DNA of 35,141 nt, from assembly GCA_031279555.1 (NCBI GenBank), contig JAITIK010000079.1, forward strand, positions 1 through 35,141, written 5' to 3'. Under the pieces are notes generated by a model, which had not been told where the DNA came from, made no database searches, and saw only the letters and a program-made list of their open reading frames with translations. Below, one piece after another: positions 1 through 35,141 of the stretch. Within the stretch, counting starts at the first letter, position 1. Each line of letters starts with the position of its first letter. The translations under genes were made by a program, and so were the position numbers. Origin of the DNA: Treponema sp. Lineage in GTDB: Bacteria > Spirochaetota > Spirochaetia > Treponematales > Breznakiellaceae.

Positions 1-10
1 TAATGGCAGG

Positions 11-447
11 ATGAGTGAATTAATACGAAAAGAACACGATGTGAGTATAATAATGTGTCATATAGTATGTCCTGCAAAATATCGTAGGGCGGCAATAAGC
101 CCTGAGGTTGATAAGAAGAAGAGAGAAGTATGTCAAGGGATAGAAGCAAGATATGAGATAAAATTTTTGGAGATGGGAACAGAGAAAGGCCATGCGCATT
201 TTCTGGTGCAATCGGCGCCAACGTATAGTATACCGGCGAGAAAGATGTTTGAAGCATATCCTGAAGTGGAGAGGGATTTATGGGGAGGGGGGTTTGGACC
301 AGGGGGTGTTATGTAGGGACGGCAGGGGAACACGGTGATGAAGAGGCGATATCAAGATATGTAAAGAATCAAGGGCGAAATATTGATGGATATGAGAAAA
401 TATATGAGACCGGACAATTGGAGTTATTCGCTTGGCTTTCTAGGTAA
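11..447 (+). pseudogene. tnpA: IS200/IS605-family transposase TnpA (Y1/HUH), broken by a 1-nt frameshift
   Basis: The first reading frame (11-316) encodes an N-terminal TnpA segment with the HUH metal-binding motif (H61-A62-H63 in the context GHAHFLVQS). It then stops at a TAG. From about position 292 the next frame carries on the family's C-terminal half (CYVGTAGEHGDEEAISRYV, then KNQG), ending in TAA at 445-447, and it includes the tyrosine expected to be the nucleophile. Adding one T to the TTT run at 291-293 would restore a single protein of about 145 residues, the normal TnpA length. TnpA normally excises and inserts single-stranded DNA next to short hairpins. No tnpB is adjacent. The defect is either a real inactivating deletion or a homopolymer sequencing error. 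A related, more decayed copy lies at 32736-33159. Confidence 0.85.
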
Positions 448-453
448 GCATTG

Positions 454-480
454 CCGCAGATCTCCGCTCTGCGGTTGTTT
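454..480 (+). terminator. Stem-loop just downstream of tnpA (terminator or IS right-end hairpin)
   Basis: CCGCAGA (454-460) pairs with TCTGCGG (468-474) around a 7-nt loop and is followed by TTGTTT. It begins 7 nt after the tnpA stop. It could be an intrinsic terminator or the right-end palindrome that IS200-type transposases recognise; the remnant at 32736-33159 also has a hairpin just past its stop. Confidence 0.5.
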
Positions 481-586
481 ATTGATTCAACAGATTTATT
501 TCCCGGTTTTCCCACACGCCTCCAGCGTCAATTCCCCGAATTTCCTATAAATATTTTTCTTTTCGCCGTTTGAATCACGCGCGGCG

Positions 587-601
587 CGGCATAGCCGGTG
601 G
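587..601 (+). repeat. 15-nt repeat shared with the far end of the window
   Basis: The 15-mer CGGCATAGCCGGTGG occurs here and again at 35037-35051, where it is the 3' part of a perfect hairpin. Here the left arm is degenerate. Both sites lie in decayed DNA that also holds IS200 remnants, which suggests mobile-element ends, but this is inference. Confidence 0.4.
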
Positions 602-791
602 TTTACGTAAAATAATTAGGGGCGGATTTTTATCCGCAATCCGCCGTTTTCGGCAAAGGTTACTACGATTTAGGCATCCTCCGCCCGGTTGGTCAGAATT
701 TGGGTGGTTTCAAGCAGTTCAAAGGCGGCGGTTTTGCGGCGATCAGGCGGCGGCGCGCAACCATCAAACGTCGCTCCATTATTTATTGCCA

Positions 792-1193
792 TCAGTCCCA
801 GCGGCTCGCCGCGCCGCTTACGCCGCTGTCCACGCCCGGCCCCGTCGTGGCGTTGCGTCTCTTGACGGAGGAATTGGAGACGAAAACATACACCGCGTTG
901 CCGCTGCCGCTTGGCGGTGTCTCCTAACGCGCCGCAACCGACTACATACACCCCGCCGCCGGATGCGGTGTTGCCGCTGATTTCACCGCCGTTCAATGGT
1001 AAACATCCCGGATACACCCGCCCCGCCGCCGCCGCTGATTTTTGAGCCGTCTTCCATTACCAGCGCCCGCCGCCGTAAAGATGTTTAGAATAATACGGGG
1101 GGGGGGGGGGGATTGGCTGACAATAGAATGCGGGGGAGCGCGCTCTGTCGAAGCGGCTATCCGCGCTAACAGCGGGGCAATCGGGCTGTTCAT
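792..1193 (-). pseudogene. Remnant of a repeat-rich surface beta-helix protein
   Basis: Minus-strand translation shows fragments in different frames: a GSKISGGGGAGVSG-like stretch (about 1065-1020), NGGEISGNTASGGGVYV (about 1000-950), then NAVYVFVSNSSVKRRN leading to GPGVDSGVSGAASRWD and a TGA at 794-792. The NGG-ISGNTA-GGGVYV pattern is the repeat of polymorphic, right-handed beta-helix surface proteins. The ordered pieces and a plausible C-terminus indicate a real gene broken by at least two frameshifts. No signal peptide or upstream part is visible. A run of 15 G on the plus strand (1097-1111) lies within the 5' part. The rest of 1-1530 outside this and the tnpA remnant shows no credible gene. 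Confidence 0.55.
1097..1111. repeat. Poly-G homopolymer (15 G)
   Basis: An uninterrupted run of 15 G on the plus strand (C on the minus strand) lies near the 5' side of the broken surface-protein gene. Such tracts are prone to slippage, and poly-G tracts near treponemal surface-protein genes are known to cause phase variation. Here the downstream gene is already broken, so the tract may be a relic. Confidence 0.9.
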
Positions 1194-1497
1194 AACGACG
1201 CGCTCCGCGCTCGTTTTCCGTAAAAACCTTTCATGACAATTACCTTATGGAGGCGGCTGTTCTTATGGGATGCCCGCGGCGCAGGCTGGCGTGTTGGATT
1301 GTCTCCTTGTTTGTAAGATACGCCGCTCTTCGGGCGGCGCAAGACAGTAGCGCGGGTTTGTTGTTTGTGTCAAGTAAAAGATACATTATGGCTTACGTAA
1401 TGTCGGGAGTGTTCAGCCGGGAGAACGATTATTCCTCAATACGCCCCAAGATTGGCTGCGCTTCGGCTGCGCGTTTGATCACGCGGACAAAAAGAAG

Positions 1498-1512
1498 CGC
1501 CCCTGCGGGGCG
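1498..1512. other. Short GC-rich hairpin upstream of nifJ
   Basis: CGCCCC and GGGGCG pair around TGC. There is no T-run after it on the plus strand, so its role is unclear. The 1237-1530 stretch is otherwise without a recognisable gene. Confidence 0.35.
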
Positions 1513-1536
1513 GTCAAGGAAAAAGTATGCCCCAAC

Positions 1537-1565
1537 TTGTATTTTTTGAAAACACTCTATATAAT
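1537..1565 (+). promoter_or_regulatory. Sigma-70-type promoter of nifJ
   Basis: TTGTAT (1537-1542), a 17-nt spacer and a perfect TATAAT (1560-1565). Transcription should start near 1572, leaving a leader of about 24 nt that contains the GAGG ribosome-binding site at 1587-1590. Confidence 0.7.
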
Positions 1566-1595
1566 AATAAGCAAATCTTTTTTATCGAGGAAAAC

Positions 1596-4500
1596 ATGTC
1601 CGAAAAAAACATGATCATGATCGACGGAAACACCGCGGCCGGGCAGGTAGCCCACGCGCTGAGTGAAGTAATCGCCATTTATCCGATTACCCCGTCAAGC
1701 CCCATGGGGGAAGTCGCTGACGAGCTTTCCGCCCAGGGACGGAAAAACCTGTGGGGAACCATCCCGCAGGTTGTCGAAATGCAGTCCGAGGCCGGAGCTG
1801 CGGGCGCGGTTCACGGCGCGCTGACGACCGGCGCTCTTTCTTCCACATTCACCGCGTCCCAGGGTCTGCTTCTGATGATCCCCAATATGTACAAGATCGC
1901 CGGCGAACTGACATCAACCGTGTTCCATATCGCGGCGCGCGCAATCGCGGCGAGTTCGCTCTCCATTTTCGGCGACCATCAAGACGTGATGGCGTGCAGG
2001 CAGACCGGCTGGGCTATGATAGCGTCAAACAGCGTGCAGGAAGTCATGGATATGGCGGCCATCGCCCATTCGTCAACGCTCCGTTCCCGCGTACCGTTTC
2101 TTCACTTTTTTGACGGTTTTCGCACTTCCCACGAATTGCAGAAAGTTGAGGAGGTGTCCCATGAAACCATGAGGGCGCTGATAAGCGACGAGCTTGTGCA
2201 GGAACACCGGAAGCGCGGACTCACGCCCGAAAAGCCCACCATCCGCGGCACCGCTCAGAATCCCGACACCTATTTCCAGAGCAGGGAAGGCGTGAACAAG
2301 TACTACCTTGCGACGCCGGCGATTGTTCAGGCTGAAATGGACAAATTCGCCGAACTTACCGGCAGACAGTACCATTTGTTCGACTATTTCGGCGCGAAAG
2401 ACGCTGAGAAAGTCATCATCATCATGGGTTCCGGCGCGGAAACCTGCGAGGAAACCGTTGAATATCTCGAATCCAAAGGCGAAAAAGTCGGCGTACTGAA
2501 GGTGCGCCTCTACCGTCCCTTTGACGCGAAGCTCTTTGTAAAAGCCCTGCCCGCCACGGTAAGGGCAATCGCGGCGCTTGACCGCACCAAGGAACCCGGA
2601 TCCCTTGGAGAGCCGCTGTACGAAGACGTGGTTACCGCCATTGAAGAGATGCTCGGCGCGGGCGAGACGCCTTTCAAAGCCCAGCCCCTCATTCTCGGCG
2701 GGCGCTACGGCTTGGGTTCAAAGGAATTCACGCCCGCTCACGTAAAAGCCGTCTTTGACAACCTGTCCGGCAAAAAGACAAGCAACTTTGTCGTTGGCAT
2801 TGAAGACGACGTGCTGGGCAAGAGCCTGCCTTACGACGAGCAGTTTGCGCTTGCCGAAGAAGGCATGAACGAGGCGATGTTCTATGGTCTCGGTTCGGAC
2901 GGAACGGTCGGCGCGAACAAGAACTCCATCAAGATCATAGGAGACGCGAAGCCGGAGCTTTCAGCCCAGGCGTATTTTTCCTATGACTCAAAAAAATCGG
3001 GCGGTTTTACCGTGTCCCACCTCAGATTCGGCAAGAAAGCCATTCGCAGACCCTACCTCATCACCAAAGCGGACTTCCTCGCGTGTCATAAATTCTCCTA
3101 CATGGAGACCTACGACATGCTCGCCTACGCGAAAGACGGAGGCGTCTTCCTTCTCAACAGCCCGTTCGGCGCGGCTGAGGTGTGGAAGGAGATTCCGGTC
3201 GAGGCGCAGAAACGCATCATCGACAAGAAGCTCAAGTTTTATGTGATTGACGCGGCGAACATAGCTCTGAAAGCCGGCATGGGAAACCGCATCAATACGG
3301 TCATGCAGGCGGCCTACTTCAAGATTTCCGGCGTACTTGAGGAAGCTCAAGCCGTCGAATATATGAAGAAATTCATCAAAAAATCCTACGGCAAGAAGGG
3401 CGACGATGTTGTCCAGAAGAACTACGCGACGGTCGACATGGCGCTTGACGCGGTGGAAAAAGTGAATTACCCTTCCTCCATACAGGGTGATGTCCATATC
3501 AAAAAACCGTTTGCCACCGCGCAAGACCTGTGGATCCAGGAAACGCTCGGCGTCATGTCCATTCAAGAGGGCGACAAATTGCCCGTGTCGAAACTTCCCG
3601 AAGACGGGACGTTCCCCACTGCCACGACTCAGTACGAGAAGCGCGGCGTTGCGGAGCGCGTGCCGGAATGGCATCCTGAAAACTGCATCCAGTGCGGAAA
3701 ATGCTCGTTTGTGTGTTCCCACGCCTGCATCCGCATGAAGCGCCTTACAAACGATCTGGCGGCGAAAGCCCCCGCAGGTTTCAAAACCGCCGATATTAAG
3801 CCAAAAGCGGATGCGAATGAGAAGGTCGCCCTGATGATTTCCGCGGAAGATTGCATGGACTGCGGTCTCTGCATCAACGCTTGTCCAATCAACGCCAAAG
3901 CGACGGATCCCGCGAAGAAGGCGCTTGTTTTCAGACCCTATGCCGACGATCCGGCGTACCACGCGGAACAGGTCGCGGCGTGGGACTATTTCCTGAGTCT
4001 CCCCGAAACTGATCCCGCGACGCTAAACCTCGGAACCTTTAAGGGGCTTGCGTTCAAACGCCCGCTCTTTGAATTCTCCGGCGCATGCGGCGGCTGCGGC
4101 GAAACGCCCTATGTGAAACTCCTTTCCCAGCTTTTCGGCGACCGCGCGGTCATCGCCAACGCCACTGGTTGCTCTTCAATTTACGGCGGAAATTTGCCCA
4201 CCACGCCCTACGCCCGGCGCGGTGATGGACGCGGCCCCGTATGGTCAAACAGCCTGTTTGAAGACGCAGCCGAATTCGGTTACGGTATGCGGCTCACCAG
4301 CGACAAACTTGCGGAACATGTCCGCGAAGTCGCGGTACAAGCCAAATCCGAAGGCGTTGAACCTGCGGTCATCGACAGACTGCTCGCCAACACGCAAAAA
4401 GACGATGCGGAAATCGAGGCGCAGCGCAAGGATGTGGACGCGCTCAAAGCGGCTCTCGCGGGCAACTCTAGCGAAACCGTGAAAAGCCTCCTCTCGCTTG

Positions 4501-5165
4501 CGGATCACTTCATCAAACGCTCCGTGTGGATTCTCGGCGGCGACGGTTGGGCGTACGACATCGGCTTCGGCGGTCTCGATCACGTCATCGCATCGGGGCG
4601 CAATGTAAACATCCTGTGTATGGACACCGAAGTGTACTCCAACACTGGCGGACAGATGAGCAAGGCCACGCCAATCGGCGCTATCGCCAAGTTCGCCGCG
4701 GCCGGCAAGGAAATAACCAAGAAGGATTTGGGCGCCATCGCCATGAGTTACGGCTACGTGTACGTAGCCAAGATCGCGTTGGGCGCGAATGAGGCGCAAA
4801 CGATTAAGGCGTTCCGTGAAGCGGAAGCCTATGACGGACCTTCAATCATCATCGCCTACTCCCACTGCATCAACCACGGCATTGACATGTCCAGGGGGCT
4901 TGACCAGCAGAAGGGGGCGGTGACATCGGGACTGTGGCCGCTCTACCGCTACGATCCGCGGCTTAAAGATCAAGGCAAGAATCCGTTCCAGCTTGATTCC
5001 AAAGACCCGACCACTTCCATTGAAGATTTTATGTACAAGGAAGTGCGCTTCAAGAGTCTCAAAGCCGCGTCCCCGGATCGCGCGGACGCGCTTCTTGCGA
5101 AGGCGAAGAAGATCGCCGAACGAACGCTGAAAGAGTACAAGTACTTGGCGGAAAGACCGTTCTAA
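1596..5165 (+). CDS. nifJ: Pyruvate:ferredoxin (flavodoxin) oxidoreductase
   Basis: This cytoplasmic enzyme oxidises pyruvate with CoA to acetyl-CoA and CO2 and passes electrons to ferredoxin or flavodoxin, a central step of anaerobic fermentation. It is 1189 residues, the normal length for the one-piece homodimeric form. In order it shows the N-terminal pyrimidine-binding domain (AIYPITPSSPMGEVADE, about 28-45), the CoA-side and gamma domains, two 4Fe-4S ferredoxin motifs (CIQCGKCSFVC near 696 and CMDCGLCINAC near 754), cysteines for the proximal cluster (GACGGCGETP near 829), and the thiamine-diphosphate site (GDGWAYDIGFGG near 982, YSNTGGQ near 1012). The ATG at 1596 is chosen because GAGG precedes it by 5 nt and the promoter ends at 1565; a longer frame from 1527 would overlap the promoter. 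It is monocistronic, with a terminator at 5198. Confidence 0.98.
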   Translation: MSEKNMIMIDGNTAAGQVAHALSEVIAIYPITPSSPMGEVADELSAQGRKNLWGTIPQVVEMQSEAGAAGAVHGALTTGALSSTFTASQGLLLMIPNMYKIAGELTSTVFHIAARAIAASSLSIFGDHQDVMACRQTGWAMIASNSVQEVMDMAAIAHSSTLRSRVPFLHFFDGFRTSHELQKVEEVSHETMRALISDELVQEHRKRGLTPEKPTIRGTAQNPDTYFQSREGVNKYYLATPAIVQAEMDKFAELTGRQYHLFDYFGAKDAEKVIIIMGSGAETCEETVEYLESKGEKVGVLKVRLYRPFDAKLFVKALPATVRAIAALDRTKEPGSLGEPLYEDVVTAIEEMLGAGETPFKAQPLILGGRYGLGSKEFTPAHVKAVFDNLSGKKTSNFVVGIEDDVLGKSLPYDEQFALAEEGMNEAMFYGLGSDGTVGANKNSIKIIGDAKPELSAQAYFSYDSKKSGGFTVSHLRFGKKAIRRPYLITKADFLACHKFSYMETYDMLAYAKDGGVFLLNSPFGAAEVWKEIPVEAQKRIIDKKLKFYVIDAANIALKAGMGNRINTVMQAAYFKISGVLEEAQAVEYMKKFIKKSYGKKGDDVVQKNYATVDMALDAVEKVNYPSSIQGDVHIKKPFATAQDLWIQETLGVMSIQEGDKLPVSKLPEDGTFPTATTQYEKRGVAERVPEWHPENCIQCGKCSFVCSHACIRMKRLTNDLAAKAPAGFKTADIKPKADANEKVALMISAEDCMDCGLCINACPINAKATDPAKKALVFRPYADDPAYHAEQVAAWDYFLSLPETDPATLNLGTFKGLAFKRPLFEFSGACGGCGETPYVKLLSQLFGDRAVIANATGCSSIYGGNLPTTPYARRGDGRGPVWSNSLFEDAAEFGYGMRLTSDKLAEHVREVAVQAKSEGVEPAVIDRLLANTQKDDAEIEAQRKDVDALKAALAGNSSETVKSLLSLADHFIKRSVWILGGDGWAYDIGFGGLDHVIASGRNVNILCMDTEVYSNTGGQMSKATPIGAIAKFAAAGKEITKKDLGAIAMSYGYVYVAKIALGANEAQTIKAFREAEAYDGPSIIIAYSHCINHGIDMSRGLDQQKGAVTSGLWPLYRYDPRLKDQGKNPFQLDSKDPTTSIEDFMYKEVRFKSLKAASPDRADALLAKAKKIAERTLKEYKYLAERPF

Positions 5166-5197
5166 TGGCGTAACTTTTTAGAAAAAGGCGCAAACCA

Positions 5198-5230
5198 ACG
5201 GGGAGCTTGCAACAAGGCTCCCCGTTTTTT
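5198..5230 (+). terminator. Rho-independent terminator of nifJ
   Basis: ACGGGGAGC (5198-5206) pairs perfectly with GCTCCCCGT (5217-5225) around a 10-nt loop, followed by six T. It lies 32 nt after the nifJ stop. Confidence 0.92.
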
Positions 5231-5410
5231 ATTTTCATAAGAAGGTTCAATACCCCATAAACAAACACGAACCGCTCTTCGGTCTACAGGGCGCCGCCTT
5301 CATGCGCTCCCTAAACAAAAATTCGCGCCGTTCGTGTCAAAGCGGGTGATATTCCAATCATAGTCGCAGACAGCAAACTACGGCGCGCTCCGTTGTGTTG
5401 TTCGTGTATT

Positions 5411-7459
5411 CTACCAGGAAATCCTGATATGTTCTATTTGCGACCGGTGCTTCATTTTCACCAGCAACGTCCGTTCGGAAACCGAATACGCCCATCCCGA
5501 TGAATCGTACCGTTCAAAATCGGCGGCGGTCCGGTAAATTTGATTGTAAAGCTGCACACGGCTCATTGAAGGCGGGATGTTGCGGATAAGCATATAGTGA
5601 GTCTCGCCAGCAGGGAAGTCAACTTCAATATCCAAACTTGAGCCAGCGGCGCCCAAGTCGCCGGCAAGAGTTGCGGAAACCCGCGTCGCCGCCGTCCACG
5701 CCCAAACCGGCGGGGCGTCCGCCCTGTTAACAATAGCAACGGCGCGGGCGTAGTTTTCTCCTACGCCCAACTCGCGGTACAGATAGGCGGAATGTATGGT
5801 TACGGACGCTTCTACGGATGAGGGGCGCTCCGCCATGATGTCGGACACCAACAGTTCTTTTGGCGCAAACCCTTCGTCATTGGTCACTGAAAGAACGGAC
5901 AGTATCACGGAACGGGCGGCGGCGGCCCACCCGCCATTACCGGCGTTCTCCGCGTAAAGCAACAAGGCTTTGCCTAAACGCAGGTTGAAGAGCATATCCG
6001 CTGAACCGTTGTTGAATACGAACACCTTGTCGCCCTGACCGTTCTTTCGTATGCCCGCGGAAATAAGCGAAAACACCCTGTCATTGAACCGGGCGAAGGG
6101 ATTTTCCACAGTAGGGCGGTATGCTTCCCAATCCATGTAATTTTCCAGAATACCCGGTATACAATCAGGGGTGATGGCGGAAGGATCAATGGAACGCGCC
6201 CATGCGTCGACGGCGTTCACAACGGCGTTGGCGCCCTGTAGAGAAAGATATTCAATGGCGTGATATTCTTTGAAGAAATCAAACGATTGGCTGTTGATTT
6301 CCCGGGACAGACGGGTGTTGGCGTCCCGTTCAAACGCGGTAAAAGAGCGGAGCGCCTGATCCAAACGCCCAAAATACGGCGATGACGCGTACGTTTTTTG
6401 CCCCGGATTTTGAGAGGCGTTTATGGCGCTATTTACAAAACTGGCGGGCGTGGTCCTGAGCGCCTGACTGTACGCATTACGGCGAATGGATTCGCTGATA
6501 TACGCCATAATCCGAACTTCATCGGATGACGCGGATAGCCGCAACCCATTATATATACGGGTACGCCACAGGTCGATTGCATTATTATAATCCGCCTCGC
6601 TGGACGCCTGCGCGATGACAAAATCCGCGACATTGAACAACTGATCGTCTTCACTGTTTTCAGGCGGCGCCTCTGCCTCATCATCAGGCGGCGTGTCAAT
6701 AACTTGATACGCTATAAACGGATCACTCTCCGTCAATACCAGCATCTGCTTGTCCGGATCCATCAGCGCTCTGCTGAACCCGTATCTCATCCCATTATAG
6801 ATAATAAAAAAATGCCCGCCTTCAGCCTGCTGAATGCGGGACGTCGCAAGCATTCTGTAGGGAAGCTCAAGACGTCCAACGCCTCCAGCGAAGACTACGC
6901 TGATGGCAAGTTCCTGCCTTCCGGTATTTTCTTGTACGGCAAAAGTCAAACTGGTACCTCCAGCGAAACGGAAAATTACGAGATCGTCAGAAAACGCCGC
7001 GTATTCGGGCAGTCTGATCTCACGTCTGCCGTCTGCGTACACAAGCGAGAATTTGTTTTCTTCGTTCAACCGGTATTCCATGCCGCTAAAAGAAACCACC
7101 GCCCTCCCTGTAATGGACTGCCAGTCAAAACCCAACGGCATCGACAGGGAGGCGTCCGCCGCCCGCTCTTTGTACTGAGCGCTTACCGTGAGTCCGTCAA
7201 TCCGTTTGGTAAAATTTCCATATTTTGTAAACTGAATCAAGACGAGAACAAAAAAAATAATGATGTAGCCAGCAAAAAGCCCCGCTACACGCGGAACGAT
7301 TGACTTTTTTATCACGATGAAACCCTTCTTTATTCGCAATGGATTTATGCACGGCTCTTTAGGACAATTCGCATCGGCGATGCCGACAAAAGCGGAGGTA
7401 GACCCCGCGTTAAAATTTTTTTTACAAAAGCTCCACTTCATGCAACCATTGCAAGACAC
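5411..7459 (-). CDS. Membrane-anchored protein of unknown function
   Basis: I do not recognise a family. The frame gives 682 residues from a GTG at 7459 preceded by AAGG with a 5-nt gap, downstream of a promoter at 7522-7494. An alternative GTG at 7315, with AAGAAGG before it, would give 634 residues. The longer form has a cysteine-rich first 40 residues (CNGC, a further Cys 5 residues on, then a CPKEPC motif), a basic stretch, and one hydrophobic helix (VAGLFAGYIIIFFVLVLIQF, about 58-77). The remaining 600 residues look soluble and should be extracytoplasmic, with an acidic linker (PPDDEAEAPPENSEDDQ) and a mainly helical second half. It is not in an operon and is tail-to-tail with nifJ. The first 48 residues are the uncertain part. 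Confidence 0.8.
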   Translation of the reverse strand: MSCNGCMKWSFCKKNFNAGSTSAFVGIADANCPKEPCINPLRIKKGFIVIKKSIVPRVAGLFAGYIIIFFVLVLIQFTKYGNFTKRIDGLTVSAQYKERAADASLSMPLGFDWQSITGRAVVSFSGMEYRLNEENKFSLVYADGRREIRLPEYAAFSDDLVIFRFAGGTSLTFAVQENTGRQELAISVVFAGGVGRLELPYRMLATSRIQQAEGGHFFIIYNGMRYGFSRALMDPDKQMLVLTESDPFIAYQVIDTPPDDEAEAPPENSEDDQLFNVADFVIAQASSEADYNNAIDLWRTRIYNGLRLSASSDEVRIMAYISESIRRNAYSQALRTTPASFVNSAINASQNPGQKTYASSPYFGRLDQALRSFTAFERDANTRLSREINSQSFDFFKEYHAIEYLSLQGANAVVNAVDAWARSIDPSAITPDCIPGILENYMDWEAYRPTVENPFARFNDRVFSLISAGIRKNGQGDKVFVFNNGSADMLFNLRLGKALLLYAENAGNGGWAAAARSVILSVLSVTNDEGFAPKELLVSDIMAERPSSVEASVTIHSAYLYRELGVGENYARAVAIVNRADAPPVWAWTAATRVSATLAGDLGAAGSSLDIEVDFPAGETHYMLIRNIPPSMSRVQLYNQIYRTAADFERYDSSGWAYSVSERTLLVKMKHRSQIEHIRISW

Positions 7460-7493
7460 TTCAACCTTATTGCGAAAAAATTTATTTTACAAT

Positions 7494-7522
7494 ATTATAA
7501 CATATAATTCTGAAAAAAGCAA
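7494..7522 (-). promoter_or_regulatory. Promoter of the 5411-7459 gene
   Basis: On the minus strand, TTGCTT (7522-7517), a 17-nt spacer, then a perfect TATAAT (7499-7494). The start site should be near 7487, about 28 nt before the GTG at 7459. The box lies just past the rsgA stop. Confidence 0.6.
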
Positions 7523-7532
7523 TGCGGCTACT

Positions 7533-8483
7533 CTAAATTTCATCTCTTATACGCAGAAAGCTCGTGTACCGATCTTCGTGAATAACGCCTTGCTCAACCG
7601 CTTCAATGATCTTGCACCCGGGCTCGCGCTGATGGGTGCAGGAAAGTCCAAAGGCGCATGTTCCCGCAAACGGCGCAAATTCCTTCATATACAACACAAT
7701 ATCTCTGGCGACAACGCCGTCCGGCACAAAACGCCTCATACCTGGCGTATCAATGATGAATGTTCTTTGCATAATCTTTTTTGTATCGGCCAAAGCGGGG
7801 ACTTCCAAAAGACTCGCCATAGTGGTCGTATGGTTTCCTCTGTCGTATTTTTCGTTGATGCGTCCCGTCCTGATGTCCGCGCCCGGAACAAGCGTGTTGA
7901 TGAGGCTTGATTTTCCCACTCCAGACTGCCCCGCAAGCACAGAGCATTTCCCTCGCATTAGATCGCGGAGGGCGTTCATACCCGCTCCGGTTAGGGACGA
8001 AACATGCAACGTCTGGTACCCGATGTGGACGAAATCACGCAACCGCTCAACAACATCTTCGTTATAAGGCAGATCACATTTATTGCACACGATAACCGGT
8101 GTAATTCCGGCGTATTCGGCCTGCACGAGCAGCCGGTCTATGAAGCGGGGGCGAAAAGGAGGGGACGAGGGCGTTGTAAGACACAGCGCAAGGTCTACAT
8201 TTGCGGCTAAGATTTGCGATGAGGCCAAACGGTTCTGGCCACGCCCCTTTTGGTTCGCGCGGGTAAACGCATTGCGCCGTTTCTCAAGGCTTGTAATAAA
8301 CCCCTGCTCCTTATGAACGCCATCCCGCTCAAAAACAACCCTGTCACCGGGCGCGAGCGGGTTGTAATACGTTTCCACGCCTTTGAGTATTTTTCCCTTG
8401 ATGCGGCACTCTACGGCGCCGTCTTCTCCGTCCGCCTGTACGGTGAAGACATTTTTGGATCCTCGCAGCACAAGTCCGATCAT
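7533..8483 (-). CDS. rsgA: Ribosome small-subunit-dependent GTPase A
   Basis: RsgA is a circularly permuted GTPase that helps late maturation of the 30S ribosomal subunit. The 316-residue protein has an N-terminal OB-like domain (1-85), then the G motifs in permuted order: NKCD (134-137, G4), GQSGVGKS (185-192, Walker A/G1) and DTPG (245-248, G3). The C-terminal zinc site is complete (C276, C282, H284, C290). Its ATG overlaps the murI stop by 4 nt (ATGA), and GAGGAGG lies about 8 nt upstream inside murI, so translation is probably coupled to murI. Confidence 0.97.
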   Translation of the reverse strand: MIGLVLRGSKNVFTVQADGEDGAVECRIKGKILKGVETYYNPLAPGDRVVFERDGVHKEQGFITSLEKRRNAFTRANQKGRGQNRLASSQILAANVDLALCLTTPSSPPFRPRFIDRLLVQAEYAGITPVIVCNKCDLPYNEDVVERLRDFVHIGYQTLHVSSLTGAGMNALRDLMRGKCSVLAGQSGVGKSSLINTLVPGADIRTGRINEKYDRGNHTTTMASLLEVPALADTKKIMQRTFIIDTPGMRRFVPDGVVARDIVLYMKEFAPFAGTCAFGLSCTHQREPGCKIIEAVEQGVIHEDRYTSFLRIRDEI

Positions 8484-9334
8484 TCAAACGCCTCCTCTGG
8501 AACATGCAAGGAATCCAAGCGGTGGATGTCCATCCCAAAAGCGCGCGCCCTTATACGCCAAAGCGGTTCAATGGGAGCGGAACCGGTAAGCAGTAAAACG
8601 GCTCCAGACGTCTTTTGCCCGCGACTCGGCGCGGCTTCCAACACTTCCTCAATCCGGTGGACAACCCCTTCCACCGAATCGAAAACAACAATGTCAGGCG
8701 CGGCAAGGCGGCGGAACACGTCGAGCAACAGCAGAAAATGCGTACACCCAAGCGCCAGCGTATCGGCGCCTGCCGCGCGCAACCGCTGTATGTAGGGAAG
8801 CGCCACCCGCTCCTTCTCCGCTTCCGGCGCGCGCTCGCCGCCTTCTTCCACAAAACGTACAATATCGGACGCGGCAAGAGCCACAATTTTCGCGTCAGAA
8901 CCATACTTTTTCGCCAGTTCCATGATGTATGGATCCTCAATAGTGCGGTCTGTTCCAAGCACACCCACACAGCGGGTCTTGCTTGCGAGCGCGGCGGGCT
9001 TTATCGCAGGCACGGTACCCACCCAATGAATCGATGGAAACGTCTCACGCAATACGTCCAACGCCGAAACCGACGCGGTGTTGCAGGCTAAAACTGCGGC
9101 GCGCGGCTCAACATGCTTCAGCAATTCGGCGGCAAGCCGGGTGAGTATGGCGGCAATTTCTTCTCTGGTTTTATGCCCGTAGGGGAAATGCTCGCGGTCG
9201 GCAATGTACAGAGCGGAACCGCCGCCAACGGAATTCCGCTCCCAGAAACGTCTGAAATAAGGAAGTCCGCCGATTCCGGAGTCAAAAAAAAGTATGGGAT
9301 TGTCAAAATCATCCCAAGAGTCCGTGTGAAACAT
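8480..9334 (-). CDS. murI: Glutamate racemase
   Basis: MurI converts L- to D-glutamate for peptidoglycan. The 284-residue protein shows the expected active-site elements: DSGIGGL (D18-S19-G20), ACNTAS with catalytic C84, and GCTH with catalytic C197 and H199, plus the PYG motif (51-53). It is the first gene of a two-gene unit with rsgA (4-nt overlap). No Shine-Dalgarno sequence is visible before the ATG at 9334, and the -10 box lies only about 8 nt upstream, so the transcript may be leaderless. Confidence 0.95.
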   Translation of the reverse strand: MFHTDSWDDFDNPILFFDSGIGGLPYFRRFWERNSVGGGSALYIADREHFPYGHKTREEIAAILTRLAAELLKHVEPRAAVLACNTASVSALDVLRETFPSIHWVGTVPAIKPAALASKTRCVGVLGTDRTIEDPYIMELAKKYGSDAKIVALAASDIVRFVEEGGERAPEAEKERVALPYIQRLRAAGADTLALGCTHFLLLLDVFRRLAAPDIVVFDSVEGVVHRIEEVLEAAPSRGQKTSGAVLLLTGSAPIEPLWRIRARAFGMDIHRLDSLHVPEEAFE

Positions 9335-9342
9335 TTTTACAT

Positions 9343-9371
9343 ATATTGAAGCAAAAGAAACAGAGTGTCAA
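9343..9371 (-). promoter_or_regulatory. Promoter of murI-rsgA
   Basis: On the minus strand a perfect TTGACA (9371-9366) is followed after 17 nt by CAATAT (9348-9343), or after 18 nt by AATATA. A start site near 9336 would put the murI ATG at or next to +1. Confidence 0.5.
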
Positions 9372-9435
9372 TATGGCAAATCCGCGCCCGCGCCGCGTCG
9401 TACGACCGCCGCCGCGTTTACACGAACCGCGCTAT

Positions 9436-9464
9436 TTGACGAAGATCGGAGAATGTGTTATAAT
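9436..9464 (+). promoter_or_regulatory. Strong sigma-70-type promoter of the LRR-AAA+ gene
   Basis: TTGACG (9436-9441), a 17-nt spacer, then a perfect TATAAT (9459-9464). The first in-frame ATG is at 9475, only 10 nt after the -10 box, so the mRNA would have almost no leader. Confidence 0.75.
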
Positions 9465-9474
9465 ACAAAGCAAG

Positions 9475-11655
9475 ATGACAGAATTTGAGCCGGAAAATTC
9501 AGGGTTAAAAGAAGCCCGGAAACGGATCAAACATTTTTTCGAATCGTGGGAGATGGAGCTTGATCTTTCCGATCTTGGGTTGGAACGCTTTCCGGTGGAA
9601 TTCATAGACGATCCGGACATCATTCATGGACTCAATCTGAGCGGTAACAAACTCGAAGAATTGCCGGCGGCCATAGGCGCGTTCACTTCGCTTGAAATGA
9701 TTGATTTGAGCGGCAACCGGCTTTCAAAGCTGCCGGAAACCATCGTCAACTTACAAAATCTCAAAAAACTCAAAGCAAACAACAACGATCTCACGGAATT
9801 GCCTGAAAATATAGACCGGCTTTTCTCTCTGGAAACCCTTGATGTCAGCAACAACCGGCTCACCCATCTGCCGGACGGCATAAAAAATCTCCGCAGGCTA
9901 AAAAATTTCAATTGTAACCTAAACAAACTTGGTGAAGCGCCGAATGCCGTTAAAAAATTCACCTGCGCAAAAAAAACAAACATCTTACTCCATATCAGAA
10001 AACTCGCGGACATGGCTTCCGGGTGCGAAAACGTTTTCACCGACATGTTCTTTGAACAATCAAAGTCCCATCTCAAAGCCGTTATGGAGCGATTTCACCT
10101 CACGCCGGTACAGGCGATTATTTACGCCCAGTTTCTTCTGCGTTACGAAGAGCAATCGATCTATTTGCGTGAAATCGCTTCCACGTTTAACCTATGCAGC
10201 CTCGAAATGCTCCCCTATTTGACAGAATTAGAGAAACTTGAAGACAAGAAGCTCCTTCTTTGCAGACGTCCGGGCGGAGGCGAAACCACAACCTACCGCA
10301 TACCACCCGAAGTGATAGAGTCTCTCCGTCGGAACAAGCCATACAAGATCGAAACGTATGAACATGTGAGCGTTGATGAATTTTTTGAAATAACGGATAA
10401 ATTATTCGACCTGCATGGCAACAACGAATTGAGTTACAACGCTTTTGTCACGGAAATGCAGAATCTGATACATAACAATATGCATCTCTCGTTTTGCAAA
10501 AAAATACGGGAAGCGAATCTCGAAATTGATGATATGATTCTCTTGCTCAGATTCTGCCAGCGCCTCGTTTCCTGCAACGATGACACCATAGGCGTAAGCG
10601 ATATAGGCGGCATTTTTAATAACGTCGTATTTAAAAAATTTGTCCGTTTATTTAGAGGGGGAGAATTCGAACTTATAACGCGCGGCTTTGTTGAAATGAG
10701 AGATAGTTGCGATTATGACGACGACTTTTTCGGCGACAGCGAGCTTTTCTCCCTCACACCGGCTGCAAAGATGGATTTACTCGGAGAGTTAGATCTCAAG
10801 CCATTGAAAAAAACAGAGACAAATAAAGACTTTCTCATTCCCTATGGAAACATCACGGCAAAAAAAATGTTCTACAACAAAAAGGAAGAGGGGCGGATTT
10901 ATGAGCTTTTTTCCCTGTTGCGCCCGGACAACTTTAAAGCCGTGCAGGAGCGTCTTGTAGAAAAAGGTTTGCGCAATGGGTTTGCCTGCCTTTTTTCAGG
11001 AGCGCCCGGCGCCGGAAAAACCGAGACTGCGTATCAATTGGCTCGTGAAACCGGACGCGACCTTATGTCCGTCAACATCACGGATATCCAGAGCAAATGG
11101 GTGGGGGAAAGCGAGAAAAATTTGAAACTGATTTTTGAAAACTACCGTGAAGCTGTGCAGACGTGGAATCAAAAAAGCAAACAAATACCCATCCTCCTTT
11201 TTAACGAGGCGGATGGCATTATCTCCAGACGGTTTGAATTGGGAAGCGAAAGCCGGTCAGTGGATCAGATGATGAACAGCCTCCAAAACATTATTCTGGA
11301 AGAAATGGAAAAACTGTCCGGCATCCTTATCGCCACCACCAACCTTGTTCAAAATATGGATAAAGCTTTTGAACGCCGTTTCCTGTACAAGATCGAGCTT
11401 GAAAAACCGGAGCCGGCCGTACGCCAGTCTATTTGGCAGAATATGTTGCCAACACTCCAAGACAGCGACGCCGCAACCCTTGCATCGCGTTTTGAATTCT
11501 CCGGCGGACAGATCGAAAACATCACCCGCAAATCAATCGTCGATTATGCGCTTACCGGCGTGGAAACTTCGTTTGAAAATCTGCTCAAGTTCTGCAAAGA
11601 GGAACTGCTGACAAAACAGGGCGAGCGCCGAATCGGGTTTGCGACGAAACCATAA
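9475..11655 (+). CDS. Leucine-rich-repeat / AAA+ ATPase fusion protein
   Basis: This is a 726-residue protein with no signal peptide. Residues about 50-155 form four to five 23-residue leucine-rich repeats (pattern LxxLxLSxNxLxxLP: LNLSGNKLEELP, IDLSGNRLSKLP, LDVSNNRLTHLP), a protein-binding module. Residues 200-290 look like a helical or winged-helix region, 290-450 is unassigned, and 455-690 is a classical AAA+ ATPase: GAPGAGKT (509-516), a pore-loop-like KWVGESEKN (541-549), Walker B LLFNEAD (574-580), sensor 1 IATTN (619-623), and arginine-finger candidates FERRF (632-636). The Walker B has Asn where Asp is usual, followed by the Glu. I infer that the LRRs choose a target and the ATPase remodels or unfolds it. 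The start is the first ATG after the promoter; a longer frame from TTG 9346 would overlap the promoter. The substrate is unknown. Confidence 0.88.
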   Translation: MTEFEPENSGLKEARKRIKHFFESWEMELDLSDLGLERFPVEFIDDPDIIHGLNLSGNKLEELPAAIGAFTSLEMIDLSGNRLSKLPETIVNLQNLKKLKANNNDLTELPENIDRLFSLETLDVSNNRLTHLPDGIKNLRRLKNFNCNLNKLGEAPNAVKKFTCAKKTNILLHIRKLADMASGCENVFTDMFFEQSKSHLKAVMERFHLTPVQAIIYAQFLLRYEEQSIYLREIASTFNLCSLEMLPYLTELEKLEDKKLLLCRRPGGGETTTYRIPPEVIESLRRNKPYKIETYEHVSVDEFFEITDKLFDLHGNNELSYNAFVTEMQNLIHNNMHLSFCKKIREANLEIDDMILLLRFCQRLVSCNDDTIGVSDIGGIFNNVVFKKFVRLFRGGEFELITRGFVEMRDSCDYDDDFFGDSELFSLTPAAKMDLLGELDLKPLKKTETNKDFLIPYGNITAKKMFYNKKEEGRIYELFSLLRPDNFKAVQERLVEKGLRNGFACLFSGAPGAGKTETAYQLARETGRDLMSVNITDIQSKWVGESEKNLKLIFENYREAVQTWNQKSKQIPILLFNEADGIISRRFELGSESRSVDQMMNSLQNIILEEMEKLSGILIATTNLVQNMDKAFERRFLYKIELEKPEPAVRQSIWQNMLPTLQDSDAATLASRFEFSGGQIENITRKSIVDYALTGVETSFENLLKFCKEELLTKQGERRIGFATKP

Positions 11656-11674
11656 GGGGAGCGGAACAGAGGCA

Positions 11675-11701
11675 GTTCCAAAACCCGGTTGGTTTTGGAA
11701 C
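11675..11701. terminator. Stem-loop between the convergent LRR-AAA+ and outer-membrane-protein genes
   Basis: GTTCCAAAAC (11675-11684) pairs with GTTTTGGAAC (11692-11701) around a 7-nt loop. It lies 19 nt after the LRR-AAA+ stop and 13 nt from the stop of the convergent gene. There is no clean T-run, so termination is plausible but unproven. A related hairpin sits in the superoxide reductase leader. Confidence 0.5.
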
Positions 11702-11714
11702 AGGCTCACCATTT

Positions 11715-13199
11715 TTACAATTCAAATCTCCCCGACAGCGTGAATTCCCAGGCACCGGGAAATTCATCGGTCGCAATCTTCACGGCAAACCGGCTTCGTT
11801 CTTCCTGTACGGCGGCAGAGAACGAAGCGTCCACTTTTTCCGCCTTTACGCTTGTCGTATACCCCACGCTTATACCAAACCTGAACATACCCATACTGTA
11901 CGTCGCGTTTCCGGCTATTCTCGTCGAATCAAGCCGCCACTGTTCCGAAACCGGATACGGCGAGGAATTGTCGCCGGCTATTCCCGTGAGAGCGCAGGAA
12001 AATGACGAACGCAGTTTCCACCACTGTACGCCGATCTCGCCTTTGTAAGCGTCTTGCGGCTTTTCTCCTTCCGCAACATTGCGATCCGCTGAAAGAGAAA
12101 TTCGGGTTATCCGTACCGGCAACTTCGCTTGCGCTGGAAAACGGCAATAAACGCCCGTTGAAGACCGTTCAAACCTGCTTTCGGTGAAAACAGCGCGCGC
12201 GTCGCAATCCGCTTCGAATAAATCGCCCATGCCCGATGAGCGGATGCTTGTACTCACCCTGAAAAGGCTGCTCCTTTTCCCGTACCATTCGATTTTTCCC
12301 GCAATTCGCGCGTTTTGACCGGGAACGGAGCCGTCGCTTCCAACAAAACGATCCCCGGCCCCGTCAACGGCGAAAGAGAAAAGCCATGGTTTTTTCCCGA
12401 TGCGGACGCCGATATTGCCGTACACGCCGCGCCCAAAGACGACGGTTTCAGAAAAAGCCCAGTCAGAAGAAACGCTCGACCAGGGGCTTGTCCAGAGAAA
12501 CGCCATTGCAAACATGTGAAAGGCGCGTTCGGGCAATGCGGACTTTTCCGAAAACCACCCGGAGGCGGCGCGGGGCGGCAGATTTTTGCCTGTCCAAAAT
12601 CCCTCCACGCGCACGGACATTTTTCGGGTGAAATGGACTTCAGCGCCGCCAAAAAACGCGGGATTCAAGCCGCCGTCAAGGGTCGCCGACGTGAATCCGG
12701 ATGCGGAGGATTCGCCGTTTAGAAAATCAATAACGGGACTCGCAAGAAACAGGGCTGCTTTTGGCTCTTTTGTCTCGGAAAATTCCTGTTTTAGATCGCT
12801 TCCCGTGGGCTGATGACGCTCAACAAATGGCGCTGACCGGACCCACGGGTTCCGTATACGCATGGACAAACCCCATTCATCAAGCGTCCCATAAAGAAGG
12901 CGGGAGCCGGTCATTTTATGGTATAATCCAACTCCCCAGTTCAGATTTTCGACGGCGAACCCGTCAAGCGGCAAGAGGTTTCTCTCAAGCAATTCCGCCC
13001 GCAGGTAAAGCGTCTGTAAAGGAAGGAAAAAGTGTCCGTCAAGACGATTTTCCAACGTTCCGGCGCTCTTGTCTGCGTCAAAACTCGCGGAGCCTGCGTA
13101 CAGCACGTTGAACCACGCCGGCGCGGACGCTGGGTCCGCCTGAGCGTCACATATGAAGACGCAAAACCCAAGTAAAAAAGCGACTATAATTTTCTTCAC
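11715..13199 (-). CDS. Exported, probable outer-membrane beta-barrel protein
   Basis: The 494-residue protein begins at a GTG (13199) and has a clear signal peptide (KK, then IIVAFLLGFCVFI, cleavage likely after CDAQA). The mature part is rich in aromatic residues with alternating short polar and hydrophobic strands and many Gly/Ser turns, and ends in a strand (WEFTLSGRFEL), as in outer-membrane barrels. I do not recognise a named family. It is the last gene of the minus-strand run that starts at cmk, 62 nt after the lipoprotein gene; no convincing ribosome-binding site precedes the GTG. The barrel call rests on composition and signal peptide only. Confidence 0.75.
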   Translation of the reverse strand: MKKIIVAFLLGFCVFICDAQADPASAPAWFNVLYAGSASFDADKSAGTLENRLDGHFFLPLQTLYLRAELLERNLLPLDGFAVENLNWGVGLYHKMTGSRLLYGTLDEWGLSMRIRNPWVRSAPFVERHQPTGSDLKQEFSETKEPKAALFLASPVIDFLNGESSASGFTSATLDGGLNPAFFGGAEVHFTRKMSVRVEGFWTGKNLPPRAASGWFSEKSALPERAFHMFAMAFLWTSPWSSVSSDWAFSETVVFGRGVYGNIGVRIGKKPWLFSFAVDGAGDRFVGSDGSVPGQNARIAGKIEWYGKRSSLFRVSTSIRSSGMGDLFEADCDARAVFTESRFERSSTGVYCRFPAQAKLPVRITRISLSADRNVAEGEKPQDAYKGEIGVQWWKLRSSFSCALTGIAGDNSSPYPVSEQWRLDSTRIAGNATYSMGMFRFGISVGYTTSVKAEKVDASFSAAVQEERSRFAVKIATDEFPGAWEFTLSGRFEL

Positions 13200-13261
13200 G
13201 TAGTACTAACGGATTTTGCATACAAATTGATTCAGGTTTTGGAATACGGTTTTTTGAAAAA

Positions 13262-14089
13262 TTAATCCGGCAATCTAAAAACGCCGAGAAACGTTGGGGA
13301 ACTGTAGATAGGAGAGAAATTATTGTCAATACCCATTGCAACTATGTACATCGCCACATAAGCGTAAGATACGGGGGGAGAACCGGAAGCTGGCGCCACA
13401 TCCGCATTTACCAATGCTGTCGCATTGCCGGTTGAATTCAAATTCACCGTATTCAGGAAGCGTCTGTCCGGTACGGGATTAAACGTTCCTTCTCCATTGG
13501 AACGCCTCAAGACGTATTCACTATCTCCTTCATCCAAAGTTGGAGCGCGTCCAAAGATAGACTGAAAATTAACGGTCACGGTTTGCCCGTCGCTTCCTAA
13601 AATGTCGTCAATGCTGGAATTTTCTACTTCAAGCTTCCAGTAATTTCTGTTTTTAAAGAGCGCGCCAACCGCGCTGATGTTCACACTGGTATTAGTTGTA
13701 ACATTGGCGTATGGCAAGAAGGCGTTATAATCAGCAGCTAAGGCGGTGTTAAGTGTGGAGTATTCAGCGGGTATTATACTTGCGCGCGATTCACCGCTTA
13801 TATATATACGGTAAAAAATAATAAAATTTCTAAATTGAATGGCGTCAATCTGCGGAAGCCGTATGACCACTCCCGACATGGCGGGCGATTGTGTAACGTA
13901 ACTTTCCGGAACCGGCGGCAGATATATATAGTCTTCAATACCGCAGGCAAAAAACACAAGAAACGCCGCGCACATGAGCGGACGGACAGCGGACGAGAAG
14001 CGCCGCCGTCTACTGGACGCCCAGCCGCCGTACCATAGTGGAACGCGCAGGCGCAAATCACCGCCCTGAAAGAAAGCGGAGCGGTTCAT
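13262..14089 (-). CDS. Putative lipoprotein of unknown function
   Basis: The chosen ATG at 14089 overlaps the stop of the upstream gene (ATGA), suggesting coupled translation, and gives 275 residues. The N-terminus has a long basic lead (SSRRRR) before a hydrophobic stretch and a lipobox-like VFFAC followed by Gly, so the true start may be further in, for example a TTG just after AGGGCGG. After the cysteine the protein is beta-rich and contains YVTQSPAMSGVVIRLPQ and the phrase YAYVAMYIVAMGIDNNFSP near the C-terminus. No catalytic motif is visible. An envelope role is inferred from the lipobox and the neighbouring membrane and outer-membrane genes. Confidence 0.75.
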   Translation of the reverse strand: MNRSAFFQGGDLRLRVPLWYGGWASSRRRRFSSAVRPLMCAAFLVFFACGIEDYIYLPPVPESYVTQSPAMSGVVIRLPQIDAIQFRNFIIFYRIYISGESRASIIPAEYSTLNTALAADYNAFLPYANVTTNTSVNISAVGALFKNRNYWKLEVENSSIDDILGSDGQTVTVNFQSIFGRAPTLDEGDSEYVLRRSNGEGTFNPVPDRRFLNTVNLNSTGNATALVNADVAPASGSPPVSYAYVAMYIVAMGIDNNFSPIYSSPTFLGVFRLPD

Positions 14090-14778
14090 TTCAAGCCTAA
14101 CGCAATAATTCTTGATTGTGCGAGAGACGTCCATACCTCGTCGTTGGGCCATTTGCTCAGCAGGCTGCGATACGCCTCAATAGCAGCGTCCTTGTCCACG
14201 CCTTCCTGCAACCGCCCGATATTGAACTGGGCGCGGGATGCGCCCGGAAACTCGGTGAACGCGGCGGCTTTTATGAACAGCTCAATGGCGGTCTGCGTGT
14301 TGTTCTGCTCTTCAAGGGCAACCGCCTGATTGTACATCGCCACCGGCTCAAGGTACGCTCCTCTAGCGGCAACGGCGGCGTTAGACCACGCCTTTTCAGC
14401 TTCCGCCCAATTTTTTTTATCCGAATATATTGACGCCGCAATTGCGTACGCCCGCGCTGAAACAAACCCTTTGTGGGTGGATGCAAACGCATCCAGATCA
14501 TTTAAGAGCGTCTGCACATCGGCGTCCTTGGATGCATCGGCAATATCAAACCGCAACGCCTCGTATCTCTGACTCAACGCTTCCACTTGGCTTGCCGCTT
14601 TTGCATCAAGCGAACTCAACACGCTTGTCGCCGCAATGAAAGCCACCAGCGCGACGACCACAATGATCAAAAAAACAAGAAAAGCGACCCGGTTTCTTTG
14701 AATGAAGTCGCTTAATTTCTGAATTGCATTTACATCGTCTTTTTTTTCAACGCTCTCTTTTTTTTCTTTATCGGTCAT
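14086..14778 (-). CDS. Single-pass membrane protein with TPR-like repeats
   Basis: The 230-residue protein starts at the ATG at 14778, preceded by AGGAGG with a 5-nt gap; an earlier in-frame ATG at 14793 has no such site. It has a charged cytoplasmic N-terminus (about 1-30), one transmembrane helix (VAFLVFLIIVVVALVAFIAA, about 31-50), and an extracytoplasmic helical domain with TPR-like pairs (AEKAWSNAAVAARGAYLEPV, then AMYNQAVALEEQNNTQTAIE). The layout resembles YfgM-type periplasmic TPR proteins, which help proteins folding outside the membrane, but sequence identity to that family is not established here. It sits 15 nt after the sigma-54 activator and overlaps the lipoprotein gene. Confidence 0.8.
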   Translation of the reverse strand: MTDKEKKESVEKKDDVNAIQKLSDFIQRNRVAFLVFLIIVVVALVAFIAATSVLSSLDAKAASQVEALSQRYEALRFDIADASKDADVQTLLNDLDAFASTHKGFVSARAYAIAASIYSDKKNWAEAEKAWSNAAVAARGAYLEPVAMYNQAVALEEQNNTQTAIELFIKAAAFTEFPGASRAQFNIGRLQEGVDKDAAIEAYRSLLSKWPNDEVWTSLAQSRIIALGLK

Positions 14779-14793
14779 ATATCCTCCTGACAT

Positions 14794-16353
14794 TCACAAA
14801 TTCGCCCGATCAGCGTCCGCCGGCTTCCGCGCCGCGTTCCGCCTGAACGGTTCAATTCCTAAATCTTTTATCAATTTTGACAAATACGTCCTCTGTATAT
14901 CCAAAGTTTTCGCCGTGGCTGTCTGATTCCACTTGTTTTCTTCAAGCGCCCTCTTTATAAACTGAGCTTTGAACGAATCTATCGCGGTTTTCAGATCGCG
15001 ACTCTCCTCTTTCTCAACAAGATTCATCTTTTTAAGAAAGAGATCGCCTTCCCCTATACGCTTATGCTGCCCCAGCACACACGCCCGCTCGATGCAGTTT
15101 TGCAGTTCGCGTATATTTCCGGGCCACGAATAGGTCAGCATGGCCTGCAAAGCTTCTTCGGAAAAGCCGTCAAACTGTTTCTTCATCTCAAGCGAATACT
15201 TTTTAAGAAAAAAATGGGCCAATTCCGGTATATCTTCGGTTCGCCGCCTCAATGGAGGCACGTATAAAGGAAGCACATTAAGCCGGTAGTACAGATCGTT
15301 GCGGAACTCGCCCTTTTCAACCATAGCCTCTATGTCGCGGTTGGTGGCCGCCAGAATACGCACATTCACCGTAACCGGCTCGGCTTCTCCCACTCGCTCA
15401 AACGTCTTTTGCTGCAACACGCGGAGCAGTTTCGCCTGCAATGAGAGCGGCAACTCCCCAATCTCATCAAGGAAAATAGCGCCGCCGTCCGCCAGTTCAA
15501 AACGCCCCTTCCTGTTAGACACCGCGCCCGTAAAAGCGCCTTTCACATGCCCAAAAAGCTCGCTTTCAAGCAGGTTTTCAGGCAGAGCCGCGCAGTTTAC
15601 GCGGATAAACGGGGCGTTGCGGCGGGGGCTGTGCAAGTGTATCTGTTCAGCGAAAAGCTCTTTGCCCACCCCGCTCTCTCCCAAAATCAGCGCCGACGAA
15701 TCGGTCTGCGCAATACGCTCAACCATAGCGAGCTTTTCAAGGATAACCGGGCTTTTTGCAATCAGGATGTGATACCCTTTCTCCCATTCCTGTTTATCCG
15801 TAAGCTCAACTTGCAGCCGCTGAATTTCATCGTGCGCCTGTTCCATGCTTTGCGCGTTTGCAACGGCTAACGCGGCTTGATTGGCAAATATTTCAAGCCA
15901 TTCACGATCGTTCTCCGTAAACAACTGGCCGTCTTTCTTGTTGATGATCTCAAGAACCCCTATGCACTTTTCTTTGACGCGCATAGGAACGGCAATCATG
16001 GTTTCACATGGATATTCTATATCTCTTGAAATAGCAAATAAATGACGCTTGTCGTTTCCCGCATCGCTCAGCATGACCGCTTCGTTGTGGGCAAAAACCC
16101 AACCCGCGATTCCTTCTCCGGGCTTTACGACAAACTGTTTCGCAGCAGACCCCTTTGGACCCAATGCGACCTCAAAATAAAGAAAGCCTGTTTCTTTATC
16201 AACAAGAAGCAGGCTTGAAGCCTCGGCATCGCATAAACGCGCCGCCGAATCCATAATCTCCGTCAACAAAGCATTAATATCTTGAAAATTCGAATTTATT
16301 CGTGTGTTAATTTCAACAAATGTTTTAAATTTCAAGACATCAACGATTTGCAT
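14794..16353 (-). CDS. GAF-domain, sigma-54-dependent transcriptional activator
   Basis: This NtrC/NifA-type enhancer-binding protein has 519 residues. Domains in order: a GAF sensor (about 20-170), a short linker, the AAA+ sigma-54 interaction domain (about 200-430) with Walker A GESGVGKE (225-232), the GAFTGA loop that contacts sigma-54 (272-277) and Walker B IFLDEIGELP (293-302), then a Fis-type helix-turn-helix (about 460-505, ending TYLSKLIKDLGI). It lacks a response-regulator receiver domain, so it should be controlled by a small molecule bound in the GAF domain. It begins 32 nt after rpsA and is followed by the envelope genes. Its targets are not shown; I saw no clear GG-N10-GC promoter nearby. 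Confidence 0.93.
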   Translation of the reverse strand: MQIVDVLKFKTFVEINTRINSNFQDINALLTEIMDSAARLCDAEASSLLLVDKETGFLYFEVALGPKGSAAKQFVVKPGEGIAGWVFAHNEAVMLSDAGNDKRHLFAISRDIEYPCETMIAVPMRVKEKCIGVLEIINKKDGQLFTENDREWLEIFANQAALAVANAQSMEQAHDEIQRLQVELTDKQEWEKGYHILIAKSPVILEKLAMVERIAQTDSSALILGESGVGKELFAEQIHLHSPRRNAPFIRVNCAALPENLLESELFGHVKGAFTGAVSNRKGRFELADGGAIFLDEIGELPLSLQAKLLRVLQQKTFERVGEAEPVTVNVRILAATNRDIEAMVEKGEFRNDLYYRLNVLPLYVPPLRRRTEDIPELAHFFLKKYSLEMKKQFDGFSEEALQAMLTYSWPGNIRELQNCIERACVLGQHKRIGEGDLFLKKMNLVEKEESRDLKTAIDSFKAQFIKRALEENKWNQTATAKTLDIQRTYLSKLIKDLGIEPFRRNAARKPADADRANL

Positions 16354-16385
16354 ATCGACTGCGGCAACCGGCGCGCGGCTGCTTC

Positions 16386-18143
16386 CTACTTCCCATCCTC
16401 AGCTTTCTTTGATTTCAACAGATCGCCCAGCGTAATCCTTGATCCGTCTCCGGTGTCGGAAGACATATATTGAGACACCTCCTCCCGCTGTATCTTTCTT
16501 TGATAATCACGGATGGAGAACGCGGCTTTTTGTTTATCGGCCTGTATTTCAAGCACAACCGCTTTCACCATGTCGCCTATGTGGTACTTCTTCATGGCTT
16601 CATCAGGAGTTTCCCCGTTGTTTTCAGGCAAGTTAGACTTGTGAACAAGCCCTTCAATGCCGCCCGGCACTTTGACGAAGATGCCGAAATCGGTGATTGA
16701 GGAGACCACGCCCTCAATGTAGGATCCTTGCTTGTAGGTGGATGCAAACATCTTCCACGGATCTTCGGTAAGTTGTTTGACGCCAAGTCTGATATTGCGG
16801 TTGTCTTTTTCAAGCGCAATGACCATAACCTCAATTTCCTGCCCCACTTGCAGTTCGCTGCCCGGGCGTTTGACCTTCTTTGTCCATGAAATGTCGTCCG
16901 CATGAAGAAACCCGTCGATGCCTTCCTCAAGCTCAATAAACGCGCCCACATTGGTGAGCTTTACGACCTTTCTGACGAGCCGCGTACCCACCGGATATCG
17001 CTCGTGTACGGTCACCCACGGATTAGCCGTCACCTGTTTCAAACCAAGCGACACTCTGCCGGCCTGCAAATCGTATCCCAGAATCATGCACTCAACCATC
17101 GAGCCAATGCTCACCACATCTTCCGGCTTCTGGACTTTTTTCACCCAGGAAAATTCGGATATGTGCGCAAGCCCCTCAATGCCCTCTTCCAACTCAATGA
17201 ACGCGCCGAAATCGGTAATCTTGGTGACCTTGCCCTTCCTGATGTCGTTGACGTGGTACTTGTCCTCAAAATGAATCCACGGATCGTCAGTAAAATGCTT
17301 GATCGAAAGATTGATGCGTTTTTCATTGGGATCAAGCCGTATGACCTTGAGCTTGATTTCCTGTCCGCGCTTCACAAAGTCCTTGGGACGATTCACATGC
17401 CCCCAACTCATATCGTTAAGATGGAGAAGCCCGTCAAAACCGCCCAGATCAATGAATGCGCCAAATGAAGTGTAACTCTTCACCGTACCTATGACATCGC
17501 TTCCAATAGGCGTATTTTCAAAGAATGCATCCCGTTTTCTTTCTATATCTTCTTCCAGCCATTTGCGGCGATTTACCACAATATTCTGCTTGCCGTCCGA
17601 ATACAGCCTTTCGACATAGACAGGGGTCTTTATGCCGAGCAATTTTTCCGGCTTGTCAACCTTCTGTATATCGGACTGGCTTATGGGAAGAAACGCGCGC
17701 GTATCGCAACCGAGGTTGAAGTCATATCCGCCCTTGATCTGCTTTTCAATGACGCCCTCAACCGGCGTATGATCCTGAAACGCCTGCCGGAGATTCTTCC
17801 AAAACAATTTAACATCGGCCTTTTGTTTGGAAACAATCACTTCCCCGCGCTTATTCTCTTTCATAACGAGAACAACCCACACCTTGTCCCCAATATTGGG
17901 AACTTCGGAAAATTCCGTTCTCGGTATCTTACCCTCGGATTTGAGGTTCACATCGACAAAAACCTGATCATCTCTAATTTGAACGACCGAGCCTTCTACG
18001 AGTTGCCCCTCCTCCGCTGAATCAAGGGACTTAAGATACTCCTCCTGTAACTGCGTCTGGATGTTGGCATCGTTCTTTCTACCACCATCCACCGGCCCTG
18101 TGTCCGACGGACCGAATTCCGTTCCCACTTCCACCTTATCCAT
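16386..18143 (-). CDS. rpsA: 30S ribosomal protein S1
   Basis: S1 binds mRNA on the 30S subunit and helps initiation. The 585-residue protein has six S1/OB repeats; those with the clearest signature read SFGAFIDL, DFGAFIEL, NVGAFIEL and DFGIFVKV, in the third to sixth repeats. The N-terminus is an acidic lead of about 40 residues. The ATG at 18143 lies inside the end of cmk (8-nt overlap), preceded by AAGGA 7 nt upstream. The cmk-rpsA order is widely conserved in bacteria. Confidence 0.96.
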   Translation of the reverse strand: MDKVEVGTEFGPSDTGPVDGGRKNDANIQTQLQEEYLKSLDSAEEGQLVEGSVVQIRDDQVFVDVNLKSEGKIPRTEFSEVPNIGDKVWVVLVMKENKRGEVIVSKQKADVKLFWKNLRQAFQDHTPVEGVIEKQIKGGYDFNLGCDTRAFLPISQSDIQKVDKPEKLLGIKTPVYVERLYSDGKQNIVVNRRKWLEEDIERKRDAFFENTPIGSDVIGTVKSYTSFGAFIDLGGFDGLLHLNDMSWGHVNRPKDFVKRGQEIKLKVIRLDPNEKRINLSIKHFTDDPWIHFEDKYHVNDIRKGKVTKITDFGAFIELEEGIEGLAHISEFSWVKKVQKPEDVVSIGSMVECMILGYDLQAGRVSLGLKQVTANPWVTVHERYPVGTRLVRKVVKLTNVGAFIELEEGIDGFLHADDISWTKKVKRPGSELQVGQEIEVMVIALEKDNRNIRLGVKQLTEDPWKMFASTYKQGSYIEGVVSSITDFGIFVKVPGGIEGLVHKSNLPENNGETPDEAMKKYHIGDMVKAVVLEIQADKQKAAFSIRDYQRKIQREEVSQYMSSDTGDGSRITLGDLLKSKKAEDGK

Positions 18144-18792
18144 GTTTGATCCTTGTTATATTGATATTTTCTATTAATATTGCATAAGTTTGCTCAATGG
18201 TCAAGAGTGAAGTGTCGAAAACCTTCACTCCGTCAGCGATCTTCAAACTGCCTTCCCGTTTATTTTTATCGATCTCGTCCCGTTCCGCTATCGCCTTTTT
18301 GATCTCCTCAAGTGAGAGGCCGGAAACGCCCTGTTCAAAACGCCGTTTCGCCCGCTCCTCAACCGAAGCGTCAAGGTAAAACCGGTGTTCAGCATCCGGA
18401 AAAACAACGGTGGTCATATCCCTGCCCTCGACAATAATGTCAAGGTTCCCCGCTATTCTCCTGATTAAGCCATTGACCACATGACGAACAGCAACTATAC
18501 CGGACAAGGGAGCGCACTTCCAGTCGATCTCATCCGTGTGGAGAAGGGGGCCGACATTTTCTCCATTGAGGTACACCTGCCCGTCGCGGTACTCAATACC
18601 CGCGCTCCGCGCGTAGGCGATACACGATTCGGCGTTGTCCTCAGCTATGCGGACTCCGTTTCGCAAGCAACCCAACGTAATCGCCCGATAAAGATTCCCC
18701 GAATTGATATAGGTAAACCCAATCCGATCCGCAAGAAGCTGCGCTATAGTACTCTTTCCGGCGCCGGCAGGTCCGTCAATGGCAATTACCAT
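18136..18792 (-). CDS. cmk: Cytidylate kinase
   Basis: Cmk phosphorylates CMP and dCMP with ATP. The 218-residue protein has the P-loop GPAGAGKS (7-14), the NSGNLYRA nucleotide-binding motif, VEGRDMTTVVFPDA, and the lid segment AERDEIDKNKREG. It overlaps rpsA by 8 nt and is the first gene of the minus-strand run. Upstream on the minus strand there is a GATAAT only a few nt before the ATG, but no well-spaced -35 box, so I did not annotate a promoter. Confidence 0.96.
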   Translation of the reverse strand: MVIAIDGPAGAGKSTIAQLLADRIGFTYINSGNLYRAITLGCLRNGVRIAEDNAESCIAYARSAGIEYRDGQVYLNGENVGPLLHTDEIDWKCAPLSGIVAVRHVVNGLIRRIAGNLDIIVEGRDMTTVVFPDAEHRFYLDASVEERAKRRFEQGVSGLSLEEIKKAIAERDEIDKNKREGSLKIADGVKVFDTSLLTIEQTYAILIENINITRIKHG

Positions 18793-18938
18793 GCCATTAT
18801 CGTAACAACAATAAAAAAAAATATCAAGTATACCCCGCTCAAAAACAACGGTTTGGAAATGGATTTGGGAGAATTTTATATAAAAAGTAAAAAGAGGCCG
18901 TTTTCCAGTCCGCCCGCAAACGCGGCTAGGGCGCGTCT

Positions 18939-19229
18939 TTACAGCGCTATTGAGCGGCTCACCTCAACGGGAAAAACGCCGAAAAGCCTGTCGAGTTGCG
19001 ACGAGACCGTATAGGAGGCGCCGGCCGTTTTATTGTAGACATCCACGACGACGCCCATCTCCTCGGGATCTTTCGAATAAATGGCCGATGAATACGCGGC
19101 GCGAAACAGCCCTTTTTCCGCGAGTTCCCGCGTCGAGAGCGCGCCATACTTCAAGAGCGCCTGTTTGTCAACGACGGCGGCTGGTCCGTCATACCCAATG
19201 GTAAACACAAAATTTTCACGTGACAGCAT
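18939..19229 (-). CDS. Small conserved-looking protein of unknown function
   Basis: A 96-residue soluble protein from an ATG at 19229, with GGAA a few nt upstream. The sequence is compact and gene-like (FTIGYDGPAAVVDKQALLKY at residues 9-28, then LSTRELAEKGLFRAAY) and has no signal peptide or helix-turn-helix that I can name. It lies 146 nt upstream of cmk on the same strand, so it may be transcribed with it. A TATAAT at 19275-19280 (minus strand) could be its -10 box, without a good -35. Confidence 0.65.
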   Translation of the reverse strand: MLSRENFVFTIGYDGPAAVVDKQALLKYGALSTRELAEKGLFRAAYSSAIYSKDPEEMGVVVDVYNKTAGASYTVSSQLDRLFGVFPVEVSRSIAL

Positions 19230-19291
19230 GTTCCATTCCGTTTATAGATTCAACGCCCTACGCCAGCGGCGTTTCTATTATAAGAGGATAC

Positions 19292-19311
19292 TCCAAAACT
19301 TAGCTTTTGGA
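19292..19311. repeat. Short stem-loop, CCAAAA/TTTTGG type
   Basis: TCCAAAA (19292-19298) and TTTTGGA (19305-19311) pair around CTTAGC. It resembles the stem cores at 11675 and 26791 and may be a member of a small interspersed hairpin group. Confidence 0.4.
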
Positions 19312-19396
19312 ATGAGTTTAATATAATAAAATCTGGTAAAACAGGCAATAGCGTATTGGAATTCGCTTTGAACCGCACAATTTTTTCTCCACCCGC

Positions 19397-19425
19397 TTGA
19401 CATTTTTTTTTCTATACGCTATGAT
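19397..19425 (+). promoter_or_regulatory. Strong promoter of the tRNA-Gln/tRNA-Glu pair
   Basis: A perfect TTGACA (19397-19402), a 17-nt T-rich spacer, and TATGAT (19420-19425). The start site near 19432 leaves a short leader before the first tRNA. Confidence 0.8.
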
Positions 19426-19464
19426 CTTTTCAACTTGGCAAAGCGGGATCCCAATCCCATCCAT

Positions 19465-19535
19465 TCCCCGGTTGTGTAATGGCAGCACCGCAGACTCTGG
19501 ATCTGCTTGTGGGGGTTCAAATCCTCCCTGGGGAA
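19465..19535 (+). tRNA. tRNA-Gln (anticodon CTG)
   Basis: The cloverleaf folds with acceptor TCCCCGG/CTGGGGA, a D-arm GTG/CAC, anticodon stem GCAGA/TCTGC around the loop CTCTGGA (anticodon CTG at 19497-19499, reading CAG), and a T-arm GGGGG-TTCAAAT-CCTCC. The discriminator is A. CCA is not encoded. It shares a promoter with the tRNA-Glu 46 nt downstream. Confidence 0.93.
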
Positions 19536-19581
19536 CGAAAGACTTGAATTCGTGTGGTTTTCCATGTAACAACATTGAAAC

Positions 19582-19653
19582 GGCCCCTTCGTCTATCGGT
19601 TAGGACATGAGATTCTCAATCTTAAAAGAGGAGTTCGATTCTCCTAGGGGCTA
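19582..19653 (+). tRNA. tRNA-Glu (anticodon CTC)
   Basis: Acceptor GGCCCCT pairs with AGGGGCT (first pair G-U). The anticodon stem TGAGA/TCTTA encloses TTCTCAA, giving anticodon CTC (reads GAG). The T-arm is AGGAG-TTCGATT-CTCCT. CCA is not encoded. A T-rich stretch follows at 19654. Confidence 0.93.
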
Positions 19654-19782
19654 ATTTTTCCATAATATCCTTTTTTACGTTGTCGTCTTCCGAATTAATT
19701 CTCGTGGAGGCAGTTGGAGCCGCCAATGTATTGGTTTTCGGGATGTCATCTCCTTTCCCCATGAAAAATAGGCGAGACTCTC

Positions 19783-19811
19783 TTGACTATAATAGGATGA
19801 ATGCTTATAGT
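19783..19811 (+). promoter_or_regulatory. Promoter of the 19818 gene
   Basis: TTGACT (19783-19788), a 17-nt spacer and TATAGT (19806-19811). The ATG at 19818 is 6 nt after the -10 box, at the expected start site, implying a leaderless transcript. If translation instead begins at an earlier in-frame ATG, this would not be its promoter. Confidence 0.6.
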
Positions 19812-19817
19812 AAAACT

Positions 19818-21605
19818 ATGAATGAAAATAGGCAATTTAACAAACTGGCGTTCGAGTTGTCCGTAGAGGAGCGGAATGAACTTCTTAAAAAGCTGGCCGG
19901 TCAATCAACGTTCTCTCATGAATCTCTCTATGATGACAATAAAGTTGAATCTCCAGCTAAAACAATAGAAGCGCAATATCAAACATTGCCGTGGTATGAA
20001 CGTCTTTTACTGTTTATATTAAGTTTCTTCAAAAGCAAGTCCGCGATAAAAGTCTACGAAGACAGGCTCATTTCAAAAATAGGGCAAGAGATAGAAACCA
20101 AATTTCCCGGCTATTTCAATTACCGGAACCTCCAGTTGCTTCCGCTTTTCCACAAAGCGCTTACGGATCTCAAAATCAGCGTACGGTTTTTTAAAGACGC
20201 CCTTGACGCGGGACTCAATAAGGACAAGGGCGCTTTTTATGCGTTCCTTGGTTCTTTGGAGATGGGCGATGTCAATAAAAGGCTGGAACAAGAGATAACG
20301 CCCATAGAAATCTCCTCCAAACATCCTGGAAAGAACGAGTCGGATCTCAGGCAGATAGCTATGGGTTTAATGGAAGACGCTTTTTCGGCCATCAATGAGG
20401 ATGAGCGAAATGCAATGTACCAACACGCCCGTGTGTTGAGTTGCCTTAAAGAGTTGTCTTTTTTCCTGTTTGATCGGATTCTCTACGCCTTTGCAAATGA
20501 TCCGGCTTTGGGAGGCATGACTTGTTCCGTAAGCGTCGTGAGAGATCAACTCGCAACGTTGAATAATATCCTGTATTCCCTTAAAACGCCTCCGTCAATA
20601 TCCCTGCTTGAAGCGTTGTTTATTTTTGTTTTGCAGGAAAAAGCGGGTAATGAAGCTATTGACATACAAAATGAAAGCAAAATGCTCCTGTCCTCAGCGG
20701 AAAATTCTCTGGCGGCTATCCGTGAATTCAACAAAACTGTTCTTTTGACCCTGATTCTCAAAGTGGCTAACCGGAATACGGCTTTCGGTCCGTCCGCGAG
20801 GAGCGGCGGTGAAGACTGGATTACGGTGTACCGCGACTATTGGAAGCAGCGCATAGAAGAATTGTTTGATGATTATACGAAGGCAAAGCGTCAGCAGGAG
20901 TTATTCGCCTCTTTCAGTTCCTTCCTGAAAGGAGCGGCGCTCAAAACTTTGGATTACACGAAATCGGAAGGCAATCCAGACGGAATTCCGATACGAGGGG
21001 ACTACACGCTTGCATTTCTTCTGACGTTCCATTCGGTTGTTTTTATGGCCGATGTCAACAAGGCGCTTCGTCCCATCTTGCTTGAAGGGGAATTTCCCAA
21101 GCGGGAAAACAGGATACTGTTTACGGAAAGCTACAATGATCTTATGAAACTTGATGAGGATATCAAGCGATTTGATGTGGAAATTTCGCCAAATGGGGAA
21201 ATTGGAAAACAGTATGCCATTGCTATGGCGGATATGTCGTTTACAAACAAGCGGCGCAAAGTACATGTCGTGATTGAAGCGGCGAATGAAACAGTGATTG
21301 AGATCGTAAACAGGGCAAAAAAAGCGCTTGAAAATATACTCATTGTCTTGCAAAGCATTACCAGAAAAGAGCCGGACGGCAAAAACGAGATACTTTCCAA
21401 TATATACAAATTCACGGGAAAACCGCTGACAACGACGGTTTTGAGCACATCCGCAACTGCCGTATCGACGACATCCACTCTTACGCCAAAAGGCGTAGCC
21501 TTCTTTAACGGCATCAATGACGCCATACAAAATTTGCGGCAAGCTTTGCATATTCTTGACAATATTGAAACGCTGAACTTGGGATCATGCAAAGAAAGAA
21601 CATAA
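19818..21605 (+). CDS. Spirochete-type protein of unknown function
   Basis: From the ATG at 19818 this is a 595-residue protein. The frame is open upstream to 19680, but that part contains the promoter. It has no signal peptide. An early hydrophobic segment (WYERLLLFILSFF, about 60-72) looks amphipathic or membrane-associated, and the rest is rich in long helices (ITPIEISSKHPGKNESDLRQ, then IAMGLMEDAF). The C-terminal 60 residues contain a Thr/Ser-rich stretch. It resembles large helical proteins of unknown function in spirochetes (possibly the DUF5312 group), from memory only. It overlaps the YfiH-family gene by 19 nt, the first link of a three-gene overlapping run ending in argS. Confidence 0.8.
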   Translation: MNENRQFNKLAFELSVEERNELLKKLAGQSTFSHESLYDDNKVESPAKTIEAQYQTLPWYERLLLFILSFFKSKSAIKVYEDRLISKIGQEIETKFPGYFNYRNLQLLPLFHKALTDLKISVRFFKDALDAGLNKDKGAFYAFLGSLEMGDVNKRLEQEITPIEISSKHPGKNESDLRQIAMGLMEDAFSAINEDERNAMYQHARVLSCLKELSFFLFDRILYAFANDPALGGMTCSVSVVRDQLATLNNILYSLKTPPSISLLEALFIFVLQEKAGNEAIDIQNESKMLLSSAENSLAAIREFNKTVLLTLILKVANRNTAFGPSARSGGEDWITVYRDYWKQRIEELFDDYTKAKRQQELFASFSSFLKGAALKTLDYTKSEGNPDGIPIRGDYTLAFLLTFHSVVFMADVNKALRPILLEGEFPKRENRILFTESYNDLMKLDEDIKRFDVEISPNGEIGKQYAIAMADMSFTNKRRKVHVVIEAANETVIEIVNRAKKALENILIVLQSITRKEPDGKNEILSNIYKFTGKPLTTTVLSTSATAVSTTSTLTPKGVAFFNGINDAIQNLRQALHILDNIETLNLGSCKERT

Positions 21606-22408
21606 TCGCCGTTTTGCGTCCATTCTCTCTTTCTGATATGCATGATGATGCGTTTTTTTTCTCGTTCTTCTTTGATGGCAAACCAATCGCCGACATTTCA
21701 TGCGGCGACATTTCATGCGCGCTTTCCGCCCGCAATGCAGGCGACATGGATGTACGGGAAACCGAACGCAGAAACGCCTTTCTACAACGAATAGGCGTCG
21801 ATCCCACAAAGACATACGCCTGTTCGCAGACTCATTCGCACAATGTCGCCTTTGCTGACTGCGGTCATTCCGGCGGAATCCTGTATGATGCGGACGGACT
21901 TGCAAGCGGCGCGTCCGACGGCGCGGTTAATATGTATCTTTCGGTTACTGTGGCTGATTGCCTTCCGGTGTATATGTTCGACATGGAGACTGGCGCTTTC
22001 AGCGTTGTTCATTCGGGATGGAAAGGAACCGGAATTGTGTTGAACGCGCTTAAAAGCATGAACGTGGATGCGCATCCTGAAACGGTATGCGCGGTATTGG
22101 GTCCCTGTATATGCGGGGATTGTTACCATGTTGATGAGGATCGGCGGCGTGTTTTTGAGGCGCAATTTGGCTGTGAGGCGCGCGGCTCGTCCGTCGAATA
22201 CCCGCTTGGCGGCGTGGTAAAGGGCGATTGCCTTGACTTGAAGGCGGCGAACGCGGCGCTTCTGGCAAACGCCGGCGTACGGAACATCGCGTATTGTGAA
22301 AACTGTACATTCACCGATGAACGGCTCGGTTCTTTCCGCCGTGAAGGGAAGAATTTTACCAAAATGATGGCGGTGATAGGAAGGGGTTGTCATGTTCATG
22401 CATTATAA
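21587..22408 (+). CDS. YfiH/LACC1-family purine nucleoside phosphorylase-like enzyme
   Basis: Members of this family (older name: multicopper polyphenol oxidase, YfiH/YlmD) bind zinc and act on purine nucleosides. The 273-residue protein keeps the metal-site residues: H83 in QTHS, C125 in VADC, and H142 in VHSGWKG. The C-terminus contains the family's FTDERLGSFRREG-like motif. The ATG at 21587 lies inside the upstream gene (19-nt overlap) with only GGGA as a weak ribosome-binding site; an ATG at 21638 is a possible alternative. It overlaps argS by 17 nt. Confidence 0.88.
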   Translation: MQRKNIIAVLRPFSLSDMHDDAFFFSFFFDGKPIADISCGDISCALSARNAGDMDVRETERRNAFLQRIGVDPTKTYACSQTHSHNVAFADCGHSGGILYDADGLASGASDGAVNMYLSVTVADCLPVYMFDMETGAFSVVHSGWKGTGIVLNALKSMNVDAHPETVCAVLGPCICGDCYHVDEDRRRVFEAQFGCEARGSSVEYPLGGVVKGDCLDLKAANAALLANAGVRNIAYCENCTFTDERLGSFRREGKNFTKMMAVIGRGCHVHAL

Positions 22409-24155
22409 AGAAATATGGAAACAAAAAATTGCGGATGCAATCAACGCGCTGCTTGCGGAAAACGGCCTGCCGGAAACGGTCGCCGTGTCCGGCGTAGTCG
22501 CGGAAATTCCGCCCCAACCCGATATGGGCGATCTCGGCTTTCCCATGTTCGCGTACGCGAAGATACTGCGCAAGGCGCCGCCGCAGATAGCGCAAGCCGT
22601 ACGTGAGAAACTCGACTCCAGCGCCGGCTCAGGAGTCGCCAAGTACATGGGACCCTATGTGAACGTCTTTCTTGAGCGCGCTGAGACTGTTCGTGAACTG
22701 CTCAAAGAGGCCGCTTTGGGGGAAAAAGGGGGCTTCGGCAAGCCGGGATCGCTTAAAGGCGTACGGATAATGGTGGAGTTTTCCAGCCCCAACACCAACA
22801 AACCCCTGCATTTGGGGCACTTGCGCAACGACATACTGGGAGAAAGCATATCCCGCATCTTGGCGGTGTGCGGAGCGGATGTCCGCAAGGTGTGCATCAT
22901 CAACGACCGGGGCGTACATATTTGCAAATCCATGCTGGCGTATCAAACGTACGGCAACGGCGCAACCCCGGAAAGCGAACGCATCAAAAGCGATCACTTT
23001 GTGGGAAAGTGGTATGTACGGTTTAATCAGATGAGCAAGGAAGATCCCAGCGTTGAGGAAAAGGCTCAGGACATGTTGCGCAAGTGGGAGTCGGGCGATG
23101 AGGAAACAAGGTATCTGTGGAAAAAAATGAACGAATGGGCTATCAAAGGCATGAAGGAAACCTACAGGCGTACTGGCGTTTCTTTTGACGCCTACTACTT
23201 CGAGAGCAAGACCTATGCGCTTGGCAAAGGCGAAATTGCGAAAGGGCTGGAGAAAGGCGTTTTCTACAAGGCTGACGACGGAGCTGTTATGGTAGACCTC
23301 TCCGCAGAAGGACTTGGCGAAAAGGCGCTGTTGCGCAAGGACGGCACGTCCATTTACATCACCCAAGACATTGGCACCGCAATTTTCAGGCATGAAGACT
23401 GGGCTTTTGACCGCCTTATCTATGTGGTGGGATCGGAGCAACAACACCATTTCAAGGCGCTTTTCAGCATCTTGCATAAACTGGGATACGAATGGGCGAA
23501 AAACCTGCGCCATTTAAGCTATGGCATGGTGAATCTACCCGAAGGCAAGATGAAAAGCCGTGAAGGTACAGTTGTTGACGCGGACAATCTTCTTGACAGC
23601 CTGAAAGAAATGGCTCTTCAGGAAATAAAAGGGAAGGAACGGGAAGAGGCGGTCGGCAATCCTGATGAAATTGCCGAAAAAGTAGCTCTGGGCGCGTTGC
23701 ACTACTACCTTTTGCAGGTGGGCGCCGCAAAAGACATGCTTTTTAATCCGAAAGAATCACTCTCTTTTAATGGCGACACGGGTCCCTACCTCCAATATAT
23801 GGGGGCGCGAATATCGTCGATGTTGCGCAAAGCCTCGCTCAAAGACGGCGCACTGACGTATCCGGCGATAAAGCCGGAACTGCTTTCAGGAGACGCCGAA
23901 TGGGATGTCGTCAAAACCCTCTTCGACTACAACAACGCAATAGCCGACGCGGCGGAAAAAATGGACAGCTCTCTCGTCGCGGCGTATGCGTACTCCCTCT
24001 CAAAGGCGTTCAGCAGATTCTACCATGACTGCCCCATCTTAAACGCGGAAAACCCCGATCTCGCCGCGGCGCGTCTCGCGTTGAGCGAAGCGGCGCTCTT
24101 TGTGCTGAAAGATGCGTTGCGACTCGTGGGCATACCGTTTCTGGATGTGATGTGA
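22392..24155 (+). CDS. argS: Arginyl-tRNA synthetase
   Basis: ArgS charges tRNA-Arg. The 587-residue class I synthetase has the N-terminal additional domain (1-115), EFSSPNTNKPLHLGHLRND with the HIGH variant HLGH (140-143), the KMSKS-equivalent KMKSR (about 386-390), and the anticodon-binding C-terminal domain ending at a Met. The ATG at 22392 is preceded by GGAAGGGG with 5 nt spacing, inside the end of the YfiH-family gene; a second in-frame ATG is 6 nt later. It is the last gene of the overlapping plus-strand run. Confidence 0.97.
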   Translation: MFMHYKEIWKQKIADAINALLAENGLPETVAVSGVVAEIPPQPDMGDLGFPMFAYAKILRKAPPQIAQAVREKLDSSAGSGVAKYMGPYVNVFLERAETVRELLKEAALGEKGGFGKPGSLKGVRIMVEFSSPNTNKPLHLGHLRNDILGESISRILAVCGADVRKVCIINDRGVHICKSMLAYQTYGNGATPESERIKSDHFVGKWYVRFNQMSKEDPSVEEKAQDMLRKWESGDEETRYLWKKMNEWAIKGMKETYRRTGVSFDAYYFESKTYALGKGEIAKGLEKGVFYKADDGAVMVDLSAEGLGEKALLRKDGTSIYITQDIGTAIFRHEDWAFDRLIYVVGSEQQHHFKALFSILHKLGYEWAKNLRHLSYGMVNLPEGKMKSREGTVVDADNLLDSLKEMALQEIKGKEREEAVGNPDEIAEKVALGALHYYLLQVGAAKDMLFNPKESLSFNGDTGPYLQYMGARISSMLRKASLKDGALTYPAIKPELLSGDAEWDVVKTLFDYNNAIADAAEKMDSSLVAAYAYSLSKAFSRFYHDCPILNAENPDLAAARLALSEAALFVLKDALRLVGIPFLDVM

Positions 24156-24172
24156 AAACGGCGGACGACAGG

Positions 24173-24187
24173 ACGAGAGGCTCTCGT
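24173..24187. other. Perfect short palindrome after argS
   Basis: ACGAGAG and CTCTCGT flank a single G, 17 nt after the argS stop. No T-run follows, so it is at best a weak terminator. Confidence 0.35.
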
Positions 24188-24227
24188 GGCGACTGTTCGT
24201 GTCCCGTGTTGCAAAAGCGGCTGTTTT

Positions 24228-24945
24228 TCAGCCTTCAGCCAGCGGCCGCTTCAGCCGACTCCATGGCGGCGATATCCGCTTCCGCAAGGCCGGCCATGCT
24301 TCCGGTCGTGGACCAGAGCGCATCCGCCTTTCGCACCCAGCCCGCCAATACTTGAGGCATTCGGGGTACGCCATGTAGTGTTTATATATTTTGGCGCCGA
24401 TCCCCGCCGCCAGGCGGGAAAGGCTCTTCCATGACAATCTCCCTTCTTTTTTTTATCGTCATCCTCAAAGATGATGGATTTTTCAAACTCGCAGTCGTTT
24501 TCTTCGGGCGTACAGGAAACCGCGTCTGAAAGCACGGCGAGATTTTGGGCAAAGAGCGCGACTTGGACTTTTACGTACCGGACATTCACGCCTCGCGCCG
24601 CCTCTTGTACGGGATAGGCGCCGTCTTTCATCGCCTTGCCGAATTCTTCCGCTGCGGTGGAGCAGAGGAGCCATGTACCCCCTCCCCGCTCCACGAGTTT
24701 GTTAGGCAGGCTGCGGCTCCCAAAACGACAAACCTTCCCGCGACAAAGCTGTAGAGCGGACGGTGGTAAGGGGCGCCGCTCTGTTCTATGCGATCCAATT
24801 CGTGATTCGGCAATTTTACCTTGCTGGCAAAGCGGTTGAAACAGCGATCCGCATAATCAAATGAGAGATTGGCGCCCACGCCAAAAATCGCGCCGGTGCC
24901 GCGCTATCGGATGTTTAGTTCAAAATTTGCGCCTGTGTATCGCAT
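24228..24945 (-). pseudogene. Broken gene of unknown function (nonsense codon and two frameshifts)
   Basis: Reading minus-strand DNA, an ATG at 24945 follows ATAAGGAAA. Thirteen codons later there is an in-frame TAG (24906-24904), after which the same frame continues (GTGAIFGVGANLSFDYADR). A shift near 24700 moves to a second frame (ERGGGTWLLCSTAAEEFGKA, on to FEKSIIFEDDD). A shift at the A-run near 24455 moves to a third (LSRLAAGIGAKIYKHYMAYP, then ECLKYW, and a stop at 24228). The pieces are in order and protein-like, so this is a decayed gene. I do not recognise the family. It fills the gap between argS and the DHH phosphoesterase gene. Confidence 0.6.
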
Positions 24946-25044
24946 TTTCCTTATAAAAACTGCGTTTTCACAGCCATAAGACGAGGAATTTGCGGGGTTT
25001 AGGAGAGAAACGATAGAGTCGTTGGACAAGTCCAAAGCAAAAAA

Positions 25045-26022
25045 TTAAAAAATTTTCTCAAATATGCCCAGCAGTTGCGGACAGACGGTTTCGACGGTTC
25101 CTGCCATGCTCACTCCGGCGGCGTTCTTATGTCCGCCGCCGCCAAAAGCGGCGGCTATGACGGAGACGTCGATCCTGTCCTGTGAACGCAAGCCCACACT
25201 GCAACTCCCCGGCGTCTCCTGTCTGATAAGCATGACGACTTCCACTCCGTCTACCGCCTGCAAAAGCCGGTACAAAGCGTCCGAATCTCTGCATTCAGGG
25301 CCGAAGCGCTGGAACTCATGGTATTCTTCCGTAGCAAGTATGAGTTTTCCATCAAAATACTGCCGGGAACCGGCTAAAAGGACGCCCAGAAAACGGCGTG
25401 AAGCGAAGCTCTTACCGCCATTTATAAGGCGGAACGTCTCTTTTGGATTCGCTCCCGCTTTTATGAGACGAGACGCATAGGCAAATGTTTCATATCCTGT
25501 TGAATCAACATGGCGGAAGAATCCGGTATCCGTACAAAGCCCGAAAAACAGCAGTTTCGCCTCTTCTTCGGTTGGAGCAAGCCCCAAGGCTTCGATCAGG
25601 GCGAGGGTCAGAAAGGTTACGGACGGGGCGGACGGATCGATAAATGCGGGATTTTCTTGGGAGCCGACGCGGCGGTCTCCCCTCTCGTGGTGGTCGACAA
25701 CGGCTGTGGGCAACCCTTTGATACACTCTTCCAAATCGCCGGTACGGTTCGCCGCAGAGCAATCCATGATGACGACCACCGCGTCCAGCCGATCCTCCTC
25801 TCGCACAACGTCTGCAAAACGGTCTTGATACACTGAAATCTCACTGCGTTTAAAAGGTCCAGATGAACAAACAACAACCTCTTTGCCCAGACGTTTCAAC
25901 ATCGAAGCCATAGCAAGCTGGCTTCCGACACAATCACCGTCCGGATCTTTATGACCAGCTATGATAAATTTTTTATGATTTTTGATAAAGTCAAGTAATT
26001 CTTGAGGGACAGATATAGACAT
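25045..26022 (-). CDS. nrnA: DHH-family phosphoesterase (NrnA-type oligoribonuclease / pAp phosphatase)
   Basis: The 325-residue cytoplasmic protein has the N-terminal DHH catalytic domain (1-190) and the DHHA1 domain (about 220-320). Metal-binding residues are visible in GHKDPDGD (H24, D26, D28, D30), the MDCSAANR motif near 91, and VDHHE. The DHHA1 signature FGGGGHKNAAG is near the end. This layout and length match NrnA, which degrades nanoRNA and dephosphorylates pAp; cyclic-dinucleotide-cleaving relatives share it. The start ATG at 26022 has GTGGA just before it, a weak site. A 44-bp palindrome lies 23 nt upstream. Confidence 0.9.
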   Translation of the reverse strand: MSISVPQELLDFIKNHKKFIIAGHKDPDGDCVGSQLAMASMLKRLGKEVVVCSSGPFKRSEISVYQDRFADVVREEDRLDAVVVIMDCSAANRTGDLEECIKGLPTAVVDHHERGDRRVGSQENPAFIDPSAPSVTFLTLALIEALGLAPTEEEAKLLFFGLCTDTGFFRHVDSTGYETFAYASRLIKAGANPKETFRLINGGKSFASRRFLGVLLAGSRQYFDGKLILATEEYHEFQRFGPECRDSDALYRLLQAVDGVEVVMLIRQETPGSCSVGLRSQDRIDVSVIAAAFGGGGHKNAAGVSMAGTVETVCPQLLGIFEKIF

Positions 26023-26044
26023 TCCACATCTTTATAACGGCGTA

Positions 26045-26088
26045 TTAGTTGTAGGCTTTTTCAAAATTTTGAAAAAGCCTACAACTAA
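26045..26088. repeat. 44-bp perfect palindrome
   Basis: The arms 26045-26066 and 26067-26088 are exact reverse complements with no loop (the centre is CAAAATTTTG). It lies between the stop of the small exported-protein gene (26103) and the start of nrnA (26022), both minus strand. It may terminate the upstream gene, process the transcript, or be a relic of a mobile repeat. No T-run follows on either strand. Confidence 0.9.
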
Positions 26089-26102
26089 CCTTACATCCGC
26101 CT

Positions 26103-26540
26103 TTACTCTTTTGTGATGCTGAGCTTGAGTGAAATATCCGTGACATTTTCAAAACGGTCGTCAAGATTCGCCTGCAAGGGCATATGACCCCAGGAAGTAT
26201 CCCTATAGTCCGCCCTCACATACAGTTTCACGTGATCGAACGCTCCATCTCGATAGTAGACTGTAATATTCGGAACTACAGGGGTCGCTCTCATCCTAAT
26301 AAGAACCGCCTTGTTGTCTTTTGTTGAGAACCATGAAGTCGGAATGTACACCGTATCAAGTTCAGTTCCGTAAGTTCCTACATTGTAAGTGACAACATAC
26401 CCTTTTGAATAAGGATATATCTTTGCAATGGGAACTTTTACATAATAGAAATCGCCGCTAGAATCCTGCGCATCCTGAGCAAAGAGCGGCATGGCCGCAA
26501 ACGCCATGTTTATCAAAATGACAAAAAAAAGTTTTTTCAT
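26103..26540 (-). CDS. Small exported (periplasmic) protein of unknown function
   Basis: The start ATG at 26540 is preceded by GGAGG with 5 nt spacing. The longer frame to 26585 runs into the -10 region, so the shorter start is right. The 145-residue protein has a signal peptide (KK, then LFFVILINMAFAAMPLFA, cleavage before QD) and a mature part rich in Tyr and Val (FYYVKVPIAKIYPYSKGYVV, later ITVYYRDGAFDHVKLYVRAD), which suggests a small beta-sandwich. No motif assigns a function. A promoter lies at 26601-26573. Confidence 0.82.
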   Translation of the reverse strand: MKKLFFVILINMAFAAMPLFAQDAQDSSGDFYYVKVPIAKIYPYSKGYVVTYNVGTYGTELDTVYIPTSWFSTKDNKAVLIRMRATPVVPNITVYYRDGAFDHVKLYVRADYRDTSWGHMPLQANLDDRFENVTDISLKLSITKE

Positions 26541-26572
26541 CGAGACCTCCAAAAATAAAGTAAATTGAAATA

Positions 26573-26601
26573 AGTATACTCCCATTCAAATTTTTTTGCA
26601 A
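26573..26601 (-). promoter_or_regulatory. Promoter of the small exported-protein gene
   Basis: On the minus strand, TTGCAA (26601-26596), a 17-nt spacer and TATACT (26578-26573). It leaves a leader of about 26 nt containing GGAGG. Confidence 0.65.
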
Positions 26602-26741
26602 GTAGTTCTTTTTATAAATATGCGATCCGCTTAAAGGGCGCGTCAGATTTTGAAACCGGTTCCCGAACCGAATCGCTGTATCAAGATCCGAGGGCGCCGC
26701 ATATTCTCAAGCGAAGCGGTGTAACCGGCTTTTGGGGCAAG

Positions 26742-26770
26742 TTGTTATTTATAGTATATTAGGCTATATT
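26742..26770 (+). promoter_or_regulatory. Promoter of the superoxide reductase gene, with a possible operator
   Basis: TTGTTA (26742-26747), a 17-nt spacer and TATATT (26765-26770). Between and over the boxes lie TATAG (26750-26754) and CTATA (26764-26768), an inverted repeat that could bind a repressor, but the regulator is unknown. The leader to the ATG is about 100 nt. Confidence 0.5.
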
Positions 26771-26790
26771 TAGGTTGTATTTAAGGATGT

Positions 26791-26853
26791 CTGTTCCAAC
26801 ACTCAATGATTTTGGAACAGGCGTGGGGAAAAGCGGTCAAAGCCCGCTTCCCA
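26791..26853 (+). promoter_or_regulatory. Two stem-loops in the superoxide reductase leader
   Basis: The first stem is CTGTTCCAA (26791-26799) with TTGGAACAG (26812-26820). The second, with bulges, pairs GTGGGGAAAAGCGG (26823-26836) with CCCGCTTCCCAC (26842-26853). Both lie before the ribosome-binding site AAGGAG (26867-26872). They may stabilise or control the mRNA. Confidence 0.5.
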
Positions 26854-26877
26854 CTTAAATATAAAGAAGGAGAGTTC

Positions 26878-27255
26878 ATGGCAAAACAATTTGATGTATT
26901 CAAATGCGGCGTATGCGGCGCCGTAGTTGAAGTGTTGCAGGGAAGCGGTTGCGATCCGGCATGTTGCGGGCAACCCATGCAACCGCTTGTTGAAAACACG
27001 GTGGATGCGGCTAAGGAAAAACATATTCCGGTTATTGAAAAGATTGACGGCGGCTGGAAAGCGTCCGTCGGATCGGCGCTTCATCCAATGGAAGAAAAGC
27101 ACCATATCGCATGGATAGAACTGCGGGCGGATGGCATTTCTTACAAAAAAATCCTGAAGCCCGGCGAAAGACCGGAAGCGGTTTTTGCGGTGCAAGCGGA
27201 GAACGTTGTTGTCCGTGAATATTGCACCCTACACGGGCTTTGGAGCGCGTGTTAG
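26878..27255 (+). CDS. dfx: Desulfoferrodoxin (superoxide reductase, 2Fe type)
   Basis: Superoxide reductase reduces superoxide to hydrogen peroxide without releasing oxygen, using electrons from rubredoxin. The 125-residue protein has the full N-terminal desulforedoxin site (C10, C13, C29, C30) and the catalytic iron ligands H49, H69, H75, C116 and H119, with E47-K48 in EKHIPV. Some treponemal enzymes lack the N-terminal centre; this one keeps it. The ATG at 26878 is preceded by AAGGAGAGTTC. The rubredoxin gene follows after a 217-nt region of stem-loops. Confidence 0.96.
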   Translation: MAKQFDVFKCGVCGAVVEVLQGSGCDPACCGQPMQPLVENTVDAAKEKHIPVIEKIDGGWKASVGSALHPMEEKHHIAWIELRADGISYKKILKPGERPEAVFAVQAENVVVREYCTLHGLWSAC

Positions 27256-27449
27256 CAGACGCGCTTATATTAGAATTGTTCGGAGGCATCAGTCGCCGAA
27301 CAAATTCCTTATGAAAAAATGCAATTTCTCGCCAGTGAACCCGCGTGGTTCATTGGCGAGAAATTATTGTAAGACGTGGAAGCTAACCGCAGGTTAGCCG
27401 GCAACCAACCGGGTTGCCGAACAAGAATGAATGCGGCGGCAGTTCAGCC
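27244..27449 (+). promoter_or_regulatory. Chain of consecutive stem-loops between superoxide reductase and rubredoxin
   Basis: In order: AGCGCGT/ACGCGCT (27244-27265, over the upstream stop codon); TTGTTCGG/CCGAACAA (27276-27303); a stem of 12 plus 7 bp with one G-U pair (27323-27365, starting AATTTCTCGCCA); GCTAACC-GCA-GGTTAGC (27382-27398); CGGCAACC/GGTTGCCG (27399-27419); and CGGC/GCCG (27436-27449). A second CCGAACAA at 27417-27424 overlaps the fifth stem, so TTGTTCGG could pair with either copy, giving mutually exclusive folds. This is just before the rubredoxin ribosome-binding site. No known riboswitch class was recognised. Confidence 0.7.
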
Positions 27450-27472
27450 GTTCGCTAATGGAGGTTGATGGT

Positions 27473-27634
27473 ATGAAAAAATATGTATGTAATTTATGCG
27501 GATACATTTACGATCCGAAAGAAGGCGATCCTGACAGCGGCGTTAAACCAGGAACGGCGTTTGAAGACATACCTGACGATTGGTCATGCCCCGCATGCGG
27601 CGTGGGAAAAGAGAATTTCTCGCCGCTGGATTGA
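27473..27634 (+). CDS. Rubredoxin
   Basis: A 53-residue electron carrier with one iron bound by four cysteines: CNLC (C6, C9) and CPAC (C39, C42), with the typical [10 protein letters not shown] and [11 protein letters not shown]. It is the expected electron donor to the superoxide reductase upstream. The ATG at 27473 has GGAGG 8 nt before it. The stop is followed 7 nt later by the RND transporter start. Confidence 0.97.
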
Positions 27635-27641
27635 CGACTGA

Positions 27642-30600
27642 ATGAACATAGCCGGTTATTCGGTAAAACATCCAGTAACAATCATTGTCCTCTATGCCCT
27701 TTTTATGGGCATAGCCGCAACGCTGGCGCCAAATATAGCGGTTGATCTGTACCCTTCCACTGAACGTCCCGTCCTGTCTGTATACACCAATTTTCCCGGG
27801 GCGGGAGCTGCGGATGTGGAGCGGAATATCACCATGCCTTTGGAACGCGCGCTGGCGGCTTCACGAGGGCTTACGGAGATGACCAGCAATTCCTCTTTCG
27901 AAAGCAGCAATATCAATTTGAACTTTGCGTACGGCACGGACATGGACAAAGCGATGAACGACGCCCAAACCTTGCTGAATCGCATGGCAAACCGTTTGCC
28001 TGACGACGCCAGCGCTCCCACGGTGAGACGTTTCGATATGTCCGCCATGCCCATCATGCGGCTGGTGGTGCAGGGCAATTACCCCGCCGATCAACTGCGG
28101 CTTTTTGCGGAAAACGAAATACTTCCAAGCGTTCAGCGCATTGACGGCGTGGCCGCCGCCGAGATTACCGGCGGCTCCACCCAAATCGTAAAAGTGGCGG
28201 TTTCCCAGAACAGGCTTGCGGCGTTCAACCTCACGTTGAGCGATGTGAGCGCGGCGTTGCGGGGGCAGAGCATCCTTTCTTCGGGCGGCAACCTGCGGCG
28301 CGGGGATAGAGAGTACCAACTCCTTACAACACAGGAACTCAAGAGCGCCGATCAGATAAAACGGCTCGTGGTAAAAACCGTATCGGCGCCTTCAGACGGC
28401 GGGCGGGCGAACCGTTCCAATGTGGTGCGGCTTGAAGACATCGCCGACGTAAGCGTATCGTACAATGAAGACGCGGCGCGTGTGTCCGTAAACGGGCAAA
28501 CCGGCGTCTACATACAGGTGACAAGCGAAAGCGACGGCAATCAAGTGCGCGTTGCGCAGGGAGTGCGCGCCGCGCTTGGCGATATAAACGCGGGGTTGCC
28601 CCAAGGCATCTCTTTGGGCGTACTTTCCGACAACACCACGCTTATCAGCGCAACGCTTGATCAAGTGTATCAGAACGCCTTTGAGGGAGCCATCCTCGCC
28701 ATGATCATCATTTTTATATTCCTGCGCAACATAAAAGGGACTATTATAATCGGGCTTTCCATACCCATATCGATCCTTTTGACCCTCATGTTTATGACCG
28801 CATTCGGCTTGACGCTCAACCTTCTGACCATGACGGGTCTCATACTTGGACTCGGCATGACCGTGGACGCCTCAATCGTCATTCTTGACAATATCCACAA
28901 GTACCGGTTGCGGGGGGCAAAAAGCGAAGTCGCCGCCATTCTCGGCAGCCGCGAGATGCTCAGGGCTATCATCACCTCAACCACGACAACTCTCTGCGTT
29001 TTTATCCCGCTTATCATCTGGAAAAACGATCTTGAAGACATGGGGCAGCTTTTCAGCGACCTGATCTTCACGGTGGTGATCTCCCTTATTTGCTCGCTTG
29101 CGGTGGCGATTACATTGGTGCCTGCGCTCTGCGGCTCTATCCTGCGCCTTGACACCCGTGTACAGAAGCCGCTACGCTTCAAGTGGCTCCGCGCCATTGA
29201 CGAAGGGACTGAAAAGGCGTTTGCCGCCATCGACAACGCCTATTCACTCGCCATTGAGTACTGCCTCGATCACCGGTTTTTGACGTTGACGCTGACGCTG
29301 GCGATCCTCGTCTTTTCGTTCATGCAGTTCAGCGGAATCGGCATGAACATGTTTATCCGCAGTCGTGTTGACGATACGGCGACATTGAACGTCACCATGC
29401 CCCAGGGAACGCCCGTTGACGTCATGGAACGCGCATTGAAAGACATGGAAAAGCTCGTTAAAGAGCATGTAACAAACTACCGGAACATTATCCTCACCGC
29501 ACGGCGGAACGGCAGCGGCAACATTCAAATAACCCTGCCGCCTCCCGCAGAGCAGACCGACACGCCGAATGACATTATCAGGAAGCTCACGCCGCACTTG
29601 AACAATCTGCCGGGCATACAGGCCGCCTTCCGCGCCGGGCGTTCTATGGGCGGCGCATCGGCGATTGACATTACGCTTGCCTCACGAGACGCGGACGAGC
29701 TTATGGCCGCCGCCACAGAAATCAGGGATGTCATAGCGCGACATCTGCCTGAGATTGAGAATCCGGCGATCAATATCAACGAGGGCGCGCCCCAACTGCT
29801 GATAGAAATCGACCGTGAGCGGACAAACGCGCTGGGTGTGTCTCTGTCCGCCATTGCAAACGAAATCCGCATAGCGGTAGACGGCGCAACGGCGACAACC
29901 ATCACTCAAGGCGACCGCATCATCAACGTAGATGTGACGCTCAGAGACAGCGACCGCCGGGGCGTACCGAACCTTGACGCGCTTTTCGTGATGAACAGAA
30001 CGGGAGATCGCATAAGCCTTGCGAATCTCGTCCGCATCACCGAAAGCCGCTCCCTTTCTTCAATCCGCCGCGAAAATCAGGAGCGGGTCGTCCGCGTTTC
30101 TGGCGAATTGTCCGGCGGCATTGCCGTGACCGACATGCAGCGGCGGCTTGAGGAGACACTCCTGGAACGCTATGTGCCGCACGAAGGCGTCGCCGTGAGA
30201 TACGCGGGAGAGGCGCAACAGATACGCGAATATTCGAGCAAATTCTTTTTTATCATAGCGGCGGCTGTCTTCATGGTGTTCGGACTTATGGCAAGCCAGT
30301 TTGAATCCTTTGTAGATCCAATCATCATTTTCTTTTCCATTCCACTCCTTTTTATCGGCGTAATATGGATATACAAACTCGGCAACGAAGCCATGTCCGT
30401 GTTTTCCGCAGTGGGCATCGTAGCGCTGGTCGGCGTGGTGGTGAACAACGGCATCGTGCTAGTGGACTATACCAACACCTTGCGCTCACGGGGGTACGCT
30501 CTGCGCGAAGCCTGCGTTGAGGCGGGGCGCAACCGGTTGCGCCCCATCATGATGACCGGGCTTACCACCATTCTCGGCATGATACCCATAGCCTTCTTCC

Positions 30601-30749
30601 CCGGACAAGGGGCGGACACCATTCAACCCATTGGCAAAACCTTTGTGGGCGGGATTTCGGTGAGTTTTTTTATGACCCTGCTGGTAACGCCCATCATGTA
30701 CTCCCTGTTAAACGCGCGAAGCGAAAAGAAGCGGCGCCGGATGCATTGA
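27642..30749 (+). CDS. RND-family efflux transporter (AcrB/HAE-type inner-membrane pump)
   Basis: The 1035-residue protein has the RND layout: a first membrane helix, a large periplasmic loop ([20 protein letters not shown] near 52-71), a membrane block with [16 protein letters not shown] in helix 4, a second periplasmic loop, and a second block with [12 protein letters not shown] and [18 protein letters not shown]. The proton-relay aspartate in helix 4 is single (VDA instead of VDD) and the AcrB lysine is replaced by Asn in VNNG, both common in other RND branches. No membrane-fusion or outer-membrane partner is nearby. Only 7 nt separate it from rubredoxin and its ribosome-binding site is weak, so translation may be coupled. 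Its substrate is unknown. Confidence 0.92.
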
Positions 30750-30784
30750 AGGTGGCTACGCCCAACGACGCAGTGCCGGCGTAT

Positions 30785-30807
30785 AAAAAAACCGCCCAAA
30801 AGGGCGG
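30785..30807 (-). terminator. Rho-independent terminator of flaB
   Basis: On the minus strand CCGCCC-TTTT-GGGCGG is followed by seven T (30791-30785). It also lies after the RND gene on the plus strand, where CTCTTTT follows, so it may act in both directions. A second hairpin (GCGGCC-TGAC-GGCCGC, 30815-30830) sits between it and flaB. Confidence 0.88.
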
Positions 30808-30852
30808 CTCTTTTGCGGCCTGACGGCCGCCGGATCGCAACAATTCTTCCGT

Positions 30853-31719
30853 TTATTGAAGCAATTGAAGCACCGATTGACTGCGCTGATTCGCCTGCGC
30901 AAGCATAGCGGTTCCCGATTGGCTGAGTATCTGGTTTTTGGTATACGTAACCATCTCTCGGGCCATGTCGCTGTCGCGGATGCGGGATTCGGAAGCCTGC
31001 AAATTCTCCGCGCCGATGTCGATGCCACGAATGGCATGTTCCAGCCTGTTCTGGTATGCGCCAAGATCCGCGCGTTGCTTGCTGATTTTCTTCAATGCCT
31101 CGTCTAAGGTTCCGATTGCGTTGTTTGCGGAATCAGCTTCAGCCAATATGACGTTGAAGGAACCGTCGCTCGGGTCGCGGAGGCTAAGTCCGCTAGCAGA
31201 CACATTGCTGATGAAAATCTGTTCCCGTTGATCCATGTTTGCGCCGATGTGCAACCACATAGAAGCGGTCGCGGTCGCCGTCTGATCTCCCGCGCGCGCA
31301 AAACGTCCGGTAAGCATGTTCATACCGTTGAATTGGGCGTGAGATGCAATACGGTCGATTTCGTCGATCAAAGCGGAAACTTCAACCTGAATTTGCTCAC
31401 GATCTTCTGCGGTATAAACCCCATTGGAAGACTGCACCGCTAATTCACGAAGGCGCTGGAGAATGTCCTGTGTTTCCTGGAGGTAGCCTTCCGTAACCTG
31501 AATAAAGGAAATGCCATTTTGGGCATTAAAAGAAGCCATATTCAAGCCGCGGATTTGACTGCGCAGTTTTTCAGAGACAGCAAGACCGGAAGCATCATCA
31601 CCTGCACGGTTGATGCGCAAGCCGCTTGATAGTTTTTCCATGTTTTTATCCAGTTGCGTCTGGGTAACTTTAAGGGACCTATCAGCGAACATCGCGCTCA
31701 AGTTGTGATTGATAATCAT
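30853..31719 (-). CDS. flaB: Periplasmic flagellar filament core protein FlaB (flagellin)
   Basis: Spirochete flagella lie in the periplasm and FlaB forms their core. The 288-residue protein is the standard length, with the conserved N-terminal D0/D1 region ([15 protein letters not shown], then [20 protein letters not shown] and [18 protein letters not shown]) and C-terminal helices ([20 protein letters not shown], ending SVLQLLQ), and lacks the surface domains of external flagellins. AAAGGAG precedes the ATG at 31719. Transcription is from a perfect sigma-28 promoter at 31832-31806. It has its own terminator and no flagellar neighbours. Confidence 0.98.
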
Positions 31720-31805
31720 AATTCACTCCTTTGGGTATTTAAGACGTCACCGCCCCCACGACGGCATACGCCACGGCATCCTTGCCTAAAATTATTCTTT
31801 TATAA

Positions 31806-31832
31806 TTATCGGCGCATTAAAAAAAGGCTTTA
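31806..31832 (-). promoter_or_regulatory. Perfect sigma-28 (FliA) promoter of flaB
   Basis: On the minus strand, TAAA (31832-31829), exactly 15 nt, then GCCGATAA (31813-31806), an exact match to the sigma-28 consensus. The leader to the ATG is about 80 nt and ends with AAAGGAG. Confidence 0.93.
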
Positions 31833-31891
31833 CTAGGTTCATTCCGAATTCCATCGGAAGCCGCTGAATTCCTGGTGCCTGCCGCGCTTGT

Positions 31892-31937
31892 GGATTTTTG
31901 CGGTACTTTGTACCACAAAAATCCCGATTATCGGGAT
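31892..31937 (-). terminator. Terminator of rnhB with a second stem-loop
   Basis: On the minus strand ATCCCGAT-A-ATCGGGAT (31937-31921) is followed by TTTTG, 49 nt after the rnhB stop. It is followed by a longer stem (GGATTTTTG/CAAAAATCC, 9 bp, then GGTAC-TTT-GTACC, between 31892 and 31924), so the two stems compete for a few bases. Confidence 0.65.
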
Positions 31938-31986
31938 CCTGCGAACCTTTAGTTCAATGGCAGTTTGCACGGCAGGAAATCGCCGG

Positions 31987-32613
31987 TTAGCGATTTTTTG
32001 GGATTTTATGCGCGAAGCGCGACACACTGCTAGGAACCCGGAATGTTTCCCGTTGAATAGGGGACGGTCCGTATTGGAGAATACGCTCACAATGCAGTCT
32101 TGTGGGATAACCTTTGTGCCGCTCATACCCGTATTGCGGGTATTGTTTCGCGTACTCTTCCATTACGCGGTCGCGCGCCTCCTTTGCAAGAATTGACGCG
32201 GCCATCACTTGCGGGATGTTGCCGTCCGCCTTTACTTGAGCGCGAACCGGTACGCCGCGACTTGCGGCGCCGTATCCGGCGATGTCAGGCGTGTGCCGTC
32301 CGTCAACAACAACCTCGTCAATGAGCCGCCGCTTTTCAACCGGAAGCGCTTCAAAGGCGCGTTTCATGGCGAGCAGGCTCGCTTTCAGTATGTTAAGCGC
32401 GTCTATTTCTTCATGAGACGCCCAGCCAATACCGTATATGGCGCCGCCTGCGCTTTCGTAAATCAGCGCTTCGGCAATCCTTCGCTTATTCTTATTGAGT
32501 TTTTTAGAGTCATTGAGATATTCAACCGGAAAATCATCGGGCAATATCACTGCGGCGGCGCATACCGGCCCCGCCAAGGGTCCGCGCCCCGCTTCATCAA
32601 TACCGCATATCAT
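31987..32613 (-). CDS. rnhB: Ribonuclease HII
   Basis: RNase HII removes ribonucleotides embedded in DNA. The ATG at 32613 is chosen because AAGGAG precedes it by 8 nt and the family starts just before GIDEAGRGPLAGP; an earlier in-frame ATG at 32679 is less likely. The 208-residue protein has the catalytic D6 and E7 in GIDEAGRG, a further Asp in VDGRH and another in KADGNIPQVMAASILAKEARD, followed by the family's YGYERHKGY segment. It stands alone between the IS200 remnant and flaB. Confidence 0.95.
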   Translation of the reverse strand: MICGIDEAGRGPLAGPVCAAAVILPDDFPVEYLNDSKKLNKNKRRIAEALIYESAGGAIYGIGWASHEEIDALNILKASLLAMKRAFEALPVEKRRLIDEVVVDGRHTPDIAGYGAASRGVPVRAQVKADGNIPQVMAASILAKEARDRVMEEYAKQYPQYGYERHKGYPTRLHCERILQYGPSPIQRETFRVPSSVSRFAHKIPKNR

Positions 32614-32701
32614 CGCCTTTGCTCCTTCGTACGGCCTTTTAAAAGGTTCCTGTATTCCATCATGGTCTATACTATCCACTATTCAAAAAAAAGACAATGA
32701 A

Positions 32702-32715
32702 CTGCCGCAGGGCAG
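32702..32715. other. Hairpin downstream of the second tnpA remnant
   Basis: CTGCC-GCAG-GGCAG lies 21 nt beyond the stop of the remnant (reading the minus strand). Like the hairpin after the first tnpA, it fits an IS200 right-end palindrome. Confidence 0.4.
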
Positions 32716-32735
32716 CGTTGCGATGTCTTTGACAT

Positions 32736-33159
32736 TCAAGTTTTATTCTGACAAGGAAACATCTCAAGCCACTTCCCTTCATGTATTTTTTGATATTCCC
32801 CTGGTTTCCGCTCCTGATTCTTGAGATACTGTTGCATCGCCTGTTCATCCCCATGTCCGTCCGCGCCCCGCATAACAGCCCCTTGTCCAGAATCATCTTT
32901 CTCACTTCCAAGCGTCTTTCCAATGTTTTTCGCGTCGTCACTCTTTATCGTCCACGACATCCGCTCCGGGCTGTACATTGGCGCCGACTGTACAAGAAAA
33001 TGTGCGCCGCCCCTTTCCGCGCTTCTATCCCAAGTCATATCTCCCGTAGTTCCTTATCGACTTTTTCCGCTATTACCGCCCTCCGATATTTCGCCGGGCG
33101 TACTATATGACATATCGGCGCGCTTACATTATGTTCTTTATATAGATGATTTCGCTCAT
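32736..33159 (-). pseudogene. tnpA: Decayed IS200/IS605-family transposase TnpA
   Basis: An ATG at 33159 follows ATGGAAGG, like the upstream of the copy at position 11. The N-terminus (KEHNVSAPICHIVRPAKYRR) reads in one frame after a 1-nt slip and ends at a TGA. A second frame (from about 33038) gives AHFLVQSAPMYSPERMSWTI and then ADGHGDEQAMQQYLKNQE to the end. The first histidine of the HUH motif is replaced (GGAHF), and a middle segment is missing. It is inactive. A hairpin of IS200 left-end type (CGCGGC-AA-GCCGCG) lies upstream at 33186-33199. Confidence 0.8.
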
Positions 33160-33185
33160 CCTTCCATTATATTCTCACTTCCATT

Positions 33186-33199
33186 CGCGGCAAGCCGCG
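33186..33199. other. Left-end-type hairpin of the second IS200 remnant
   Basis: CGCGGC and GCCGCG pair around AA, 27 nt upstream of the remnant's start (minus strand). The region 33200-33654 beyond it shows no gene; a short CCGG/CCGG stem followed by a T-run at about 33510-33530 could be a weak terminator. Confidence 0.4.
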
Positions 33200-33654
33200 C
33201 AGTGTTAAACCGTATGGGCTTCGCATAATAAATGTATGTTTTTTCCTAATCCTCAAAAAGTTGCATTTATTTTTAATTTGCCGTACATTCTTTACAGAAT
33301 GTTATATATATTTCAGGAATATGGGCGCACACGGAACCCGCAATCTCATGAAAACCGACGATCTTTTTTTCTTCTTCCGTCTTTTCTGTATTGTATACTA
33401 AACAGTTAGCAAACGCAAGCGAACACATAGCAAAAATCGCGCCAATTTAGCCCAATCTAGCGAAAATTTCTATATTCCTTTTATACACTGGCATCCTCCC
33501 GTAAACCCGGAGAAAAGCCGGCGTTTTTTTCCCCTATTTGAAGATTTCCGGGCCACGTTGTGGTCCGGTTGCACTCTGCGGAATACCTGTGTATCCGTAC
33601 AAATATACTAATCCATGTCCCGCAGGGATACGGATAAACGACAAGGAGTTGATT

Positions 33655-34003
33655 ATGAAACGAACTCTTCCTTTTTTTACGGCGCTTGCAGCGTTAGCCG
33701 TGTTCTTCGCCGCATGTGCCAATTCCACCAGCGCGATCCCGCTTCCGTCGGCGTCCTTCACCAGTTGTAGGGGATCGTCGTCGACGCGGAAAGGACGAAT
33801 ATCTCCCTCACTTTTTTTAGCGACATTGAAACGCGGCGGCAAGCGACCCTATCCTGAAACCCAACCTTGCCGGCGCCCTTGATGACCCGGTTTCCGTACT
33901 CTTTACACTGAACAGGATGCGCCGGAATATCTCAAAAACAATACCATCAAGCAATTTTCACTGGGCATCCGCAGGCGGCGCCACGCGCCTGTACGTTCTT
34001 TTC
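33655..34003 (+). pseudogene. Broken lipoprotein gene
   Basis: The ATG at 33655 has AAGGAG 7 nt upstream. It encodes a lipoprotein signal peptide (KRTLPFFTALAALAVFFAAC, lipobox Cys at 21). After about 20 further residues the frame becomes low-quality and stops at 33882. A different plus-strand frame from about 33840 reads SDPILKPNLAGALDDPVSVL, then FTLNRMRRNISKTIPSSNFH, which looks like its continuation. At least one frameshift separates them. It is probably inactive, though the signal peptide and ribosome-binding site are intact. Confidence 0.6.
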
Positions 34004-34639
34004 TTACCACTCTTTTGGCTTAAAACCGTGCGGCGGCTCAAGCAAACGGACATCTTCCCCCATTAATTCAAGAACAAAAAAACCGCTCCGCTCCGCGTAT
34101 TCCCGTACGTCAGGATTTACCGCCGCCGCCGCTATCGCCCCGAGCAACGTTTTCCCTTTGGCTTCCGCCGGCGGGTATTGATGGATTAACCGCATACGCT
34201 TTACATGCTCATCAATCTGATCCGTTTTGTCCAGCCGCCTTTTGATTTCCACCGCCATACATACGGTGGTGTTGGAAAGCAGGATATCTATCTCCCCGCG
34301 CAAGCGATTCGTATCGTCATATAGGGGGACACGTCCGAATGTACGTCTGAGGTTATACTGATAAGCGTCAAACTTTTCACCAAGGTGGGGGGCGAAAAGC
34401 GTTTCCACCAACTCTCCCATAGACAGATTGAGGCCGCCGACATTGGCTGTCACCCGGTCGACTCTTCTCGCCATTTTGTCGACGGTCTCTGTAAGTCTGT
34501 CAATTTTCGCGTCAACTTTGGCCGAGTATTCGGCGGTCTCCGCGAATTTCCTGTCGGTCTCCGTGAAAGCGGCCCAAACTTTCTCAAAACTCAGGGTTTT
34601 TCCCCATTCAGCCGCTTCCTGAGCCGTCATTTCTGGCAT
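34004..34639 (-). CDS. Coiled-coil protein with a PD-(D/E)XK nuclease-like domain
   Basis: The ATG at 34639 is chosen because AGGAGG lies 8 nt upstream; the ATG at 34645 would be only 2 nt from it. The 211-residue protein has an N-terminal helical or coiled-coil region with a heptad pattern (SAKVDAKIDRLTETVDKMAR, continuing to VDRVTANVGGLN, about 39-72), then a C-terminal domain with RGEIDILLSNTTVCMAVEIK, giving D118, E131 and K133 in the D-x12-E-x-K arrangement of PD-(D/E)XK nucleases. This resembles the DUF3782-type proteins common in repeat-rich bacterial genomes. No partner gene is adjacent. Cleavage activity is inferred from the motif only. Confidence 0.78.
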   Translation of the reverse strand: MPEMTAQEAAEWGKTLSFEKVWAAFTETDRKFAETAEYSAKVDAKIDRLTETVDKMARRVDRVTANVGGLNLSMGELVETLFAPHLGEKFDAYQYNLRRTFGRVPLYDDTNRLRGEIDILLSNTTVCMAVEIKRRLDKTDQIDEHVKRMRLIHQYPPAEAKGKTLLGAIAAAAVNPDVREYAERSGFFVLELMGEDVRLLEPPHGFKPKEW

Positions 34640-35032
34640 AAGCATCGCCTCCTATTGCGTTCTATTTTTATTATAACAACAATGGCGGGAAGAGCGCAAG
34701 ATCACCCGCTCATAAAAAATCCGCCTCGCGCCACAATGAACGGCCCCTGCGTTGACAAGCAATCGGCAACCAGCAGGCGGCGACGAGCAACAGATAACAA
34801 AACCTGGCGCCCATTGCCTGTTAAACCGCCTTCATGTTCACATTCGATAAAAATTTACCTACAAAAGACGCCTGTCACAACATCATAAACTTAGAGCCTC
34901 AGAAACTGGGTTCTTGGCTGCATTTGTACTTGTTGAAATACTTCCATTTTCCCCCTCCCCTAGTGTTCCGACAAATACAGACAACGGAATAGATATGCGC
35001 TATAATAATCAGTTGTATGAGAAAGTCAAAGA
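34640..35032. other. Non-coding stretch with no recognised gene
   Basis: About 390 nt with no coherent protein, no clear promoter-gene pair, and no tRNA. It leads into the hairpin pair at 35033-35081. Confidence 0.5.
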
Positions 35033-35081
35033 CCACCGGCATAGCCGGTGGCTTGAGGAAGCCCCCTTAAAGGGGGCAAGC
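35033..35081. repeat. Two adjacent stem-loops at the window end (possible mobile-element end)
   Basis: The first is CCACCGGC-ATA-GCCGGTGG (35033-35051), perfect over 8 bp. The second pairs GCCCCC (35061-35066) with GGGGGC (35072-35077), with an outer GCTT/AAGC (35051-35054 and 35078-35081). The 15 nt at 35037-35051 recur at 587-601. Such paired hairpins are typical of IS200/IS605 ends or structured element RNAs; the element itself would lie beyond the window. Confidence 0.5.
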
Positions 35082-35141
35082 TAAATTACAAGTATTTTCC
35101 CTCCTCCAGAATGTCTTGATTGGCGCTCCGCCCTACCCTTA

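What the first reader, a model, noticed from the sequence alone, without database searches (positions are those of the whole stretch)
9475..11655. Leucine-rich repeats fused to a classical AAA+ ATPase
Four to five LRRs, an uncharacterised middle region of about 290 residues, and a complete AAA+ module with an Asn in the first acidic Walker B position. The pairing resembles a sensor plus motor and recalls NLR-like logic, but the ATPase is of the classical AAA (pore-loop) type, not STAND. It has a strong private promoter, so it is expressed on its own. Function is not known to me; a role in protein quality control or defence is a guess.
Basis: partly seen in the sequence, partly recalled or inferred. 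Interest (0 to 1): 0.65.

Follow-up and report, generated by a model that had tools for sequence, protein, structure and literature searches.

The report
LRR-tipped AAA+ motor in termite spirochetes
The gene is real and encodes an ATP-driven, ring-type protein-remodelling motor that carries a leucine-rich-repeat binding domain at its front end, an architecture for which I found no description; it belongs to a wider unnamed family whose genes often sit beside regulators and nucleases of the defence or repair type.

Summary
Window 9475-11655 (+) encodes 726 aa: six 23-residue LRRs, a middle region, and a classical AAA+ module with Walker A, a W-V-G pore loop, Walker B FNEAD, sensor-1 Asn and two Arg fingers. 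AlphaFold and Foldseek suggest that the unknown middle is two tandem winged helices. The Walker-B Asn is invariant in 76 of 76 homologues, so it marks a family and is not decay.
The family without LRR (about 550 aa) is widespread in Bacteroidales and Treponemataceae, and occurs in Campylobacterota and in predicted viral contigs. It is not IetA, and I found no named family for it. Its neighbours are enriched about 80-110-fold in WYL regulators and DEDDh exonucleases, sometimes translationally coupled.
LRR fusions occur in the window's whole genus (12 of 12 genomes) and in several other Treponemataceae, apparently with more than one gain or loss. In one complete genome the LRR-AAA gene lies 2 nt upstream of a WYL gene. 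In the window's genus it is solitary, vertically inherited and under purifying selection, with a conserved promoter that leaves almost no leader.
Best reading: a stand-alone Vps4/Cdc48-like unfoldase whose LRR selects substrate. Immune function is possible but unproven.

The parts
9436..9464 (+). extended -10 sigma-70-type promoter TTGACG-N17-TATAAT; the ATG follows 10 nt after the -10, so the mRNA is probably (nearly) leaderless
   Evidence: -35 identical in 8 of 8 clade-A genomes, invariant distance to ATG
9475..11655 (+). LRR - winged helix - winged helix - AAA+ protein, 726 aa
9499..9963 (+). N-cap helix and six 23-residue LRRs (residues 9-163)
10057..10332 (+). winged helix 1 (residues about 195-286)
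   Evidence: AlphaFold, and Foldseek to MarR/ArsR/ScpB folds; fold assigned from the model only
10510..10794 (+). winged helix 2 (residues about 346-440), acidic
10840..11619 (+). AAA+ module (residues 456-715), Vps4/p97/Rpt-like
10999..11022 (+). Walker A GAPGAGKT (509-516)
11098..11106 (+). pore loop 1 W-V-G (542-544) in SKWVGESEK
   Evidence: W in 74 of 76, G in 76 of 76
11200..11214 (+). Walker B F-N-E-A-D (576-580), Asn at the first acidic position
   Evidence: N and E in 76 of 76
11341..11343 (+). sensor 1 Asn623
   Evidence: 76 of 76
11374..11379 (+). Arg fingers R634, R635
   Evidence: 76 of 76

Best explanation
A stand-alone, single-ring classical AAA+ remodelling motor (unfoldase/translocase of the Vps4/Cdc48 type). 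Its front end, an LRR solenoid plus two winged helices, chooses the substrate or its partner. Proposed cycle: the LRR binds one conserved protein ligand; subunits form an ATP-bound hexamer completed in trans by R634/R635; W542 of pore loop 1 grips and threads the bound protein or nucleoprotein complex; ATP hydrolysis by E578 unfolds or disassembles it. No protease domain is attached, so the product is disassembly rather than degradation, unless an unlinked protease takes it over. The ancestral form probably lacked the LRR and works in or beside WYL-regulated nuclease modules of defence or repair type. In the window's genus the LRR form has become a solitary core gene with its own promoter. Shown: architecture, motif conservation, distribution, neighbourhood enrichment, purifying selection, conserved promoter. 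Inferred: hexamer, ATPase activity, threading, ligand choice by the LRR.
For: All catalytic and threading motifs of classical AAA are kept in 76 of 76 or nearly so. Best fold matches of the whole model are Vps4, proteasome Rpt and p97. Best sequence matches of the AAA part are Cdc48/VCP-like, Rix7 and Afg2. The LRR is conserved and under purifying selection in two sub-clades, as for a constant ligand. The gene is present in 12 of 12 genomes of the genus, syntenic beside murI in clade A and in another locus in clade B. WYL regulators and DEDDh exonucleases near family members are enriched about 79- and 114-fold, with overlapping genes (L062, L086, L058 exonuclease; L072 WYL). The LRR form itself is 2 nt upstream of a WYL gene in L153 and overlaps a DEDDh exonuclease gene in L058.
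Against: No biochemical data. Asn instead of Asp in Walker B could weaken Mg2+ handling or slow hydrolysis. Full-length pTM is only 0.48, so the arrangement of domains is uncertain. The window's genus has no WYL and no related exonuclease in any of 12 genomes, so the neighbourhood argument does not reach the window directly. Winged helices might bind DNA rather than serve as adaptor.
Confidence: 0.5

Rival explanations
1. Anti-phage or anti-element sensor: the LRR (or winged helices) recognises a phage product and the AAA ring disassembles it or triggers a nuclease, an NLR-like logic built on a pore-loop ATPase.
For: Family neighbours include GmrSD-like pairs (PF03235), DEDDh and WYL of the CRISPR-associated type, PLD nucleases similar to DrmC, and MoxR-vWA. 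The family occurs on plasmids and in predicted viral contigs and its LRR is gained or lost more than once.
Against: In the window's genus it is a core, syntenic, solitary gene under purifying selection, LRR included. No PADLOC or NCBIfam model fits: IetA 82 bits against a cut-off of 510.
Confidence: 0.22
2. DNA-bound regulator or nucleoprotein remodeller: the tandem winged helices bind DNA and the AAA ring remodels a transcription or replication complex, with the LRR as adaptor.
For: Foldseek matches of the middle are MarR/ArsR/ScpB-type winged helices. Recognition helix 2 in the window is basic, and family WH1 has a mean net charge of +2.8. Some homologues lie beside dnaE or exonuclease genes.
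Against: WH2 is strongly acidic in the family (mean -8.5), the WH1 recognition helix is acidic in the window, and the fold matches are generic (E 0.02). The pore-loop AAA type threads proteins, not DNA.
Confidence: 0.13
3. Membrane or envelope quality control in the manner of Cdc48 with rhomboid-family proteins.
For: In clade B a rhomboid lies 16-18 nt downstream in 4 of 4 genomes; the one read in full keeps the catalytic GxSG and His.
Against: In clade A the rhomboids are elsewhere in the genome, and other family members have no rhomboid neighbour.
Confidence: 0.08

Closest known systems
Classical AAA remodellers (Vps4, p97/Cdc48 D2, CdvC, proteasomal Rpt/PAN)
   Same: AAA core fold, pore loop W-x-G with GESE, sensor 1, Arg fingers as in Vps4-type '(R)RRF'
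   Different: N-terminal LRR and tandem winged helices instead of MIT, N or OB domains; Walker B N-E
IetA of the IetAS anti-phage system
   Same: best-scoring defence model on the AAA part (90 bits PADLOC)
   Different: far below the curated cut-off (82 against 510); no IetS subtilase seen among the annotated neighbours; different N-terminus
WHD-AAA ATPases (PF22977), some near contractile injection genes
   Same: bacterial Vps4-like AAA with a winged-helix domain at the N-terminus; seen as distant hits in L137 and L138, the latter beside phage-tail and DUF4255 genes
   Different: our family has no PF22977 match seen, has Walker B NE, and no injection-system neighbours were noticed in the loci examined
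Bacterial NLR-like proteins (bNACHT, Avs, CARD-NLR; e.g. PMC13236601)
   Same: repeat-type sensor joined to a P-loop NTPase
   Different: those use STAND-type or Orc1-like NTPases with repeats behind the NTPase; here a pore-loop AAA with the repeats in front

Membership tests
Classical AAA (PF00004) | Walker A, Walker B, sensor 1, Arg fingers, aromatic pore loop | tested here: met
   Walker B is N-E, first Asp replaced
Classical AAA (PF00004) | hexameric ATP-driven threading | not testable with these tools
   needs biochemistry
LRR proteins | consecutive LxxLxLxxNxL repeats | tested here: met
   six 23-residue repeats
STAND/NLR | NACHT or NB-ARC type NTPase followed by repeats | tested here: not met
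   no NACHT or NB-ARC match; nSTAND3 18.1 bits against 27.2; repeats are N-terminal
IetAS | IetA equivalog score | tested here: not met
   82 against 510 bits
IetAS | adjacent IetS subtilase | tested here: not met
   window neighbours are an Asp/Glu racemase (murI), an RsgA-type GTPase and an unmatched 494-aa protein, none a subtilase
PF22977 WHD-AAA | PF22977 domain | tested here: not met
   not among the families found in P0001, nor among the 25 most frequent for the 76 members; found in L137 and L138
WH-WH-AAA family with Walker B NEAD (unnamed) | homologous middle plus AAA with invariant N-E | tested here: met

The most novel reading that the evidence does not exclude
A bacterial immune receptor-motor: an LRR recognition domain directs a pore-loop AAA+ unfoldase at an invader's protein, in a WYL/DEDDh-nuclease-linked system, as a counterpart of NLRs that uses threading instead of STAND oligomerisation.
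Probability: 0.15. Interest if true: 0.8.

Novelty: new variant of a known kind. Interest (0 to 1): 0.5.

Why it matters
It defines an unnamed, widespread AAA+ family (invariant Walker-B Asn, tandem winged helices) tied to WYL/nuclease modules. It also shows LRRs apparently more than once attached to or lost from a protein-threading motor in bacteria, which makes the question 'can an LRR guide an unfoldase?' testable, including in a lineage with a complete genome.

Tried and rejected
Frame artefact of the LRR: rejected. Degenerate Walker B: rejected, invariant N-E in 76 of 76. IetA and STAND membership: rejected. LRR as simple replacement of the WYL sensor: not supported, since the L063 and L079 genomes and the L153 operon have both. 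Conserved operon partner in the window's clade: none. Single origin of the LRR fusion: AU p 0.024, and 0.014 for a subset, so a single clade is disfavoured but not excluded. Sequence search of the middle region against PDB: nothing significant. Literature searches for this architecture or the WYL/DUF262/AAA linkage: nothing specific.

Full report
Check of the observation. The ORF 9475-11655 (+) encodes 726 aa without interruption. Pfam finds LRRs and a PF00004 AAA domain well above cut-offs. All 11 other genomes of the genus that are held carry the complete protein at 61-92% identity, and its first residues are conserved from the proposed ATG. Non-synonymous to synonymous rates are 0.12-0.16 in the LRR and at most 0.30 elsewhere. 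The feature is therefore a real, selected gene, not chance or a frame artefact. The repeats number six, each 23 residues.

Promoter. One consensus site, TTGACG-17-TATAAT with TG before the -10, ends 11 nt before the ATG. In the eight clade-A genomes the -35 is identical, the T-A-T...T of the -10 is kept and the spacing to the ATG is invariant, while the spacer is 68% and the rest of the intergenic region 73% conserved. The transcript should have a 5' leader of only a few bases (inference). Clade B has another locus and a different, longer leader.

What the parts are. AlphaFold2 on 76 homologues gives mean pLDDT 86.9, but pTM 0.48, so the domains are reliable and their arrangement is not. The AAA part matches Vps4, Rpt and p97 in fold and Cdc48/VCP, Rix7 and Afg2 in sequence. 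The middle, modelled alone (pLDDT 88, pTM 0.75), has two helix-helix-helix-wing units. Foldseek's best PDB matches are MarR, ArsR and archaeal winged-helix regulators, with the tandem-winged-helix ScpB further down; probabilities reach 1.00 but E-values are only near 0.02. No Pfam or PDB sequence match covers it. Tandem winged helix is thus a fold inference. Walker A, W/Y-x-G pore loop, sensor 1 and both Arg fingers are kept, and Walker B is N-E in 76 of 76. N-E persists in every homologue on predicted viral contigs for which the motif could be read.

The family. Without the LRR, proteins of about 550 aa occur in Bacteroidales and Treponemataceae in large numbers (555 confirmed stretches, capped at 80 loci). 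They occur on Prevotella, Segatella, Chryseobacterium and Arcobacter plasmids, in further genomes of the window's order and class and in IMG/VR contigs. LRR forms are the window's genus and L058, L060, L063, L077, L079, L153, L154, L156, L157 and L158. The LRR label needs four changes on the tree and starred branches force at least three; one clade is rejected at p 0.024, a modest result.

Neighbours. In 86 family loci, 22 hold a WYL gene and 16 a DEDDh exonuclease gene, against 0.31 and 0.17 expected from densities in 51 genomes. The loci are not independent, so the P values are only indicative. Several are overlapping genes on the same strand. GmrSD-like pairs, PLD nucleases, RtcB, a metallophosphoesterase and MoxR-vWA recur. 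In L153, from a single contig of 3,855,671 bases, the LRR-AAA gene is followed after 2 nt by a WYL gene. The length agrees with my recollection of Treponema azotonutricia ZAS-9, which is not verified here. In L058 the LRR-AAA gene overlaps a DEDDh gene by a few bases. The window's genus has lost or never had both partners.

Interpretation. The anatomy supports a protein-threading motor with a recognition front end. The neighbourhoods support a conflict- or repair-related origin of the family. The window's own gene looks domesticated: solitary, core and conserved. I commit to an LRR-directed remodelling ATPase at 0.5, with defence proper at 0.22.

Novelty. No paper found describes the architecture; the search covers open-licence papers only. 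It is a new variant of a known kind: a classical AAA remodeller with a new substrate-selection front end, within an unnamed family.

Noticed in passing
L149/L155 (G390): The LRR-AAA homologue is split into frames of 349 and 341 aa: either a broken gene or an assembly error. Close intact relatives exist (L154, L060).
   Followed up: partly
L036-L039 (clade B): A rhomboid gene lies 16-18 nt downstream of the LRR-AAA gene in all four clade-B genomes; in clade A the rhomboids are unlinked.
   Followed up: partly
L036-L039, upstream of the ATG: Clade B leaders (three of the four as read) hold an inverted repeat around the GAGGAA ribosome-binding site (TTCCcgCCTC...GAGGAA), a possible translational switch.
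   Followed up: no
L021, L022: Two genomes of the genus carry, besides the LRR form, a second family copy without LRR (about 548 aa), with pheT-like gene upstream in L021.
   Followed up: no
L126, L127: Same-order relatives have 720-aa family members whose extra length seems to come from an enlarged or duplicated winged-helix region.
   Followed up: no
L170-L179 (IMG/VR): Predicted viral contigs, some of 147-339 kb, encode LRR-free members with the F/L-NEAD Walker B; possibly jumbo phages.
   Followed up: partly
L077: LRR form on a contig binned as Proteiniphilum (Bacteroidota) from a termite sample that also gave Treponema bins: horizontal transfer or a binning error.
   Followed up: no
window 5411-7459 (-) and 11715-13199 (-): Two proteins conserved across clade A without any Pfam match.
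   Followed up: no
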